Under the pieces are notes generated by a model. That model ran no database searches. It was not told the DNA's origin and saw nothing but the letters and a program-made list of their open reading frames with translations. 64,000 nucleotides of DNA from Pseudomonadota bacterium (GTDB lineage: Bacteria > Pseudomonadota > Gammaproteobacteria > Xanthomonadales > Ahniellaceae): positions 86,691-150,690 of the forward strand of contig JALHNO010000005.1 of NCBI GenBank assembly GCA_022843465.1. Direction: 5' to 3'. Below, piece by piece: positions 1 to 64,000 of this stretch (positions are counted from its first letter, which is position 1; each line of letters opens with the position of its first letter). The position numbers and the translations under genes are program-made.

Positions 1-389
1 TCCGGCTCAGTGATGATGTGACCCCGCTGGCGCGTCTGGATGTCGGCATGCGTGTGCTCCCACGTTTTCCGCAACTCAAACTGGCGCCGATCCTGATGGT
101 TGATGACCTCGAGCTGCCCCTGGCCGCCCTGGTCTGGGTGGAGATTGGTGCGGGCCCGCTGGCGCTTACGCGGATGCGCGATGTCGAAGCTTCGCGCTGC
201 CTGTTGCGTGATACGGTTGCTGCGCGGTTGTTCGCGCCCAGGCTGCTCTCGCGACATCTTGATTTCTGTGCCGACCTGGCGATACGCGCTCCGGCCTGGC
301 ACCTCAACATGCCGCGTGTCGAGCCTGCGCAACAGACCCGCATATTTGATCAGGCTTATCGCCTGCTGCGCGGATTGGGGTTGCCGTGA
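1..389 (+). CDS. HPr kinase-like (HprK family) protein, C-terminal part
   Basis: Only the C-terminal 129 or so residues are inside the window; the reading frame is open to the left edge. The visible part opens with the motif LSDDV followed by a D-V-G / P-R-F-P-Q-L-K-L stretch, which matches the end of HprK-type P-loop kinases (LSDD...DG..AYP..P.LKL). The Walker A motif would lie upstream and cannot be seen. Homologues sit in lasso-peptide and other RiPP clusters, where some phosphorylate the precursor peptide. The stop codon overlaps the GTG start of the B2-type gene by three bases, so the three genes are almost certainly co-translated. The family call rests on short motifs and context and is moderately sure. 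A substrate cannot be named. Confidence 0.6.
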   Translation, partial: RLSDDVTPLARLDVGMRVLPRFPQLKLAPILMVDDLELPLAALVWVEIGAGPLALTRMRDVEASRCLLRDTVAARLFAPRLLSRHLDFCADLAIRAPAWHLNMPRVEPAQQTRIFDQAYRLLRGLGLP

Positions 390-778
390 CTTCGGTGCCG
401 CGCATCTGGTGGTCACTGTGCGGCTGGCGCTGGTGGCGCAATGCCGGTGCCGAGGTGGCGCGTCGTGTCGCACCGGTTGCCAGCGCGGACGATGCTGAAT
501 CGGTTCGCTTGCTGAGCCGATACCTGCTCCGGATCGAGCGAACTGCGCGCTGGGTGCCAGGCAGTCGCTGTCTTGATCGCGCCCTGGCCTTGATCGAATG
601 CGCAGCCGCCGAAGGGGTGACGGCGCAATTGTGCGTCGGTGTCCGGCGGGTAGATCAGCAACTCAGGGCGCATGCCTGGGTGCAGGCCGGCGAGATCATC
701 ATCGATCCCGACCCGCAGGCCGTGTCACGATTCGTCCGACTGCAGGCGCACCAGCCGGGTCTGGAGTTCGACCGATGA
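386..778 (+). CDS. lasso peptide biosynthesis B2-type protease (transglutaminase fold)
   Basis: A 130-residue protein of the Transglut_core3 / lasso B2 family, a cysteine protease that removes the leader from a RiPP precursor together with a PqqD-like recognition partner. The papain-like catalytic set is visible: Cys62 in SRCLDRALAL, His96 in LRAHAWV, and Asp107 or Asp109 in the following IIIDPDP stretch. The length fits a stand-alone B2 protein rather than a fused B protein. The start is a GTG inside the previous gene's stop, and the end overlaps the next ATG (ATGA). No macrolactam synthetase (lasso C protein) or precursor is visible; both would have to lie upstream of the window. B2-like proteins also occur in clusters of unknown product, so lasso peptide is the likely but not proven class. 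Confidence 0.85.
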   Translation: MTSVPRIWWSLCGWRWWRNAGAEVARRVAPVASADDAESVRLLSRYLLRIERTARWVPGSRCLDRALALIECAAAEGVTAQLCVGVRRVDQQLRAHAWVQAGEIIIDPDPQAVSRFVRLQAHQPGLEFDR

Positions 779-1065
779 ATGCACAGTCGCCACGTTACCG
801 ACTCGCGCCCGGTGTTCTGGCGCAAACCGCGCTCGACGAGGCGGTGTTGCTCGACGCGCGTGCCGGGGCCTACTTCGGCGCCAATGCCAGCGCCACCCTG
901 ATCCTGCGCGAATTGCTTGCCGGCTCTGATGTGGACGTGATCGTCCAGCGGGTCCACCAGAAGTTCGAGCAGGACGCGGCAACCATTCGTGCCGACGTGA
1001 TCGCCTGTCTCGACGATTGGCTGCTTCGCGGCCTGATCGTCCCGACCGCGTCGGATACGCGCTGA
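775..1065 (+). CDS. PqqD-like RiPP recognition protein (B1)
   Basis: A 96-residue protein of the PqqD / RRE (RiPP recognition element) superfamily. Such proteins are small winged-helix modules that bind the leader of a precursor peptide and deliver it to the modifying enzyme or protease. The typical pattern is visible: an N-terminal strand region around YRLAPGVL, then DEAVLLDARAGAYFGAN (the family's 'LLD...G..Y.LN..A' core), then a helical half ending in DWLLRGLIV. The ATG overlaps the stop of the B2 gene, so it is translationally coupled. It is the last gene of the operon: a strong hairpin follows within about 30 bases. Confidence in the fold is high; the identity of the peptide it recognises is unknown. 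Confidence 0.85.
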   Translation: MNAQSPRYRLAPGVLAQTALDEAVLLDARAGAYFGANASATLILRELLAGSDVDVIVQRVHQKFEQDAATIRADVIACLDDWLLRGLIVPTASDTR

Positions 1066-1091
1066 GGCTGATCCTGGGTGACCGCCAATGA

Positions 1092-1132
1092 TCCGCTGTC
1101 GCGCTGCTGAACAATCGCTGCGCGACAGCGGA
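1092..1132. terminator. strong GC-rich hairpin after the RiPP operon
   Basis: A 13-bp perfect inverted repeat (1092-1104 with 1120-1132, core CCGCTGTCGCG / CGCGACAGCGG) with a 15-base loop. It lies between the PqqD-like stop and the ThrE start. There is no T-run after it, so it may be a Rho-assisted end, an RNA 3' stabiliser or a REP-like element rather than a classical intrinsic terminator. Confidence 0.5.
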
Positions 1133-1206
1133 CTTCGCCGCGAATGCCCGCAGATGTGCATTGCCTGGGTGCGCGGAAGGGTTACCCTCGCAGCCCGGAG
1201 ACCGCC

Positions 1207-2439
1207 ATGCACCAGACCGATTTCGAAAACCGCGTACGCTTCATCGCCAAGCTGGCGCGCCGACTGCATCAGTACGGCACCACGGCTGGTCGCCTTGAAA
1301 AGGCGATCGACAATGTCTCAGGTCGGCTGGGGCTCGGCTGCAACAGTCTGGCGACTCCGACATCGGTGATCATGTCGTTCGCGGTGCTCGACGAAGGCCC
1401 GGGCGCGCTGCCGCGTTCGACCCAGGTGTTGCGCGTCGATCCCGGTGAAGTGAATCTGCGCCGTCTGGTCGAGGTGGATGCGATTGCCGAGCGTGTGTTC
1501 AGCGGTGAACTGGATATCGAATCGGGTTTCCGCGCTCTTGAGGAACTGCAGAGCGGACTGAGCCGACGTGCCACGGTCATGCGCGTGATCAGTTTTGGCA
1601 TCTCCTCCGCCGCAGTTGCGACCTTGCTGAAGGGCGTGCTTGCCGATGTCATCGTTGCCGGTAGCCTCGGCCTGCTGATCGGGATCATGGCCAGTGTCGT
1701 CGAACGCCGGCCCGCACTGGCTCCATCCTTCGAGGCACTGGCGGCGTTCGTCGCGATGTTTGCGGTTTCCCTGATTGCCGCGTTGCTGCAGCCGCTGAAC
1801 ACCATCAGCGTGATGATTGCTGCCGTGATCGTGCTGATGCCGGGTCTGATGCTGACCACCGCGATCACTGAACTGTCGACCCAGCATCTGGTCGCCGGCT
1901 CAGTTCGCTTCATGGGCGCCACCGCAACCTTGCTGAAACTGACCTTTGGCACCGTCGCCGGCATGCAGGTGGCCAATCTGTTCAAGCTCAAGGCGATGCC
2001 CCTGCTCGCACAACCGCTGCCGGGATGGACCGAATGGGTGGCCCTGGTTGCCGGCAGCTATGCCTTTGCCGGCTTGTTCCAGGCGGCAAGGCGCGATTAT
2101 CCGGTGGCGATGGCCTCGAGCTGGATCGGCTATCTGTGCGCGCGCTTCGGCGGCCTGCTTTCCGGGCCTGAATTCGGTGTGTTTCTATCGGGGCTGGTGG
2201 TCGGTGCCGTCGCCAATCTGTACGCGCGCATCTGCAATCGGCCGGGTGCCATTGTCCGGGTGCCCGGCATCATCATGCTGGTGCCCGGGACGGTCGGATT
2301 CCGCAGCCTGTTCTACGTGTTCGAACGCGATGTCTACCTTGGTCTCGACAAGGCGTTTTCGTTGATCGTCATCCTGATTTCATTGGTGGCCGGATTGTTG
2401 TTTGGCAATCTGCTATTGCCGCCACGTCGGCATATCTGA
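1207..2439 (+). CDS. threonine/serine exporter, ThrE family
   Basis: A 410-residue inner-membrane protein of the ThrE family (both the N-terminal ThrE and the C-terminal ThrE_2 halves fused, as in Corynebacterium ThrE). The first 120 residues are soluble and carry a conserved hydrolase-like region; about ten hydrophobic helices follow. Visible family marks are the repeated G-x-MPG/VPG turns (VLMPGLMLTTA in the first half, VPGIIMLVPGTVG in the second). The ATG is chosen because a GGAG stands six bases upstream and the protein begins as in homologues; a longer frame upstream has no such site. It probably exports threonine and serine by proton antiport. It stands alone between two hairpins, so co-regulation with the RiPP genes is unlikely. 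Confidence 0.85.
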   Translation: MHQTDFENRVRFIAKLARRLHQYGTTAGRLEKAIDNVSGRLGLGCNSLATPTSVIMSFAVLDEGPGALPRSTQVLRVDPGEVNLRRLVEVDAIAERVFSGELDIESGFRALEELQSGLSRRATVMRVISFGISSAAVATLLKGVLADVIVAGSLGLLIGIMASVVERRPALAPSFEALAAFVAMFAVSLIAALLQPLNTISVMIAAVIVLMPGLMLTTAITELSTQHLVAGSVRFMGATATLLKLTFGTVAGMQVANLFKLKAMPLLAQPLPGWTEWVALVAGSYAFAGLFQAARRDYPVAMASSWIGYLCARFGGLLSGPEFGVFLSGLVVGAVANLYARICNRPGAIVRVPGIIMLVPGTVGFRSLFYVFERDVYLGLDKAFSLIVILISLVAGLLFGNLLLPPRRHI

Positions 2440-2444
2440 GACAA

Positions 2445-2468
2445 AAAAGCCGGCTTGCGCCGGCTTTT
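2445..2468. terminator. bidirectional intrinsic terminator between thrE and hns
   Basis: A perfect 10-bp stem, AAAAGCCGGC / GCCGGCTTTT, with the loop TTGC. It has T-runs on both strands and lies between two convergent genes, the normal place for a shared terminator. Confidence 0.92.
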
Positions 2469-2489
2469 CCGCTTGCGCCCGCTTGATCT

Positions 2490-2816
2490 TCAGCCGATCA
2501 GCAGGTCTTTTTCCTTTTTGCCAGCCGCCAGCGCTGCTGCAAACCAGCGCGGCTTGAGGCCGCGTCCGCTCCACACCTGGGCGGGATCGGCCGGGTTGCG
2601 GTACTTGGGTTTGACCTTGAACTTCACGGTCTTGGGGCGGCCACGACGGCTGCCGAATACCTCATCCAGCGACAGGCCCTCGTCATTGAGGATCTTGTTG
2701 ATGCGGTCGCGCACTTTCTGCACGGTTTCCACGGCAAGTTCTTCCTTGCGCTTGGCTGCCTTGTTGATGAGGTCGTTCAATTGCGAATTCGACAATTTCT
2801 TGAGGTCTATGCTCAT
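2490..2816 (-). CDS. H-NS family nucleoid-associated protein
   Basis: A 108-residue H-NS/StpA-family DNA-binding protein, expected to coat AT-rich DNA and silence promoters. Residues 1-45 form the charged coiled-coil oligomerisation part (KRKEELAVETVQKVRDRI). Residues 55-62 (SRRGRPK) form a basic linker resembling an AT-hook, and the C-terminal domain contains the family signature DPAQVWSGRGLKPRW (residues 77-91). The size and sequence match the short H-NS proteins of xanthomonads. The ATG at MSIDLKKL is preferred over the longer in-frame extension because that extension is low-complexity and lies over the non-coding leader. A 16-base palindrome sits 10 bases upstream of the start. The gene is monocistronic and ends in a shared terminator. 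Confidence 0.92.
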   Translation of the reverse strand: MSIDLKKLSNSQLNDLINKAAKRKEELAVETVQKVRDRINKILNDEGLSLDEVFGSRRGRPKTVKFKVKPKYRNPADPAQVWSGRGLKPRWFAAALAAGKKEKDLLIG

Positions 2817-2826
2817 GGTATGACTG

Positions 2827-2842
2827 GTTACCCCCGGGTAAC
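2827..2842. promoter_or_regulatory. palindrome GTTACCC-CC-GGGTAAC in the hns leader
   Basis: A perfect 7+7 bp dyad immediately upstream of the H-NS start codon. It could be an operator or a short mRNA hairpin affecting translation of hns. No protein can be named for it. Confidence 0.4.
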
Positions 2843-3522
2843 GAGATGAAGGAACGCGCCGCAACCGAAAATATCCAGCATTGACCAGCCTGGAGAATGC
2901 AGCAGTTGCGGAATATGACGGGAGCCAGCATGTTTTTCTGCCTGGCGGCCCCGGCCGATGCGGCGTCAACATAATGATGAATCTGGCGATTATTTCAAGC
3001 CCTTGGGGTAATACCGGAATAAATCATTTACAGTTGTTTTGCCCGGGAATAGCTCATCGGCTGCGCCGACGACAGGTCCCGCCGTTGGGCAGTGCACGGC
3101 ACTCGCCTTCTTCACATGGCGTCCCGCGAGCGCGTCTGCGCGGTGGCAACGCATTGCGGATATCTGCTGATTGCTCACCGTATTTCCGGCGGTCAGGCCG
3201 GATTCGTTCAGCCAATGGCGATTGCCAAGCGTCACCGGTCGAGGCACTGCTGCGTATAGGCTTCTGTAGCGTGGGCCTTGCCCCGCTGCTCGTGTTCCGG
3301 GTTTTTCCGCGAAGTCCGCACGATCAACAGCAGCGGGGCAAGCTCCGTTCCATGAAGTTCCTGCGAAGACGATGCTTCGGCGGTACAGGTGACGGTTCTG
3401 GCTGCCCGCTTTGCCTTTGTGGCGTCCATCGCGGAGGTTGGCAGCGGCCGGGACGCCCGTATCGCTTGCCTTTGTCAGCAGGGGAGGCACAATGTAGCCA
3501 TAGTCATCAGGGGTACGCCGTC
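2843..3522. other. non-coding stretch between hns and the next gene
   Basis: About 680 bases in which I find no convincing gene on either strand. Open frames crossing it have no family resemblance and no ribosome-binding site. It holds an AT-rich island near 2970-3035, probably containing the hns promoter and/or H-NS binding sites, and the long inverted repeat described separately. None of the usual structured RNAs (tmRNA, RNase P RNA, SRP RNA) is recognisable in it. The 3' end supplies the ribosome-binding region of the following gene (AGGGG about a dozen bases before the ATG). Confidence 0.6.
3277..3342. repeat. 14-bp perfect inverted repeat forming a 66-base hairpin
   Basis: The arms CTTGCCCCGCTGCT (3277-3290) and AGCAGCGGGGCAAG (3329-3342) are perfectly complementary. 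Inside them CGTG (3291-3294) can pair with CACG (3319-3322), leaving a 6-base bulge, so the fold would extend to about 18 bp. It lies in the middle of the non-coding stretch, some 180 bases before the next start codon. It may be a small RNA, a leader structure or a repeat element; there is no T-run to make it a terminator. Confidence 0.6.
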
Positions 3523-4419
3523 ATGGGGTTGTTGGACGATCTCGAACAGGAAGCGCAAAAGCGCCGGGAAGGCGAGGAGGACGTGCTGCGCAGGAAGCGC
3601 GAGCAGTTCAACGAAGTGACCATTCCCGCAATCGAAAATCTCTACAGTTACCTGCAGCGCCTGGCAAAGACGCTCAATTTCCTGAAGAGCGAAAGGCGCG
3701 CTACCTACCAGATTCCGGGCTATGGCGCGGTGGTCTGCCGCATTGATGCCGATATGGCGGTGCAGGCGCAGATGCCGATGTACGCCCGTGAAGTGAAACT
3801 GACGGTTACTGGCATCATCGATTCGTCCAGTTGTCCGGTAGTCCAGATCGACGGTGCCAGTCGGGTTGCGACCATGATCGAGGTGTTTCGCCGTGCCGGT
3901 TTCGACGCGATGCAGAAGGCCGACAAGGACGAGCGCGGTGCCATCATTTCCGCGCGCTTTCAGGCAGCCGGCAAGATTTCCATGGTCGCAACGTTCAATA
4001 TCGACATGCATTCCGACGTGCTACGCATGGAATTCACCAACTTCGATGCGTTGATCACCCGCAAGCACAGCCTGGCGATCGGCGCGGTCAACGACGAAAT
4101 CCTGGATTCGGTCGGCAAGTATCTGGCGCATCAGCAGAACTACGTGATGCGCGAATCGGTGTCCGACGAGAACCGCGAAGCCTGGCGCGCCAAGTTGCAG
4201 CAGGAGCAGCAGCGTCGGCAATGGGAGCAGAAGATCGCCGCGGTCCAGGCCGAGGAAGAGGCCAAGCTGCGCGGTTCGACGGGCCGCGTGACCGGGAAGA
4301 TCCGCTCCGTGCCGGCAGCGGAACCGGTCAGGCAACCGTCCCCTGCCCCGGCACCCGCGGCCCCGGCTCCGGGCCTGCTCGGCAAGCTGAGCGGGCTTTT
4401 TGGCAAGAAGGACAAGTAG
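3523..4419 (+). CDS. conserved hypothetical protein with coiled-coil ends
   Basis: A 298-residue soluble protein I do not recognise as a named family. The first 30 residues (MGLLDDLEQEAQKRREGEED...) and residues 210-250 (EQQRRQWEQKIAAVQAEEEA) are charged, coiled-coil-like helices. Between them is a mixed alpha/beta region, and the C-terminus is Pro/Ala-rich and ends in GLFGKKDK. There is no signal peptide or membrane segment. The ATG is chosen because it has an upstream AGGGG and begins a clearly amphipathic helix; the frame is open much further upstream but that part is compositionally unlike protein. After the TAG stop the frame continues for 35 codons and encodes a very hydrophobic segment (see findings). 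Its neighbours give no functional hint. Confidence 0.85.
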   Translation: MGLLDDLEQEAQKRREGEEDVLRRKREQFNEVTIPAIENLYSYLQRLAKTLNFLKSERRATYQIPGYGAVVCRIDADMAVQAQMPMYAREVKLTVTGIIDSSSCPVVQIDGASRVATMIEVFRRAGFDAMQKADKDERGAIISARFQAAGKISMVATFNIDMHSDVLRMEFTNFDALITRKHSLAIGAVNDEILDSVGKYLAHQQNYVMRESVSDENREAWRAKLQQEQQRRQWEQKIAAVQAEEEAKLRGSTGRVTGKIRSVPAAEPVRQPSPAPAPAAPAPGLLGKLSGLFGKKDK

Positions 4420-4523
4420 CGACCCTGCCGCCTGCTGGTCGTCTGGCTGCTGGTCGTGGTGGCGAGCGCCGGCGTACTTGCCGGACAACGAGTCGCCGGA
4501 GCCCCAATGCAGTCGCCCGTGCC

Positions 4524-5378
4524 ATGACCCCGAACCCTGCACACCCGCGCGTCGGCTTCGATGAGGTTCGCGATGCCTTGCTGTGTCGGCTGCCCGAAGA
4601 AAAAATCGCGCTGCTGCGCCGAATTGCCGAACACTGGCCAGCGACGGCAGGCGCGCAGCCGACGTCGACTGTCGCGCCTGAGTCGATCAGCGTCCCTGGT
4701 CGCCCTGAACGACCGCTGCTGGTGGCACCCCGCCTGCTGAAATCACGCGGCCTCGGCTCAGGTCGCGGTCGCGCGGCCTTGATTCATGCGGTCGCCCATA
4801 TCGAGTTCAATGCCATCAATCTTGCGCTCGATGCGGTCTATCGATTCCGCGGTATGCCGGCGGACTATTACCGTGACTGGCTGGCGGTGGCGCTGGACGA
4901 GGCGCGCCATTTCGAATTGCTGGTTGCCCGGCTGGCCCTGCTGGGGTTTGCCTACGGCGATTTTCCGGCGCATGATGGTCTCTGGGAGGCCGCGCAGCGC
5001 ACCGCCGATTCCTGTCTGCACCGGATGGCGCTGGTCCCGCGGGTACTGGAGGCACGCGGACTCGATGTGACGCCTGCCATGATCGAGCGCCTGCGCCGGG
5101 TCGATGACCTGGAGACCATTGCGGTGCTCGAAGTGATCCTGCGCGAAGAGGTCGGCCATGTCGCCGTCGGCACCCGCTGGTTTCAGCATTGTTGTGCCCT
5201 GCAGGGACTGGACCCAGACGCTACTTTTCTGGAACTGGTCCGTTCCCACTCGGCGGCTGCGATCCGCCTTCCGTTCAATGATGCCGCCCGCGAGATCGCC
5301 GGATTCAGCGCCGTCGAACGCGCTGGTCTGGTTGCCATCGCCGAACTCGGCAGGCCGATCACGACCGCGGAGCAATAG
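4524..5378 (+). CDS. ferritin-like di-iron protein, DUF455 family
   Basis: A 284-residue protein of the DUF455 ferritin-like superfamily. The four-helix di-iron ligand pattern is visible: H92 and E94 in HAVAHIEFNAINLALDA, E126 and H129 in LDEARHFELL, and E208/E209 with H212 in REEVGHVAVG. Members resemble MiaE/rubrerythrin-type oxygen-activating enzymes, but no substrate is established for the family. Residues 1-80 are a variable N-terminal region. The ATG is the first good in-frame start after the preceding gene's region; the gap holds an 11-base direct repeat (CTGCTGGTCGT twice). The gene appears monocistronic. The fold is fairly certain, the reaction unknown. Confidence 0.85.
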   Translation: MTPNPAHPRVGFDEVRDALLCRLPEEKIALLRRIAEHWPATAGAQPTSTVAPESISVPGRPERPLLVAPRLLKSRGLGSGRGRAALIHAVAHIEFNAINLALDAVYRFRGMPADYYRDWLAVALDEARHFELLVARLALLGFAYGDFPAHDGLWEAAQRTADSCLHRMALVPRVLEARGLDVTPAMIERLRRVDDLETIAVLEVILREEVGHVAVGTRWFQHCCALQGLDPDATFLELVRSHSAAAIRLPFNDAAREIAGFSAVERAGLVAIAELGRPITTAEQ

Positions 5379-5603
5379 CCGCTGCGCCTACCCGGGCCTC
5401 GGTCCGGCTGTCCCGCGCGGCTGAGGGGCAGCGTTCGCAACGCCTGCCGGCGGTCGCGGCCAGCCTCCGAGCGGTGCCAGGGTGTGCATGTCGGAATCCG
5501 CGTGCTTTCCTCGCCTGGCAACTTGTCGGAATTGTTGTCTGATGCTGGCCGGACGATTGCGTCGACCGGTTTGCCGCGCCGTTGCCGCTACGAGGTGAGA
5601 ACA

Positions 5604-6203
5604 GTGAAGAAGTCAGCATTCGACGGGTCTGAGATTCTGGCAGACTCGTGCTCCCAGCCCGTGGCCATGGTGACGACGGATATGCCGCCCGCAGGTGCAT
5701 CCAGACCGGCGCGAGACGAACAGTTCGCCGCTGTCTATGCCGAACTGATGCGGCTGGCGCGGCGTCAGCGTGGCCCCGGCGATACCCTGAATACCACGGC
5801 GATCGTGCACGAGCTGTATTTGCGCCTGGCCAATGGCGAGGGTGCCACCATTCGCAGCGAACGCCAGTTTCTGGGTTATGCGGCGCGCGCGATGCGCAAT
5901 CTGCTGATCGACCGCGCCCGCGCCCGGCTGAGCGAGAAGTCCGGTGGCGGCCAGATTGCGGTTTCACTGGATGATGCCCATGCGGCGGCGGTTTCGGTGG
6001 ATGCGCGCGAGGCGCTGGCCCTCGACGACGGCTTGCGCCAGCTCGAACGCGAGGACGCCCGCGCTGCCGAAGCACTGGCCCTGAACTATTTCGCCGGACA
6101 GACCGCCGACCGGATTGCGGCGGTGCTCGGTGTCACCCGGCGCACGGTGGAGCGCGACCTCCAGTTTGCCCGGGCCTTCCTCAAGGCGATCTGCAGCGAG
6201 TGA
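5604..6203 (+). CDS. ECF-type RNA polymerase sigma factor paired with a Ser/Thr kinase
   Basis: About 199 residues if translation starts at the GTG that has GAGG eight bases upstream; ATGs 21 and 26 codons later would give shorter proteins close to the family's usual length. Region sigma-2 is visible as AVYAELMRLARRQ ... TLNTTAIVHELYLRLA ... FLGYAARAMRNLLIDRARA, and sigma-4 as NYFAGQTADRIAAVLGVTRRTVERDLQFARAFL. This is the TIGR02999/ECF43-like type that accompanies protein kinases instead of anti-sigma factors. Threonines (T61, T64, T65) stand where ordinary ECF factors have acidic residues in region 2.2, which fits activation by phosphorylation (known for EcfP/PknT and EcfK/PknS). The kinase gene follows after about 60 bases. 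Confidence 0.9.
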   Translation: MKKSAFDGSEILADSCSQPVAMVTTDMPPAGASRPARDEQFAAVYAELMRLARRQRGPGDTLNTTAIVHELYLRLANGEGATIRSERQFLGYAARAMRNLLIDRARARLSEKSGGGQIAVSLDDAHAAAVSVDAREALALDDGLRQLEREDARAAEALALNYFAGQTADRIAAVLGVTRRTVERDLQFARAFLKAICSE

Positions 6204-6265
6204 GCGTGGCAGGTGTCGCGCTGCTTCGCCGCGCAGCCTGAAGGGTCCGCTGAAGGAAGCCGGTC

Positions 6266-8911
6266 ATGAGTTCATCTCTGCGCAGCTGCTACGAGATCCT
6301 CGTCGAGCTCACCGTTGAGCAGCGGGCAGGATGGCTGGAACAGCATTGCAGCGATCCTGATCAACGCCGTCTGCTGGCGCAGATGCTGGCGATTGCCACG
6401 GCGGGCGATCGCGGTCCGCTCGCGGCCGCCGCGCCCGCGCGGCTTGACCGGCTGCAACAGGCCAGCGATGCCAGCGAATCCGACTGCGAGCGATGGATCG
6501 GTCAGCGCGTCGGGCCGTTCCGATTGCTGCGCCTGATTGGCCAGGGTGGCATGGGTGCAATCTATCTCGGTCAGCGCGAGGGTGCGGATTTTGATCAGCA
6601 GGTTGCCGTGAAGCTGCTGCGTCGCGGGCTTTTCTCGTTGCTGGAGCAGCGCCTGTTCCGGCGTGAGCGTCAGCTGCTCGCCGGCCTCTCGCATCCGAAC
6701 ATAGCCAGATTGATCGACGGTGGGGTCAGCGAGCATGGCGTTCCCTATCTGGCGATGGAGTTTGTGCTCGGTGTTCCGATCACCCGGTACTGCGCTGATC
6801 GCGGGCTTGATCTGCGGGCACGCCTTCGGCTGCTGCTGACGGTCTGCCGGGCCGTCGAAGCAGCCCATCATGCCCTGATCGTGCATCGCGACATCAAGCC
6901 CGGCAATATCCTGGTCACCGCGGATGGCACTGCCAAGCTGCTCGACTTCGGTGTTGCCAAATTGCTCGAAGGCGACGAGCCCGAGACTGCCACCGGAATG
7001 TCGGCATTGACGCCCGAATACGCCGCACCCGAACAATTCAGCGGTGCCGCCATCACCACGGCAACCGATGTCTACGCGCTCGGCATCTTGCTCTACGAGT
7101 TGATGACCGGATCGCGTCCCACCGAGCATCCACCGCGGCGTCCCTCGGCGTGCCGGACACAGGCGGCCGTGCAACCCCAGCCGCCGCTGGTGGCGAGCGT
7201 GCAGCTGCGTGGTGATCTCGACAATATCGTCATGAAGGCGCTCGAATCCGAACCCGGGCGTCGTTACCGATCCGCCGGCAGCCTGGGTGACGATATTGAA
7301 CGCTATCTGGATGGCGAGCCGGTGGCCGCGCATCCGCCGTCGCGCTGGTATCGGACACGCAAGTTCGTCCAGCGTCATCGTGGCGGCGTCGGCACGGCCA
7401 TTGCCATGCTGGTCGCGGTGTTGTTCAGTCTGGGTACCGCGCTCTGGCAGGCGGGCCTGGCACGGGCTGAGGCGCGGCGCGCCGGTGCCGTGCGCGATCT
7501 GATGGTGGAGATTCTGCGTGAGACGGCGCCTACCGGACCGGCAGCGCAGCGACCCGCGGTGCCGGAGCTGGTGTATCAGGCAACCGCGCGCCTGATGGAT
7601 GGGCTGGCCGATCAGCCCGAAGTCCGAGCCGAGTTGCAGAACACCCTGGGCAATGTGCTGCGGCACATGAACGAATTGCCGAGGTCGGAGGCGCTCTTGC
7701 TGGAGGCGGAAAAGGCGACCGCGGCGCTGGCGGAAAACGCGAGACTGCGCGTCGAGAATCGTATCGAGCTGACCCGTACCCTGATGCGCAAAGGCGACTT
7801 CAAGGGGGCTGCCACGCGGCTGAATCCACTCCTGGTTATCCCGGCGTCCGAATTGCCGGAGGGGGTGCCTCGGGCCATGCTGTTGAAGCTGGCGATGGTG
7901 AACGCCGCCAATCAGGCTGCTACAGCGCGGGCCCTGGAGCTGGGTGAGGCCATGATCCAGTCCTATCGTGCCGACTGCGCGCGCGGACTGCGCTGCCTCG
8001 AATCGGCAATGGCCCTCAATGATTATGCATCAGTGCTGGTCGGAGCCGGCAAGCTGCAGCGGGCGCGCCCGCTGTTTGTTGAGGCGTTGGCGATGAAGCG
8101 CATGTTCAAGGCGCCATTGCCCAGCATTGCCGACTCGCTGGCGATGCTGGCGGTCGCTGATCACCACCTCGGCGATCTCGATCAGGCGCAGCATTGGGCC
8201 GAGCAAACCGAACTCCTGAACGGCTCGCTGGAACTGGATCGGCCACGGCTCGGAAACATCCAGCAGAGCGCCGAGATCGCCCTCGCGAAGGAGTCTGCGG
8301 CGCAGGCCGAAGCCTTGCTGCAGGATCTCGTCGTGGCGCAACGCGCCCAGGAGTATGGACGTTGCTCGATGGTCAGTGCGCATCTCTTTCTGGCCCGCGC
8401 GCAGCTGCAGCAACAGAAGGCCGATTCCGCGCTGGCCGAAAGTGCCCGCGCGATCGATTTCGCCGCGGACTGTCCGGGCTCCAGGCTGTTCAGCAGCGAG
8501 CTTGCGCAGTTGTTGGCGGCTCAGGCGCACCTGCTGCGGGGCGAAGTCGAACCTGCGCGTAACCTGTTGGCTGGGGCACTCACTGCCGTGCCGAGGTTGC
8601 CGCACAGCAGTCCCAATCGCCGGACGCTGTTTCTCGCTGAACTGATGCGGCTGCGACTTGCCCTGGGTGATCGGGATGCGGCCCTTGCCGACGCAGGTGC
8701 CTTGCTCGACTATCTTGATCAGCTCGGGGCTGTCGAGTTGGCTCCCATCCGGCTCGAAGCGGAGCTGGTGAGGCTCCGGACTGGCGACACTCAAGCGGCT
8801 CAACAGTTGCGCTTGCGGCTTGAGCGGATCGGGCATTGGCCGGTAGGGCAGCGACTGCTCGCGCAGTTGCACGCGCGCTCGCCCGGGTCGCCGCGCATCG
8901 CGGTGCCCTGA
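6266..8911 (+). CDS. membrane Ser/Thr protein kinase with TPR-like C-terminal region
   Basis: An 881-residue Hanks-type kinase. An approximately 80-residue N-terminal helical region precedes the catalytic domain (residues 84-345): glycine loop GQGGMGAIY, Lys116 in VAVKLL, HRDIKPGN (H207-D209), DFG (227-229) and APEQF (254-258) are all intact, so it should be active. One transmembrane helix lies at about residues 375-397 (GVGTAIAMLVAVLFSLGTAL). The remaining 480 residues are TPR-like helical repeats that would face the periplasm as a sensor. This architecture is typical of kinases encoded beside ECF sigma factors of the preceding gene's type, and I infer that the sigma factor is its substrate. 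The gene ends 37 bases from the convergent acyltransferase gene, with no clear terminator. Confidence 0.95.
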   Translation: MSSSLRSCYEILVELTVEQRAGWLEQHCSDPDQRRLLAQMLAIATAGDRGPLAAAAPARLDRLQQASDASESDCERWIGQRVGPFRLLRLIGQGGMGAIYLGQREGADFDQQVAVKLLRRGLFSLLEQRLFRRERQLLAGLSHPNIARLIDGGVSEHGVPYLAMEFVLGVPITRYCADRGLDLRARLRLLLTVCRAVEAAHHALIVHRDIKPGNILVTADGTAKLLDFGVAKLLEGDEPETATGMSALTPEYAAPEQFSGAAITTATDVYALGILLYELMTGSRPTEHPPRRPSACRTQAAVQPQPPLVASVQLRGDLDNIVMKALESEPGRRYRSAGSLGDDIERYLDGEPVAAHPPSRWYRTRKFVQRHRGGVGTAIAMLVAVLFSLGTALWQAGLARAEARRAGAVRDLMVEILRETAPTGPAAQRPAVPELVYQATARLMDGLADQPEVRAELQNTLGNVLRHMNELPRSEALLLEAEKATAALAENARLRVENRIELTRTLMRKGDFKGAATRLNPLLVIPASELPEGVPRAMLLKLAMVNAANQAATARALELGEAMIQSYRADCARGLRCLESAMALNDYASVLVGAGKLQRARPLFVEALAMKRMFKAPLPSIADSLAMLAVADHHLGDLDQAQHWAEQTELLNGSLELDRPRLGNIQQSAEIALAKESAAQAEALLQDLVVAQRAQEYGRCSMVSAHLFLARAQLQQQKADSALAESARAIDFAADCPGSRLFSSELAQLLAAQAHLLRGEVEPARNLLAGALTAVPRLPHSSPNRRTLFLAELMRLRLALGDRDAALADAGALLDYLDQLGAVELAPIRLEAELVRLRTGDTQAAQQLRLRLERIGHWPVGQRLLAQLHARSPGSPRIAVP

Positions 8912-8948
8912 GCGGCTCGGTGCCGCCGGTCGGCAGTTCGAGTGAACT

Positions 8949-10508
8949 TCAGGGGCGTGGCTTCCGGCGTGCCGGGGCCTTGCCTGGGGCGCGCGCTTTG
9001 CTGACGGATTTTTTGGCAGCGGCCTTGCGTGCGGGTGCTGCCTTGCCGGACTTGCCGGTTGACTTGGCTGCCGTCGTCCGCGCAGGCGCCCGGCGCTGCG
9101 TTGGCTTCGGCGGCCGCAATGCGGATTCCAGCTCGGTGAGCGCCTCGCCGGTGTAGGTGGCGATGCGCTGCATATGCGGCAAGGTGTCGCGACAACCGGT
9201 AAAGCCGAACGCGAGTATTCCCGCATAGCTCTGGCAGGTGATGTTCAGCGCCTGGCCGTGCGTCACCAGGGACACCGGGTAGGCGGCCTCCAATCGGGCG
9301 CCGCGAAAAAACAGCGGCCGTTCCGGTCCCGGTACATTGGAGATGGTCACATTGAACATCGGTCGCGTGCGCCCACCCATGCCGGTGAGCAGGGACAGCA
9401 TGTAGGGCGCCATCAGCACCATCGTGTATTGCATCATCGCCTTGCGCGGCAGCGTAAGCACGTGCTCCTTGGCGCGGCGGGTGGCATTGCGGATCGCCTC
9501 CAGCCGCTCGAGCGGGGCCTCGATGTCGGTGCCGAGGGTCGAGATGATGAAGGTGATCGCATTGCCGGCACCCTCATCATCCTTGGGACGCACCGAGACC
9601 GGAATTCCGGCGGTGAGTGATTTCTCGGGCAGGCCACCGATCTCGTCGAGAAATCGCCGCAGCGCCGCGCCGCAGATCGCCAGCACCACATCGTTGAGGG
9701 TCGCACCGGCGCTTTCGGCGACCTGGCGCAGGCGGTCGATACTGAACTGCTGGGTGGCGAACCGGCGCGGCTGCTTGATGCGGCCATTGATCAGGGAGGC
9801 CGGCGTATCGAAGGGGATCGCCAGCGACTCGCTGGTGTTGCGTGCCGAACCGACCATGCTGCTGAAAGCGCGAACGATGTCCGGCAGGTTGCTGAGCTGA
9901 TCGCGGGTCGCCTCGATCAGGCCATTGACCACCTGCGCCGCCGTTGGCACCGGTGCCTCGCGGCGCTGGCGCAGTCGAACCGGAAAACCGACTGCGAAGA
10001 ACGGTGGCAGGCGCCGGCTGGCTTCGCGATCGGCGGACATCGAGCGGACCAGCAATTTCATGCCGCTGATGCCATCGATCAGTGAATGGTGCATCTTGAT
10101 GTAGAGCGCGAAACGATGACCTTCCAGTCCCTCGATGAATTCGCATTCCCAGGGCGGTCGTGACAGATCCAGTGGCTGACTGTGCAGGCGTGCGATCAGC
10201 TGGCCCAGTTCGCGTTCGCCGCCCGGCTGTGGCAGCGCGGAGAGTCGGACGTGATGTTCGAGATCGATGACCGCTTCTTCCTCCCAGGCCGGACGCAGGC
10301 CTTTGAGTCCCGGACGCCTCAGGCGATGATTCCACGGTGCGGCGATCTCGCTGCAGGCACGGAATTCAGCCAGCATCTGGCGCAGAAAGTCGGCCGGTGC
10401 GTCATCGGGAAGGCTGAAGGAAATCAGTCCACCGACATGCATGGGGGTCTCGCGCGATTCCACCATCAACCAGGACACGTCCAGCGGGTTAAGCGGTTTG
10501 ACGCTCAT
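8949..10508 (-). CDS. wax ester synthase / diacylglycerol O-acyltransferase (WS/DGAT) with basic tail
   Basis: A 519-residue bifunctional WS/DGAT enzyme that esterifies fatty alcohols or diacylglycerol with acyl-CoA at the inner membrane, giving storage wax esters or triacylglycerol. The start MSVKPLNPLDVSWL is typical. The active-site motif HHxxxDG is seen at residues 140-146 (HHSLIDG), the second conserved motif NDVVLAICGAALRRFL at about 330, and the C-terminal VTISNVPGPERPLFF region is intact. GGAG precedes the ATG. Unusual is the last stretch of about 56 residues, rich in Lys, Arg, Ala and Pro (blocks such as APARK, AAKKS, KAPARRK), unlike the enzyme's normal end and resembling histone H1 / AlgP tails. 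The catalytic part is secure; the tail's role is unknown. Confidence 0.93.
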   Translation of the reverse strand: MSVKPLNPLDVSWLMVESRETPMHVGGLISFSLPDDAPADFLRQMLAEFRACSEIAAPWNHRLRRPGLKGLRPAWEEEAVIDLEHHVRLSALPQPGGERELGQLIARLHSQPLDLSRPPWECEFIEGLEGHRFALYIKMHHSLIDGISGMKLLVRSMSADREASRRLPPFFAVGFPVRLRQRREAPVPTAAQVVNGLIEATRDQLSNLPDIVRAFSSMVGSARNTSESLAIPFDTPASLINGRIKQPRRFATQQFSIDRLRQVAESAGATLNDVVLAICGAALRRFLDEIGGLPEKSLTAGIPVSVRPKDDEGAGNAITFIISTLGTDIEAPLERLEAIRNATRRAKEHVLTLPRKAMMQYTMVLMAPYMLSLLTGMGGRTRPMFNVTISNVPGPERPLFFRGARLEAAYPVSLVTHGQALNITCQSYAGILAFGFTGCRDTLPHMQRIATYTGEALTELESALRPPKPTQRRAPARTTAAKSTGKSGKAAPARKAAAKKSVSKARAPGKAPARRKPRP

Positions 10509-10654
10509 CGGTACTCCGGATTGACCGCGACAGGTTCGGCGCGCCACCACTGTGCCCGCAACGGCGCATAGCCGCAACCGTTGGACTGCGGGTAACGAGT
10601 GCCAGCAGCCGCCTGTTCGAACGGACCGCCTGGCCGTGCAATTGCTGGTTCGAT

Positions 10655-10684
10655 TCGCCAGTGCCGCTTCGCGCGGACTGGCGA
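10655..10684. promoter_or_regulatory. 12-bp hairpin between divergent WS/DGAT and sensor-kinase genes
   Basis: TCGCCAGT-g-CCGC, loop TTCGC, then GCGG-ACTGGCGA: a 12-bp stem with a single bulged base. It lies in the 230-base divergent intergenic region, about 55 bases before the sensor-kinase start. It may be an operator or a leader hairpin. Confidence 0.45.
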
Positions 10685-10738
10685 GGCAGTGTCCAATTTT
10701 AACTTGCGCACAGGGTGATTTGGCGCTTAGCTTGCTGC

Positions 10739-13700
10739 ATGTCCCGGAACAGGATGCAGCGGGGTCTACTGTTCTGCCTGGTGATGATCGCCGGCTTGAC
10801 GCCGCCGGCATTCAGCGCCCGCATTGCCGTGGACAATGGCCAGATCGGTCGCGACCAGATCCGCTTCCGCACGCTCGGCATTGCCGACGGATTGTCCAGC
10901 ACGACCGCGCGTGCGCTGGCGCAGGACGAGAAGGGCTTTGTCTGGCTGGGTACCCAGGAAGGACTCAATCGCTACGACGGCTACGACTTCAGGGTGTATC
11001 GGGCTGACTCCGAGCGCGCCGACTCGCTCGGTGACAGCCACATCACCAGTCTCGTTGCCGATGGCGCAGGTGCGCTCTGGATCGGTACGGTCGGCGGCGG
11101 CGTCAACCGGATGGATCTGGCTACCGGCAGTGTCCGACGGTTTCTTGCTGGCCCGGAGACGCAACTGGTCGGTACCCAGGTCAATGCACTGATGGTTGAT
11201 CGCGAGGGCGCGCTGTGGTCGGCAACCCAGGACGGCGCCGTGCAGTTCCTGTTGCCGGGGGCCAGCCAGTTCCAGACGATACTTGCCGATGATCGTCGCC
11301 TGCGCCGAGCGCGCGCGCTGCTGCCACTTTCAGACGGCGCCCTGTTGATTGGCACCAGCGCAGGATTGCTGCGCTATTCACCTTCGGATGCCAGCCTGAC
11401 AGCCTGGCCGCTGCCGTCGCCGTCGGCCACGCTCAATCTCAACGTTTCGGCTCTGGTGCGGGCGCCCGATGGCCATATCTTTGCCGGTGACCTTGCCCTG
11501 GGGCTGCTCGAATTCAGCGCCGACGGGGCGCTGCTGGCGCACTATCGTGCCGATGCGGATTCCACCGATGCCCTGATCAACGATCAGGTGCTGTCCCTGA
11601 TGATGACGCGCAAGGGTGAGCTCTGGGTTGGTACCTACAACGGACTGAGTCGCTATCAGGGTGATGGCCGGTTCCTGAATTTCAGCCAGGATGACAGTGA
11701 TGTCGGCAGCATCGGCGCCAACCGGATTCCGGCGATGATGGAGGATCGTGACGGTTTGCTCTGGTTTGGTACCTGGACCGGTGGTGTCTCCCTGCACAAG
11801 CCGGCGACCCGCGCACTGCGCATCGTGCGCCACCGGGCCCAGGATCCGCGCAGTATCCCGACCAATCCCACGCGGGCACTGGCGCGCGACCCCGACGGCA
11901 CGCTCTGGCTGGGTCTGTACGAGGGTGGCGGCCTGGTGCACTACGATTTTTCCAGGGGCGTGCTGCGTCGCTATCGCCACGACCCGAACGATCGGGACTC
12001 GCTGCCCAGTGATGGTGTGCAGGCGGTGCTGCGCCGTCGCGATGGCGCGCTCTGGGTGGCAACCACGGCCGGCATTGCGCGCTTGCGGCAGGACGGCAGC
12101 GGCTTCGACCGGCTTGAGGCGCTTTATGGCGGACCGCCCGTAGGCTCGGGGCGCGCGCTCTACGAAACCCGCGACAGCGGCTTCTGGGTCGGCACCGAAG
12201 AGAGTGGGCTGCTCTTCATCTGCGCGACCTGTCAGCACTATGAGCAGTTCGCCTTCGATCCCGAGAAACCGGAGCGATCCCTGCCCGGCAGCACCATCAA
12301 TGCGATCTTCGAGGATTCCGCCGGCATGCTCTGGGTCGGTACCAATGGCACCGGTCTGGTGCGCCTGGATCGGCAATCCGGCAAGCTGACGACCTTTCGC
12401 GCCCGTCGCGGTGAAGCTGGTGCCCTGCAGAGCGAAGTGATCACCAATTTCCTGGAAACCAGCGATGGCGAGCTCTGGCTTGGCACCCAGGGTGCCGGCA
12501 TCGCCCGGGTGGAGCGCGAGCCGGCAGTTCGATTCAGCCACGTCAGCCAGCGTGATGGGCTCAGCGCCAACGCCATCGGCAGCATTCTGGAAGATGCCGA
12601 TCATCTGCTCTGGATCAGTTCCATCGGCGGCATCGACCAGTACGACCGCAACAGCGGCCGCGTCCGTGCCTTGACTGCCAGCGATGGCTTCGACCGATCC
12701 GGCTATTTCATCAATGCGCGCGCCCAGGATGAGGCCGGCAATCTCTATTTCGGTGGCCTGCTGGGTGTGGTCCAGTTTCACCCGCGCGACTTCCAGATCG
12801 ATCTGCAACGACCCAGCGTGGTGCTGACCCGACTCGATGTCTATCGTGCCAGCAGCAAGGCCGAGCGTGCGGCCGATGCCTCGGCGGCGTACATCGACGC
12901 GATCGAGCTGGATCACAACGAACCGGTGTGGTCGTTGGCGTTCTCGTCGATGAACTACGCCAGTTCGGACACCACCCGCTACAGCTATCAACTGGAACGC
13001 CTCAACGACTCCTGGATCGATCTGCCCCAGGGGCAGCGCATGGCCAGCTTTACCCACGTGCCGCCCGGCCAGTATCTGTTCCGCGTACGCGCCGCCTATG
13101 CCGACGGCATGGATTACGGACCGGAGACACGGCTGTCCGTGCGTATCCGGCCGCCGCCCTGGTGGTCGCCGTGGGCGCGAACCGGGTACATCCTGGTCGC
13201 CCTGGCTCTGTGCTATCTGGGCGTCGCGGCAGCGCGGCGACGTGCCCGTGAGCGCGAACAGGTCCGCCGCGGAATGGCCGAGCGCGAGTATCGATTGAAG
13301 CTGGCGCTCTGGGGCAGTCGCGACGAACTTTGGGATCTCGATCTGCGCACCGGCAAGGTGCGACGGGAAAACCCGCTGCCGGAATTTGCCAGCGATGATC
13401 CGAACGCGCCGCTGGTTTCCCAGCACTATGAGAATCTTGTGCATCCTGACGATCGCGCCGCCAACGATGTGGCGATGCGCGCGCACCTGAGCGGGGAAAC
13501 CGAGTACTGCGAGATGGCCTACCGGGCGCGCAGTCAGCGCAGCGGCTGGATATGGGTGCTGACCCGCGGCCAGGTTGTTGAACGGGATGAAAAGGGACGG
13601 GCGTTGCGGATGATTGGTACGCATCGCGACATCACCTCACTGAAGGCCGTGGAGGATGCCTTGCGCGCAAGCAACGAGGCGCTCGAATCGCGCGTCGCCG

Positions 13701-14524
13701 AGCGTACCCGGGAGCTGACGGCGGCCAACAGCGAGCTGACGCAGACGCTGGAAGTCCTGCAACAGGCGCAGAGCCAGCTGATCGAATCGGAGAAGATGGC
13801 AAGTCTGGGCAGCCTGGTTGCCGGTGTCGCCCACGAGATCAATACCCCGCTGGGGATCGGCATTACCGCCGCCTCGCATCTGGAAAGCATCACCCATCAG
13901 TTCGGCCATCGCGTGGATGCCGCCCAGCTTACCCGCAGCGATCTGGCTCAGTATCTGGTCGCCGCCAAGGAGTCGAGCCGCCTGATCCTGAAGAATCTTG
14001 AGCGCGCCGGGCAACTGGTGCGCAGCTTCAAGCAGGTCGCTGTCGATCAGAGCAGTGAGGAGCGCCGCGTCATCAATCTGGGCGAGTACCTCAACGAGAT
14101 TGCGTTTGCCCTGCAGCCCGTGCTGAGGCGGACGCCACACGAATTGCGCATCACCTGCGCCCAGGACATCCATCTCGATACCTTCCCTGGCGCCATCTAC
14201 CAGATCGTAGTCAATCTGATCAGCAATGCATTGACCCACGCCTTTCCCGGAGACCGCGCCGGCCTGATCGATCTGCGCGCGTACCGACGCGGCAGTGAGG
14301 AGATCGTGCTCGAGTATCAGGACAACGGAGTCGGTGTCGAGCCCGCCCTGATCAAGCGGATCTTCGATCCGTTCTTCACTACCCGGCGCGGGGAAGGCGG
14401 CTCGGGCCTGGGTCTGCATATCGTGTACAACCGGGTGACGCAATTGCTCGGCGGGACCATCGTGGCCGAGAACCGCGATGGTCTGCACTTCGTGGTGCGT
14501 TGGCCGATCCGGCCGCAGACCTGA
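10739..14524 (+). CDS. two-component sensor histidine kinase with Reg_prop beta-propellers, Y_Y_Y and PAS domains
   Basis: A protein of about 1261 residues. It begins with a signal/anchor peptide (LLFCLVMIAGLTPPAFSA). Roughly a dozen Reg_prop blades follow (recurrent LWIGT...GLNRYD patterns, residues about 30-690), forming two periplasmic seven-bladed propellers. Next come a Y_Y_Y domain (about 735-800), one transmembrane helix (TGYILVALALCYLGVAA), a PAS domain, a coiled coil (LEVLQQAQSQLIESEKMASL), a HisKA domain with the phospho-acceptor His near residue 1032 (VAHEINTPLG), and a HATPase (DNGVGV, FDPFFTTRRGEGGSGLGL). There is no receiver or AraC output domain, unlike the Bacteroides hybrids, and no response regulator gene is adjacent. 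The ATG at MSRNRM is chosen for the signal peptide; a GTG eight codons earlier is possible. Confidence 0.93.
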   Translation: MSRNRMQRGLLFCLVMIAGLTPPAFSARIAVDNGQIGRDQIRFRTLGIADGLSSTTARALAQDEKGFVWLGTQEGLNRYDGYDFRVYRADSERADSLGDSHITSLVADGAGALWIGTVGGGVNRMDLATGSVRRFLAGPETQLVGTQVNALMVDREGALWSATQDGAVQFLLPGASQFQTILADDRRLRRARALLPLSDGALLIGTSAGLLRYSPSDASLTAWPLPSPSATLNLNVSALVRAPDGHIFAGDLALGLLEFSADGALLAHYRADADSTDALINDQVLSLMMTRKGELWVGTYNGLSRYQGDGRFLNFSQDDSDVGSIGANRIPAMMEDRDGLLWFGTWTGGVSLHKPATRALRIVRHRAQDPRSIPTNPTRALARDPDGTLWLGLYEGGGLVHYDFSRGVLRRYRHDPNDRDSLPSDGVQAVLRRRDGALWVATTAGIARLRQDGSGFDRLEALYGGPPVGSGRALYETRDSGFWVGTEESGLLFICATCQHYEQFAFDPEKPERSLPGSTINAIFEDSAGMLWVGTNGTGLVRLDRQSGKLTTFRARRGEAGALQSEVITNFLETSDGELWLGTQGAGIARVEREPAVRFSHVSQRDGLSANAIGSILEDADHLLWISSIGGIDQYDRNSGRVRALTASDGFDRSGYFINARAQDEAGNLYFGGLLGVVQFHPRDFQIDLQRPSVVLTRLDVYRASSKAERAADASAAYIDAIELDHNEPVWSLAFSSMNYASSDTTRYSYQLERLNDSWIDLPQGQRMASFTHVPPGQYLFRVRAAYADGMDYGPETRLSVRIRPPPWWSPWARTGYILVALALCYLGVAAARRRAREREQVRRGMAEREYRLKLALWGSRDELWDLDLRTGKVRRENPLPEFASDDPNAPLVSQHYENLVHPDDRAANDVAMRAHLSGETEYCEMAYRARSQRSGWIWVLTRGQVVERDEKGRALRMIGTHRDITSLKAVEDALRASNEALESRVAERTRELTAANSELTQTLEVLQQAQSQLIESEKMASLGSLVAGVAHEINTPLGIGITAASHLESITHQFGHRVDAAQLTRSDLAQYLVAAKESSRLILKNLERAGQLVRSFKQVAVDQSSEERRVINLGEYLNEIAFALQPVLRRTPHELRITCAQDIHLDTFPGAIYQIVVNLISNALTHAFPGDRAGLIDLRAYRRGSEEIVLEYQDNGVGVEPALIKRIFDPFFTTRRGEGGSGLGLHIVYNRVTQLLGGTIVAENRDGLHFVVRWPIRPQT

Positions 14525-14546
14525 GTCGGCAGGCCAACTTCGCGAA

Positions 14547-16244
14547 TCAGCGCAGCCGTTCGAACACCTGGTCGCGACTGAGTGCCTCGGCTTCGCTGGC
14601 GCGGCGCTGGCGGTATTCGAAAGTACCCGCTGCCAGTCCACGCTCGGAGACCACTACCCGATGCGGAATGCCGATCAATTCGATATCGGCAAACATCTGC
14701 CCGGCACGCAGCCCGCGATCATCAAGCACGGCATCGATGCCGGCGGCGCAGAGGTCGGCATAGAGCGCATCGGCGGCCGCAGTGATGGCCGGATCGTGCT
14801 TGGGGTTGATCACACAGACGGCCACTCTCCAGGGTGCAATGGCATCCGGCCAGATCACGCCAGCCGCATCGAAGTTCTGTTCGATCGCGGCCGCCACGAT
14901 CCGCGAGACGCCGATGCCATAGCAGCCCATGTACATCACGCGCTTCTGGCCGGCTTCATCGAGCACAGTCGCGCCCATCGCTTCGGCGTATTTCTGGCCG
15001 AGCTGGAACACATGTCCGACTTCGATACCGCGGGCGATCCGGATTTCACCCTGGCCATCCGGCGAGGGATCGCCGACCACGACCTTGCGCAGATCCTCGA
15101 TGCGACTGATGACGGCGTCGCGGCCCCAATTGGCGCCGGTGTAATGGCTGCCATTCTGGTTGCCACCACATACGAAGTCGGCCAGCACGGCGGCGGCACG
15201 GTCCACGATCACCGGAATGCCCGCTGGCAATCCGGCCGGTCCGATGAAGCCGGGCTTGCAGCCGACCACAGCCTCGATCTCCGCTTCACTGGCGAGTTCC
15301 GATTCGCCGGGCAATTCAGCCAGTTTCTGGGCCTTCACTTCGTTGATCTCGTGATCGCCACGGACGCAGAGTGCGACCAGGCCGTCGCGGCCACGCACGA
15401 TCAGGGTTTTCACGCACTCCGCGGGCTGCACATTAAGAAAACTGGAGACTTCCTCGATGGTCTTCTGCCGTGGTGTGTCCACCCGGGTCAGCGGCGATTG
15501 CGCAGGCGGGCGCTGCTGGCCTGGCGCGACTGCCTCGGCGAGTTCGATATTGGCGGCGTATTCGGAACCGGTGGAGAAGGCGATGGCGTCCTCACCGGAA
15601 TCGGCGAGCACATGAAATTCATGAGAGGCATCGCCGCCGATCGCACCCGAATCTGCCTGCACCGCGCGGAAGCCAAGTCCGAGGCGGGTGAAGATGCGGG
15701 TATAGGCCGCGTACATGTTGGCGTACTCGTGCGCCAGGCAGTCCTGGGTCAGATGGAAGGAATAGGCATCCTTCATCAGGAATTCGCGCGCGCGCATGAC
15801 GCCGAAGCGCGGCCGGATCTCGTCGCGGAACTTGGTCTGGATCTGGTAGAAATTCAGCGGCAGCTGCTTGTAGCTCTTGAGCTCCTGGCGCGCGAAATCG
15901 GTGATCACCTCTTCGTGGGTCGGGCCGTAGCAGAACTCCTGTTCCTTGCGGTCCTTGATCTTCAGCAGCTGGCCACCGAAGCGCTGCCAGCGCTCGGTCT
16001 CTTCCCAGAGTTCGCGCGGCTGGATCGAAGGCATCAGCACCTCCATCGCGCCGGCACGATTCATCTCTTCGCGGACGATGGCCTCGACCTTGCGCAGCAC
16101 CCGCAGCCCGAGCGGCGACCAGGTGTAGATGCCAGCGGCGAGCTTGCGCACCATGCCGGTACGCAGCATCAGCTGATGGCTGACGATCTCGGCATCGGCG
16201 GGAACTTCCTTGACGGTAGAAAGATGAAAACGGGAAAGGCGCAT
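14547..16244 (-). CDS. proS: prolyl-tRNA synthetase
   Basis: A 565-residue class II aminoacyl-tRNA synthetase of the bacterial type, charging tRNA-Pro. The N-terminus [19 protein letters not shown] is the typical ProS start. Motif 2 is visible ([19 protein letters not shown]), as are the inserted editing domain (about residues 225-390, which hydrolyses Ala-tRNA-Pro), motif 3 ([10 protein letters not shown]) and a C-terminal anticodon-binding domain. The length matches the E. coli enzyme. It is the third gene of a minus-strand unit after two DUF4124 genes, with about 75 bases between. No ribosome-binding site is obvious. It ends 22 bases from the convergent kinase gene. Confidence 0.98.
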
Positions 16245-16317
16245 GATCGCGTCGCTTGCAGGGCAGGGGACTGCCGATGATAGCCAGCGTTGAGCGAGTG
16301 GACCAGCGCAGCGCGGA

Positions 16318-16638
16318 TCAGTCTTCCGGTGGCGGTGGGATCGCCGGTGCGCGGTTCGAGCTGGGTACCTCGGGCACCACGGTACCGACCGGCGTGACAT
16401 TGGGCGTGTCGCGGATGACCTCGAACTCGGTATTGCGCGGCGGCCGGTCGGTGTAGTTCCAGACGCCCTTTTCGTCCTTCCACTTATAGAGCAGGGGCGG
16501 CTGCGCAGGTTCGGAGCCACGCGCTGCCGGGGCCGTGCTCGCGGCCGGCTTGGGTGCGCGCAACGAGGGCCAGAGCGCCAGCAGCACGCCCAGCCCGATC
16601 GCGATCAAGAGCCCGAGAATCAGGCTGCCGCGGCTCAT
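16318..16638 (-). CDS. DUF4124-domain membrane-anchored protein
   Basis: A 106-residue protein with an N-terminal membrane anchor ([19 protein letters not shown]) followed by a short DUF4124 domain, recognised by [19 protein letters not shown]. The tail is proline-rich and ends IPPPPED. DUF4124 domains are small periplasmic modules common in gammaproteobacteria; their biochemical role is unknown. The ATG is preferred to a GTG two codons upstream because GGGGA is correctly spaced only for the ATG. It is paralogous to the gene directly upstream and probably co-transcribed with it and with proS. Confidence 0.82.
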
Positions 16639-16655
16639 CTGCACACGTCCCCGGA

Positions 16656-17150
16656 TTACTCGGTTTCGGCTTCTTCAGCCGCGGCCGGTGCTGGCTCCGG
16701 TTTGCAGAAAGCGGCGATCTGGCGTTCGGCCGTGGCGATCTCGGCCTGGTGCTGGTCGAGATCCAGTTCCTCGGGCTCACCGTCGCCATCGGTGTCCTTG
16801 AGTACGGTCTGATTGCTGTTGAGCACTTCAAGATTCTTTTTCGCGGCCTCGCAGTTGGCCGACTCCGGCGTCTCGGCTCCGGGCTTGGTTTTCGGCTTGG
16901 CCGCGCCCTCCTCGCCTTCTTCGGACTCGTCGCCGCTGCGGCCGGCCTGGGTGCGTACCTTGAGCTTGTCAGCTGGCTGGCCCTTCGGCGGCTGTGCGCT
17001 GTAGTGCCAGACGCCCTGCTCATCCTGCCACTTGTAGAACTGCTCGGCCAGCAGCGTCGGCGAAGCGACCAGCAAGGCAAGCAACAGGGCAGTGGCGTAG
17101 CCTGGCACCTGCCGGGCGGACTGGTTCAGGCGTCGAATCGTGCTGCGCAT
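16656..17150 (-). CDS. DUF4124-domain periplasmic protein
   Basis: A 164-residue secreted protein. A signal peptide (TALLLALLVASPTLLA) precedes a DUF4124 domain with the pattern QFYKWQDEQGVWHYSAQPP. Then comes a strongly acidic, lysine-containing linker and a C-terminal region with two cysteines (ESANCEAAKKN and AAFCKPE) that could form a disulfide in the periplasm. GAGG stands nine bases before the ATG. It is first in the unit with the shorter DUF4124 gene (17 bases apart) and proS. The pair looks like an old tandem duplication. Function is not known. Confidence 0.82.
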   Translation of the reverse strand: MRSTIRRLNQSARQVPGYATALLLALLVASPTLLAEQFYKWQDEQGVWHYSAQPPKGQPADKLKVRTQAGRSGDESEEGEEGAAKPKTKPGAETPESANCEAAKKNLEVLNSNQTVLKDTDGDGEPEELDLDQHQAEIATAERQIAAFCKPEPAPAAAEEAETE

Positions 17151-17285
17151 GGCGGAATCCTCATTCCTTGGTGGCCCGATATTAGCGCCGCGCCAGCGCA
17201 AGGGAAGCGCTGTCGGCCGCATTGTTCAGCTCGGGTCGCTTCGGCGGCGTTATACACTGGCCACCATTCAGCTGCTGGCCGACCG

Positions 17286-18080
17286 ATGAGCGAAGCGCCC
17301 GTAACCCCACCACCCCGTCATCCGGGCATCTATCTGCTGCCCAATCTGTTCACCACGGCTGCGATGCTGGCGGGCTATTTCGCGATAATTTCCGCGTTTT
17401 CCGGCCGCTATACCGAGGGTGCGATTGCGGTGTTTGTGGCTGGCCTGCTCGATGGGCTGGATGGGCGGGTGGCGCGCCTGACCAATACCCAGAGCGATTT
17501 CGGCGTGCAATACGACAGCCTTTCCGATCTGGTCAGCTTCGGCCTGGCGCCGTCGCTGGTGATGTATTCCTGGGCTCTGGCCGAGTTGAAGGTCTATGGC
17601 CCCCTGGTCGGCAAGATCGGTTGGGCGGCCGCCTTTGTCTACGCAGCCTGCGCGGCGATGCGCCTGGCGCGTTTCAACACCCAGGTGGCGGTGATCGACA
17701 AGCGCTACTTCCAGGGCCTGGCCAGCCCGGCCGCCGCTGGCCTGATGATGAGCTTTGTCTGGACCATGGAGCACCATGACATTGCGGGTGCCGATGTCGC
17801 CTTTGTCGCGCTTGGGGTGACCCTGGTCGCGGCGATCCTGATGGTCAGCCGGATCCGCTACTGGAGTTTCAAATCGATGCCTGCTTCCGATCGGGTGCCG
17901 TTCGTGGCGGCGCCGATCGCGATGGGCATCATCGTGCTGCTGGCGATTCATCCGCAGTACCTGTTGCTTACGGTGGTCGCGGTCTATGTGCTGTCCGGGC
18001 CACTGGTGACCCTGTTTGGCCTGCGCCGGCGTCGTGAGGCCAAGCAGCGTCCGCGTGAGCCCGGGGTTCCGCGGGACTGA
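17286..18080 (+). CDS. pssA: CDP-diacylglycerol-serine O-phosphatidyltransferase (phosphatidylserine synthase)
   Basis: A 264-residue integral membrane enzyme of the CDP-alcohol phosphatidyltransferase family. It makes phosphatidylserine, the precursor of phosphatidylethanolamine, from CDP-diacylglycerol and serine. The catalytic signature D-x2-DG-x2-AR-x8-G-x3-D-x3-D is complete (DGLDGRVAR ... DFGVQYDSLSD), and six to eight hydrophobic helices follow the family pattern. It is the Gram-positive-like (subclass II) PssA type, not the E. coli PLD-type enzyme. The gene lies only five bases before a GAF-PP2C phosphatase gene, so it heads an operon that continues into a partner-switch module and a lipid ABC transporter. 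This ties lipid synthesis to that system by position. Confidence 0.93.
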   Translation: MSEAPVTPPPRHPGIYLLPNLFTTAAMLAGYFAIISAFSGRYTEGAIAVFVAGLLDGLDGRVARLTNTQSDFGVQYDSLSDLVSFGLAPSLVMYSWALAELKVYGPLVGKIGWAAAFVYAACAAMRLARFNTQVAVIDKRYFQGLASPAAAGLMMSFVWTMEHHDIAGADVAFVALGVTLVAAILMVSRIRYWSFKSMPASDRVPFVAAPIAMGIIVLLAIHPQYLLLTVVAVYVLSGPLVTLFGLRRRREAKQRPREPGVPRD

Positions 18081-18085
18081 CTGAC

Positions 18086-19351
18086 ATGTCGGCCTTTCCT
18101 GCAGCCTGCGAACCGGCGCCGTCACCGACTTCAGAGCCACTGGCGCTGATCGCGGAACTGGCGCAGGCACTGGCGTCCAGTCTCGATCTGCAGGCCACGC
18201 TGAGCAAGGCGGTGCAGCGCATTGCCACGGCGATGCAGGCGGAGGCGGCGTCGGTTTTCCTGGTCGACGAGGATGCCGGTGTGCTGGTCTGTCGGGCATC
18301 GGCGGGGCCCGTCGACATCGTCGGGCTGGAGCTGCCGCTCGGGTCCGGCGTCGCCGGCCGCGCCTATGCCAGCGGCATGTGTCAGCTGGTACGTGATGTC
18401 AGCAAGGATCCCGACTTCGATGCGGCCGTTGATCTGCGTACCGGATTCACCACCCGATCCCTGTTGTGTACTCCGCTGTTTTCCGGTCATGGTGTCCTCG
18501 GTGTGCTGCAGGTGTTGAACAAGCGCGGCGGGTTGCTGTTCGACGAGTCCGATCATCTGTTGTTGCGCGCACTGGCGGCCCCGGCGGCACTGGCGATCAG
18601 CAATGCACGACTGGCCGCCGAGTCGATCGAGCAGGAGCGTTTGCACCGTGAGCTTTCGATGGCGCGCAGAATGCAGCGCAGCCTGTTGCCGCGACGCCGT
18701 CGCGGCGGTTTCCCGTTGCTGGCTCTCAATCGGCCGGCCCAGGAGATTTCGGGAGATTTCTACGACTATTTCGATCTTCCCGACGGGCGCATCGGATTCA
18801 CCATCGGAGATGTCGCCGGCAAGGGGCTGGACGCCGCGTTCCTGATGGTCCGCTGCGCCAGTCTGATGCGCTGGGCGGGCAAGGAGGGCTTGCCGCCTTC
18901 GCAATGGATGGCGCGGGTCAACGAGGAGATGTGCGAGACACTCGGCAACGGCAGCTTTGTCTGTGCGGTTGCGGGCTACTTCGATCCCCGCCGACGTGTC
19001 GTGGTCTGGGCCAATGCCGGCTTCCCGCCGCTGATCCTGTTGCGCCTGCAACAGGCCAGCGAGTCGCATCGCGCCGAGGGCCCGCCCCTGGGTATCGTGG
19101 CCGGCATGAATTTTCCGGAGCAGCAGGTCGATCTGGCGGACGATGGCGCCCTGTATCTGTTCTCGGATGGCGCCACCGACGCCCGTGACGAGGCCGGTGT
19201 CATGCTGGGTGTTGCCGGCATGCTGGCGCTGATCGAAAAGCATGCCAGCTGGCGCCCGGAAACACGACTGCGTCGCATCGTCGGCGAACTGCGCCGGATG
19301 AAACTGCAGGACGACACCACCCTGATGCTGATCGGGGGCACGGTCGCATGA
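18086..19351 (+). CDS. GAF-domain PP2C (SpoIIE/RsbU-type) serine phosphatase
   Basis: A 421-residue cytoplasmic protein. Residues about 15-180 form a GAF sensory domain (LDLQATLSKAVQRIATAM ... SRSLLCTPLF-like core). A short helical linker (ERLHRELSMARRMQRSLLP) leads to a PP2C/SpoIIE phosphatase domain from about residue 205. The metal-binding acidic residues are visible in ISGDFYDYF, GFTIGDVAGKGLDAAF, LYLFSDGATDA and KLQDDTTLM. Such enzymes dephosphorylate a STAS-domain antagonist, and both the antagonist and its kinase are the next genes. The stop overlaps the kinase start (ATGA). I infer that a small-molecule or redox signal at the GAF domain sets the phosphorylation state of the STAS protein. 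Confidence 0.93.
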   Translation: MSAFPAACEPAPSPTSEPLALIAELAQALASSLDLQATLSKAVQRIATAMQAEAASVFLVDEDAGVLVCRASAGPVDIVGLELPLGSGVAGRAYASGMCQLVRDVSKDPDFDAAVDLRTGFTTRSLLCTPLFSGHGVLGVLQVLNKRGGLLFDESDHLLLRALAAPAALAISNARLAAESIEQERLHRELSMARRMQRSLLPRRRRGGFPLLALNRPAQEISGDFYDYFDLPDGRIGFTIGDVAGKGLDAAFLMVRCASLMRWAGKEGLPPSQWMARVNEEMCETLGNGSFVCAVAGYFDPRRRVVVWANAGFPPLILLRLQQASESHRAEGPPLGIVAGMNFPEQQVDLADDGALYLFSDGATDARDEAGVMLGVAGMLALIEKHASWRPETRLRRIVGELRRMKLQDDTTLMLIGGTVA

Positions 19352-19779
19352 GTGGCAGGCCACTGCTGCGCCTCAAGATTCCGGCGCAGGCCGAGGCGCT
19401 GGCCGACATGCGCCAGCAGCTGGCGGCCGTGCTGGCGACGCTCGAACTTGCAGATCGCGAGCGCGAGCGCATCGTCCTGGCCGTGCATGAAGCCTGCAGC
19501 AATATCATTCGCCACGCCTATCGCAACTGCCCGGCAGGCTCGATCCAGCTGGACGTCAGCAAGCTGCGCGGACAGTTGCGGATCCGCCTGCGCGACCGCG
19601 CGCCGCCAGTCGATCCGAGTTGCATCCGGCCGCGCGATCTGGGTGAATGCCGTCCAGGCGGGCTCGGAATCAATATCATCGACGACACCATGGACCGCTG
19701 GCGACTGCGCCCGCTCAAGCATCGCGCCGGCAATGTGTTGTGCATGCGGCGACGGCTGCTGAAGGAAAAAAGGAAATGA
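19348..19779 (+). CDS. RsbW/SpoIIAB-like anti-sigma-type serine kinase
   Basis: A 143-residue GHKL-fold ATPase of the RsbW family. The N-box is visible as VHEACSNIIRHAYRN, the G1 box as a degenerate RDRAPPVDP and the G2 region as GGLGINIIDDTMD. Family members phosphorylate a serine on a STAS protein and otherwise bind a partner such as a sigma factor. No sigma factor gene is adjacent here; the downstream partners are the STAS protein and a lipid ABC transporter. Start and stop both overlap their neighbours by four bases (ATGA), so the three signalling genes are translationally coupled. Confidence 0.9.
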   Translation: MSGRPLLRLKIPAQAEALADMRQQLAAVLATLELADRERERIVLAVHEACSNIIRHAYRNCPAGSIQLDVSKLRGQLRIRLRDRAPPVDPSCIRPRDLGECRPGGLGINIIDDTMDRWRLRPLKHRAGNVLCMRRRLLKEKRK

Positions 19780-20123
19780 CGGCAAAACCGATCAGGAATG
19801 GATGCGAGCAACGCGTCGAGGCCGGCTGGGCAGTGCTGGATGTGTTTGGAGAAGTCGACCTCAGCTGGTCGCAGGATATTCGCCGCCGTGTACTCGATGC
19901 CCTCGCCGCCGGGCCGGCGCTTGCTGTCGTGCTGGAACGCGTCAGCTATATCGACTCGTCCGGCATCGCCGCCCTGGTCGAGGGCTTCCAGCAGGCGCGC
20001 GCGAAGACGCAGCGATTCGCCCTGGTGGCGCCCAGTGACTCGGTTCGCGCCGTGCTCGAACTGGCACGCCTCGACCGGGTGTTTCCGATCTATACCGATC
20101 TCGCAGCCGCGCTGGCGGATTGA
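19776..20123 (+). CDS. STAS-domain protein (anti-anti-sigma / MlaB-like)
   Basis: A 115-residue single STAS domain. The phosphorylatable loop YIDSSGIAALVEG (D60-S61-S62-G63) is intact and looks like that of SpoIIAA/RsbV. The same fold is used by MlaB, the cytoplasmic STAS subunit that binds the MlaF ATPase of the phospholipid transporter. Here the gene stands exactly between an RsbW-like kinase (overlapping) and an MlaE permease gene (four bases away). It could be a conventional antagonist, the MlaB subunit of the transporter, or both, which would make transport phosphorylation-dependent. The sequence alone does not decide between these. Confidence 0.9.
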   Translation: MTAKPIRNGCEQRVEAGWAVLDVFGEVDLSWSQDIRRRVLDALAAGPALAVVLERVSYIDSSGIAALVEGFQQARAKTQRFALVAPSDSVRAVLELARLDRVFPIYTDLAAALAD

Positions 20124-20127
20124 GTCC

Positions 20128-20925
20128 GTGTCCCTGGCACTGCAACTGGTCTGGCGCCTGGGCAAACGCAGTGTCGATGGCGTGCGCGGGCTCGGCTATG
20201 CCGGCGCCCTGCTGGTCGAGAGTCTCTGGTTCAGCGTCGCCGGATTTCGCAGCGGGCAGACGGTTCGCTTCGCCGCAGTGGCCGAGCAGATGCGCCAGGT
20301 GGGTGTTGATGCGGTGCCGATCGTGGCGCTGCTCAGCTTTACCGTCGGCTTGATGCTCGGTATCCAGTTCGTTGCCGCGCTCGGCGATTTTGGCGCGGAA
20401 TCGCAGGTGCTGATGGCGGTGGCAAAATCGGTAACGCGTGAATTCGGTGTGCTGATCACCGGCATCCTGATTGCCGGACGCTCGGGTTCGTCCTTCGCGG
20501 CCCGGATCGGATCGATGAGTGTCTCGCAGGAAGTCGACGCCCTCGGGGTGATGGGTATTGATCCGGTGCGTTATCTTGCGGCGCCCGCGCTGCTTGCCAT
20601 GCTGGTGATGTTGCCGGTCTTGACCATCCTCGCCAATGTGATGGCGATACTCGGCGCGGCGCTCTATTGTGCACCGGTGCTCGACATCAGTCCCACGGTC
20701 TACATCGTGCAGACGCTCAACCTGCTCGAACCGGGTGATATCTGGCAGGGGCTTTCCAAGAGTGTGGTCTTTGCCGTGCTGATCACCCTGGTCGGCGTCA
20801 GCACCGGTTTTGGCGTCAGCGGCGGTGCCGAGGGGGTCGGCCGCGCCACCACGCGCGCCGTGGTGTATTCGATTTCAGCGATCATCGTCGCCGACATGAT
20901 CTTCAGTTTTTTCCTGAATCGCTGA
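20128..20925 (+). CDS. MlaE-family lipid ABC transporter permease
   Basis: A 265-residue inner-membrane permease of the MlaE family, which moves phospholipids or other lipids between the inner membrane and an MCE-protein channel. About five hydrophobic helices and the conserved cytoplasmic loop with E-V-D-A-L-G-V (SQEVDALGVMGIDPVRYL) are present, as is the family's GAESQVLMAVAKSVTREFGVLI region. The start is a GTG four bases after the STAS stop; no independent ribosome-binding site is seen, so it is probably coupled. The ATPase gene follows after one base. No MCE (MlaD) gene or auxiliary lipoprotein is found downstream in this window, so the complex must borrow one from elsewhere or act differently. 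Confidence 0.92.
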   Translation: MSLALQLVWRLGKRSVDGVRGLGYAGALLVESLWFSVAGFRSGQTVRFAAVAEQMRQVGVDAVPIVALLSFTVGLMLGIQFVAALGDFGAESQVLMAVAKSVTREFGVLITGILIAGRSGSSFAARIGSMSVSQEVDALGVMGIDPVRYLAAPALLAMLVMLPVLTILANVMAILGAALYCAPVLDISPTVYIVQTLNLLEPGDIWQGLSKSVVFAVLITLVGVSTGFGVSGGAEGVGRATTRAVVYSISAIIVADMIFSFFLNR

Positions 20926-20926
20926 C

Positions 20927-21727
20927 ATGAGCGCAGCCGAGCCCGTCATCGAGGTCCGTCAGCTGGATGCCTTTTACGGGCGAAGGCGCATCCTGCACGG
21001 CGTCGATTTCCAGGTAATGCCGGGCGAGATCCGGGTGATCATGGGGGCCTCGGGTTCCGGCAAGAGCACCTTGCTGCGTCACCTGATCGGATTGCAGCGA
21101 CCGCATGCGGGCTCCGTCCGCATACTCGGCACCGACGTCGCCAAGGCCGGCCCCGCCGAGATGCTGGCATTGCGGCGGCGTCTTGGCGTCTCGTTCCAGG
21201 GTGGTGCCCTGATCACCTCGATGAGCGTTGGCGAGAACGTCGCACTGCCACTGCGCGAACATACGCGACTGGACGAAAACACCATCCGCATCATGAGCCG
21301 GCTCAAGCTCGAGGTGGTCAATCTCGGCGGTTTCCAGGATCTGATGCCCTCGCAGCTTTCCGGTGGCATGGTCAAGCGCGCTGCGCTCGCGCGTGCCATT
21401 GTGATGGACCCGAAACTGCTGTTCTTCGACGAGCCCTCGGCCGGTCTCGATCCCGTGGTCTCGGCCGAGCTCGACGAGCTGATTCTCAAGTTGCGCGATG
21501 CCCTCCGCATGACTATCGTGGTAGTCACCCATGAGCTCGACAGCGCGCTGAAAATCGCCGACACGATTACCGTGCTGGACCAGGGCAGGATTCTCGAGAC
21601 CGGCAGCTCGGTCAGTGTGCAGGCCAGCAACAACGAGCGCATCCAGGATCTGTTTCATCGCCGGCCTCGTCCCGTCGACGTCGACGTCGACGAATACCTG
21701 CGGCGCCTGACCCAGGAAGAACTCTGA
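20927..21727 (+). CDS. MlaF-family ABC transporter ATP-binding protein
   Basis: A 266-residue ATPase of the MlaF type that energises the adjacent permease. Walker A is GASGSGKST (40-48), the signature is QLSGGMVKRAALARA, Walker B is LLFFDEPSAGLDP, and the switch histidine is in VVVTHELDS. All are intact, so it should hydrolyse ATP. The C-terminal extension RPVDVDVDEYLRRLTQEEL contains VDVDVD, encoded by three tandem GTCGAC hexamers. In E. coli the C-terminal extension of MlaF makes contacts in the complex and STAS MlaB binds MlaF, which fits the STAS gene upstream. The operon ends here, at a strong bidirectional terminator. Confidence 0.94.
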   Translation: MSAAEPVIEVRQLDAFYGRRRILHGVDFQVMPGEIRVIMGASGSGKSTLLRHLIGLQRPHAGSVRILGTDVAKAGPAEMLALRRRLGVSFQGGALITSMSVGENVALPLREHTRLDENTIRIMSRLKLEVVNLGGFQDLMPSQLSGGMVKRAALARAIVMDPKLLFFDEPSAGLDPVVSAELDELILKLRDALRMTIVVVTHELDSALKIADTITVLDQGRILETGSSVSVQASNNERIQDLFHRRPRPVDVDVDEYLRRLTQEEL

Positions 21728-21795
21728 GCGGAACGCAGTAAGCCGCCGCTGCCTGGTGAGTCTGCGGTCCGCCGCGTCGCAGATTCGGATCCAAA

Positions 21796-21826
21796 AAAAA
21801 CCGCCGCGGATCAGGCGGCGGTTTTT
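21796..21826. terminator. bidirectional intrinsic terminator
   Basis: The stem AAAAACCGCCG / CGGCGGTTTTT (11 bp) with a 9-base loop lies between the convergent transporter ATPase gene and the FadL-like gene. A and T runs on both sides allow it to work for both strands. Confidence 0.92.
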
Positions 21827-21848
21827 ACTGCGGAACGGTGTAGCGGAA

Positions 21849-23132
21849 TCAGAAGCGCCAGACGCCCGAAACCGAGTAGGTGTCGACGCGATCCGAGAAA
21901 TCGGCTGCCGCATCCAGCTGGAACTTCTCGAATGCCCAGCCGAAGCCCGCCGAGTAGTGCGTCTGCGAATCGCCGATCGAGAACAGTACGGCATTGGCGA
22001 TGGCGTCCACGCTGCTGCCATCGGGCACGCCTTCGAACCGGATCGAATGCTCCGGGTCCTGCCAGACGCCGGCGCGCAGGCTGAAGGGGTTCTTGAAGTT
22101 GGTGAAGGTGTATTCGCCACCCAGTCGGACCTCGACGCCATTGTCGACACCGAGCGGACGCAGGCTGGGCTGGATGCCGCTGTCATTCAGTACGAAGTTG
22201 GACTCGACGCCACCGCTGGTGAGGTCCGAATAGCTGATGTAGTTGACGTCCAGCGAAATGGTCACCGGCTCGGCAGGGCGCCAGGTGGCGCCGACACCGA
22301 ACACGTCCGGTGCATCGAACGTGACATCCTTGACGAAGGCCACGGTGCCGTTGGCATTGACCCGCGCGGCCTGGTAGCTGAATTTCGGAGCGCGACGGTA
22401 GACCGTGCCGAACTGCCACTGGTCATTGAACTTGTACTGCGCTCCAACGTTGTAGCCGAACGCATTGTCGCCCCCAAACTGGCGGGTGGAGAACTGGATC
22501 ACGCTGGAGGTCGGCGAGGCGACGCGGACCGTTGCCGAATCGATATCGAACTTGTAGTGGTTCAGGCTCAGGCCCATCGAGAACTGGTCGCTGAACTTGT
22601 AGGCGCCAGAGAGTCCGTTGACCATGGTCTCGACGTCGATCGCAGCGCCGAACGGAAAGACCACCAGATTGCTGTCTGAAGAACTCGGACCGACGCTGCC
22701 GAACGCGGTCTCAAAGTTCAGAAACTCGTGGCGATAAAGGGCGAGCGACCAGCCGTCCATCGGGATCACCCAGGACAGGAACGAGATATTGCGGACATCG
22801 GTACTTGCCTCACCGTAGGCGAGTCCGGAGGTGCCGAACGGGTTGGTCGTGAAGGTGCCACCGGCGACATACTGGGTGTCGTATTCGGTCTGGCGGATCT
22901 CCATCGAGATTTCGGGCGAGGCGAGCTGCACCAGGCCGGCCGGATTGGTGAATGCGGCGGTGGCGTCATCCGCAAGCGCAAGAAATGCGCCGCCCATGCC
23001 CAGGCTGCGGGCGCCGGGTGCCGAGAAATTGAATTGGATCGAGGCGTTGCCTTCCTCATCGGTGATGGCGAAGGCAGTTGTTGCGGAGCCGAGCAAGGCG
23101 GCGCCAACGGCAAGCACGAGCAGCTTTTTCAT
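21849..23132 (-). CDS. FadL/OmpP1/TodX-family outer-membrane transporter
   Basis: A 427-residue outer-membrane beta-barrel of the FadL family. The signal peptide is [22 protein letters not shown]. The mature N-terminus leads into the FadL core [28 protein letters not shown], the hatch-region signature. The chain ends in VSGVWRF with the C-terminal phenylalanine recognised by the BAM machinery. FadL proteins import long-chain fatty acids or other hydrophobic compounds. A correctly spaced GGAG precedes the ATG. It faces the PssA/Mla-like operon across a shared terminator, making a local cluster of lipid genes, although it is transcribed separately. The substrate cannot be deduced. Confidence 0.93.
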
Positions 23133-23274
23133 TTTGATCTCTCCTGACTGGATTCGTCTGAACCCGCCCGGGGGCAGGGGCGGCGCGATCATAGCATTGC
23201 TCGTTTGCCCGGCGTCGCGCGTCCGCAGCGGCTGCGCTGGGTTTATGATGGCGGCCCGTCCCAAGGAGCTGGCT

Positions 23275-24234
23275 ATGAGCACTGCCTATGTCGTGATGGC
23301 TGTCATTGTTGTTTTTGCCTGGTTGGGGGTGGTGCGGGTTCCCCAGGGATATGAATTCACGCTCGAATGGTTCGGCCGTTATGTGCGTACGCTGACCCCG
23401 GGACTCAATTTCATCATTCCTTTCGCCCATAACGTGGGCAAGCGGATCAACATGATGGAGCAGGTGCTGGATGTGCCCCGACAGGAAGTCATTACCCGGG
23501 ACAATGCCGTGGTCGCCGTCGATGGGGTGGTGTTCTACCAGGTGCTCGACGCACCCAAGGCGGCCTATGAGGTGTCCACGCTCGAGATCGCAATCCTCAA
23601 TCTGGTGATGACCAATATCCGTACCGTGCTCGGTTCGATGGACCTCGACGAATCCCTGTCCAAGCGCGACGTGATCAATGCCCAGTTGCTCAAGGTGGTC
23701 GATGAGGCCACTCATCCCTGGGGTCTGAAGTGCAATCGCATCGAGATCAAGGACATCACCCCGCCGCGCGATCTGGTCGAGTCGATGGCGCGTCAGATGA
23801 AGGCCGAGCGCGACAAGCGTGCGTCGATTCTGGAGGCCGAAGGCTCCCGCCAGTCGGCCATCCTGCGCGCCGACGGTGAAAAACAGGCTGCCGTGCTCGA
23901 GGCCGAGGGCCGCAAGGAGGCCGCTTTCCGCGATGCCGAGGCGCGCGAGCGTTCCGCCGAAGCCGAGGCGAAAGCCACCATGATGGTCTCCCAGGCCATC
24001 GCCAAGGGCGATCTGCAGGCAATCAATTACTTCGTCGCCGACAAGTACGTCAGCGCGATCCAGGCCCTGGCCACGGCACCCAACCAGAAGGTACTGCTGA
24101 TGCCGATGGAACTGACTGGAATCCTCGGCAGTCTTGCCGGCGTCGCCGAACTGGCGCGGGCCAGTTTCGAGGATCGGGCTGCCCCGCCCAAGCCGCGTCC
24201 GCCCAAGCCCTTCGAGGAACAGCGTAATGGATAA
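23275..24234 (+). CDS. SPFH/band-7 membrane protein, QmcA-like (paraslipin)
   Basis: A 319-residue member of the SPFH (stomatin/prohibitin/flotillin/HflK) family. An N-terminal helix ([15 protein letters not shown]) anchors it in the inner membrane. The band-7 domain follows ([16 protein letters not shown] ... [18 protein letters not shown]), and from about residue 170 there is a long Ala/Glu-rich helix ([14 protein letters not shown]) as in QmcA and HflK. AAGGAG is perfectly placed before the ATG and a TATGAT element lies about 25 bases upstream of the start. The gene overlaps the following NfeD-like gene by eight bases, the standard partner of this family. Such pairs form membrane microdomain cages linked to membrane protein quality control. 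Confidence 0.94.
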
Positions 24235-24658
24235 AGTGGCCTATCTCTGGTGGAGCATCGGCGGCCTGCTGCTGATCGCCGAGATGCTGCTACCCGGCGC
24301 CAGCCTGCTCTGGCTGGGTTTTGCGGCCCTGGCGATGGGGGTGCTGATGTTTTTCTTCCCCGACCTGTCACTGCTCGTGCAGGCACTGATCTTTGGCGCT
24401 TTCGCCGCCACAGCCGTCGGCCTGTACCTGCGGTTTGCCCGTCCGCGTGAGCCGGTCACCGACAGGCCTCTGCTCAACAAGCGGGCCGCGCAGTTGATTG
24501 GTCGTGAGTTCGAACTCAGCGAGGCCATCGCGATGGGGCGCGCCAAGGTGCAGATCGGTGATGCGTTCTGGACGCTTGAAGGTCCCGATCTTCCTGCCGG
24601 TACCCGGGTCAGGATCATTTCCACCGATGGCATCGTGCTCAAGGTGCAGGCGAGCTGA
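24227..24658 (+). CDS. NfeD-like membrane protein (YbbK/YuaF type)
   Basis: A 143-residue protein with two or three N-terminal membrane helices ([51 protein letters not shown]) and a C-terminal NfeD OB-fold domain (about residues 85-143; [33 protein letters not shown]). It is the short NfeD class without the ClpP-like protease domain. Overlap with the QmcA-like gene indicates a two-gene operon and a joint role in organising membrane complexes. Confidence 0.92.
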
Positions 24659-24705
24659 GCCATGCCCGGCAGCCGGAGCGGCGAGCGCCGCTCCGGAGCG
24701 TCGGA

Positions 24706-25284
24706 TCAGGCCATTTGCGCCGCGACGAAATCCCAGTTGACCAGATTCCAGAATGCCTCGACATACTTCGGCCGCGCATTGCGGTAGTCGACGTAGTAGG
24801 CGTGCTCCCAGACATCGCAGGTCAGCAGGGCGCGGTCACTTCCGGTCAGCGGCGTCGCTGCATTCGATGTGCTGACCAGGGCCAGGCTGCCGTCGGCGCG
24901 CTGCACCAGCCAGCCCCAGCCGGAGCCGAAGGTGGTGATGCAGGTCTGGCTGAACTGTTCCTTGAATTGCGCGAATGAGCCGAACGCGGCATTGATCGCG
25001 TCGGCCAGCTTGCCCGAGGGCTCGCCGCCGCCATTGGGCTTGAGGCAGTTCCAGTAGAAGGTGTGGTTCCAGACCTGGGCCGCGTTGTTGAACATGCCAC
25101 CGCTGGATTTGCGGATGATGTCCTCAAGTGACAGCGCTTCGAATTCGGTGCCCTTGATCTGGTTGTTCAGATTGGTGACATAGGCCTGGTGATGCTTGCC
25201 ATAGTGAAAATCGATGGTTTCCGCGGAAATGTGCGGTGCCAGGGCGTCGCGGGCATAGGGCAGGGCAGGCAATTCAATGGCCAT
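24706..25284 (-). CDS. sodB: iron superoxide dismutase
   Basis: A 192-residue cytoplasmic Fe/Mn-type superoxide dismutase converting superoxide to oxygen and hydrogen peroxide. Metal ligands are visible: His27 (IDFHYGKHH), His74 (VWNHTFYW), Asp157 and His161 (CDVWEHAYY). Gln70 in the [10 protein letters not shown] segment marks the iron-specific class. The length equals E. coli SodB. The start at MAIELP is chosen over a start five codons earlier because it is the invariant family N-terminus. It is divergent from grxD with about 120 bases between, including an 8-bp hairpin in its own leader. Confidence 0.97.
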
Positions 25285-25308
25285 GGGGCGGTCTCTCAAC
25301 GATAGCGC

Positions 25309-25328
25309 TCATCGGCGCGGGCCGATGA
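25309..25328. promoter_or_regulatory. 8-bp dyad in the sodB/grxD divergent region
   Basis: A perfect inverted repeat, TCATCGGC-GCGG-GCCGATGA. It lies about 25 bases upstream of the sodB start codon, in its probable 5' leader. It could be an operator or an mRNA hairpin; no known regulator motif is recognised. Confidence 0.4.
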
Positions 25329-25406
25329 TTGTAGAGCGGTGCCGCCCGGCCTGCACTAGAATGGGCGTATCGGCCGCCGTCGCAGCCATCAATCGAGAGC
25401 TTGCCC

Positions 25407-25724
25407 ATGGACATCATCGAACAGATTCGCAATACCGTCGAATCACACCCCATCGTGCTCTTCATGAAGGGGACGCCGCAGTTTCCGATGTGCGGTTTTT
25501 CCAGCCGAACTTCTGCCGCACTGCGCGAAGTTGGCGCCCAGTACCACTCGGTCAATGTGCTGGAGAATCCCGAGATCCGGGCCAATCTGCCGCGCTACTC
25601 GAACTGGCCCACGTTTCCGCAGTTGTTCATCAATGGCGAGTTGATCGGCGGCTGCGACATCACCATGGAGCTTTACGAGAAGGGTGATCTGGCGCAGATG
25701 GTGAGCGAAGCGCAGAAAGCCTGA
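25407..25724 (+). CDS. grxD: monothiol glutaredoxin Grx4
   Basis: A 105-residue CGFS-type glutaredoxin. The active site is Cys29-Gly-Phe-Ser32 in FPMCGFSSRTS, with the glutathione-binding WPTFPQLFINGELIGGCDI segment downstream. These proteins carry and transfer [2Fe-2S] clusters with glutathione rather than acting as reductases. The ATG giving MDIIEQIRNTV matches the family start. A TAGAAT element stands about 45 bases upstream. The SDR gene follows after eight bases. Confidence 0.96.
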   Translation: MDIIEQIRNTVESHPIVLFMKGTPQFPMCGFSSRTSAALREVGAQYHSVNVLENPEIRANLPRYSNWPTFPQLFINGELIGGCDITMELYEKGDLAQMVSEAQKA

Positions 25725-25732
25725 GGGTCGCG

Positions 25733-26491
25733 ATGAGCCTGTCGATCCCTGTGTCCGCCACGACGGACGCGTCACTCTCTGGTCGGGTTGTGCTGGTTAC
25801 CGGCGCTGGTGGTGGCCTGGGCGGCGAACTGAGTCGGCAGGCTGCTGCCGCCGGTGCCAACCTGATCCTGATGGGGCGGCGGGTGCGGCCGCTGGAAAAA
25901 CTCTACGACGAGATCGTAGCCAGCGGAGCCGCTGAACCGGCGATCTATCCTATGGATCTGGAAGGCGCAGGACCGGCCGATTTTGCTGAGCTGGCGGCCA
26001 ATATCGAGCGCGAGTTCGGTCGCCTCGACGGCATCGTTCATGCCGCCGCACATTTCACCGGGCTCACCGCGCACGCGCAGGTGCCCCCGGAAGAGTGGCT
26101 GCGCAGCATCCAGGTAAATCTCAATGCCCCGGTGGCCCTGAGTCTGGCCTGTCTGAGCCTGCTTCGGCAAAGCCCCGATGCTGCCTTGCTGTGGGTGCTC
26201 GATGATGCCGCGCGGGTCGGCCGCGCCCACTGGGGGGCTTATGGCGTCTCCAAGATCGCGTTGGCCGGCGTGGTCTCGCAATGGGCTGATGAACTCGAAA
26301 ACACCAGTATTCGCGTGCATGGGCTGATCCCCACGCCGATGCGGACGCGGCTGCGTGCGCGCGCCTATTTCGCCGAGAATCCGGCCGGCGTCGCGATGCC
26401 GGCCGCGGTCGCAGCGCGGTGCGTGGATGTGCTCGCGGCCGCCGGCATGGCCTGGCGGGGCAAGGTGCGCGACCTCAACGCCGAGGTGTAG
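25733..26491 (+). CDS. short-chain dehydrogenase/reductase, YciK-like
   Basis: A 252-residue Rossmann-fold SDR. The cofactor loop TGAGGGLG (23-30), the following GRR (NADP-type) and the catalytic Tyr170/Lys174 in WGAYGVSK are intact. The position where the third catalytic residue (Ser) is normally found, about 13 residues before the Tyr, reads VLDDAAR with aspartates instead. The overall layout and the GRAHWGAY segment match YciK-like reductases, which have no firmly established substrate. It is the second gene of the grxD unit. Confidence 0.88.
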   Translation: MSLSIPVSATTDASLSGRVVLVTGAGGGLGGELSRQAAAAGANLILMGRRVRPLEKLYDEIVASGAAEPAIYPMDLEGAGPADFAELAANIEREFGRLDGIVHAAAHFTGLTAHAQVPPEEWLRSIQVNLNAPVALSLACLSLLRQSPDAALLWVLDDAARVGRAHWGAYGVSKIALAGVVSQWADELENTSIRVHGLIPTPMRTRLRARAYFAENPAGVAMPAAVAARCVDVLAAAGMAWRGKVRDLNAEV

Positions 26492-26549
26492 ATTCGCAGT
26501 CTGGCCGGCCTGCCGGTGACCATCAGACCCGATAAGGGCGGAGATTCGA

Positions 26550-27152
26550 ATGACGACGCTGTCGGTTGCGCTGCTGTTGTTCCTGGTCATGGACCCGCTC
26601 GGCAATGTGCCGTTGTTTCTGAGTCTGCTCAAGGATTTGCCGCCGCAGCGCCGTCGCATCGTGCTCGCGCGCGAACTGCTGATCGCCCTGGTTACCCTGC
26701 TGGCCTTTCTGTACGGCGGCAAATTGCTGCTCGAAGCGCTGCATCTCCGGCAGGAATCGGTCAGCATCGCCGGCGGCATCGTGCTGTTCCTGATCGGTGT
26801 CCGGATGATCTTTCCACCCCACGAAGGCCTGTTCGGCCCGCTCCATGGTGGCGAGCCGATCATCTTTCCGATGGCGATCCCAGGGATTGCTGGTCCCTCG
26901 GCGATGGCGATGCTGATGCTGCTCGGCCATGAGCATCCGGACCGCACCCTGGACTGGACGATTGCCCTTCTGGCCGCCTGGGCAGCGACGGCGGCCGTAC
27001 TGTTCAGCGCCACCCTGCTGTTCCGCTGGCTTGGCGCAAGTGTGCTCGGCGCCCTCGAAAAGCTGATGGGCATGCTCCTGGTCGCGATCTCGGTGCAGAT
27101 GTTGCTCGACGGATTCTCGGCCTTCCAGCGGGTTTCCGCCGCAGCGCCATGA
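26550..27152 (+). CDS. MarC/YhgN-family inner-membrane protein
   Basis: A 200-residue protein with six predicted helices. The first one carries the MarC signature FLVMDPLGNVPLFLSLL, and the middle one FPMAIPGIAGPSAMAMLMLL. The family was once called antibiotic-resistance related but has no established transport substrate; YhgN is the closest E. coli relative by pattern. GGAG stands eight bases before the ATG. It lies about 60 bases after the SDR gene and is probably the end of that unit; the 250-base gap that follows separates it from the receptor gene. Confidence 0.9.
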   Translation: MTTLSVALLLFLVMDPLGNVPLFLSLLKDLPPQRRRIVLARELLIALVTLLAFLYGGKLLLEALHLRQESVSIAGGIVLFLIGVRMIFPPHEGLFGPLHGGEPIIFPMAIPGIAGPSAMAMLMLLGHEHPDRTLDWTIALLAAWAATAAVLFSATLLFRWLGASVLGALEKLMGMLLVAISVQMLLDGFSAFQRVSAAAP

Positions 27153-27189
27153 GTTGCTCCGTTGTGGCCCGCCGTCATCTGGAAAGTGA

Positions 27190-27218
27190 TTGAAAAAAAA
27201 GGTGAAACCGGCTGTGAT
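27190..27218 (+). promoter_or_regulatory. candidate sigma-70 promoter for the Oar-like receptor
   Basis: TTGAAA (27190-27195), a 17-base spacer and TGTGAT (27213-27218): four to five matches to each consensus hexamer. It would give a leader of about 180 bases. No experimental support; an alternative promoter within the leader is possible. Confidence 0.35.
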
Positions 27219-27242
27219 CCAGGCAGTCTGGACGTCTGACGC

Positions 27243-27297
27243 CAGATTGTTAGCAATCTGTCATCCAGAGAGGTTAAACTGTCGTTAATCCCTCTCT
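27243..27297 (+). promoter_or_regulatory. two hairpins in the receptor leader
   Basis: CAGATTG-TTAG-CAATCTG (27243-27260) is a perfect 7-bp stem with a 4-base loop. It is followed by AGAGAGG (27267-27273) pairing with CCTCTCT (27291-27297) across a 17-base loop that holds two TTAA boxes. They may be operators or leader RNA structures regulating the receptor. Confidence 0.45.
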
Positions 27298-27401
27298 CGT
27301 CATCTATGACGTGTGTGGCTCCCTTGAATGAGTGCGCGCGCCGACGGATGTGTTGTGATGTATGGGATGTCCGTGTTGCCATCAACAAGAAGGTGAAAAC
27401 C

Positions 27402-30400
27402 ATGTTCAAGCGAAACACAGTGCGCTTCGTACTGATTGCGTTGCTTGCCCTGATCGTCAGCGTGCCTGCCTTTGCGCAAAGCACCTCGGCGAGCCTGGCC
27501 GGCCGCATCGTCGATTCCGAGGGGGCTCCGGTTGCGGGCGCCACGGTTGACGTCCTCCATCAGCCTTCGGGCACCAAGCAGACTCTGGTCACCGGAGCCG
27601 ATGGTCGTTTCAGCACGCGCGGTCTGCGTGTCGGTGGACCCTACACCGTTACCGCGAGCAAGGATGGCCTGGATTCCGCCAGTCGCGAAGACGTGTTCCT
27701 GCTGCTGGCAGAAACCGCCTCGGTCACCCTGACGATGGTCAGCGATGCCGCCGAGCTGGAAGCGGTCGAAGTCGTTGCCTCGTCGGCCCTTTCGACGTTC
27801 ACGCCGGACAATATGGGCGCGTCGACCAATATCACTGTCGAAACCATTGAAGAGCTGCCGTCGATCGGCCGCAGCATCGGCGACTATGTGCGCTTCGATC
27901 CGCGCATCGTGCAGACCGACAAGGGCCGTGGTGAGCTGTCCGCAGCCGGCCAGAACAACCGCTACAACAACATTCGTGTTGATGGCGTGCCGACCAATGA
28001 CCAGTTCGGCCTCAATGCGACCGGCCTGCCGGCGCTGAACCAGCCGATCTCGATCGACTGGATCCAGGAATTCAACGTCGGTATCTCCAACTTCGACGTG
28101 ACCCAGACCGACTTCGTCGGCGCCAACATCAATGCCGTCACCAAGAGCGGTGGCAATGAGTTCAGCGGCGGCGTGTACGGCGTCTATCGCAACAACGACA
28201 TGGTCGGTGACGAACCATCCGATTTTACCGGCTTCGATGACGAGTACACCGTCGGCGCCTACCTCGGTGGCCCGATCATCAAGGACACCTTGTTCTTCTT
28301 CATCGGCTATGAAGAGTTCGAGCGCTCGTCGCCGGCTCCGGACGTGGGTCTGGTGGGTTCGGGTGCCAGCACGGAAGTGCAGGGACTGACCCAGGCTGAT
28401 CTCGACCGTATCCTGTCGATTGCATCCGGCTATGGCATCAACGTAGGCGGCACCACGCTGCCGAGCGGCCTGAGCAACACCGACGAGAAGCTGATCGCCA
28501 AGCTGGACTGGAACATCAATGATGCCCACCGCATGACTTTCCGCTACAACAAGACCGACGGCGTCGATCAGGTGCTGCCGAACCTTGGCCGCACCGCCTA
28601 CTCGTTCTCGTCGAACTGGTGGCAGAGCAATATCGGCTTCGAAAACTACGCTCTGCTGCTGTACAGCAACTGGTCCGATTCGTTCTCGACCGAAGCCAAT
28701 GTGTCGTACTCCGAGTATCGCTCGCGTCCGACCTTCGACATCCGCGCACCCCAGGTTCGTGTCGGCGTCAACAACAACGCCACTGGCGTCTTCTTCGGCA
28801 CCGAGCGTTCGCGTCAGTCCAACGATCTGGCCGTCGACACCCTGACCGGCTTCTTTGCCGGTGACTGGTTCCTCGGCGATCACGTGATCCGCATGGGCTT
28901 CGACTATGAAGCCAATGACGTCTACAACCTGTTCCTGCAGGACACCTTCGGCAACTACAACTTCAGCAGCATCGACAATTTCGCTGCCGGCAACTGGACC
29001 ACGTTCTCGTTCCAGGCCCTGCGTCCGGGCGTGGATTCGGCAGCTGCCCAGTTCGAGTTCGCCAATCTTGGCCTGTTCGTGCAGGACACCTGGACCTACA
29101 GCCCGAATCTGAACTTCCAGTACGGCATCCGCATCGACCGCAATATTGTGGACGAGGAACCGCTGTTCAACGCTGCCGCGCTCAACACGTTCGGCTACGA
29201 CAACACTGCCACCACCGATGGTCAGGTTTCGGTGCAGCCGCGCCTGGGCTTCAACTACACTTTCGACAGCGAGAAGGCGACCCAGCTGCGCGGTGGCGTT
29301 GGCCTGTTCCAGGGTTCCTCGCCGGGCGTCTGGCTGTCCAACACGTTCTCCAATCCCGGTGTCCTGACCCAGGCCGTATCGCTGCAGAATGGCAGCGGCT
29401 TCAACCCGAATCCGGACACGCAGTCGCCGCCGCTGGGCACGCCGCCAGCCGCTCTGGTCAATTTCCTGGATCCCGATTTCCAGCAGCCGACCGTGTGGAA
29501 AATCAATCTGGCATTCGAGCGTGAACTGCCGTGGATGGGCCTGGTTGCTGGTGTCGAGTGGCTGCGCAATGTCACCGAGCAGGGCGTCGCGTTCGAGCAT
29601 CTGAACCTGGGTGCGCCGCGCGGAATCCTCCCGGATGGCCGCAACTTCTACTGGACCAATGTGCTGCCGGCGAACTTCACCGCGACCGGCAACACCAGCG
29701 CGATCCAGAGCCGCTTCAACCGCAACCGCAGCTTCACCGACGTGGTGCTGTTGAAGAACACGACCAAGGGCATGTCGGACAATCTGACGCTGTCGCTGGA
29801 CAAGCCGTTCGAGAACAACTGGGGCGCCCGCATTGCCTATACCTATGGCAAGTCGAACGAAGTCAGCCCGGGTACCTCATCGGTAGCCCTGTCGAACTGG
29901 AATGGTCGCGCGATCTTCAATCCGAACGAAGAAGAGAGCAACAGCGCGAACTACGAGATCCGCGATCGTTACACGGGTCTGTTCACCTATCGCCTGTCGT
30001 TTGCCGAGGACTTCCCGACCACCTTCGGTCTGTTCTATGAGGGCCGTTCGGGCCGCACCCATGGCTACGGCTTTGTTGGCGACGCCAATGGCGACGGCAT
30101 CCAGGGCAACGACCTGTTCTACATCCCGTTGCCGGGCGAAGTGCTGTACACCTCGAGTTCGTCGGCTGCTGATATCGCCGCGTTCGAAGCCTACATCGAG
30201 AGCCAGGACTATCTGGCTGCGAACCGTGGTGAAGTCGCCCGCCGCAACGCTGGCCGTTCGCCGTACATCAACCAGTTCGATCTGCGCATCACCCAGGCCA
30301 TTCCGGCTGGTTGGGGCAATCGTGCCGAAATCTTCCTGGACATCCAGAATATCGGCAACCTGATCAACAAGGACTGGGGCCATATCGACGAAGTCGGCTT

Positions 30401-30578
30401 CCCCTACAACCTGGGCGTTGCCCGCATGGCCGGCGTCGAGAACGGTCGCTACGTGTACAACGTGTCGACCTATGTCAACGAGGCCACCGGTGCCCTGCAG
30501 CTGCCCTCCACCGGCCGTGCCGATGGCATCGGCCAGTCGCGTTGGTCGGCTCAGATCGGCGTGCGTTACGAGTTCTGA
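27402..30578 (+). CDS. Oar-like TonB-dependent receptor with N-terminal carboxypeptidase-regulatory domain
   Basis: A 1058-residue outer-membrane protein. The signal peptide is FVLIALLALIVSVPAFA, cleaved before QSTSAS. Residues about 28-110 form a CarboxypepD_reg/CNA-B-like domain (LAGRIVDSEGAPVAGATVDV ... GADGRFSTRGL). Then come a plug domain (about 125-245; YNNIRVDGVPTNDQFG, VGANINAVTKSGGNEFSG) and a large 22-strand barrel ending in VRYEF. No classical TonB box is obvious. Oar-type receptors take up peptides, proteins or polysaccharides, or present adhesins; the ligand is unknown. The ATG at MFKRNTV has AGAAGGTG upstream. It is monocistronic, with hairpins in its leader and a strong terminator. 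Confidence 0.94.
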   Translation: MFKRNTVRFVLIALLALIVSVPAFAQSTSASLAGRIVDSEGAPVAGATVDVLHQPSGTKQTLVTGADGRFSTRGLRVGGPYTVTASKDGLDSASREDVFLLLAETASVTLTMVSDAAELEAVEVVASSALSTFTPDNMGASTNITVETIEELPSIGRSIGDYVRFDPRIVQTDKGRGELSAAGQNNRYNNIRVDGVPTNDQFGLNATGLPALNQPISIDWIQEFNVGISNFDVTQTDFVGANINAVTKSGGNEFSGGVYGVYRNNDMVGDEPSDFTGFDDEYTVGAYLGGPIIKDTLFFFIGYEEFERSSPAPDVGLVGSGASTEVQGLTQADLDRILSIASGYGINVGGTTLPSGLSNTDEKLIAKLDWNINDAHRMTFRYNKTDGVDQVLPNLGRTAYSFSSNWWQSNIGFENYALLLYSNWSDSFSTEANVSYSEYRSRPTFDIRAPQVRVGVNNNATGVFFGTERSRQSNDLAVDTLTGFFAGDWFLGDHVIRMGFDYEANDVYNLFLQDTFGNYNFSSIDNFAAGNWTTFSFQALRPGVDSAAAQFEFANLGLFVQDTWTYSPNLNFQYGIRIDRNIVDEEPLFNAAALNTFGYDNTATTDGQVSVQPRLGFNYTFDSEKATQLRGGVGLFQGSSPGVWLSNTFSNPGVLTQAVSLQNGSGFNPNPDTQSPPLGTPPAALVNFLDPDFQQPTVWKINLAFERELPWMGLVAGVEWLRNVTEQGVAFEHLNLGAPRGILPDGRNFYWTNVLPANFTATGNTSAIQSRFNRNRSFTDVVLLKNTTKGMSDNLTLSLDKPFENNWGARIAYTYGKSNEVSPGTSSVALSNWNGRAIFNPNEEESNSANYEIRDRYTGLFTYRLSFAEDFPTTFGLFYEGRSGRTHGYGFVGDANGDGIQGNDLFYIPLPGEVLYTSSSSAADIAAFEAYIESQDYLAANRGEVARRNAGRSPYINQFDLRITQAIPAGWGNRAEIFLDIQNIGNLINKDWGHIDEVGFPYNLGVARMAGVENGRYVYNVSTYVNEATGALQLPSTGRADGIGQSRWSAQIGVRYEF

Positions 30579-30601
30579 TCCATCTGCGGTACGCAACACC
30601 T

Positions 30602-30628
30602 AAAGGGCGGCCCATTGGGCCGCCCTTT
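30602..30628 (+). terminator. intrinsic terminator of the receptor gene
   Basis: The 11-bp stem AAAGGGCGGCC / GGCCGCCCTTT with a 5-base loop is followed by further Ts, 24 bases after the stop codon. Confidence 0.93.
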
Positions 30629-30740
30629 TTCATTGGGACGGGGCTCGCGCGACGCAGAAGGCTTGACCGCCGGCTCAGGATTCGGAATGCTTGCCGATCC
30701 GCGGCCTCAATGCCGCCGATCGTTCCCGCCACTGGACCCG

Positions 30741-31778
30741 ATGGTCAACATCAGTCTGCTCAGAAATCTGGTGCCCCTGGCTTCATTGCTGCCCACGGAC
30801 CGGGCGGAATTGGCCAGGCACGCGCGGGTGGGCGCCTATACGCCCGGCCAGATCGTGTTCAGTCGTGGCGACCCGGCGCGTACCATCCCGTACTTGCTGA
30901 GCGGGGAGGTCGAGATTTTCGATGGCCTGGATTCGCGCATGGTCCGCGCCGACACGCCAGAGTCGCGGCAGCCGCTGGCCCAGGGCGCGCGCCGGGCGAC
31001 CACTGCGACCTGCAAGAAGGCCGCGCAGATTCTGATGGTGGATCGCGAGCAGCTCGATCTGGTGCTGACCTGGGCCCAGACCGGCGGTGTCGAAGTCGTC
31101 GAATTGTCGGGTAAATCGGCCGAAAGCGAGGAACCCAACGACTGGATGACCGCCCTCCTGCAGAATCAGGCGTTCCACCTGATTCCTCCGGGTAATATCG
31201 CGCAGCTGTTTTCCTGCATGCAGGCGGTTTTCTACGAGGCCGGCAAGACCATCATCCGCCAGGGCAATCCCGGCGATGCCTACTTCATCATCACCGCCGG
31301 CCGGGTGCAGGTGGTGCGCGAAGAGAGCGATGGCATCAACGAGACCGAGATTTCGCAGCTTTCAGTGGGTCGCGGATTCGGCGAGGAGGCGCTGGTTTCG
31401 GGTCAGCCGCGCAATGCGAGCGTGCGCGCCTTGATCGATACTCACCTGATGCGGGTCAGCGCCAGCGATTTTGCGCGACTGCTGAAGGCACCGCTGATGC
31501 GCGAAATCAGTCTCGACGAGATCAGTGCAGGTACCCAGTTGATCGACGTGCGCCTGCCCGGCGAGTTCGCTGCCGGGCACCTGCCCGAAGCCATCAATAT
31601 GCCGTTGTCGCGGATTCGCGATCTGGCGGTCGAGCTCGACCCCGCCCGGGTCTGTGCCGTTTATTGTGATACCGGTCGCCGCAGCGCATCGGCGACCTTC
31701 CTGTTGTGTGAACGCGGGTTCGACGCCCGACTTATTGCCGGCGGTGTAGAGGCTGGCCTGTTGACCGATCTGGTCTGA
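30741..31778 (+). CDS. protein with two cyclic-nucleotide-binding domains and a rhodanese domain
   Basis: A 345-residue cytoplasmic protein. Residues 1-140 form a diverged cNMP-binding fold that lacks the phosphate cassette. Residues 150-270 form a second one with an intact cassette (GRGFGEEALVSGQPRNASVRA). Residues 275-345 are a rhodanese domain with the active-site loop YCDTGRRSA, including the catalytic Cys. There is no DNA-binding helix-turn-helix, so it is not a CRP-type regulator. It may couple cAMP or cGMP to sulfane-sulfur transfer or persulfide sensing, but that is inference. An ATG 18 codons upstream with AGGA nearby is an alternative start. ppnN follows after about 20 bases, suggesting an operon. 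Confidence 0.85.
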   Translation: MVNISLLRNLVPLASLLPTDRAELARHARVGAYTPGQIVFSRGDPARTIPYLLSGEVEIFDGLDSRMVRADTPESRQPLAQGARRATTATCKKAAQILMVDREQLDLVLTWAQTGGVEVVELSGKSAESEEPNDWMTALLQNQAFHLIPPGNIAQLFSCMQAVFYEAGKTIIRQGNPGDAYFIITAGRVQVVREESDGINETEISQLSVGRGFGEEALVSGQPRNASVRALIDTHLMRVSASDFARLLKAPLMREISLDEISAGTQLIDVRLPGEFAAGHLPEAINMPLSRIRDLAVELDPARVCAVYCDTGRRSASATFLLCERGFDARLIAGGVEAGLLTDLV

Positions 31779-31797
31779 TTCGAACTGTGGAGTGGAC

Positions 31798-33177
31798 ATG
31801 CGCGCACCTGCTGCGACGTTGGTAAATGCTTTGATTTCGCCGCTGGGCGGCATGGATGTGTTGTCCCGCCAGGAGGTCTCGCGGCTGCGCGACGCCAGTT
31901 CTGGCGGCCTGCACCTGTTGATGCGCCGCTGCGCGCTCGCGGTGCTCAATAGTGGTTCCCAGAGCGATGATCCGCGCGCGATGAGCGAGCGCTATCCGGA
32001 TTTCGACATCCAGGTGCTGCAGCAGGACCGCGGCATCAAGCTGGAACTGAAAAACGCACCAGCTGAGGCCTTTGTCGACGGCAAGATCATCCGCGGCGTC
32101 AATGAACAGTTGTTTGCCGTGGTGCGCGACATCGCCTATGTCAACAGCGATATCCAGTCGGGCCGGTTCAATCTGCAGGAGTCGCAGGGAATCACCAATG
32201 CGGTTTTCGAGATCCTGCGCAACGCGCGCGTGTTACGGCCGAATGTCGATCCCAACATGGTGACCTGCTGGGGCGGCCACTCGATCCCGCGTCACGAATA
32301 CGAGTACACCAAGGCGGTCGGCTACCAGCTCGGCCTGCGTGGCCTCGATATCTGCACGGGTTGCGGTCCGGGTGCCATGAAGGGGCCGATGAAGGGGGCA
32401 ACCATCGGCCATGCCAAGCAGCGGCGCAAGACCAATCGCTACATCGGAATCACCGAGCCCGGCATCATTGCCGCCGAGTCGCCGAATCCGATCGTGAATC
32501 ACCTGATCATCATGCCGGATATTGAAAAGCGCCTGGAAGCATTCGTCCGCATCACCCACGGCATCATCGTGTTCCCGGGTGGCGTCGGAACTGCGGAGGA
32601 GATCCTGTACCTGCTGGGCATCCTGCTGCATGCGGAAAATGCCGGCACGCCGTTCCCGTTCGTGATGACCGGTCCCAAGGAGTCGGCCGCCTATTTCGAG
32701 CAGATCGATGCCTTCCTGCGGCTGGTGCTCGGCGACTCGGTGGCCGAGCACTACCAGATCATTGTCGATGATCCGAGCAAGGTGGGCGCGGTGATGGCCA
32801 AGGGGGTCAACAAGGTCCGCGAGTTCCGCATCAATCAGCGCGATGCCTTCTTCTTCAACTGGGCCTTGCGGATCGAGGAATCCCTGCAGCATCCGTTCGC
32901 GCCCACGCACGCCAATATGGCCTCGTTGCGCATCACCCGCGATCAGGATCGGCACGCGCTGGCTTCGCAGTTGCGGCGCGCATTTTCCGGTATCGTCGCC
33001 GGCAATGTGAAGGAGGAGGGCATGCGTGCGATCGAGGAGCACGGACCCTTCGAAATTCACGGAGAATCCGACATCATGCAGGCATTGGACCGGCTTCTGG
33101 CTGCCTTCGTGGCGCAACACCGCATGAAGTTGCCGGGCGGGCAGGCCTATGAGCCCTGTTATCGGGTGGTTACCTGA
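31798..33177 (+). CDS. ppnN: pyrimidine/purine-5'-nucleotide nucleosidase, PpnN (YgdH/LOG family)
   Basis: A 459-residue protein of the long LOG family. E. coli PpnN cleaves the N-glycosidic bond of nucleoside monophosphates, releasing the base and ribose-5-phosphate, and is controlled by (p)ppGpp. The signature is present as CTGCGPGAMKGPMKGA and PGGVGTAEEILYLLG. The long N- and C-terminal regions typical of PpnN (rather than short plant LOG-like enzymes) are both there, and the length matches. GGAG precedes the ATG. A hairpin starts directly after the stop codon. Confidence 0.95.
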   Translation: MRAPAATLVNALISPLGGMDVLSRQEVSRLRDASSGGLHLLMRRCALAVLNSGSQSDDPRAMSERYPDFDIQVLQQDRGIKLELKNAPAEAFVDGKIIRGVNEQLFAVVRDIAYVNSDIQSGRFNLQESQGITNAVFEILRNARVLRPNVDPNMVTCWGGHSIPRHEYEYTKAVGYQLGLRGLDICTGCGPGAMKGPMKGATIGHAKQRRKTNRYIGITEPGIIAAESPNPIVNHLIIMPDIEKRLEAFVRITHGIIVFPGGVGTAEEILYLLGILLHAENAGTPFPFVMTGPKESAAYFEQIDAFLRLVLGDSVAEHYQIIVDDPSKVGAVMAKGVNKVREFRINQRDAFFFNWALRIEESLQHPFAPTHANMASLRITRDQDRHALASQLRRAFSGIVAGNVKEEGMRAIEEHGPFEIHGESDIMQALDRLLAAFVAQHRMKLPGGQAYEPCYRVVT

Positions 33178-33198
33178 GGGCGGCAGACTGAGCCGCCC
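33178..33198 (+). terminator. hairpin after ppnN
   Basis: GGGCGGC-AGACTGA-GCCGCCC begins at the first base after the TGA. The 7-bp stem has no T-run, so it is a terminator-like or RNA-stabilising hairpin rather than a canonical intrinsic terminator. Confidence 0.5.
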
Positions 33199-33419
33199 AG
33201 GACGGTCCCCGGCGCCGCAGGCGCGGATTGGCGGGGATCGGCCTGGATGCGAGTTCAGTGTCTCCTGCGGCCCCTGAGAGCGCCACACCAATCCGACCGG
33301 CTTCGGTAAACATACGTTTGATGCAGGGATCGTGCTGGTAACTGGCGCGATCTTGCCAGCATCTGGACATGCTGCCCTTGAACACGCACACTAGCCGCCC
33401 TTCCGTCGGAAAGCGGTTC

Positions 33420-33863
33420 GTGGCCCAGATTCTGATGCTCAATGGTCCTAACCTCAATCTCCTGGGTCAGCGCGAGCCAGCGACCTATGGCCGGCTGACA
33501 CTGGACGAGATTGTCCAGGACGCGTCTCGCCAGGTCACCGAAGCGGGGCATCGATTTGAGCATTTCCAGAGCAACAGCGAGTTGGCGTTGATCGAGAAAC
33601 TGCACGCCGCGGGTGCCGCCGGAACAGGCTTTATCGTGATCAACCCCGGTGCCTTCACCCACACCAGCGTTGCCCTGCGGGATGCCTTTGCCGCGGTCGC
33701 TATCCCCTTCATCGAAGTGCATATTTCCAATGTCTACGCGCGCGAGCCATTTCGCCATCGCTCGCTGTTTTCCGATCTTGCGGTAGGTGTCATCTGTGGC
33801 CTGGGCGGGGCCGGTTATGAATTTGCGGTCACCCTGGCGCTGCGGCGCCTGGGTAGCCATTGA
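33420..33863 (+). CDS. aroQ: type II 3-dehydroquinate dehydratase
   Basis: A 147-residue enzyme of the shikimate pathway, converting 3-dehydroquinate to 3-dehydroshikimate as a dodecamer. Visible marks are the N-terminal [17 protein letters not shown], the catalytic Tyr in ATYG, the flexible-lid arginine and the IEVHISN segment. The GTG gives the usual family length and N-terminus. An ATG 17 codons upstream would add an atypical extension and is the alternative. The order aroQ-accB-accC is the common gammaproteobacterial one. Confidence 0.95.
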
Positions 33864-33936
33864 CTCGAGTGTGCGCTAGGCCGGCGTGCCTTCGGGCGCC
33901 GACGGTCGTCCATCAACATCAAGGAGAGGGCCACCC

Positions 33937-34425
33937 ATGGACCTTCGAAAAATCAAGAAGCTGATCGATCTGCTGGAAGAATCCAACCTGACCGAGCTGG
34001 AAATCAAGGAAGGCGAGGAAACCATCCGGCTTTCGCGCGCCTCAAGATCGGCACCGGCGCCGATTCCTCAGGCGCCCGCCCCGGTTACCCACGTGCACGT
34101 GGAGCAGCGTCCCAGCGCGAGTCATGCGCCAAGTCATGGGGCGTCGTCGAGTTCGGAGAGTGGCCACTCCAGTGGCCGCGAATTGCCCGACGGCCACGTC
34201 ATGCGCGCGCCGATGGTCGGCACCTATTACGCATCACCCAGTCCCGATGCACCGCCTTTCGTCAAGGTCGGTCAGCAGGTCAAGGCGGGCGATGTCATGG
34301 GCATCATCGAGGCAATGAAGATGTTCAACCAGATTGAGGCCGAAGTGTCCGGCACTGTGACTGCCGTGCTCGCAGCCAGTGGACACCCGGTGGAATTCGA
34401 CGAGCCGCTGTTCGTGATTTCCTAG
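33937..34425 (+). CDS. accB: biotin carboxyl carrier protein of acetyl-CoA carboxylase
   Basis: A 162-residue carrier. The N-terminal helix ([16 protein letters not shown]) and a Pro/Ala/Ser/His-rich linker (residues 35-85) precede the biotinyl domain. Lys128 in EAMKM is the biotinylation site and the characteristic 'thumb' region is present. AAGGAGAGGG is an excellent ribosome-binding site and decides the start. With AccC it carries out the first half-reaction of fatty-acid synthesis. About 200 bases without a recognisable element separate it from accC. Confidence 0.97.
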
Positions 34426-34626
34426 TTGGAGTCCGAATCCGGTGCCCGGATCGCGTCTACTGGCCGCCCGTGCGGTTGCTGACGTCGGGCTGGCGCCGGG
34501 CTTGCTGCGCTGTGCCGTCGCCGGCGTCACCGCGCCGGGTTGCCATCGTCACAGCTGATTTTCCGCATGGCGCATCGCCGGTTGCGGTCCTGGATTACAC
34601 GCTGAACCAAGTTGCAGGGGAGCCTT

Positions 34627-35991
34627 ATGCTCGACAAAGTCGTCATTGCCAATCGCGGTGAAATTGCGCTCAGAGTGCTGCGCGCCTGCCATGCCCTCGG
34701 TATCAAGACGGTGGCGGTGCACTCGACCGTTGATCGCAATCTCAAGCATGTTGGCATGGCGGATGAGTCCGTCTGCATCGGTCCGGCGCCTGCGATCGAG
34801 AGCTATCTCAATGTTCCGCGCATCATTTCCGCCGCCGAGGTCACCGATGCCCAGGCCATCCATCCGGGCTACGGGTTTCTCAGCGAGAATGCCGACTTTG
34901 CCGAGCGGGTCGAGAAGTCCGGCTTCATCTTCATCGGGCCGACTGCTGATGTGATCCGCCTGATGGGCGACAAGGTCGAGGCGATCCGGGCGATGAAGGC
35001 AGCCGGGGTGCCCTGTGTGCCGGGTTCCGGTGGTCCACTCGGCGATGACGCCGGAGAAAATGCGGTAATCGCCAAGCGCATCGGCTACCCGGTCATCGTC
35101 AAGGCGGCAGGCGGTGGTGGCGGTCGCGGCATGCGCGTCGTGCACACCGAGCCGGCCCTGCACAATGCCATCCAGACCACCAAGGCCGAGGCCAAGGCCG
35201 CGTTCGGCAATGACATGGTCTATATGGAGAAGTTTCTCGAGAATCCGCGTCATGTCGAGATCCAGGTGCTTGCCGATGGTCAGGGCAATGCGATCCATCT
35301 GGGCGAACGTGACTGCTCGATGCAGCGACGGCACCAAAAGGTTGTTGAGGAAGCGCCTGCGCCCGGCATCACCGCGGAGATGCGCGAACGTATTGGCGCG
35401 GTATGCGTCGAAGCCTGTCTGCGGATCGGCTATCGCGGGGCTGGCACCTTCGAGTTCCTGTTCCAGGACGGCGAGTTTTACTTCATCGAGATGAACACGC
35501 GCATTCAGGTCGAGCATCCGGTCACCGAGATGATCACCGGCATCGATCTGGTCCGCGAACAGTTGCTGATCGCCTCCGGTCAGAAGCTCTCGATCAGCCA
35601 ATCCGATGTAACGATCACCGGTCACTCGATCGAGTGCCGGATCAATGCCGAGGACCCCGACACCTTCATGCCCAGTCCCGGCCTGGTGAAGCGATTCCAT
35701 GCGCCCGGAGGTCCCGGTGTGCGCGTCGATACCCATATCTACGATGGCTACCGGATCCCGCCCAACTACGATTCGATGATCGGCAAGCTGATCGTGCATG
35801 GGCGCGACCGCGCCCAGGCGATTGCCCGCATGCGGGTGGCGCTGGCCGAGCTGGTGGTCGATGGCATCAAGACCAATGTGCCGTTGCAGGCGCGGATCAT
35901 GGCCGATCCCGGCTTCCAGGCAGGTGGTGCCAACATCCACTATCTCGAGAAGCGCATCGCCGAACGCAAGGAAAAGGCGATCGGACTCTGA
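34627..35991 (+). CDS. accC: biotin carboxylase subunit of acetyl-CoA carboxylase
   Basis: A 454-residue ATP-grasp enzyme that carboxylates biotin on AccB. The N-terminal [20 protein letters not shown], the glycine-rich ATP loop [11 protein letters not shown], and the catalytic [12 protein letters not shown] and [13 protein letters not shown] segments are all intact. GGGGAG is correctly spaced before the ATG. It lies downstream of accB in the same orientation; the 200-base gap could hold a promoter or leader, but none is clear. Confidence 0.98.
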
Positions 35992-36093
35992 TCTCCTGAC
36001 GGCGGGGTCGCTGCATGCAGTGCGTGCCGCGGCGCATCGGCTTACAATCCCCACTCGATTGACCGGGCAGCCCGCCCTTCGCGATGAGCTTCC

Positions 36094-36981
36094 ATGCCCT
36101 GGCTTGAGTTTTCCCTGACTGCACAGCGGGACAGTGTTGCCCGGATCGAGCGCGCGTTCGAGGACGTCGGCTCGCTGTCGGTCACCCTGCTCGATGCCGA
36201 GGACCACCCGATCCTGGAGCCGGCCGCCGGCGAAACGCCGGTCTGGCCGAATGTGGTAGTGACCGCGCTGTTCGAAGCCGATGCCGATCGCCACGGCCTG
36301 TTCGATGCCCTGCAACTGATGGTGCCCTGGCTGACGCCGGAAAAGGTGACCGTGCGCGAAGTCGCCGACGCCGACTGGACGCGGGCCTGGATGGATCAGT
36401 TCAAGCCGATGCAATTCGGCCGCCGCACCTATATCTACCCATGGAATATCGAGCCGGAGGGGATCGAGGACGCCGTCATTGTCCGCCTCGATCCCGGTCT
36501 CGCCTTTGGTACCGGCACCCATGCGACCACGGCACTCTGCCTGCAGTGGCTCGATGGCCTGGATCTTGCCGGCAAGCGCGTGCTCGATTTCGGCTGCGGC
36601 TCGGGCGTGCTTGCGATTGCCGCGCTGAAGCTCGGCGCGGCGCTGGCGATCGGCGTCGACAACGATCCGCAGGCGCTGCTGGCCAGTCGCGACAATGCCG
36701 AGCGCAATGGCGTTTCCGATCGTCTGAGCCTGTACGCGCCGGAAGCTGCCCCGGCACTGCTGGCCGATGTCGTGGTGGCGAACATTCTCGCCAGCGCCCT
36801 GGTTGCTCTGGAACCGGAACTCGCGGCGCTGGCGGCCGATGGCGCCGCGATCGCGCTGTCGGGCATCCTTGCCGGCCAGGAGGACGAAGTCCTGGCCGCG
36901 TATCAGGGCGACTTCGAAGAACTCGCGGTTGCCTGCCAGGAAGATTGGGTACGTATTGATGGCCGGCGCCGGCGACGCTGA
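36094..36981 (+). CDS. prmA: ribosomal protein L11 methyltransferase
   Basis: A 295-residue SAM-dependent enzyme that trimethylates ribosomal protein L11. The N-terminal substrate-recognition domain begins MPWLEFSLTAQ. The Rossmann domain has RLDPGLAFGTGTHATTALC, the SAM loop DFGCGSGVLAIAALKLG and the catalytic-loop VVANILASALVAL. A TACAAT element stands about 45 bases upstream. folA follows after four bases. In many relatives a DUF3426 gene follows prmA; here that gene is some 25 kb away. Confidence 0.97.
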   Translation: MPWLEFSLTAQRDSVARIERAFEDVGSLSVTLLDAEDHPILEPAAGETPVWPNVVVTALFEADADRHGLFDALQLMVPWLTPEKVTVREVADADWTRAWMDQFKPMQFGRRTYIYPWNIEPEGIEDAVIVRLDPGLAFGTGTHATTALCLQWLDGLDLAGKRVLDFGCGSGVLAIAALKLGAALAIGVDNDPQALLASRDNAERNGVSDRLSLYAPEAAPALLADVVVANILASALVALEPELAALAADGAAIALSGILAGQEDEVLAAYQGDFEELAVACQEDWVRIDGRRRRR

Positions 36982-36985
36982 CGCG

Positions 36986-37483
36986 ATGCAGGCGCCGCTG
37001 GTCCTGGTCGCGGCGATGGATCGCAATCGCGCGATCGGCCGTGACAACCAGTTGCCCTGGCGGTTACCGGATGATCTGCAGCGCTTCAAGGCGCTGACCG
37101 TCGATCAGACGATCCTGATGGGCCGGCGCACGGCACAGTCGCTCGGCCGCGCCCTGCCGCATCGGCGCAATCTGGTGCTCACCCGCTCGGGGCAGGTGCC
37201 CTATGCAGGCATGGAAGCGGTCGCCAGTCTGGATGAAGCCCGCCGCCGCGCCGGTGCTGCCGCCCTGTATGTCGTCGGTGGTGGCGAGATCTACGCCTTG
37301 GCCTTGCCGCATGCCGGGCTGTTGCACCTGACCCTGGTCGACTGTGCGATCGAGCGCGCCGATGCCTATTTCCCTGCCTTCGATCAGGGCGAATGGCGAC
37401 CGTGCTGGCGCGCGCAGCATGCTGCGGATGGGCGACATGCACATGCCTTCGAGTTTGTCGATTATCGTCGCCGCCCAGGCTGA
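36986..37483 (+). CDS. folA: dihydrofolate reductase
   Basis: A 165-residue enzyme reducing dihydrofolate with NADPH, the target of trimethoprim. The N-terminal LVLVAAMDRNRAIGRDNQLPW, the catalytic Asp in RLPDDLQRFK, the NADPH-binding MGRRTAQSLGRALPHRRN and the VVGGGEIYALALP loop are all typical. The ATG four bases after the prmA stop is chosen; an ATG nine codons earlier overlaps prmA and would add an atypical MAGAGDADA extension. It is convergent with apaH. Confidence 0.96.
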   Translation: MQAPLVLVAAMDRNRAIGRDNQLPWRLPDDLQRFKALTVDQTILMGRRTAQSLGRALPHRRNLVLTRSGQVPYAGMEAVASLDEARRRAGAAALYVVGGGEIYALALPHAGLLHLTLVDCAIERADAYFPAFDQGEWRPCWRAQHAADGRHAHAFEFVDYRRRPG

Positions 37484-37527
37484 ACACTGCGCAGCGGTCT
37501 GCCGTCAGCCGCGCGGCTGCTGGCAAA

Positions 37528-38376
37528 TCAATCCGCGCCCTTGCGGCCCACCTGTGCCCTGGTCTCGCATTCGACCTGGATCACTCTCGGCTCGGGTCCG
37601 AGTTCAAGCGCGGTCAGTCGGCCACCCCAGACCGCACCCGTGTCGATCGAGTAGATGCCCAGGCCCTGGAACAGGCCAAGCGTAGACCAGTGGCCACAGA
37701 CGATCGACAGATCGCGCGGGCTGTGGCCGGGTACTTCGAACCACGGGTAATAGCCCGGCTTCTGGGTTCCCGGACGCCCCTTGCTGTCGAAGTCGATGCG
37801 GCCGCGGATATCGCAGTAGCGCATGCGCGTCATCACATTGATGATGGCGCGGGTGCGATCGTCACCGCTGAGCTTCTTCGACCAGGCTCCGGGGCGATCG
37901 CCGAACATGTTCTTCAGCAGGCGGCGGTAGTCGTCACCGCGCAATCGGCGTTCGACTTCGGCGGCGCGCAGACCCGCGAGCTTGATCGTCCAGCGCGGCG
38001 CCAGTCCGGCATGCACCATGGCGAATCCGAGTTGCGGGTCGGCATGAAAGAGCGGTCGATTGCGCAGCCAGTCGAGCAGATCGTCGCGGTCGGCGGCAAA
38101 CAGCACGCGGCGCAGGTCGGGATTGGACTTGAGCTGCTCGTCTTCGCGCCGCACCGAAACCGCGAGCAGGCTGAGGTCATGATTGCCGAGTACGACGACG
38201 GCCTGCGGCTCGATCGACTTGACCAGGCGCAGGACCTCCAATGACTGGCCGCCGCGGTTGACCAGATCGCCACAGAACCAGAGCCGATCCTGCGCAGGAT
38301 CGAAGCGGAGCTTCTCGATGAGTTGCGCCAGTGCCTCGTAACAGCCCTGGACGTCGCCGATGGCATAGCAGGCCAT
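37528..38376 (-). CDS. apaH: diadenosine tetraphosphatase (symmetrical Ap4A hydrolase)
   Basis: A 282-residue metallophosphatase of the ApaH type, splitting Ap4A to two ADP and removing Np4 caps from RNA. The calcineurin-like metal motifs are visible: IGDVQG (GDxxG form), FCGDLVNRG (GDxxxRG) and LGNHD (GNHD). The C-terminal SIDTGAVWGGRLTALEL is also typical. The start is two bases from the apaG stop, giving an apaG-apaH unit as in many gammaproteobacteria. Confidence 0.97.
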   Translation of the reverse strand: MACYAIGDVQGCYEALAQLIEKLRFDPAQDRLWFCGDLVNRGGQSLEVLRLVKSIEPQAVVVLGNHDLSLLAVSVRREDEQLKSNPDLRRVLFAADRDDLLDWLRNRPLFHADPQLGFAMVHAGLAPRWTIKLAGLRAAEVERRLRGDDYRRLLKNMFGDRPGAWSKKLSGDDRTRAIINVMTRMRYCDIRGRIDFDSKGRPGTQKPGYYPWFEVPGHSPRDLSIVCGHWSTLGLFQGLGIYSIDTGAVWGGRLTALELGPEPRVIQVECETRAQVGRKGAD

Positions 38377-38378
38377 GG

Positions 38379-38756
38379 TCAGTGCAGTGTGCGCGGCACG
38401 GACAGCGTGAAGCGCGGGATCGGTGCGTCGAAGGTGGTGCCATCATCGGCCAGCATCTGATAGCTGCCCTGCATGGTGCCGACCGGGGTTTCGATGACGG
38501 CGCCCGAGGTGTACTCGAATGCCTGGCCGGGATCCAGATGCGGCTGTTCGCCGACCACGCCGGGTCCGCGCACCTCTTCGACCTTGCCATTGCCGTGGGT
38601 GATGACCCAATGGCGACTGACCAGTTGCGCCGGCACCTTGCCCTCGTTGCGGATGGTGATCGTGTACGAGAACGCGAAACGCTGATCCTGCGGTGCCGAA
38701 TGCTCGTCAAGAAAGCGGGTGGCGACGCTGACCTGGATGTCATGGAGATTGCTCAT
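38379..38756 (-). CDS. apaG: ApaG protein (Co2+/Mg2+ efflux-related, DUF525)
   Basis: A 125-residue protein of the ApaG family, with a single fibronectin-III-like beta fold. Family marks are [26 protein letters not shown] and the [11 protein letters not shown] loop. Its biochemical role is not settled; mutants in Salmonella affect divalent cation efflux. It is immediately upstream of apaH and divergent from folC. Confidence 0.96.
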
Positions 38757-38905
38757 GCCTGCATTGTGGGCAAGCAGGACCCGGCATTCAATACGTGGCG
38801 TCGACTATCGCGCTCCTGGCTGGATCATTCAGCAGATGAGCAGATTCCTGATCCGGGCGGATGGGGTTAATCTCGCGGCCCTGAACCATAACGGTCGCCC
38901 CACTG

Positions 38906-40171
38906 ATGCCTGAGCGCACTCTGCAGGACTGGTTGCAGCATTGGCTGAGCCAGCATCCGCACGAAATCGAGATGGGACTGGAGCGCGTGCGCCGGGTCTG
39001 GGCCCGCTTGTCTGCGCCGCAGACAGCGCCGCTGGTGTTCAGCGTGGCGGGCACCAATGGCAAGGGCTCCACTGTTGCCTACCTCGACGCCATCCTGCGC
39101 GCCGCCGGTTACCGGGTAGGGCGCTACAGCTCGCCGCATCTGCTGCGCTACAGCGAGCGCATCGTCGTTGATGGCGTGGAAGTCAGCGAGCAGCAGCTGT
39201 GCGCCGCCTTCACCGCCATCGAGCGCGCGCGTGGCGAGACCCGGCTCACCTATTTCGAAGCCGGCACGCTGGCGGCGCTGCTGATCTTCGCCGAGTCCAG
39301 AGTCGATGTTGCGGTGCTGGAAGTGGGGCTGGGCGGGCGGCTCGATGCGGTCAATCTGATCGATGCCGACGTCGCGATCATTACCAGTATCGGGCTCGAT
39401 CATCAGGAGTACCTTGGCGACACGCTGGCGCAGATCGCGGTCGAGAAGGCCGGCATCGCGCGCGCCGGGCGACCGGTGGTGGTGGCGGCGCTGGACGTGC
39501 CTGCGGCGCTGCCGGAAGCCCTTGCGCGGATCGGCAGTCAGCAGGTGCAGGCCGGTCGCGACTACCGCTTCGAGGGCGTCCAGGGTGACACGCGCTGGCG
39601 GCTCCACATGCGCGATCGTTGCCTGGATCTGCCGTTGCCCGCCCTGGTTGCGCCCATCCAGATGCAGAACGCCGCAGCCGCCATCGTGGCCTTGTTGCAG
39701 ATCGAGGCATTGCGGATCGATGAGGCCGCGATCGTGCAGGGGCTGCAGCGGGTGCAGCTGGCAGCCCGATTGCAGCGAATCGGGAGCGAGCCTGAAGTCG
39801 TGCTGGATGTCGCCCACAATCCGCAGGCAGCAGTTGCGTTGCGCGCATGGCTGGATCGCGATCAGGTGCCGACGCGGGCGGTATTCGGCGTGCTCGCCGA
39901 CAAGGACGCGCTGGCGATCGCATTGCAACTGGCGCCGCGGATCAGTCACTGGCATCTCTGCGGTCTGCAGGCGCTGTCGCCGCGGGGCGCCCCGGTCGCG
40001 GCGCTGGCCGCCACGCTGCGCGCCGGATTGCCGACGGCCAGCATGAGTCTGCATGAGCGACCGCGGACAGCGCTCGCGGCCGCGCGCGCCAGTGCGCTGC
40101 CGGGTGAGCGGATTCTGGCACTGGGCTCGTTTTTCCTTGCTGCCGAAGTGCTCTCGGAGTGCGCAGCCTGA
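38906..40171 (+). CDS. folC: bifunctional folylpolyglutamate synthase/dihydrofolate synthase
   Basis: A 421-residue Mur-ligase-like enzyme that makes dihydrofolate from dihydropteroate and adds glutamates to folates. The P-loop GTNGKGST (49-56), YSSPHLLRYSERI, LEVGLGGRLDAVN, the carbamylated-lysine region VEKAGI and the C-terminal DVAHNPQAA are present. It heads the folC-SPOR-cvpA-purF string known from E. coli; accD, often upstream of it, is replaced here by the divergent apaGH pair. Confidence 0.97.
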   Translation: MPERTLQDWLQHWLSQHPHEIEMGLERVRRVWARLSAPQTAPLVFSVAGTNGKGSTVAYLDAILRAAGYRVGRYSSPHLLRYSERIVVDGVEVSEQQLCAAFTAIERARGETRLTYFEAGTLAALLIFAESRVDVAVLEVGLGGRLDAVNLIDADVAIITSIGLDHQEYLGDTLAQIAVEKAGIARAGRPVVVAALDVPAALPEALARIGSQQVQAGRDYRFEGVQGDTRWRLHMRDRCLDLPLPALVAPIQMQNAAAAIVALLQIEALRIDEAAIVQGLQRVQLAARLQRIGSEPEVVLDVAHNPQAAVALRAWLDRDQVPTRAVFGVLADKDALAIALQLAPRISHWHLCGLQALSPRGAPVAALAATLRAGLPTASMSLHERPRTALAAARASALPGERILALGSFFLAAEVLSECAA

Positions 40172-40246
40172 ATCGCTGAGGGCACGGCACCATCGGCCGA
40201 TTTCCTGACGTTGCCTGCGGTAAACCCGAAACCATGAAGCCGCCCG

Positions 40247-40252
40247 TATAAT
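40247..40252 (+). promoter_or_regulatory. consensus -10 element (TATAAT) before the SPOR gene
   Basis: A perfect TATAAT lies 29 bases upstream of the SPOR gene start. No good -35 hexamer is found 16-18 bases before it, so the promoter is probable but not certain. Confidence 0.45.
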
Positions 40253-40281
40253 TCGCCCTTGCAAACCTGCTGGAACACCGC

Positions 40282-41265
40282 ATGGATCCCGCCCTGAAAA
40301 AACGCCTGATCGGCGCCAGCGTCCTGATCGTGCTGGCCATCATCTTCCTGCCGATGCTGTTTGATGGCAGTGGTGAGCCGATTCCCGGAAACGCCGTGCC
40401 ACTCGATATTCCCGCCCAGCCAGAACGCGATTTCGAGACGCGCGTGGTGCCGCTGGATCTGCCGCAGCCGGCAGCGGGTGTGGCCGAGGCCATCGGGCTG
40501 CCCAGCGACGCCGCGAACCCGGCGCCGGCACCTGCTGCCGCGGCCGATACCACGCTGGCCACGGCGCCACCGCCGGCTGAAGACCCGATCGCCGCAGTGG
40601 CTGCCGAAGCCGCTGCACGGGTCGATGCCGTCTCCGGTGAACGCGTCGACAACGCGGAGGCAAGCGACAATGTGGCCGCGGTCAAGCCAGTCGAGCCCGC
40701 GCCCTTGGCAGCCGTGCCTGCGCCCACGTCCACGCCAACAGCAGCCGGTCGCTTCATGGTCAATCTCGGCAGCTATGCCAATGTGGCGAATGCCAGCCAG
40801 CTTGAATCCAGCCTGCGTGCAGCCGGATTGAGCGTGCGGTCGGATGCGCTCGTGGTCGACGGCAAACCCGTGCGCCGCCTGCGCCTCGGGCCCTACGCCA
40901 CCCGTGCCCAGGCCGACAACGCCCGCCTCAAAGCCAAGGCAACCCGGGCCGATCTGCCAGCCAGCATCATCGAAGTCGACGACACCCCCAGTGTCGACGT
41001 GCCGGCGCGTGCCGTGGCGCCCAAGGGCGCCTCGGCGTATGCCGTCCAGGTTGCCGTGCTGAGCGACGTGGCCAAGGCCAACGAGCGCCGCGACGCCATG
41101 CGTCAGGCCGGCTTCGCCGCCTTCGTGGAGAAGCTCGACACGGCCAAGGGTGCGGTCTACCGCTTGCGCATCGGCCCGGAAGCGGAACGTGGCGATGCCG
41201 AGAAAATCAGGGCCGCCGTCCAGCAGAAGTTTGGCGGCGAAGCCATCATCGTCGACTACCCGTGA
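40282..41265 (+). CDS. SPOR-domain cell division protein, DedD-like
   Basis: A 327-residue bitopic inner-membrane protein. The helix at residues 9-27 (LIGASVLIVLAIIFLPMLF) is preceded by the positive start MDPALKKR typical of DedD. A long Ala/Pro linker follows, then two SPOR domains, about 155-230 (RFMVNLGSYANVANASQLE) and about 248-327 (AYAVQVAVLSDVAKANERR). SPOR domains bind denuded glycan strands at the septum. E. coli DedD has one SPOR domain and lies at the same place in the folC-cvpA string. A doubled domain is a difference from E. coli. Confidence 0.92.
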   Translation: MDPALKKRLIGASVLIVLAIIFLPMLFDGSGEPIPGNAVPLDIPAQPERDFETRVVPLDLPQPAAGVAEAIGLPSDAANPAPAPAAAADTTLATAPPPAEDPIAAVAAEAAARVDAVSGERVDNAEASDNVAAVKPVEPAPLAAVPAPTSTPTAAGRFMVNLGSYANVANASQLESSLRAAGLSVRSDALVVDGKPVRRLRLGPYATRAQADNARLKAKATRADLPASIIEVDDTPSVDVPARAVAPKGASAYAVQVAVLSDVAKANERRDAMRQAGFAAFVEKLDTAKGAVYRLRIGPEAERGDAEKIRAAVQQKFGGEAIIVDYP

Positions 41266-41353
41266 GCGCCGGCTTGATCAATGGTTTGCGCAGGCGCCCT
41301 CGCGCGCGCCGCGTGGCGCGCAAGTTGGCCAGCATGACGGGCAGCCCCGCGCC

Positions 41354-41893
41354 ATGAGTCATGTCGACATCGCCATCCTGCTGCTGTTCGCGTTGTCCAT
41401 GCTGATTGGACTGGTGCGTGGCTTTGTCGTCGAAGTGATGGCCATCGTGGTCTGGATACTGGCGGTGGCGCTCGCCTACTGGTTTGGTCCCTTGCTTGCC
41501 GCCCAGTTTGCACCGACGCTTGAATTGAATTCGGCGCGCATCCTGCTGGGCTACGGGCTGGTGTTTGTTGCCACCCTGATTGCCGGCGCCATCCTGGTCT
41601 ATTTCCTGAAGAAGCTGGTTGCGGGGACCGGACTGAGCGGCACCGATCGGCTGTTCGGCATGCTGTTCGGCGCGGCGCGCGGACTGGTGCTGGTCGTGCT
41701 GTTGATCATGACGCTCGGGCTGACGCCATTTCCTGGTGATCCCTGGTGGAGTGCCTCTCCGACCATCGCTGCGCTGCAGCCGATCGCAGAGCGCGCGCGG
41801 GCCTGGTTGCCGGAGCCGGTGGCGCGCCATATCCGATTCGAAGCCGCCGAGTCGGCGCCGCCGGCGCCCGACGCGTCCTCGACCAAATCCTGA
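41354..41893 (+). CDS. cvpA: CvpA family membrane protein
   Basis: A 179-residue protein with four hydrophobic helices. The CvpA features are the start [25 protein letters not shown] and the conserved [19 protein letters not shown]. CvpA is needed for colicin V production in E. coli and affects bile and envelope stress; its activity is not settled. It is immediately upstream of purF, as in E. coli. The ATG is selected over a longer open frame that overlaps the SPOR gene. Confidence 0.95.
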
Positions 41894-41907
41894 TTGGAGC
41901 AAGACCC

Positions 41908-43395
41908 ATGTGCGGCATCATCGGAATTGTAGGAAAGACGGAAGTCGCAGCGGCGCTCTATGACGGGCTGACCGTGCTCCAGCATCGTGGCCAGGATGCT
42001 GCCGGCGTCGCCACGGTGGATGGTGACCGGCTCCGTCTGCACAAGGCCAATGGTCTGGTCAAGGATGTCTTCCAGAGCGAGCACATGGCGCGATTGCGCG
42101 GGCGCATCGGAATCGCCCATTGCCGTTATCCGACCGCCGGCTCGGAAGGCGCCGATGAGGCGCAGCCGTTCTATGTCAATTCGCCGTTCGGCATTGCGCT
42201 TGGCCACAACGGCAACCTGGTCAATACCGAGGCACTGCGCCGCGAATTGTTCGAGACCGATCGTCGCCACATCAACACCGGCTCGGATTCCGAAGTGCTG
42301 CTGAATATTTTCGCGCATGAACTCCAGGACATCGGCGCGGCACGGGCAACGGTCGAGGATGTGTTTCGCGCCGTCAGCGCGGTTCATCGGCGCTGCCAGG
42401 GCGGCTATGCGGTGGTGAGTCTGGTGCTCGGGCTCGGCGTCGTCGCCTGGCGGGATGTCCATGGCATCCGGCCCCTGGTGCTTGGTCGCCGTGATTCCAG
42501 CGAGGGCGTCGAGTGGGCGGTCGCTTCGGAAAGCGTGGCGCTGGATGTGCTCGGCTTTCGCCGGGTACGCGATGTCGCACCGGGTGAGGCGGTCATCATC
42601 AGCTATGACGGTGAACTGCATGCGCGCCAGTGCGGTGCCAGTGCACCGCATGCGCCGTGCATCTTCGAATACGTCTATCTGGCACGGCCGGATTCGATGA
42701 TGGAGGATGTCTCGGTCTACAAGGCACGGCTGCGCATGGGTGAGCGGCTGGCGCAGAAGATCCAGAGGTTGCGGCCGGATCACGACATCGAGGCGGTCAT
42801 CCCGATCCCGGATACCGCGCGCACCGCCGCGTTGGCACTGGCGCAGATGCTCGACGTCAAGTACCGCGAGGGTTTCGTCAAGAACCGCTATGTCGGACGC
42901 ACCTTCATCATGCCGGGCCAGAGCGAGCGAGTGAAATCGGTGCGCCGCAAGCTCAATGCGATCGAACTTGAGTTTCGCAACAAGGTGGTTCTGCTGGTCG
43001 ACGATTCGATCGTTCGCGGCACAACCTCAAAGCAGATCATCCAGATGGCCCGCGAAGCCGGTGCGCGCAAGGTGTACTTCGCCTCGGCGGCACCGCCGGT
43101 GCGATATCCCAATGTCTACGGCATCGACATGCCGGCGCCAGCGGAACTGGTCGCGCATGACCGCAGCGAGTCCGAAGTCGAGGCCCTGCTGGGCTGCGAC
43201 TGGCTGATCTACCAGGACCTCGGTGATCTGATCGAGGCGGTCGCCGAGGGCAACGATGATCTGACCCAGTTCGATACCAGCTGCTTCTCTGGCGAGTATG
43301 TGACCGGCGTGCCCGAGGGTTACCTGGGTGCGATTGCCGCGCAGCGTGCGGATGTCGTCAAGGCCGAGCGCCGCGAGACGGCGGCGCCCCGATAG
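41908..43395 (+). CDS. purF: amidophosphoribosyltransferase
   Basis: A 495-residue enzyme catalysing the first committed step of purine synthesis, PRPP plus glutamine to phosphoribosylamine. Cys2 after the initiator Met is the Ntn nucleophile (MCGIIGIVG), so there is no long propeptide, as in E. coli. The glutaminase part ([20 protein letters not shown]) and the PRPP loop [17 protein letters not shown] are intact. No Fe-S cysteine set of the Bacillus type is seen. GGAG precedes the ATG. It ends the folC operon and is convergent with lpxH. Confidence 0.98.
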
Positions 43396-43470
43396 CGCCG
43401 CCGCTGCGCCGCTGTCTGCTTGCTGGTGCGCGGGCAGTACCGCGGTGATCCAGAGTGAGCGCCTGGAGCC

Positions 43471-44205
43471 TCAGGAGGTCGCTAGCGGCAGCGTGATCAG
43501 ACTCGCGCCGGATGCGTCCACTCTGAGCATGCTGCCGTGGTGGTGCCAGTCGCCCAGCACGATGCGCTGACAGCTGCGCCCATCCACGTCGAGGCTGGGA
43601 TGAATCGCTGGCCGATGCGTATGGCCATGAATCATCCTGCTTGCCCCGTGCAATCGAAACGTTTCGGTGACTGCGGTCGCTGCGACATCCATGATGGCCA
43701 TGCCGGCAGCGCGGGTGTGCTGCTGGCTGCGTGCGCGCGCCTCGGCGGCAAAGGCCCGCCGCGCTGAAAGCGGTTGCGCGAGAAACCCCTGCTGCCATCC
43801 GCTCTGCCGGACCTGGGAACGAAAGGCCTGGTAGGCGAGGTCGTCGCTGCACAGGGTATCGCCGTGCAGCAGCAAGGTGGGGATGCCGTAGAGATCGACC
43901 ACGGTGGTCTCGGCCAGCATCTGCATGCCGCAGCGCGCCGCATAGGTCTCGCCGATCAGAAAATCACGGTTGCCGTGCGCGAACCGGATCGGAATCCCAA
44001 GCTCGGCGACGCGGCGCAGTGCGTTGGCCACCGAATCGGCGAGGGCCGATTCCTCGTCATCGCCGATCCAGGCCTCGAACAGGTCACCGAGGATATACAG
44101 GGCCTCGGCAGCCGGCGCCTGCTCGGACAGCAATCGGAGCAGGCCCGCGGTGATGTCGGGCCGGCTCTCGTCCAGGTGCAGATCCGAGATGAACAGGGTG
44201 GTCAT
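43471..44205 (-). CDS. lpxH: UDP-2,3-diacylglucosamine diphosphatase
   Basis: A 244-residue calcineurin-like phosphoesterase that makes lipid X in lipid A synthesis, at the cytoplasmic face of the inner membrane. Metal and substrate residues are visible: D8 and H10 (ISDLHLDESRP), ILGDLFEAWIGDD, HGNRDFLIG, LLLHGDTLC and the C-terminal MIHGHTHRP. It follows a cyclophilin gene (about 60 bases), as ppiB-lpxH in E. coli. Confidence 0.96.
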   Translation of the reverse strand: MTTLFISDLHLDESRPDITAGLLRLLSEQAPAAEALYILGDLFEAWIGDDEESALADSVANALRRVAELGIPIRFAHGNRDFLIGETYAARCGMQMLAETTVVDLYGIPTLLLHGDTLCSDDLAYQAFRSQVRQSGWQQGFLAQPLSARRAFAAEARARSQQHTRAAGMAIMDVAATAVTETFRLHGASRMIHGHTHRPAIHPSLDVDGRSCQRIVLGDWHHHGSMLRVDASGASLITLPLATS

Positions 44206-44267
44206 CTGTTCAATCGCAATGCGCGGATGTTGATCAGGCCCGGGCGCTTGCCTGGGTATCGTGGCGC

Positions 44268-44891
44268 CTACTGGGCCAGCTCGGCGCTCAGGATGATTAC
44301 CGGAGATACCGGCACATCCTGCGGCAGCGGACCCTTGGCACCGCGCTCGACGGCCTTGATGGCATCGACGACATCCATGCCGGAAACGACCTTGCCGAAT
44401 ACGGCGTAGCCCCAGGTCTGGCCATTGTCCTTGGAGAAATGATCGAGATTGCGGTTATCGACAACATTGATGAAGAACTGTGCGGTCGCCGAATTCGGGT
44501 CATTGGTACGTGCCATCGCCACCGTGCCACGCAGATTGCTCAGGCCGTTGTCGGCTTCGTTGGCGACCGGCGGCCGGGTCGGCTTCATGGTCAGGTCCTG
44601 GGTGAAACCGCCACCCTGGATCATGAAGGTGGGAATCACGCGATGGAACACCGTGCCGTCGTAGTGCTTGTCGGCGACGTACTGCAGGAAATTCTCGACC
44701 GACTTGGGCGCCTTGGCAGGGTTCAGCTCGATCACGATATTGCCCATATTGGTCTTCAGCGTCACCCGCGGCGTCGCGGTGCTGGCGGCGGTGGCCGGGG
44801 TCGCTGCGGCCGTAGCGGCCGGTTTGGGATCCTGCGCCGAGAGCGCACTGGCACCAACCAGCATCAGCAGGGCAAGGGTGGACTTCATCAT
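44268..44891 (-). CDS. periplasmic peptidyl-prolyl cis-trans isomerase (cyclophilin)
   Basis: A 207-residue cyclophilin. A signal peptide (MMKSTLALLMLVGASALSA) and a low-complexity Ala/Thr/Pro linker lead to the catalytic domain from about residue 42. The active-site core FHRVIPTFMIQGGGF, the AMARTNDPNSATAQFFINV segment and the VFGKVVSGMDVVD region are all intact. It resembles PpiA-type periplasmic enzymes. Two adjacent ATGs are possible starts; GGAG is spaced for the first. Confidence 0.94.
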   Translation of the reverse strand: MMKSTLALLMLVGASALSAQDPKPAATAAATPATAASTATPRVTLKTNMGNIVIELNPAKAPKSVENFLQYVADKHYDGTVFHRVIPTFMIQGGGFTQDLTMKPTRPPVANEADNGLSNLRGTVAMARTNDPNSATAQFFINVVDNRNLDHFSKDNGQTWGYAVFGKVVSGMDVVDAIKAVERGAKGPLPQDVPVSPVIILSAELAQ

Positions 44892-44967
44892 GGGCGATCT
44901 CCGGGATTGATGGGAAAGGCGGGCATCTTACGCCGCGTCGGCTGAATGGCAAATTGGCCACAGCGCC

Positions 44968-44990
44968 GCTGCGCCCAGTAGGGGCGCAGC
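44968..44990. terminator. hairpin upstream of the cyclophilin gene
   Basis: GCTGCGCCC / GGGCGCAGC with a 5-base loop lies between the end of the repeat-bearing gene and the cyclophilin start. The GC-rich stem has no T-run. It probably marks the transcript end of the upstream minus-strand gene. Confidence 0.5.
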
Positions 44991-45007
44991 AGGCAGGTTC
45001 AGGGGAA

Positions 45008-46153
45008 TCAGGAAGCGCGGGCCTGCAAGCGTTCCAGCAGTTGCTTGCGATCGGTCAATGGCGACTGGTTTTCCGGGCAGACCACGCCGATCGCGGCATA
45101 GGCATTGACGAAGTCAATCACCTCATTGAGCGTGGCGCCGGCAAACTCCGACACTTCAACCAGCGAAGCGGGCGCCTTCATCATCGCGGTCGCGATGCGG
45201 AAATGCTTGGGAAACTCGCGTTCAATCTGTGGCCATTTCAGCAACTTGAAGCGCGAGTTGGCATCGAGCCCGGGCAGCAGGGCGACGCCATTGGAGGTAC
45301 CCAGCGTGTACAGCCAGAGCAGGCGGGACAGCGGCAGTCCCGAACCACTTTCGCGCAACGCCGCCAGTTCCTTTTCCGGCACTGGTTTCCATTCACCGCG
45401 CTCGATCCTGCCCTGGCAGTAGGGCAGCAGCGGCTTGAGGGTGAGGCCGCCGTAGTAGCGGTCATTGCTGCGATCGATGATCAGGGCGGGAAGCCCGGCA
45501 CGCGCCAGCATTGCCGGAGCATCCAGATGATCGTCGAGCAGATAGTCGGCGAGGGTGGACGCCGCCGGCCGCAGCAATGGGGTCGGTTCGACAGCGGCCG
45601 GGCTGGGCACGACGCGCTGCTGACCGGTGATCCGGGGCACGGGAACGGCGGCGGCAGGCCGTGGTTGTGCAGGCACTGCTGGCTGCTCTCCGGTGACCCG
45701 TCGGATGGCCGGCTGCTCGGCGGTAACCCGTTGCGATGACGGTGTCGGCACGATGGGCTGTTCGCCGGTGACCCGGGCTGGCCGGTTTGGCGTGCTGACG
45801 ATCGGCACATTGTTCGCCGCCGGTTTGACTCCGGCCACGCCGAGATCATCTCCGGCGACCAGAGCCAATGCATGCTTGATCCCGCCCACGCTGATCGGTC
45901 GCGCGATCACGACGTCCTGCTCGCCCATGCTGGATGCGGTCAGGCAGATCATTCTGCGCCCCTGTGACTGCGCCTTCAGCCAGTCCATATGGCCGTACAG
46001 CGTATCGACATCGATCAGTACGACATCGGCATGCGCCGCATCCGCAGTCCACTCCCAGCGTGTCAGCATCTGCATGCCATGCATGAGGGCCTTGATCTGC
46101 TCGAGCTCGCTGGCAGATACGCTCTGCGCGGCAATTCGAAGGGTCTTCGACAT
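45008..46153 (-). CDS. unrecognised protein: receiver-like N-terminus, degenerate repeat linker, helical C-terminus
   Basis: A 381-residue soluble protein without a family I can name. Residues 1-100 look like a degenerate receiver fold: ADVVLIDVD ends a beta strand where the phospho-acceptor Asp would be, then RRMICLTAS, then VIARPISVGGIKHAL as in the K-P / alpha-4 region, but the Lys is replaced by Arg. Residues 125-185 hold four copies of a short repeat, R(V/I)T(G/A)(E/Q)Q(P/R), in a Pro/Ala linker. Residues 200-381 are helical and may contain a winged-helix part (VEVSEFAGATLNEVIDFVNAYAAIGVV). There is no signal peptide. It may be a regulatory or scaffold protein; its neighbours (Atm1-type ABC exporter upstream, cyclophilin downstream) give no clear clue. 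Confidence 0.8.
   Translation of the reverse strand: MSKTLRIAAQSVSASELEQIKALMHGMQMLTRWEWTADAAHADVVLIDVDTLYGHMDWLKAQSQGRRMICLTASSMGEQDVVIARPISVGGIKHALALVAGDDLGVAGVKPAANNVPIVSTPNRPARVTGEQPIVPTPSSQRVTAEQPAIRRVTGEQPAVPAQPRPAAAVPVPRITGQQRVVPSPAAVEPTPLLRPAASTLADYLLDDHLDAPAMLARAGLPALIIDRSNDRYYGGLTLKPLLPYCQGRIERGEWKPVPEKELAALRESGSGLPLSRLLWLYTLGTSNGVALLPGLDANSRFKLLKWPQIEREFPKHFRIATAMMKAPASLVEVSEFAGATLNEVIDFVNAYAAIGVVCPENQSPLTDRKQLLERLQARAS
45614..45775 (-). repeat. four degenerate RVTGEQP-type coding repeats
   Basis: Copies are RVTGEQP (residues 127-133), RVTAEQP (142-148), RVTGEQP (152-158) and RITGQQR (174-180), spaced 10 to 22 residues apart in a proline-rich linker. In DNA each copy keeps a CGGTGACCCG-like core. 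Such repeats can vary in number by slippage or recombination. Confidence 0.75.
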
Positions 46154-46178
46154 ACGCGGTGTTACTCCCCGAAACTGG

Positions 46179-46197
46179 ACGCCCGCGCCACGGGCGT
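46179..46197. promoter_or_regulatory. 7-bp hairpin ACGCCCG-CGCCA-CGGGCGT
   Basis: It stands between the ABC transporter stop and the start of the repeat-bearing gene, 26 bases before that start on the minus strand. It is either the transporter's terminator (without T-run) or a leader hairpin. Confidence 0.4.
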
Positions 46198-46321
46198 GGA
46201 AAGCGCGGATTGTGACACGAGCGATTGCCGATTGGGCCGGGTCCGGTGCCTAGGTCAGAAACGTTTGCAGATCAGCGATCTGTGGCCGCGGATCGGCACA
46301 CTTGCCGCCAGGATCGAGCGA

Positions 46322-48145
46322 TCACGCCACATCAAGCGGCAATGGCGAGGCGCCAGCGGCCGGGATCGGCGTGTGGGCCGCAGCGGTGCGCTGAAGTTCC
46401 CAGAGCCGGGCATAGCGTCCCTCCTGTTGCAGCAGATCATGATGCCGGCCGCGCTCGACGATTTCGCCCTGTTCCAGCACGATGATCTCGTCGGCATCGA
46501 CGATGGTCGACAACCGGTGTGCGATCACCAGGGTGGTGCGCGCCCTGGATATCTCGGCCAGCTCGCCCTGGATCAGCCGCTCGGTGCGGGTATCCAGTGC
46601 CGACGTCGCCTCGTCCAGCAACAGGATCGGCGGGTTCTTCAGGATGGTGCGCGCAATCGCAACCCGCTGCTTTTCACCACCGGAAAGCTTGAGGCCGCGC
46701 TCGCCGACCGCAGTCTCGTAGCCATCGGGCAGCTTGCTGATGAAGGCATCGATATGTGCCGATTGCGCTGCCTGGACGATCTCGTCTGCGCTTGCGTCCG
46801 GCCGACCATAGGCGATATTGAAGCTGATGCTCTGATTGAACAGCACAGTGTCCTGCGGCACGATTCCGATCGCGCGGCGCAGACTGTCCTGGGTCACATC
46901 GCGGATGTCCTGGCCATCAATGCGGATGGCGCCGCCATCGACGTCGAAGAAGCGATAGAGCAGCCTGCCGATGGTCGATTTGCCGGCGCCGGTGGTACCG
47001 ACGATGGCGACCGTCTTGCCGGCCGGCACACAGAAGCTGACCTTGCGCAGGATCGCGCGGCGGCTGTCATAGCCAAAGTCGACTTCGTCGAATTCGATGG
47101 CTGCGCCGGAAACTTCCAGTGGCCTTGCATGCGCCCGATCCTCGATATCGCGCGGCTGATTGAGCAGGGCAAACATGCGCTCGATATTGCTGATCGCCTG
47201 CTTGACCTCGCGGTACACCATGCCCAGATAGTTCAAGGGCATCGCCAACTGGATCAGGAAGGCGTTGACCATCACCAGATCGCCCAGGCTCATGGTTCCG
47301 GCGACCACGCCCTCGGCAGCGCGCCAGACGAGCAGACTCAGGCCGATCGCAACGATGCTGCTCTGGCCGATATTGAGCACCGCCAGGGTTTTCAGACTCT
47401 TCACCCTGGCTTCTTCCAGCTTGCACAGTGATTCGTCGTAACCGCGCGCCTCGAAGCCCTCATTGCCGAAATACTTGACGGTCTCGTAGTTCAACAGAGA
47501 ATCCACCGCGCGTGCATTGGCCTGGGTATCGGCCTCGTTGGCGGCGCGGTAGTAGCGCATGCGCCATTCGGTCACCGAGAACGTCAGCGCGACATAGGCA
47601 ATCAGGGTCGCCAGCGTGATCAGGGTGAAACTGGTGTCAAAGCTGTAGCTCAGGATGGCGCAGACGATCACGATCTCGATCAGGGTCGGCAGGATCGTGT
47701 ACAGGGTCCAGTCGAGCAGATCCGATACCGCCGACATGCCACGTTCGAGGTCACGGGAGACCCCGCCGGTACGGCGCTCCAGATGAAAGCGCAGGCTCAG
47801 CGCATGCAGGTGCTGGAATACGCCCAGGGTCAGCAGGCGCGAAGTACGCGCCATCACCCGCGCGAACACGATCTGGCGCAGTTCCTGGAACAGGGTGGCG
47901 GACAATCGCAGGGCGCCATAGGCCATCAGCAGCAGGGCGGGGACGGTCAGCGGCGCCAGTTCGGGATTCAGACGGTCGACCAGTTGCTTGAGCACGATCG
48001 GCACGCAGATCAGCGCCAGCTTGGCGACGACCAGGAACAGCAGGGCGATCAGCACACGACCACGGAATTTCCACACATAAGGTGCGAGATTGCTCAGGGT
48101 GTGCCAGCCGCTGACGGCAGTCGGCGGGGCTGCGGTGTCGTTCAT
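46322..48145 (-). CDS. Atm1/HMT1-type ABC transporter (fused permease-ATPase)
   Basis: A 607-residue half-transporter. Six transmembrane helices occupy residues about 20-310 (LIALLFLVVAKLALICVPIV, LLLMAYGALRLSATLF and others), with the characteristic NYETVKYFGNEGFEARGYD loop that marks the Atm1/HMT1/YbtP-like group. The ATPase has Walker A GTTGAGKST, the Q-loop, the signature LSGGEKQRVAIARTIL, Walker B ILLLDEATSALD and VIAHRLST. Atm1-type exporters move glutathione-bound sulfur or Fe-S precursors and heavy-metal conjugates; bacterial members confer metal tolerance. It would act as a homodimer. The ATG at MNDTAAP is chosen; the frame is open further upstream without a start site. Confidence 0.93.
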   Translation of the reverse strand: MNDTAAPPTAVSGWHTLSNLAPYVWKFRGRVLIALLFLVVAKLALICVPIVLKQLVDRLNPELAPLTVPALLLMAYGALRLSATLFQELRQIVFARVMARTSRLLTLGVFQHLHALSLRFHLERRTGGVSRDLERGMSAVSDLLDWTLYTILPTLIEIVIVCAILSYSFDTSFTLITLATLIAYVALTFSVTEWRMRYYRAANEADTQANARAVDSLLNYETVKYFGNEGFEARGYDESLCKLEEARVKSLKTLAVLNIGQSSIVAIGLSLLVWRAAEGVVAGTMSLGDLVMVNAFLIQLAMPLNYLGMVYREVKQAISNIERMFALLNQPRDIEDRAHARPLEVSGAAIEFDEVDFGYDSRRAILRKVSFCVPAGKTVAIVGTTGAGKSTIGRLLYRFFDVDGGAIRIDGQDIRDVTQDSLRRAIGIVPQDTVLFNQSISFNIAYGRPDASADEIVQAAQSAHIDAFISKLPDGYETAVGERGLKLSGGEKQRVAIARTILKNPPILLLDEATSALDTRTERLIQGELAEISRARTTLVIAHRLSTIVDADEIIVLEQGEIVERGRHHDLLQQEGRYARLWELQRTAAAHTPIPAAGASPLPLDVA

Positions 48146-48253
48146 GCGCGGTCGCCGTGGCTGTGACGCGCGGAGCGGCGGCCGGCATCGTAGAATGGCG
48201 TTCTGCGTGCGTCCGCAACGGATGCAATCCTTGTGCGAATCAGGAGCCCGGTC

Positions 48254-48676
48254 ATGTGGAAATCCTTGTTGCTGTTGTGCGTGGCGCTGACGGCAGGCGC
48301 GGAAGATGGTCTGCCGCGCAACACCTCGCCGCCGAATGCCGAGGTGTACATCATCGCCCCGGCTGATGGCGCCAAACTCAAGAGTCCGGTCACGGTGCGC
48401 TTTGGTCTGCGTGGTATGGGGGTGGCGCCGGCGGGTATCAATATGGTCGGCACCGGCCACCATCACCTGCTGATTGATGTGGAGACGCTGCCTGCCCTTG
48501 ACAAGCCCCTGCCCAAGGACGACCAGCATCTGCATTTCGGCGCTGGCCAGACCGAAGCAAGCGTCGAACTGGCGCCGGGTGAGCACACATTGCAGCTGGT
48601 GCTCGGAGACCAGTTGCATATTCCGCACCAGCCGCCCGTGGTCTCGGAAAAGATCACCATCACCATCGAGCGGTGA
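48254..48676 (+). CDS. secreted DUF4399 protein
   Basis: A 140-residue periplasmic protein with a signal peptide (MWKSLLLLCVALTAGAE) and a DUF4399 domain. Visible family features are VYIIAPADGAKLKSPVTVRFGL, GTGHHHLLID with its triple histidine, and the PPVVSEKITITI end. The histidine cluster suggests metal binding, but no function is established. AGGAG precedes the ATG at eight bases, and TAGAAT stands about 60 bases upstream. It is divergent from the ABC exporter gene. Confidence 0.9.
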   Translation: MWKSLLLLCVALTAGAEDGLPRNTSPPNAEVYIIAPADGAKLKSPVTVRFGLRGMGVAPAGINMVGTGHHHLLIDVETLPALDKPLPKDDQHLHFGAGQTEASVELAPGEHTLQLVLGDQLHIPHQPPVVSEKITITIER

Positions 48677-48721
48677 TCGGCGAACGACCCCTCGCGACGT
48701 CGCTGGCCGGGCAAGCAGCCT

Positions 48722-49294
48722 TCAGCCCGCCGCTGTCCAGGTCTGCAATTTGTCGGCAACGGCGGGCGTAGTGCGCGCCGGGCCGGCGCCGGTCGCGGTA
48801 CCGATGTGGACAAAGGCAATCACGCGTTCGTTCGACTCCAGGCCAAGATAGCGCGCGACCTCGGCATCATAGGCCGCCCAGCCGGTCAGCCATTGCGCTC
48901 CGAAGCCGAGCGCCTGCGCGCCCAGCAGAAGGTTGTAGCCGACCATGCCGGCACTGAGCAATTGTTCCTGCTCGGGCACCTTGTGCCCCGGGGTCAGGCA
49001 GGCAATCACCGCCAGGATCAGCGGGGCGGCACGGAACCGGTTGCGGTCCTTCTCGATGGCCGCCGGATCGGCGGTCGGCTGCCGCGCCGCAGTCAAGGCT
49101 GCGAGGAACTCGCCGAGTTGCGACCGCGCATCACCCTCGATGCGGAGCAGGCGGAACGGCGCCAGCCTGCCATGATCCGGAACCTGCAATGCGGCTTCGA
49201 CCAGGGCGGTCAGGCTCGCTTCGTCGGGACCGGGTGCCGACAGCAGCCGGCTGGGTACCGATCGGCGCTGCAGCAGAAAATCGAGTTTGGACAT
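48722..49294 (-). CDS. nitroreductase family protein, YdjA-like
   Basis: A 190-residue FMN-dependent NAD(P)H oxidoreductase of the minimal YdjA-like subgroup. The start MSKLDFLLQRRSVPSRLL carries the family's R-R-S FMN-phosphate motif. APFRLLRIEGDARSQLGEFL, GYNLLLGAQALGFGAQWLTG and the C-terminal FVHIGTATGAGPAR also fit. The physiological substrate of YdjA-type proteins is unknown. It is convergent with the DUF4399 gene and divergent from pntAA. Confidence 0.93.
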   Translation of the reverse strand: MSKLDFLLQRRSVPSRLLSAPGPDEASLTALVEAALQVPDHGRLAPFRLLRIEGDARSQLGEFLAALTAARQPTADPAAIEKDRNRFRAAPLILAVIACLTPGHKVPEQEQLLSAGMVGYNLLLGAQALGFGAQWLTGWAAYDAEVARYLGLESNERVIAFVHIGTATGAGPARTTPAVADKLQTWTAAG

Positions 49295-49356
49295 CAGGGG
49301 GCGCTCCTTGCGGGCCCAATATTGTAGGTCTTCCGAGTCATGCTGGCAGCGATCGC

Positions 49357-49385
49357 TTGGAACTGAGCAATTACTGCACTAGCAT
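49357..49385 (+). promoter_or_regulatory. candidate promoter of the transhydrogenase operon
   Basis: TTGGAA (49357-49362), a 17-base spacer and TAGCAT (49380-49385), four of six matches in each hexamer, about 35 bases before the pntAA start. Confidence 0.4.
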
Positions 49386-49420
49386 CCAGCAGGCTATGAC
49401 TATTGCATTGGGGAATACGC

Positions 49421-50542
49421 ATGGGTGTCATTGTGGCAACGCTGCGCGAGACCGCGCCGCATGAACGTCGCGTCGCGCTGACGCCGGAAATCGCCAAGAA
49501 GCTCGGCGCGCTCGGCGCCGAAGTCTGTATCGAGTCGGGGGCCGGTGATTCCGCCGCATTCCCGGACAGCCTGTACAAGGACGCGCGTGCCGTGGCCGAT
49601 GCCATTACCGGCAGCGATGTGCTGCTGTGTGTGCAGCCGCCAGGCGATGAAGCGATCGGCAAACTCAAGGAAGGTGCCGTGCTGATCGGCATGCTGGCGC
49701 CACACGCCTCACCCGATCGCGTCAAACGCCTGCGTGATCGCAAGATCACCAGCTTTGCGATGGAGCTGCTGCCGCGGACCACGCGCGCGCAGGCGATGGA
49801 TATCCTCAGTTCGCAGGCGGGCATGGCGGGTTACAAGGCGGTGCTGATCGCCGCCCAGGTGTCGCCAAAGTTCTTCCCGATGCTGACCACCGCAGCCGGC
49901 ACGATTCGTCCGAGCAAGGTGTTGATCGTCGGTGCCGGTGTCGCTGGCCTGCAGGCGATCGCCACTGCGCGTCGGCTTGGTGCCCAGGTCGAGGGTTTCG
50001 ATGTGCGGCCCGAGGTCAAGGAGCAGATTGAATCGCTGGGCGCAAAGTTTCTGGATCTCGGCGTCTCGGCCGCAGGTGCCGGCGGCTATGCGCGCCAGCT
50101 CACCCCGGAAGAACTCGCCGAGCAGCAGCGCCGGTTGGGTGAGCACGTACGCAATGTCGATGTCATCGTCACCACCGCGGCCATTCCCGGTCGCAAGGCG
50201 CCGCGCATCATCACGACAGCAATGGTCGAGGGCATGAAGCCCGGCAGCGTGATCGTCGATCTGGCGGCCGAAACCGGTGGCAATTGCGAACTCACCATTG
50301 CCGGCGAGACCGTGGTCCGCAATGGCGTAAGTGTCGTCGGTCCGGTCAATCTGCCGAGCCAGGGCGCGGTCCACGCGAGCGAGATGTATGCGCGCAACCT
50401 GTTCAACTTCCTCGCCCTGATGTTGAAGGATGGCGCGCTCAACCTCGACTGGAACGACGAGCTGATCGCGCAGACTTGCCTGACCCATGGCGGTGAGATC
50501 AGGCACGAAGCCACCCGCAAAGCCGTTGACGGCCAAGCCTGA
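49421..50542 (+). CDS. pntAA: NAD(P) transhydrogenase alpha-1 subunit (NAD-binding dI)
   Basis: A 373-residue soluble subunit of proton-translocating transhydrogenase in the split, three-gene form (as in Rhodospirillum). It binds NAD(H). It has the alanine dehydrogenase/PNT fold: MGVIVATLRETAPHERRVALTPE at the N-terminus and the NAD loop VLIVGAGVAGLQAIATARRLGAQVEGFDVRPEV. The mobile-loop tyrosine region SAAGAGGYARQL and VTTAAIPGRKAPRI are also present. GGGGA precedes the ATG. The membrane alpha-2 and beta genes follow directly. Confidence 0.97.
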   Translation: MGVIVATLRETAPHERRVALTPEIAKKLGALGAEVCIESGAGDSAAFPDSLYKDARAVADAITGSDVLLCVQPPGDEAIGKLKEGAVLIGMLAPHASPDRVKRLRDRKITSFAMELLPRTTRAQAMDILSSQAGMAGYKAVLIAAQVSPKFFPMLTTAAGTIRPSKVLIVGAGVAGLQAIATARRLGAQVEGFDVRPEVKEQIESLGAKFLDLGVSAAGAGGYARQLTPEELAEQQRRLGEHVRNVDVIVTTAAIPGRKAPRIITTAMVEGMKPGSVIVDLAAETGGNCELTIAGETVVRNGVSVVGPVNLPSQGAVHASEMYARNLFNFLALMLKDGALNLDWNDELIAQTCLTHGGEIRHEATRKAVDGQA

Positions 50543-50553
50543 GGAGTGACGAA

Positions 50554-50853
50554 ATGATCGACGGATTCCTTGCGCTGTATATCTTCATGCTGGCCGCGTT
50601 CACCGGCTACGAAATCATCTCGCGGGTGCCGGTGATCCTGCACACGCCGCTGATGTCGGGTTCCAACTTCGTGCACGGCATCGTGCTGGTCGGCGCGATG
50701 GTCGCTCTTGGTGTGGCCGATACCACGGTGGAGAAAGTGATCGGCTTCATCGGCGTCGTGCTTGGCGCCGGCAATGCCGCTGGCGGTTACGTGGTGACCG
50801 AGCGGATGCTGGAAATGTTCAAGTCCAGCAAGAAGCCGGGAGGAGCCAAGTGA
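50554..50853 (+). CDS. pntAB: NAD(P) transhydrogenase alpha-2 subunit (membrane)
   Basis: A 99-residue membrane subunit with three or four helices (LALYIFMLAAFTGYEIISRVP, FVHGIVLVGAMVALGV, VIGFIGVVLGAGNAAGGYVV). The conserved GYEIISRVP and the N-A-A-GGYVVTERML end match the split-form alpha-2 chain. The stop overlaps the pntB ATG by one base, with the ribosome-binding site GGGAGGAG inside its last codons. Confidence 0.95.
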   Translation: MIDGFLALYIFMLAAFTGYEIISRVPVILHTPLMSGSNFVHGIVLVGAMVALGVADTTVEKVIGFIGVVLGAGNAAGGYVVTERMLEMFKSSKKPGGAK

Positions 50854-52307
50854 TGGATTTCCTCAACGGACTCTCGCGCCACGACATCCAGTCCTGGCTG
50901 GTCACCGCGAGCTTCTTTGCCGCAGCGGTGATGTTCATCCTCGGCATCAAGCGCATGGCCTCGCCGGTCACCGCGCGCGCTGGCATCGTGCAGGCCGGCA
51001 TCGGCATGGTGGTCGCCACGGTGGCGGCATTTTTCCATCCGGACATTCATGGCAATTACGGACTGATCATTGCGGCGGTACTGGTCGGCACCCTGCCGGC
51101 CTGGATCAGCGGCAAGAAGGTCGCGATGACCGATATGCCGCAGATGGTCGCGCTCTACAACGGCATGGGCGGCGGTTCCGCTGCCGCGATCGGCGCCAGC
51201 GCCCTGCTTGGCGCCACGATGGATCCCAATGCCTGCGCCGATCCCAACGCGCACGCCTGCCTCAATGGTTCGCGCACGGTGCTGGCCCTGATCGGCACCC
51301 TGATTGGCGCGGTGTCGCTGTCGGGTTCGGTGATTGCCTGGGCCAAGCTTGATGGCCGGATGGACAAGCGTTTCACCTTCCCCGGCCAGCAGTACATCAA
51401 TGCGCTGTTCTTCCTGGCCGCCGTGGTGCTCGGTGCGTTCCTGGTGTTCAAGCTCGATGTGCCGATCATCGTCGCCTTCGTCTGCCTCTCCCTGCTGTTC
51501 GGCGTGATGATGACCCTGCCGATCGGCGGCGCCGATATGCCGGTGGTGATCTCGCTGTTCAATGCACTGACCGGCCTGGCCGTTGGCTTCGAAGGTTATG
51601 TGCTCGGCAATCCGGCCCTGATGATCGCCGGTATGGTGGTCGGCGCGGCCGGTACCCTGTTGACGCAGTTGATGGCCAAGGCGATGAACCGCTCGATCAG
51701 CAGCGTGCTGTTCTCCAACTTCGGCGGCAGCTCGGCGGCGGCGCAGGAGATCAAGGGTTCGCAGAAGCCGATCGAGGCTTCCGATGTGGCCGCGCTGCTG
51801 TATCTGGCCGACAAGGTCATCATCGTGCCCGGTTATGGCATGGCGGTCGCGCAGGCTCAGCACAAGGTCTGGGAACTGACCCAGCAGCTCATCAAGCGCG
51901 ACAAGACGGTGAAGTTCGCGATCCATCCGGTGGCGGGCCGCATGCCGGGTCATATGAATGTACTGCTGGCTGAAGCCGGCGTGCCCTATGACCTGATTGC
52001 CGACATGGAAGACATCAACCCCGAGTTCTCGACCTGCGATGTCGCGATCGTGATCGGCGCCAATGACGTGGTCAATCCCGTCGCCAAGACCGATCCGGCT
52101 TCACCGATCTATGGCATGCCGATTCTCGATGTCATCAATGCCCGCCAGAGCATTGTCATCAAGCGCGGCAAGGGGACGGGTTTTGCCGGCATCGAGAACG
52201 CCCTGTTCTACGCCGACAACACCAAGCTGCTCTATGGCGATGGTGCCGACGCGGTAAATCGCCTGGTCACCGAACTGAAGGCGATCGATTCCGGCGGCGG
52301 TCACTGA
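50853..52307 (+). CDS. pntB: NAD(P) transhydrogenase beta subunit
   Basis: A 484-residue subunit. The N-terminal two-thirds form the membrane proton channel (about nine helices; GGSAAAIGASALL, GFEGYVLGNPALMIAGMVVGAAG) and the C-terminal dIII domain binds NADP(H) (KVIIVPGYGMAVAQAQHKVWEL, IHPVAGRMPGHMNVLLAEA, VIGANDVVNPVAKTDPASPI). The complex uses the proton gradient to make NADPH from NADH. The operon ends here at a 12-bp hairpin shared with the convergent tonB gene. Confidence 0.97.
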   Translation: MDFLNGLSRHDIQSWLVTASFFAAAVMFILGIKRMASPVTARAGIVQAGIGMVVATVAAFFHPDIHGNYGLIIAAVLVGTLPAWISGKKVAMTDMPQMVALYNGMGGGSAAAIGASALLGATMDPNACADPNAHACLNGSRTVLALIGTLIGAVSLSGSVIAWAKLDGRMDKRFTFPGQQYINALFFLAAVVLGAFLVFKLDVPIIVAFVCLSLLFGVMMTLPIGGADMPVVISLFNALTGLAVGFEGYVLGNPALMIAGMVVGAAGTLLTQLMAKAMNRSISSVLFSNFGGSSAAAQEIKGSQKPIEASDVAALLYLADKVIIVPGYGMAVAQAQHKVWELTQQLIKRDKTVKFAIHPVAGRMPGHMNVLLAEAGVPYDLIADMEDINPEFSTCDVAIVIGANDVVNPVAKTDPASPIYGMPILDVINARQSIVIKRGKGTGFAGIENALFYADNTKLLYGDGADAVNRLVTELKAIDSGGGH

Positions 52308-52318
52308 TCTGATCGGCA

Positions 52319-52348
52319 GCGCAGCCACGACGAGGATCGTGGCTGCGC
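52319..52348. terminator. 12-bp perfect hairpin between pntB and tonB
   Basis: GCGCAGCCACGA-CGAGGA-TCGTGGCTGCGC lies between two convergent genes, a placement that suggests a shared transcript end. Strong stem, no T-run on either side. Confidence 0.6.
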
Positions 52349-52363
52349 CCTGCTGCTTCCTGC

Positions 52364-53047
52364 TCAGATCTGATCGAGATTGAACCGGATCGGCACGATG
52401 GCCCAGGTCGGGATTGCCACGCCGTCGCGTTCGGCGGCGACAAAGCGCCACTCCCGGACCGATCGCATGGCCGCCGTATCGAGAATGCGTGAGCCGCTGC
52501 TGCGTGCCACTTCGACGCGCTCGGCCTGGCCAGTACGACCAATCAGGACCCGCAACTGCACTTCGCCCTGTTGGCGCTTGCGTACGGCCAGCGGCGGATA
52601 GGGAACGCGATTGATATCCGAGTATTGCGGGTCGGCGAATCCGGCGGTCTCGCTGCGCGGACCGGTCGTGCCCAGGTCCGGACCCGGCGGCGGATCCGGT
52701 GTCGTCGGTTCGTCTTCGAAGGAGCACAGCACGCATTCCGGATCACTGGGCGCCACGGGTGGTTCCGGTGGCTGTGGTGGTTCGGGCGGCCGCGCTGCAC
52801 GCAGCGGAGTCGGCGGCGGCGGTACCGGCGGCGGGTCTTTGGGCGGTGGCGGTGCCGGCGGTGGCGCGGGCGGCGGTGTAACGAAACTCACCTCAAGCAC
52901 CGGATCGTCCAACTGCTGGGTCTGGGCAGCGGGTCGCGCTGGCGCCAGCAGAATCAATACGCCGAACAGGTGGATGCCCAGCGCGGTGGCCATCGCCAGC
53001 ACCCGCGTACTGCTGAGGCCACGAGAATCTTCGGTCCGCTTCATCAT
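52364..53047 (-). CDS. TonB family protein with a proline-rich spacer
   Basis: A 227-residue energy transducer. The N-terminal helix (RVLAMATALGIHLFGVLILL) has the family's conserved His (residue 26). Residues 57-122 are a periplasmic spacer dominated by Pro, with short acidic and basic interruptions. The TonB C-terminal domain starts at about residue 148 (VPYPPLAVRKRQQGEVQLRV) and ends near VREWRF. A CxxC pair (Cys105, Cys108) inside the spacer is unusual. No exbB/exbD genes are adjacent. It may serve the Oar-like receptor in this window or others. GGGGGA precedes two adjacent ATGs; the first is used here. Confidence 0.9.
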   Translation of the reverse strand: MMKRTEDSRGLSSTRVLAMATALGIHLFGVLILLAPARPAAQTQQLDDPVLEVSFVTPPPAPPPAPPPPKDPPPVPPPPTPLRAARPPEPPQPPEPPVAPSDPECVLCSFEDEPTTPDPPPGPDLGTTGPRSETAGFADPQYSDINRVPYPPLAVRKRQQGEVQLRVLIGRTGQAERVEVARSSGSRILDTAAMRSVREWRFVAAERDGVAIPTWAIVPIRFNLDQI

Positions 53048-53124
53048 GTTTCCCCCATGCCGCCCCACGGCGACTCAGGGAAACAAACGCAGCGGACCCT
53101 GCGCCGGGGTTACGATCCGGCGAA

Positions 53125-54441
53125 TTATTCGAAGCCGTCGCTGAAAATCCGATTGAGGTACTCGAAGTCGACCGTCAGGAAGACATCGCTGCTGTTGTTG
53201 CCGTCTCCGCTGACCAGATTGGACGCACTGGAATCGAAGATGACGAAGGTACCGTCCACCGACATGTCCATGAAACCACCGGACGCCCCATTGCCATCGC
53301 CGCCGCCGATTGCCGTGCTCAGCCGATAGTAGGCGCCGGTACTGGTGCGATACAGATAAGCCTGCTGCGCGACTCCGACCACGCTGCTGGAACATTGCAG
53401 GACGATATCGGCATTGTTGGCGACGTGCGCGTCCTCGCAATTGCTGGTCAACGGTGGCCTGGGCAGGTTGAGGGTGGTGTTGCTCTGGCGGTCGCGCAGG
53501 AACACCATGCTGCCAGTGATATCCGGCCCATTCTGCGCGAAGGAACGGAACACCACATAGCGCCCGTTGCCCGAGATCGATGCCTGGTACGAGGAGCTGT
53601 TGAACGCGGTGCCATTGCTGAACTTGCTGATCAGCTGAGTGGTGCCGGCCGTGCGATCGCGGACAAACACATCTTCAAGATTGCCTGGATTCGCGCCGTC
53701 AATGGCCGCCTGCGCGGTGAACGCGACATGGCGGCCATCCGCGGAAATCGCGTTCTGGGTCAGCGCCCGACTGGGGCCGGGGATCGGTATCTCGTTCGAG
53801 TCGACGCTGATCCGTTCCGGCGCCGCGGCCAGGGCATCGGTGTTTGCCAGAAAGACATCCGGCGCCGAGTTGTTGTCACCACTGACCAGGTTGCTGGCGT
53901 CGGAATAGAACACCACGAAGCGGCCGTCGCCCGAAATCGACGGATAGCGCGCCTCGCCATTGGGCGCGACGCCGCCGAGGCCGCGACTGACCAGGAAGGT
54001 GTCGAAACCGACCTCGTTCTGCGGCAGCGAAAACGCCTGGCTCAGATAGACATCGGTAAATGGGCCGTGGTTGCCGCCCAGATTGGTCGCCAGAGACTCG
54101 AAGGCGATCAGATTGCCGTCATGCGATGCCGAAGGCGCCAGGCTGTTGCCGCTGCCCAGTTGCTGCATGGCGAGGATCAGCGAGTCCGCCGCATGCGTGT
54201 TCTCGCTCAGATCATAGCGGTAGATATTGGTTGAGCCATTGGCTGGCGGGCCCAGTGTGGTCGAACTCGATGCAAAAACAATAAAGCGACCATCGCCCGA
54301 CAGCGAAGGATCGCGAGTACCCGCATTGCCTTCGGCGTCAGTCACCGGATGGGTGACGCGTCCGATCAGTACGGGCTGCGCAATCGCGATAAGCGGCTGC
54401 GCCAGGGCGAGCAGCAACAGGCAGGCAAAGGGGAGTTTCAT
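53125..54441 (-). CDS. secreted WD40-like (PD40/TolB-type) beta-propeller protein
   Basis: A 438-residue secreted protein with a signal peptide (MKLPFACLLLLALAQPLIAIAQ). The mature part consists of about six PD40-type repeats of the form SISGDGRFVVFYSDASNLVSGD (here DPSLSGDGRFIVFASSS, YPSISGDGRFVVF, NAISADGRHVAFT, QASISGNGRYVVFR, DMSVDGTFVIFDS). They form a TolB-like propeller. The last residues, RIFSDGFE, are a short motif separated from the propeller. Function is unknown; such proteins occur in large numbers in this group of bacteria. The ribosome-binding site (GAGG) and start codon are framed by a hairpin (separate entry). Cysteines C352 and C364 (approximate) may pair. Confidence 0.88.
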   Translation of the reverse strand: MKLPFACLLLLALAQPLIAIAQPVLIGRVTHPVTDAEGNAGTRDPSLSGDGRFIVFASSSTTLGPPANGSTNIYRYDLSENTHAADSLILAMQQLGSGNSLAPSASHDGNLIAFESLATNLGGNHGPFTDVYLSQAFSLPQNEVGFDTFLVSRGLGGVAPNGEARYPSISGDGRFVVFYSDASNLVSGDNNSAPDVFLANTDALAAAPERISVDSNEIPIPGPSRALTQNAISADGRHVAFTAQAAIDGANPGNLEDVFVRDRTAGTTQLISKFSNGTAFNSSSYQASISGNGRYVVFRSFAQNGPDITGSMVFLRDRQSNTTLNLPRPPLTSNCEDAHVANNADIVLQCSSSVVGVAQQAYLYRTSTGAYYRLSTAIGGGDGNGASGGFMDMSVDGTFVIFDSSASNLVSGDGNNSSDVFLTVDFEYLNRIFSDGFE

Positions 54442-54442
54442 G

Positions 54443-54481
54443 GACTGCGTCCTCGGGGAGTTCCTCCCTTGCTACGCAGTC
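54443..54481 (-). promoter_or_regulatory. leader hairpin enclosing the ribosome-binding site of the propeller gene
   Basis: On the minus strand GACTGCGT pairs with ACGCAGTC (8 bp), the second arm ending one base before the ATG. Inside are a smaller stem GGGAG-GAA-CTCCC and the Shine-Dalgarno GAGG next to the outer arm. The start site therefore sits at the foot of a two-stage hairpin. Confidence 0.6.
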
Positions 54482-54548
54482 TGGTGGCCAGCCTTGTCAG
54501 GCCGGCGCGGCCACGTGCACGCCGGTTGCCGAGCAGACGGCTGTGCGC

Positions 54549-54758
54549 TCAGCCGCCGCCGATCGCCTGAACCACTTCGATGCGATCGCCATCACGCAAG
54601 CCATGCGTCGCGTGTTGCGCTCTCGGCACGATATCGAGATTGACTTCGACGGCGAGCCTGCGTCCGGCCAGACCGGCGGCCTGCAACAGGTCCTGCAGGC
54701 TGCTGCCGTCGGCAAGCTGGCAGGACTGGCCATTCAATTGCACGGTGATCATCGTCAT
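54549..54758 (-). CDS. thiS: ThiS-like sulfur carrier protein
   Basis: A 69-residue ubiquitin-fold sulfur carrier. The start MITVQLNGQSCQLADGSSLQDLL, the core RLAVEVNLDIVPRAQH and the end EVVQAIGGG match ThiS. The C-terminal Gly-Gly receives the thiocarboxylate that supplies sulfur to the thiazole of thiamine; here the chain ends in GGG. Two in-frame ATGs two codons apart are possible; the first overlaps the glycosyltransferase stop as ATGA. thiG, the usual neighbour, is not found within the window, so the rest of the pathway is elsewhere. Confidence 0.88.
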   Translation of the reverse strand: MTMITVQLNGQSCQLADGSSLQDLLQAAGLAGRRLAVEVNLDIVPRAQHATHGLRDGDRIEVVQAIGGG

Positions 54759-57700
54759 CGCTGAAGGATTCCAGAGAGCGCGTTGCGCGCGGCCTCGAAG
54801 GAGAAATGGCGGCCGACGTTCTCCAGTCCGGCAGCCGACAAGCGCGTCCAGGTTGATTCCTCGGTGTACAGGCGCACCACGGCGGCGGCGAATTCTGCCG
54901 GCGTGTCGGCGATCAGCACATCGACATCGTGCTGCAGGTACATGCCTTCGGCCGCCAGTGTGGTTGCGACCACCGGCTGGCCGTGTGCCATGCTCTGGTT
55001 GACCTTGCCCTTGACGCCGGCGCCGTAGCGCAGCGGCGCCACCGAAAGGCGGCAGCCATCCAGGTAGGGATCGAGCTCCTCGACGAATCCGGTCGCGATC
55101 ACGCGATCACTGGCCAGTGCCGCGACCGACTCCGGCATCCGGCTGCCAATGATATGGAAGCGGACCTCGGGCAATGCCCGCGCGATTTCAGGCCAGATTT
55201 CAGCGACGAACCAGAGCACCGCGTCGACATTGGGCTGATGCTGGAAGCCACCGACGAAATAGATATCGTGGCGCTCGCCAAAGCCATGTCGGCAGCCGGC
55301 CACCTCATGCACATTGGAGAGTACCTCGATGCGCGCTTCCGGCAGTTCGCTGCGCAGCAGCGACTGTTCGACCGGGCTCACCACCAGGGTGACATCGCTG
55401 GCCTTGATCAGGCGCAGCTCGGCGAGCTTGGTAGCGGCGGCAGTGCGCTGCAAGTCGCTGCGGTCCTCAAGCGCGGCGGCGCGTTCCTCGCGCAGATAGT
55501 GCAGATCGACGGTATCGAAAATCAATGTGGCGCGTGGCGCGTAATGGCGCACCAGGGGCAGCAGCGGGGTGGCGACGTAGTGCCGGCTCAGCATCACCGC
55601 ATCCCACAGGGTTCCGGTTTCGCGCAGCAGGCTGGCCGGCTCGCCGATCCAGGGATGGTGCAGGGTTTCGACGCCGAGCGCCTGCAACTGTTCGGTATAG
55701 CCAGCCGAATAGGCGCGGTTCTCGCTGGTGAAGGCCGGCTTCCAGCCAAGCTCGATCAGGGCACGCAGTACATTGACCATGCGCAGCGAACCGGAATCCT
55801 TGTCGGGTTCCGGCACGGTGGCGTCGACAATCAGGATGCGGCCCCTGACCCGATGTTCGCGCGCGACGGCAATGGCCGCACCGGGTTTTGGCTGCCGCGG
55901 CAGGGCTGCGGCCCAGCGTTCGGCAAACTTCTGCTGATTGATCACCTGGTAGCGCTTGGTGCCCGAGCCCGTATCAGTGCCCGAGGTGATGCCCTCGAAA
56001 TGGATGACCGTGGAGGCGGGTTGATAGAGCACGCGCAGGCCGGCCTCGCGTACCTGGAAGGCGAGATCGGTGTCCTCGTAGTAAGCCGGCGCATAGCGGG
56101 TATCGAAGCCGCCGAGTTGTTCGAACAGGCTGCGTCTGAGCGCGATGGCAGCGCCGGAGCAGTAGTCCACCTCACGCACAAAGTTGTAGGCAGGATCGCG
56201 TGGATCGCCAAAGCGTCCGTAGTTCCAGCCCGAGGCATCACTGAAGACGATGCCGCCGGCCTCCTGCAGGCGACCATCCGGATACACCAGCTTGGCGCCG
56301 ACCAGGCCGACATCGCGGTGCTGATCGAAGGTGTTGAGCAAGGCGTCGAGCCAACCGGCGGTCACTTGGGTGTCGTTGTTCAGAAATACCAGAAAGGCGC
56401 CGCGCGCCGCTGCCGCCCCGGCATTGCAGGCGCCGATGAAGCCAAGATTGTGTTCGTTGTGCAGGGTTCGGATGCCGCCGATGCCTGCGAGTGCTTCGCG
56501 GGTTTCGTCGCTGGAGCAATCATCGACCACGATCACTTCGAAATCGCCGTTGCCGGCATGCTGGGCCAGCGACTGCAGGCAGGCCAGTGTGTAGGGAAAC
56601 TTGTTGTAGACCGGAATGATGATGCTGGCGCGCGGCGATTCGGCGCAGGGCAATCGGAACGGTTCGAACGCGGCTCCGGCGGCACCCAGCTCGACGCTGA
56701 GTTCGATCGCTGCGATGCCCTGCGCAGCGTTGCCGTTGTCCTGCTGCATGCGCTGCAGCGTGCCGCGCACGCCGCGCGTGCGCAGGCTGCGCAGCAGGCG
56801 CGGTGGCAATCCCGTGATGCGACTGAGCCAGTAGCCGAGGCGTGCACGCAGCCCGCGCAGATGTCTGCCGATCGCGCGCAGCGGGCGCGTGAGTCGCCAT
56901 GACGTGGATTGCAGCAGATCCTGGCGCAATGCCTCGACGCGCGCGACCTCGCCCGACCAGCCGGCATCGGCTGCCGCCTTCTCCCGCTCCAGTTCCGAAT
57001 AATTGGCGTAGGCCTGGGCGAGTTCGCCACCGAGTCGGCGGGATTCCGCGTCCAGGGTATTGGCCCACTGTGTTCGTTCGTGCAGCAAGGCCTCGCTGCG
57101 GGCTTGTGCCTGCGTCATCTCCAGCAGTTGCGCCGCAACCTTTTGGGTGGCCCGGATCGCCTCATGCGCCCAGTCGGCACGACGCAGCAGTTCGCGATCC
57201 TGTTCGATCCGGACTTCCTTCAGCTCAGCCAGTTCAACAGCCAGCGCACGCCGTGCCGCCGCGAGATCAGCGACTTCCATATCAAGCGCACGGAAGTCGG
57301 CGTCGAGGTCGCGGCTCAGAACCGGCAATGGCCCGCAAAGCGCCAGATAGTCGGCACGGGCCGCGGCAACACTGCGCAGGTCCACCGACGCCAGCGAACC
57401 GCGGATCGTGGGCAGCAGATCCGGCTCGGCATCGATCCGCTGCAGCAAGGCCAGCATCGCCTCGGCATCGGGATCGAACAGCAGACCGTTGACGCCGTCT
57501 TCGATGCGCTCGGCCAGACTGCCGATGCGACTGGCCAGCGGCGGCACGCCGAGCGCCCAGAGTTCACTCAGGGTATAGCTGAAGGACTCCGCCACCGTCG
57601 CCGCGATCAGGGCCGCATCGGGGCGCAGGCGGGCGACCAGTTCGGGCAGGTCCGCGCGGCGATAGTCGAGGATGATGTGCACGCCGCTGCGGCCGAACAG

Positions 57701-59203
57701 CGCCTCACCGGCGGCACCGCAGCCGAGCAGCACCAGTTCGAACTGCCGGCTGAGTTCGGGCAGGCAGGCTTCGAGCAGGTGCAGGGCCTTGCCGCCATTG
57801 ATGCGGCCCAGCACCAGCAGACGCTTGCGAACGCGCGTCGGCACCTTCCACTCTTTTACGGGCGTGCCAAAGGGGCGAAAGCCGTGCGGAATGACCTCGA
57901 ACTTCTGCGCGGAAAGCTCCGGCGCGATCCGCAGCCAGTTGGCCCGCACGTTCTGACTCGGCGCCACCATTGTGATCCTCTGGCTGCGCAAGGTATCGAT
58001 CAGCGCGCTGCGCAATTGCCACCAGTAGTCGGCATCGTGGCGTTCGAAGGGCAGGCTGGCATGGTCGGTGCCGGGCAATGCTGACGCCAGTTCGGCACGA
58101 TCGAAGCGACGACGGCTGTCGCCGAAATCGGCATGCAGCACGGGCCACAGCGGGTAGTAATCGTGGCAGACATACAGGGTCGGAAGACCGCTCTGCAGGA
58201 CATCCAGGCTATGGCCGATCAGCGAAGAAACCATCAGCTGGCTGACCGCGTAGGCTGCGCAGATGAAGCGCAGTACCTCGGCGCTGGCAGCATCCTCGAG
58301 CGCGCTGTCGGCAATCGCACGCGGCAGCGGCCAGCGGCGCAATTCCTGCAGGCGACCGCCGGCAACCAGATGCAGACTCAGCGACTCGCCATAGCGGCGA
58401 CGCTTGAACTGACCGCTGGCACAGAGCGCGAGATGGATGTGGTCGCGATCGTCTTCGCCCAGATCGCGGACGAAGGTCTCGATGCCGCCGCCCCAGCCAT
58501 GCAGTACATGCAGGATGACCGCTCGGCCGTCGAGTCCGGGCAGACACGGGGTGATTGGCGCTGGCGCAGCGCCGATCGCGTGACGCAGCCGGCTCAGTGG
58601 CGAGGCAGGTGCGGCATCGCGCGGATCGGGCTCAGCGGCGGGGCCGTGACAGCTCTGGTTGTGGCGGCCTACATACAGCTGGCAAATCGCCTCGACGTTC
58701 AAAGCGTGGTCGGAGCGACGTGCCAGTGTGCTGGCACGCCAGAGCGCGGCATGCGCGGCTGGCTGCGGACGCGCAACGCGCTTGCCATCGGCAAGCAGGA
58801 AGCACCAGGTGTCGAGCGCTGTGGCCTCCAGCGCGCTTTCGGCAGCTTGCGGAAGCGGGCTGTAGTCGGGCTCGGGTCCGAGCGGGCAAAGCACATCGGC
58901 CTGGCTTTCCGCCGCGGCACGACACAATCGTTGCCAGCCGTGCGGTGGCCAGACGCTGTCCAGTGCCATCAGCAGCAGATCGCCGCTGGGATTGCGCAAG
59001 CGTACCTGGGTCAGCGCTGCGGCGAGATCGGCACAGGGCGCGCCGATTTCAAACCCGAGTGCGCGGGCGTCGGCCTGTTCCGACTGGGGGCCGAGAAAAA
59101 GCACCGAGGCTTCGCCACCGAGCTCGGCCAGTACCGCGGGCAAGGGTTCGGAGCGCGGCTTGGAGCCGAACAGGACGGCCGTAATGGGAGTGGGCTGATT
59201 CAC
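54755..59203 (-). CDS. giant three-module glycosyltransferase
   Basis: A 1482-residue cytoplasmic or membrane-associated protein. Residues 1-200 are a degenerate N-terminal region, possibly a decayed GT-A fold. About 226-625 form a GT-B/GT4-type module (ILHVLHGWGGGIETF at the start, FEVIPHGFRPFG and AESFSYTLSELWALGVP further on). About 640-760 form a long coiled coil. About 853-1100 form a GT2/GT-A module (ASIIIPVYNKFPYTLACLQS, VVDDCSSDETRE, LVFLNNDTQVTAGWLD, APAYYEDTDLAFQ). About 1118-1482 form a second GT-B module (GRILIVDATVPEPDKDSGS, PLRYGAGVKGKVNQSMAHG). Such proteins build O-antigen or other surface glycans. The start is GTG with a weak ribosome-binding site. No other glycan genes are nearby. 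Confidence 0.92.
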   Translation of the reverse strand: MNQPTPITAVLFGSKPRSEPLPAVLAELGGEASVLFLGPQSEQADARALGFEIGAPCADLAAALTQVRLRNPSGDLLLMALDSVWPPHGWQRLCRAAAESQADVLCPLGPEPDYSPLPQAAESALEATALDTWCFLLADGKRVARPQPAAHAALWRASTLARRSDHALNVEAICQLYVGRHNQSCHGPAAEPDPRDAAPASPLSRLRHAIGAAPAPITPCLPGLDGRAVILHVLHGWGGGIETFVRDLGEDDRDHIHLALCASGQFKRRRYGESLSLHLVAGGRLQELRRWPLPRAIADSALEDAASAEVLRFICAAYAVSQLMVSSLIGHSLDVLQSGLPTLYVCHDYYPLWPVLHADFGDSRRRFDRAELASALPGTDHASLPFERHDADYWWQLRSALIDTLRSQRITMVAPSQNVRANWLRIAPELSAQKFEVIPHGFRPFGTPVKEWKVPTRVRKRLLVLGRINGGKALHLLEACLPELSRQFELVLLGCGAAGEALFGRSGVHIILDYRRADLPELVARLRPDAALIAATVAESFSYTLSELWALGVPPLASRIGSLAERIEDGVNGLLFDPDAEAMLALLQRIDAEPDLLPTIRGSLASVDLRSVAAARADYLALCGPLPVLSRDLDADFRALDMEVADLAAARRALAVELAELKEVRIEQDRELLRRADWAHEAIRATQKVAAQLLEMTQAQARSEALLHERTQWANTLDAESRRLGGELAQAYANYSELEREKAAADAGWSGEVARVEALRQDLLQSTSWRLTRPLRAIGRHLRGLRARLGYWLSRITGLPPRLLRSLRTRGVRGTLQRMQQDNGNAAQGIAAIELSVELGAAGAAFEPFRLPCAESPRASIIIPVYNKFPYTLACLQSLAQHAGNGDFEVIVVDDCSSDETREALAGIGGIRTLHNEHNLGFIGACNAGAAAARGAFLVFLNNDTQVTAGWLDALLNTFDQHRDVGLVGAKLVYPDGRLQEAGGIVFSDASGWNYGRFGDPRDPAYNFVREVDYCSGAAIALRRSLFEQLGGFDTRYAPAYYEDTDLAFQVREAGLRVLYQPASTVIHFEGITSGTDTGSGTKRYQVINQQKFAERWAAALPRQPKPGAAIAVAREHRVRGRILIVDATVPEPDKDSGSLRMVNVLRALIELGWKPAFTSENRAYSAGYTEQLQALGVETLHHPWIGEPASLLRETGTLWDAVMLSRHYVATPLLPLVRHYAPRATLIFDTVDLHYLREERAAALEDRSDLQRTAAATKLAELRLIKASDVTLVVSPVEQSLLRSELPEARIEVLSNVHEVAGCRHGFGERHDIYFVGGFQHQPNVDAVLWFVAEIWPEIARALPEVRFHIIGSRMPESVAALASDRVIATGFVEELDPYLDGCRLSVAPLRYGAGVKGKVNQSMAHGQPVVATTLAAEGMYLQHDVDVLIADTPAEFAAAVVRLYTEESTWTRLSAAGLENVGRHFSFEAARNALSGILQR

Positions 59204-59384
59204 GCTCGGGTTTCGTAGGGGCGAGCTGGAATGCGCCTGGCCATCGGCATCGCTACCCGCGCAGCCGGTGCGGACCGGATGATCGGCTGCGGTCGCCCGA
59301 TTCCGGACTGCTGCCGATTCGCGGCCAGCATGGGGATCGATGACGCCGTTGCAACGCCTTTGGCACCACAGGCGCTACAGCTCC

Positions 59385-59428
59385 GCGGTCAAAGTGGCTG
59401 AATTATCGCGGAATTGCCAGTTGACCGC
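59385..59428. promoter_or_regulatory. large imperfect dyad in the glycosyltransferase/PBP1b divergent region
   Basis: GCGGTCAA-ag-TGGC (59385-59398) mirrors GCCA-g-TTGACCGC (59416-59428): 12 paired bases. The centre carries two direct GAATT copies (59400-59404, 59411-59415). It ends about 55 bases before the PBP1b start and is a good shape for an operator of a dimeric regulator. Confidence 0.5.
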
Positions 59429-59481
59429 CACGCGCCATTGCAAATCGGGCCGCTACACTGCCGCGCGCATTCCCGGAAACG

Positions 59482-61797
59482 ATGGCTTTGAACCGAATCC
59501 TGCCCCTGTTGGCGCTGATTTACCGCTGGTGTCGCATCCCGCTCTGGTTCGGATTCGGGCTATGGCTGGGCTTCAGCCTGCCGTACTTCTGGTATCTCGA
59601 CAAACTGGTTCACGCCGGATTCGACACCCTGAGCTACGAATTGCCGAGCCGGGTCTACGCGCGACCCCTGCGACTGGCGCGAAATCTGCCGATGACCGCA
59701 GAGGCATTGCGAATCGAACTGGCGGCAGCGCGCTATCGCGAGAGCGACAATGTGTTCGAGGCTGGAACCTATGTCGTCGACGGCAGCAATTTCCAGATTC
59801 ACACCCGGGCCTTCGTCGATGGCGAGGGCGCCCATGCCGAAGAGCGGCTGCTGGTGGGCCTGGGCTCGGGTCGGGTCCGCCGTCTGGAAGATCTGGGTAC
59901 CGGAAAGCCGATCGAGCTCAGTCGCATCGATCCGGCTCGGATCGCCACCCTCTATGGCAAGTCGCGGCAGGAGCGTCGGCTGGTCCGGCTCGACGAGGTA
60001 CCGCCGCTGCTGGTCAAGAGTCTGCTGGCGGTCGAGGACAAACACTTCTACGACCATTACGGTATCGATCCCTGGGGCATCGCGCGCGCGCTCTGGGTCA
60101 ATGTGCGCGCCGGTGACACGGTGCAGGGCGGCAGCACCCTGACCCAGCAACTGGTGCGCAATCTGTTTCTCGATCGTCGGGTGCGTTACACGCGCAAGTT
60201 CAACGAAATGGCGATCGCACTGCTGATCGAGTGGCGCTACTCGAAGGAACGCATCCTCGAAGCCTATTTGAATGAGGTTTACCTCGGCCAGCAGGGCGGT
60301 CAGGCCGTGCATGGCGTGGCGGCGGCAAGCGAGTTCTACTTCGGTCGCGAGCTCAATGCACTGGCGCCCAACGAGATGGCCATGCTGGTCGGTCTGATCC
60401 AGGGCCCGTCCCTGTTCGATCCGCGCCGCGCACCCGCGCTGGCGGTAAAGCGCCGCAACCTCGTGCTGCGTGAGATGGGCGAAGCCGGCCTGATTTCAGC
60501 GATCGAGGTGGCCGCGGAGCAGCGCCAGAAGCTCGCGGTCGGCAAGGTCGGTGCATTGGCGCAGAACCGTTATCCGGCCTTTCTCGATCTGGTCAAGGTG
60601 CAGTTGTCGCGTGATTACGTGGAGTCGGCCCTGCGTTCGGAAGGGCTGTCGATCTTCACTTCGCTGGCACCCTCGACCCAGCATTTTGCCGAGCGCTCGA
60701 TCAGCGAGAAGATCAAGACGCTGGCCAAGGACACCAGCGGCCTGCAGGCGGCGATGGTGGTGACGCATGCGCGCAGTGGCGCCATCGAGGCGATCGTCGG
60801 TGATCGCGATCCCGCGCGTCCCGGATTCAATCGCGCCGTGCGTTCGGCGCGTCCGATCGGGTCGCTGGTCAAGCCCTTTGTCTATCTGGTTGCGCTGGCT
60901 CAGCCCGAGCGCTATTCGCTGATGACGCCGCTCGACGACACCGCGATCACCGTGCGTCAGCGCGGCGGCAAACCCTGGCAGCCGCGCAATTCGGACAACC
61001 AGGAGCATGGCATCGTCAGCCTGGTCGATGCGCTCTCGCGTTCCTACAATATTGCCAGTGTGCGCCTTGGGCTTGATGTCCAGGTACAGAAGGTCGAGCG
61101 GGTGCTGGAAACCCTGATTCCGGGTGCGGACATTTCGCCGCATCCTTCCCTGCTGCTGGGTGCGACCGAACTGTCACCGCTGCAGATGGCCCAGGCCTAT
61201 GAATACCTCGCGGCCGATGGTCATATGGTGCCGCTGTCGGCGGTGACCGCGGTGCTCGATCGCCATGGCAAGTCGCTGTCGCGCTATGCCCCGGCCGACA
61301 CCGCCGGTGAACTCGTCGAGGCGGCCCGTCTGGTCGGCTACGCCATGCAGGAAACTGTGCGCAGCGGTACCGCGGCCGAGCTCAATGGGCTCGGACTCTC
61401 CGGTCTCAGGGCCGCAGGCAAGACCGGCACCAGCGATGACAAGCGCGATTCCTGGTTTGCCGGCTATACCGGCAGTCATCTGGCGGTGGTGTGGCTGGGC
61501 CGCGATGACAATACCCGCACAACGTTTTATGGTGCCACCGGCGCCATGCGGCTCTGGGCCGGTCTGTTCCAGAAATTGCCGACCGAGCCGCTGAGCATTG
61601 ACTTCAGTCGCAACCCAACCATGCAATGGGTCGATCCGGTCAGTCTGAGTCTGACCGATCAGGAATGCGAAGGCGCCCGCAGTCTGCCGTTCATCCGGGG
61701 CCACGAGCCGGTTGCCTATCAGGGTTGCGGTTTCTCTTCCTTTGACAGTTGGTTCAATTCACGCAGCGCACGCGAAGATGATGAAGATGTTTACTAG
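59482..61797 (+). CDS. mrcB: penicillin-binding protein 1b (bifunctional transglycosylase/transpeptidase)
   Basis: A 771-residue class A PBP. After a transmembrane helix (LWFGFGLWLGFSLPYFW) come a UB2H-like domain (about 65-150), the GT51 transglycosylase with catalytic Glu185 in AVEDKHFYDHYGID and QGGSTLTQQLVRN, and the transpeptidase. The transpeptidase has SxxK (Ser461, Lys464), SxN (Ser521-Tyr-Asn523) and KTG (Lys647). The UB2H domain and the start YELPSRVYARP mark it as PBP1b rather than PBP1a. It polymerises and cross-links peptidoglycan in the periplasm. The last 20 bases overlap a lipoprotein gene, probably its activator. Confidence 0.97.
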   Translation: MALNRILPLLALIYRWCRIPLWFGFGLWLGFSLPYFWYLDKLVHAGFDTLSYELPSRVYARPLRLARNLPMTAEALRIELAAARYRESDNVFEAGTYVVDGSNFQIHTRAFVDGEGAHAEERLLVGLGSGRVRRLEDLGTGKPIELSRIDPARIATLYGKSRQERRLVRLDEVPPLLVKSLLAVEDKHFYDHYGIDPWGIARALWVNVRAGDTVQGGSTLTQQLVRNLFLDRRVRYTRKFNEMAIALLIEWRYSKERILEAYLNEVYLGQQGGQAVHGVAAASEFYFGRELNALAPNEMAMLVGLIQGPSLFDPRRAPALAVKRRNLVLREMGEAGLISAIEVAAEQRQKLAVGKVGALAQNRYPAFLDLVKVQLSRDYVESALRSEGLSIFTSLAPSTQHFAERSISEKIKTLAKDTSGLQAAMVVTHARSGAIEAIVGDRDPARPGFNRAVRSARPIGSLVKPFVYLVALAQPERYSLMTPLDDTAITVRQRGGKPWQPRNSDNQEHGIVSLVDALSRSYNIASVRLGLDVQVQKVERVLETLIPGADISPHPSLLLGATELSPLQMAQAYEYLAADGHMVPLSAVTAVLDRHGKSLSRYAPADTAGELVEAARLVGYAMQETVRSGTAAELNGLGLSGLRAAGKTGTSDDKRDSWFAGYTGSHLAVVWLGRDDNTRTTFYGATGAMRLWAGLFQKLPTEPLSIDFSRNPTMQWVDPVSLSLTDQECEGARSLPFIRGHEPVAYQGCGFSSFDSWFNSRSAREDDEDVY

Positions 61798-62299
61798 AAC
61801 TGCCCTGGTATCGGTACTGCTGTTGCTCGCCGCCTGCCAATCCACGCCCGAACCGCAACCGGAGCCCCCGGCGCCGGCACCTGCCCGCGACTGGGTCAGC
61901 GAAATCCGGGAGCGCGCGGCCAGTGAGCCCAGCTATGTCGAGGTGCTGCCGTTGACCGATCCGGGTCTGGAAGATCTGCGGGTGCTGGCGCGCGATGCCG
62001 AATCCGAGAAGCGCTTCGCCGCGGCGGACAAGCATCTGGCCGAGGCGCTCAGTCTGGTTCCGGATGATCCCGAGCTCTGGCAGTGGCGCGCCGAGCTGGC
62101 GCTTGAGGAACAGCGCTGGCAGGACGCGCAGGCGCATGCCCGGCAGTCCGAGGCATTGGGTCCCAAGCTCGGCAATCTCTGTCTGCGCAACTGGATGACC
62201 CTGCTTGCGGTGTCGGAAGAGACGGCGGACGCGGCCGGCAGTGCGGAGGCCAGGGAGCGCGCTGCCAAGTGTCCGGTTCGGGCCCCGGTGCGGCTCTAG
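61778..62299 (+). CDS. TPR lipoprotein, candidate LpoP-like activator of PBP1b
   Basis: A 173-residue lipoprotein. The signal peptide (TRTALVSVLLLLAAC) ends in a lipobox L-A-A-C, and a Pro/Glu linker (STPEPQPEPPAPAPA) follows. Then come two TPR-like helical pairs (EKRFAAADKHLAEALSLVPDDPELWQWRAELALE, split by the usual turn). The gene overlaps mrcB by 20 bases, so it is co-translated. In Pseudomonas the PBP1b activator LpoP is a TPR lipoprotein, which makes an activator role the best guess; E. coli LpoB has a different fold. Three in-frame ATGs lie close together (MMKM), so the exact start is uncertain by one to three residues. Confidence 0.87.
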   Translation: MMKMFTRTALVSVLLLLAACQSTPEPQPEPPAPAPARDWVSEIRERAASEPSYVEVLPLTDPGLEDLRVLARDAESEKRFAAADKHLAEALSLVPDDPELWQWRAELALEEQRWQDAQAHARQSEALGPKLGNLCLRNWMTLLAVSEETADAAGSAEARERAAKCPVRAPVRL

Positions 62300-62368
62300 T
62301 GCCGCGTTCCTGCAAAGGTCGATCCTGCCGGGCTCGCGCCACCCTCGCCGTCGCAATCCGGAGCAGCC

Positions 62369-63208
62369 ATGCCGGGCCAGCCCGTGCATAATCACCCCAT
62401 GTTTACCCAGTGTCCCGGCTGTCTCAGTCTGTACCCGGTCTCGCTCGATACCTTGATCGAGGGCCGTGGTCGCGCAATTTGTGCCGCCTGCCGGACCGAG
62501 TTCGATGTGCTCGCCTCGCTGTCCGAGACGCTGCCCGAGCCGCCGGACACGATGCTGGCCCGCCACCGTCCGGGCACCACGCCAACTCTCGTAACGCTGG
62601 CCAGCAAGCCGCGCACAGGTCAACGCGATCTGTTTGCCAGCAGTACGCTGCTGGGTGCGGAACTGGTGGAGGAGGCGTCACCTGCTGCGATTGCACCCCC
62701 TTCCTTCGGCACCCGCCGCGAGCGGCGTCCGCCCGCGCCTGGCAGTGTCCGGCTCTGGCGTCTGGCCAATCTGGTCCTGCTGGCCCTGCTGCTCGCGCAA
62801 TTCGTGTATGCCAGCCGTGACTTCTGGCTCGAAAGTGGCCGTGTTCGCCCTTACCTGGATGCCGCCTGCGAGCGTCTCGGCTGTCGCCTGCCGGCGCGCC
62901 GGGATGTTGCCCAGATTGCCCTCGTCGCCCGTGATGTGCGGCCGCATCCGAGCGAGCCAGGCGCGCTGATGATCTCGGCCACGATGCTCAATCGCGCGAG
63001 TTTCGTGCAGCCCTATCCGACGCTGGAGATCACCCTGTCCAATCTCGACGAGCAGCGGATTGCCATGCGTCGACTCGCGCCGCAGGACTATCTCAATGAT
63101 GCGCGTCTGCTTGCCCGCGGTCTGCCAGCGGGTGCAACCGCGACGATTGATCTCGAGGTATTCGACCCCGGCAAGCAGGCGGTGGCCTTCGAGTTCAAGT
63201 TTCTTTGA
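62369..63208 (+). CDS. MJ0042-type zinc-ribbon DUF3426 membrane protein
   Basis: About 279 residues. A CxxC...CxxC zinc ribbon (C15, C18, C38, C41; FTQCPGC and ICAAC) opens the protein. A variable linker, one transmembrane helix (LANLVLLALLLAQFVYA, about 133-150) and the periplasmic DUF3426 domain follow (LGCRLPARRDVAQIAL, LEITLSNLDEQRIAMR, LARGLPAGATATIDLEVF). The first ATG has GGAG at five bases and is used here; the ATG ten codons later (MFTQCPGC) is the more usual family N-terminus but lacks such a site. In relatives the gene follows prmA. Function is unknown; membrane-linked regulation is suspected for the family. Confidence 0.88.
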   Translation: MPGQPVHNHPMFTQCPGCLSLYPVSLDTLIEGRGRAICAACRTEFDVLASLSETLPEPPDTMLARHRPGTTPTLVTLASKPRTGQRDLFASSTLLGAELVEEASPAAIAPPSFGTRRERRPPAPGSVRLWRLANLVLLALLLAQFVYASRDFWLESGRVRPYLDAACERLGCRLPARRDVAQIALVARDVRPHPSEPGALMISATMLNRASFVQPYPTLEITLSNLDEQRIAMRRLAPQDYLNDARLLARGLPAGATATIDLEVFDPGKQAVAFEFKFL

Positions 63209-63277
63209 GATTGACGAGCGCGGCTTGAATCAAGGCGCATCGTGCCGACAGCGGCAGGTTTCGGGTCGCTACCCTGC

Positions 63278-63313
63278 TTGACCCCCGAACGGTGCCGACC
63301 TATAACGGTCGGC
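63278..63313 (+). promoter_or_regulatory. strong sigma-70-like promoter with -10 box inside a dyad
   Basis: TTGACC (63278-63283), exactly 17 bases, TATAAC (63301-63306). The -10 box is the loop of a 7-bp perfect dyad, GCCGACC / GGTCGGC (63294-63300, 63307-63313), so a bound repressor would block it. It lies about 25 bases before the next ATG. Confidence 0.7.
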
Positions 63314-63335
63314 CCGCCGCCAGACCGATGCCGCG

Positions 63336-64000
63336 ATGAGTCTGTTCAGTTTTCGCAAGCGCGCCATGCCGAACCTGGTGCTGCGCCCGCACGATCCGGT
63401 GGGCTCAAGGCGCTGGCGCGTGCTGCTCGTGGCGGCCTGGTTGCTGTCGCTGCTGGCCGCCTGGATGTGGGCTTCGTATCGGGCTGCGCCCGAACTGCTG
63501 TCGATACAGGCTGAGGTGCGCCAGGCGCGCAAGGAGGTCGCGCGGCTGCGCGAGGAACTCGAACTCAGCGAGCGTGCGCGCAGCATCAGCGAGAAGTCCG
63601 ATCAGGTCTCGCGCACTGCCAACGAATCCCTGCAGGGTACGCTGCGCTCCCAGGAAGAAGAGTTGGCAGAATTGCGCAGCGACATCGCATTTTTCCAGCG
63701 ACTGATGGATGGCAAGTCGGGGCGCAAGGGGCTCAGTGTCCAGGATCCGGCGATTCGCGCCATACCCGGTGGTCGTGGCTACAATCTGCGCCTTACTTTG
63801 ACCCAGAACCTGCGCAAGGGTGAGGTGACCAAGGGTACGATCGCGATCAGCGTCGAAGGAATGCAGGGCGATCGCATGGTGGTGCTGGCCTGGGACAGTC
63901 TGTCCGGGCGACAGCCGAGCGCGGTGCCGCAGTTCAGCTTCAAGTATTTTCAGCAATTCGAGAGCAGTTTCATCTTGCCCCGGGACTTTTCTCCCAACCG
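63336..64000 (+). CDS. DUF6776-like membrane protein, 5' part
   Basis: The first 221 codons of a gene that runs off the right edge. The N-terminus is basic and cytoplasmic (FRKRAMPNLVLRPHDP), and a transmembrane helix lies at about residues 30-48 (LLVAAWLLSLLAAWMWASY). A coiled coil of about 65 residues follows, rich in Glu/Arg (VARLREELELSERARSISE), then a beta-rich periplasmic domain beginning near residue 145 (YNLRLTLTQNLRKGEVTKG) with the late segment FSFKYFQQFESSFILP. This layout matches the DUF6776 family found near cell-envelope genes such as bactofilin and erpA in related bacteria. Function is not known. A well-placed promoter is directly upstream. Confidence 0.75.
   Translation, partial: MSLFSFRKRAMPNLVLRPHDPVGSRRWRVLLVAAWLLSLLAAWMWASYRAAPELLSIQAEVRQARKEVARLREELELSERARSISEKSDQVSRTANESLQGTLRSQEEELAELRSDIAFFQRLMDGKSGRKGLSVQDPAIRAIPGGRGYNLRLTLTQNLRKGEVTKGTIAISVEGMQGDRMVVLAWDSLSGRQPSAVPQFSFKYFQQFESSFILPRDFSPN

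What the first reader, a model, noticed from the sequence alone, without database searches (positions are those of the whole stretch)
17286..21727. Partner-switch phospho-relay built into an Mla-like lipid transporter operon headed by PssA
Six genes are packed with overlaps or gaps of 1-5 bases: phosphatidylserine synthase, GAF-PP2C phosphatase, RsbW-like kinase, STAS protein with an intact D-S-S-G loop, MlaE permease and MlaF ATPase. MlaB, the STAS subunit of the known Mla complex, binds MlaF and is not known to me to be phosphorylated. Here the STAS gene is coupled on one side to a kinase/phosphatase pair and on the other to the transporter, and there is no sigma factor and no MCE (MlaD) gene. 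A testable reading is that a GAF signal controls lipid transport by STAS phosphorylation, in step with phospholipid synthesis. Seen: order, overlaps, motifs. Known: RsbU/W/V chemistry and MlaB-MlaF binding. Inferred: their connection.
Basis: partly seen in the sequence, partly recalled or inferred. Interest (0 to 1): 0.75.

Follow-up and report, generated by a model that had tools for sequence, protein, structure and literature searches.

The report
Phospho-switch wired to lipid transporter operon
A bacterial on/off protein switch best known for controlling gene-reading factors appears here to be built into the genes of a pump that moves membrane lipids between the two cell membranes, and the same arrangement recurs in many related bacteria, which makes an open question about how such pumps are controlled directly testable.

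Summary
The six-gene string is real: PssA, GAF-PP2C phosphatase, RsbW-type kinase, STAS, MlaE, MlaF (steps -4 to +5 bases). In 61 relatives, strong hits for the kinase and for a specific MCE gene fall in the same 29 genomes; in 200 genomes of the order: 44 both, 1 kinase only, 3 MCE only (probably assembly gaps), 152 neither. The 'missing' MCE gene lies on another contig with a PqiC-like lipoprotein; in 14 of 22 relatives' loci that block follows MlaF. In one family the phosphatase-kinase gene and the STAS-MlaE-MlaF-MCE operon are separate, yet that STAS is the only free one found in 9 of 9 genomes searched. In 54 class loci outside the order (29 families) the kinase gene precedes the STAS gene in 53 and transporter genes follow in 49; seven are Mla operons with MlaA/MlaC. 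Checked active-site residues and the acceptor serine are conserved. Best reading: the STAS is an MlaB-like subunit whose Ser61 phosphorylation, set by kinase versus sensor phosphatase, switches an intermembrane lipid transporter. MlaB phosphorylation has been proposed in print without a kinase. No biochemistry was done.

The parts
17286..18080 (+). pssA-like CDP-alcohol phosphatidyltransferase (phosphatidylserine synthase)
   Evidence: PF01066 4.6e-19; TIGR00473 105.6 bits, cut-off 107
18086..19351 (+). GAF-PP2C (SpoIIE/RsbU-type) phosphatase, the presumed signal input
   Evidence: PF07228 4e-44 and GAF_2 4e-18; D224, D242, D361, D409, D410 kept in 151 of 151 aligned rows
19348..19779 (+). RsbW/SpoIIAB-type GHKL serine kinase
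   Evidence: PF13581 6e-27; E48, N52, D83 kept in 160 of 160 aligned rows
19776..20123 (+). free-standing STAS protein (RsbV-type fold), presumed MlaB-like subunit; candidate phospho-acceptor Ser61
   Evidence: PF01740 2.6e-16; DSSG in 163 of 163 rows, 80 of them from a scan that used this motif; model pLDDT 88.7, best ten matches Z 16.9-18.1, all anti-anti-sigma-type STAS, P. aeruginosa MlaB Z 12.8
20128..20925 (+). MlaE-type permease (GTG start)
   Evidence: PF02405 1.9e-69; TIGR00056 212.3 bits, cut-off 212.2
20927..21727 (+). MlaF-type ABC ATPase with a C-terminal extension (Y257-x3-L261)
   Evidence: ABC_tran 7.7e-30; solved relatives include P. aeruginosa MlaF 2e-52 and E. coli MlaF 1.5e-50; tail motif in 129 of 139 MlaF from the loci read
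21800..21819 (.). terminator-like hairpin, both strands, between this string and the convergent OMPP1/FadL gene
   Evidence: consensus scan; 5 terminator-like sites found in the region against 3.3 expected by chance, so only suggestive

Best explanation
The string encodes a partner-switch module whose output is an intermembrane lipid ABC transporter. The STAS protein is the MlaB-like subunit that must bind MlaF for an active MlaE-MlaF complex. The RsbW-type kinase phosphorylates STAS Ser61, which aligns with E. coli MlaB Thr52 in the middle of the MlaB-MlaF contact, and so detaches or inactivates MlaF: transporter off. The GAF-PP2C phosphatase, when its signal is right, removes the phosphate: transporter on. 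The kinase and MlaF probably compete for the same face of the STAS. The MCE protein and PqiC-like lipoprotein that complete the route to the outer membrane are the block on contig C9, which follows MlaF in many relatives. Shown here: genes, order, conservation, co-occurrence, kept active-site residues, predicted fold. Inferred: phosphorylation, its direction, the competition, the GAF signal, the pairing with the C9 block, the tie to phospholipid synthesis.
For: Order level: of 28 loci from strong kinase hits in relatives, 22 have PssA-PP2C-kinase-STAS-MlaE in order, 19 of these with MlaF; the other 6 are family f8. Strong kinase hits and strong C9-type MCE hits: the same 29 of 61 genomes; 200-genome sample 44 both / 1 kinase only / 3 MCE only / 152 neither. 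The 3 MCE-only genomes gave no PP2C, and no pssA (two) or pssA cut at a contig end (one). Family f8: pssA with a PP2C-kinase fusion at one place, STAS-MlaE-MlaF-MCE at another in 6 of 6 read; that STAS is the only one in a frame under 140 aa in 9 of 9 genomes searched. Class survey, 54 loci outside the order: kinase within 1.2 kb upstream of STAS in 53, PP2C upstream on the same strand in 49, MlaE and/or MlaF downstream in 49, seven with MlaA and/or MlaC. Of six PP2C proteins scanned elsewhere, three carry GAF and three HDOD while the rest of the set stays. Residues kept. E. coli Thr52 aligns with Ser61; T52E weakens MlaF binding, T52A abolishes ATPase activity (PMC7367683, PMC5016091, passages).
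Against: No phosphorylation or binding was measured. L174 has STAS-MlaE-MlaF-MCE with no kinase in the stretch. This genome has another STAS protein (frame up to 215 aa) and another RsbW-like protein. Four class loci lack a permease beside MlaF, four have MlaF on the other strand, and three order-level loci lack MlaF. By sequence and by model the STAS is nearer to anti-anti-sigma factors than to MlaB. Inter-protein covariation gave nothing above its control. Fisher tests ignore shared ancestry.
Confidence: 0.77

Rival explanations
1. The kinase/phosphatase/STAS trio is an ordinary regulatory partner switch acting on another target (a sigma/anti-sigma pair, a cyclase or an FHA system), and the transporter genes merely share its operon.
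For: Kinase-STAS without transporter genes in four class loci, three with PP2C, and in named loci L170, L172, L173, L175; in L173 the next genes look by eye like a CHASE2 cyclase, an FHA protein and a phosphatase (the CHASE2-cyclase call itself was tested on L217 only). STAS sequence and model are nearest to anti-anti-sigma factors.
Against: In family f8 the STAS travels with MlaE-MlaF-MCE, not with its kinase. Kinase and MCE co-occur although unlinked. The trio is attached to two transporter types, Mpc-like and Mla with MlaA/MlaC. No sigma-factor domain among the window neighbours scanned.
Confidence: 0.13
2. The STAS is a constitutive structural MlaB; the kinase and phosphatase act on something else and the DSSG serine is kept for folding or catalysis only.
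For: T52A in E. coli MlaB abolishes ATPase activity without detaching MlaF, so the residue has a role apart from phosphorylation. This genome has another STAS protein.
Against: Kinase just upstream of STAS in 53 of 54 class loci; no other free STAS found by PF01740 in 9 of 9 f8 genomes; serine at this site in all 163 rows where E. coli MlaB has threonine.
Confidence: 0.08
3. Regulation runs the other way: MlaF or lipid load frees the STAS, which then controls the kinase, so that transporter state is the signal and another process, perhaps PssA, the output.
For: A shared STAS face would allow flow in both directions (inference). pssA stays with the phosphatase-kinase gene where the transporter genes are elsewhere (L078-L082, L084).
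Against: No downstream effector was found; the phosphatases carry GAF or HDOD domains, which suggests that they are the input side.
Confidence: 0.07

Closest known systems
E. coli MlaFEDB (with MlaC, MlaA)
   Same: MlaE permease, MlaF ATPase and a STAS subunit; Ser61 aligns with MlaB Thr52; the MlaF tail Tyr-x3-Leu resembles E. coli Tyr261/Leu265.
   Different: STAS is a full RsbV-type domain (115 aa; MlaB 97 aa) far below the MlaB equivalog cut-off (20.9 vs 90 bits); kinase and phosphatase genes attached; likely MCE partner long (315 aa) with a PqiC-like lipoprotein; an MlaA gene and an MlaC-like gene belong to a separate set in this genome.
RsbU-RsbW-RsbV / SpoIIE-SpoIIAB-SpoIIAA partner switches
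   Same: PP2C phosphatase, GHKL kinase and STAS with a serine at the acceptor site, residues kept, same predicted STAS fold.
   Different: No sigma factor among the neighbours scanned; the attached output genes are a lipid ABC transporter.
Brucella Mpc (Mla-Pqi chimera; PMC12436622, passages only)
   Same: MlaE + MlaF + long MCE + PqiC-like lipoprotein, no MlaC homologue.
   Different: Mpc has its STAS domain fused to the permease, and the word stem 'phosphorylat' does not occur in that paper's main text; here the STAS is a free protein with kinase and phosphatase genes. This genome's second system on C20 (L022) is nearer to Mpc: its permease frame has a borderline STAS_2 match (29.1 bits, cut-off 29.2).
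Vibrio fischeri SypE-SypA (PMC8256260, passages only)
   Same: A kinase/phosphatase acts on a conserved serine of a free STAS protein whose target is unknown.
   Different: Output is biofilm formation; no transporter is mentioned as target in the passages read.

Membership tests
RsbU/W/V-type partner switch | PP2C phosphatase with intact metal-binding residues | tested here: met
   PF07228; Asp positions kept in 151 of 151 rows; that these bind metal is recalled
RsbU/W/V-type partner switch | GHKL serine kinase with intact N-box Glu and Asn | tested here: met
   PF13581; E48 and N52 in 160 of 160 rows; the roles of these residues are recalled
RsbU/W/V-type partner switch | STAS protein with a Ser/Thr at the phospho-acceptor site | tested here: met
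   DSSG in 163 of 163 rows; 80 of these came from a scan using the patterns YIDSSGIA and GEVDLSWS, so the rows not picked by that motif are 28 order, 54 class and 1 window, with some loci shared between sets
RsbU/W/V-type partner switch | Kinase phosphorylates STAS; phosphatase reverses it | not testable with these tools
   needs biochemistry
Sigma-factor-controlling RsbUVW system | cognate sigma factor encoded with the module | tested here: not met
   none among the scanned neighbours in the window; a distant sigma target is not excluded
Mla (MlaFEDB-C-A) | MlaE and MlaF | tested here: met
Mla (MlaFEDB-C-A) | short MlaD, MlaC and MlaA with the transporter | tested here: not met
   none beside it; the likely partner MCE is 315 aa with a PqiC-like lipoprotein; the genome's MlaF-E-D-C-A set is separate
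Mla (MlaFEDB-C-A) | MlaB equivalog | tested here: not met
   NF033618 20.9 bits, cut-off 90
Mpc-like MCE transporter | MlaE, MlaF, long MCE, PqiC-like lipoprotein | tested here: met
   in this genome the last two are on another contig and assigned by gene order in relatives
Mpc-like MCE transporter | STAS domain fused to the permease | tested here: not met
   separate gene 19776-20123

The most novel reading that the evidence does not exclude
Partner switching is a general, sensor-driven, post-translational control of intermembrane lipid transport in this bacterial class: a free RsbV-type STAS protein, alternately held by a kinase and by MlaF, gates both Mpc-like and Mla-type transporters. It would be the first partner switch known to me whose output is an ABC transporter, and would supply the missing kinase and phosphatase for the long-proposed phosphoregulation of MlaB, at least for this MlaB type.
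Probability: 0.72. Interest if true: 0.87.

Novelty: new variant of a known kind. Interest (0 to 1): 0.8.

Why it matters
Two papers proposed that MlaB could be regulated by phosphorylation at Thr52 but had no kinase and no evidence that it happens (PMC5016091, PMC7367683; passages). These operons name a candidate kinase, phosphatase and acceptor serine, in named strains such as Dokdonella fugitiva, Rudaea cellulosilytica, Chiayiivirga flava, Tahibacter soli and Aquimonas voraii (record titles). If right, cells could switch lipid flow between inner and outer membrane without new gene expression, in response to a signal read by the phosphatase, and partner switching would reach beyond transcription to a transporter.

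Tried and rejected

Inter-protein covariation (mean-field DCA on 135 STAS-kinase, 125 STAS-MlaF and 118 kinase-MlaF pairs): the control pair kinase-MlaF scored as high as the pairs of interest, so nothing is concluded.

The idea that the transporter is MCE-less: rejected. The idea that the MCE-only genomes G120, G130, G149 are true exceptions: not supported. PP2C was not found in any of the three (which had no positive control of its own); pssA was not found in two and is cut at a contig end in the third, while the controls G053 and G016 rang. Missing assembly is likelier but not proven.

The promoter scan found nothing. MlaF of G028 and G036, whose strings lack it, was not located: only the surroundings of their MCE genes were read. 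The gene after MCE in the C20 second system had no Pfam match. Fisher p-values are not corrected for relatedness; contrasts inside one genus (G176 both, G037 neither) and inside families f1, f2, f8 and f12 are the better evidence. No tree was built.

The fold list shows 50 entries and holds P. aeruginosa MlaB but not E. coli MlaB; no conclusion is drawn from that.

Literature: searches listed no paper that links RsbU/RsbW genes to Mla or MCE transporters. One search listed 15 of 131 papers and 15 of 29; the others listed all. Only open-licence PMC text is held, so other papers may differ. Papers were seen as passages only or in listings.
Full report
What is there. Six genes run head to tail on the + strand at 17286-21727 with steps of +5, -4, -4, +4 and +1 bases. 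Pfam names them CDP-alcohol phosphatidyltransferase (PssA), GAF-SpoIIE phosphatase, HATPase_c_2 kinase, STAS, MlaE and ABC ATPase. A terminator-like hairpin (21800-21819) lies between them and a convergent OMPP1/FadL gene. Other scanned neighbours are ProRS, DUF4124, SPFH and NfeD genes and one frame without a match; none is a sigma factor.

Correction: a likely MCE partner exists. The genome (5.18 Mb, 45 contigs) has three MCE and three MlaE genes. One set is MlaF-E-D-C-A (L021; MlaC by eye), with no STAS on that contig by PF01740. One is a permease frame with a borderline STAS_2 match, then MlaF and MCE (L022). The third MCE gene, on contig C9 (L020), has 315 aa, a PqiC-like lipoprotein (PF03886) and a gene that I read as RimI beside it, and no permease or ATPase nearby. 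In 14 of the 22 order-level loci with the STAS, this MCE-lipoprotein block follows MlaF (in L065 after about 1 kb). In the genomes of the other 8 it lies elsewhere. So the window transporter is most likely an Mpc-like MCE system whose operon is split in this genome.

Conservation in the order. A search with the kinase in 61 relatives (own genome included) gave 33 genomes with a match, 29 of them at 80 bits or more; the other four have 23-45 bits. The C9 MCE gave 53 genomes with a match at E 0.001; 29 have a match above 160 bits (in G001 the gene is in two pieces), and the next genome has 41 bits. The two sets of 29 are identical. In a sample of 200 genomes of the order, at least 90% complete: kinase (E 1e-10) 45, MCE (E 1e-20) 47, both 44, kinase only 1 (G052, 45 bits, 31% identity), MCE only 3, neither 152. 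The three MCE-only genomes, in 150 to 600 contigs, gave no PP2C, and no pssA or pssA cut at a contig end. G176 has both and G037 of the same genus neither, and families f1, f2, f8 and f12 each hold genomes with both and with neither, which suggests joint loss or gain more than once.

Separated modules. Thirty loci were read around kinase hits. Twenty-two have PssA-PP2C-kinase-STAS-MlaE in order, 19 of them with MlaF (L066, L069 and L076 lack it). Six, all of family f8, have only PssA and a PP2C-kinase fusion; two (L085, L086) come from weak hits and are dropped. In those six f8 genomes STAS-MlaE-MlaF-MCE is a separate operon. A PF01740 search in nine f8 genomes finds one STAS in a frame under 140 aa in each; it lies at that operon (read in six; in G065, G070 and G085 judged from its place about 1.6 kb before the MCE gene). 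The other STAS hits there lie in frames of 499-623 aa, as expected of SulP transporters. STAS domains that this model misses are not excluded.

Across the class. The one genome-contig scan kept 80 of 422 confirmed loci; 61 of the 80 hold PssA-PP2C-kinase-STAS-MlaE-MlaF in order, others being partly cut by contig ends. That scan used the patterns YIDSSGIA and GEVDLSWS, so DSSG in these 80 is partly by construction. A profile search of 370 class genomes gave 56 with a match at E 1e-22, 54 of them outside the order and in 29 families. In these 54 loci a kinase lies within 1.2 kb upstream of the STAS on the same strand in 53 (in the other the STAS is at a contig edge), PP2C upstream on the same strand in 49 and on the other strand in 2, MlaE and/or MlaF downstream in 49. 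Thirty-four have the set PP2C-kinase-STAS-MlaE-MlaF-MCE; seven more have MlaE, MlaD and MlaA and/or MlaC, with MlaF on the other strand in four. Four have kinase-STAS and no transporter gene. Some loci occur in both surveys. Of six PP2C proteins scanned, L217, L268 and L064 carry GAF and L254, L222 and L242 HDOD. pssA (150 bits) is seen in 28 of 28 order-level loci with PP2C and in none of the 54 class stretches.

Chemistry. DSSG is kept in 163 of 163 STAS rows (28 order, 80 named, 54 class, 1 window; the 165 aligned rows, with the reference and E. coli MlaB, hold 146 distinct cores), kinase Glu48, Asn52 and Asp83 in 160 of 160, and phosphatase Asp224, 242, 361, 409 and 410 in 151 of 151. By sequence the STAS family is nearest to anti-anti-sigma factors (TM1442 3.9e-18) and only weakly to E. 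coli MlaB (0.008). The modelled STAS (pLDDT 88.7) matches anti-anti-sigma-type STAS at Z 16.9-18.1 (4qtp 18.1, rmsd 1.6 over 111; RsbV of the RsbV/RsbW complex, 6m36, 16.9, rmsd 1.6 over 101) and P. aeruginosa MlaB at 12.8 (rmsd 1.9 over 96). E. coli MlaB Thr52 aligns with Ser61. That the first serine after the aspartate is the acceptor in SpoIIAA is recalled. Of 139 MlaF proteins from these loci, 129 have a C-terminal tail fitting [YH][LMA]x(1-2)R[LI][TV]; the ten misses are one cut protein and near variants. The two MlaF paralogues of this genome lack it by eye. E. coli MlaF uses Tyr261, Leu265 and Leu266 of its tail at the MlaB groove.

Mechanism. In E. coli, MlaB is needed for MlaF to stay with MlaE; T52E lowers MlaF binding; T52A leaves binding but abolishes ATPase activity (PMC7367683, PMC5016091; passages). 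Both papers raise phosphorylation of MlaB as a possibility. With a kinase and a phosphatase gene attached to the STAS gene, the likeliest scheme is kinase = off, sensor phosphatase = on. The direction, the signal and any coordination with PssA are inference.

Novelty. Seven searches of open PMC text (two of them with capped lists) showed no report of RsbU/RsbW genes tied to Mla or MCE transporters. The parts are known kinds; the wiring is a new variant, found in 56 of 370 class genomes as far as the STAS goes and with transporter genes beside it in 49 of the 54 read outside the order.

Mended after the recount: L179 was dropped from the transporter-less loci because it has MlaE at its cut end; the PP2C-less state of L170, L172 and L173 is stated; counts, criteria and capped lists are given.

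Noticed in passing
L021 4142-7616 (G000:C20): The genome's MlaF-E-D-C-A set (MlaC by eye) has no STAS gene on its contig by PF01740; whether it borrows the window STAS is open. Its MlaF lacks the Tyr-x3-Leu tail.
   Followed up: partly
L170, L172, L173, L175: Kinase-STAS (with PP2C only in L175) without transporter genes in the stretch; in L173 the next genes look like a CHASE2 cyclase, an FHA protein and a phosphatase. In L217 a CHASE2-cyclase gene (Pfam) follows the full transporter set.
   Followed up: partly
L176 6400-11024: Kinase and STAS head a set with MlaF, MlaE, MlaD, MlaA-like and MlaC-like genes; no PP2C gene was found in the stretch.
   Followed up: partly
window 16656-17222, and beside pssA in L066, L067, L069, L078, L083: A divergent gene for a small exported protein (DUF4124 in the window; look-alikes by eye in the loci) recurs next to pssA.
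   Followed up: no
L023 6983-7630 (G000:C14): Another STAS protein of this genome (frame up to 215 aa), next to a gene whose start resembles an FHA domain; a possible alternative partner of the kinase.
   Followed up: no
L025 6944-7492 (G000:C9): Another RsbW-like HATPase_c_2 protein (45 bits), with no STAS gene noticed beside it.
   Followed up: no
f8 genomes (G041, G047, G053, G059, G070, G080, G085, G090, G095): Where the kinase and the MCE gene are on one contig they lie about 55-59 kb apart, as if from one old rearrangement.
   Followed up: no
L174: STAS-MlaE-MlaF-MCE without kinase or PP2C in the stretch, as in family f8; the rest of that genome was not searched.
   Followed up: no
L173: A metagenome bin titled Klebsiella pneumoniae carries this locus; probably a mislabelled record.
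   Followed up: no
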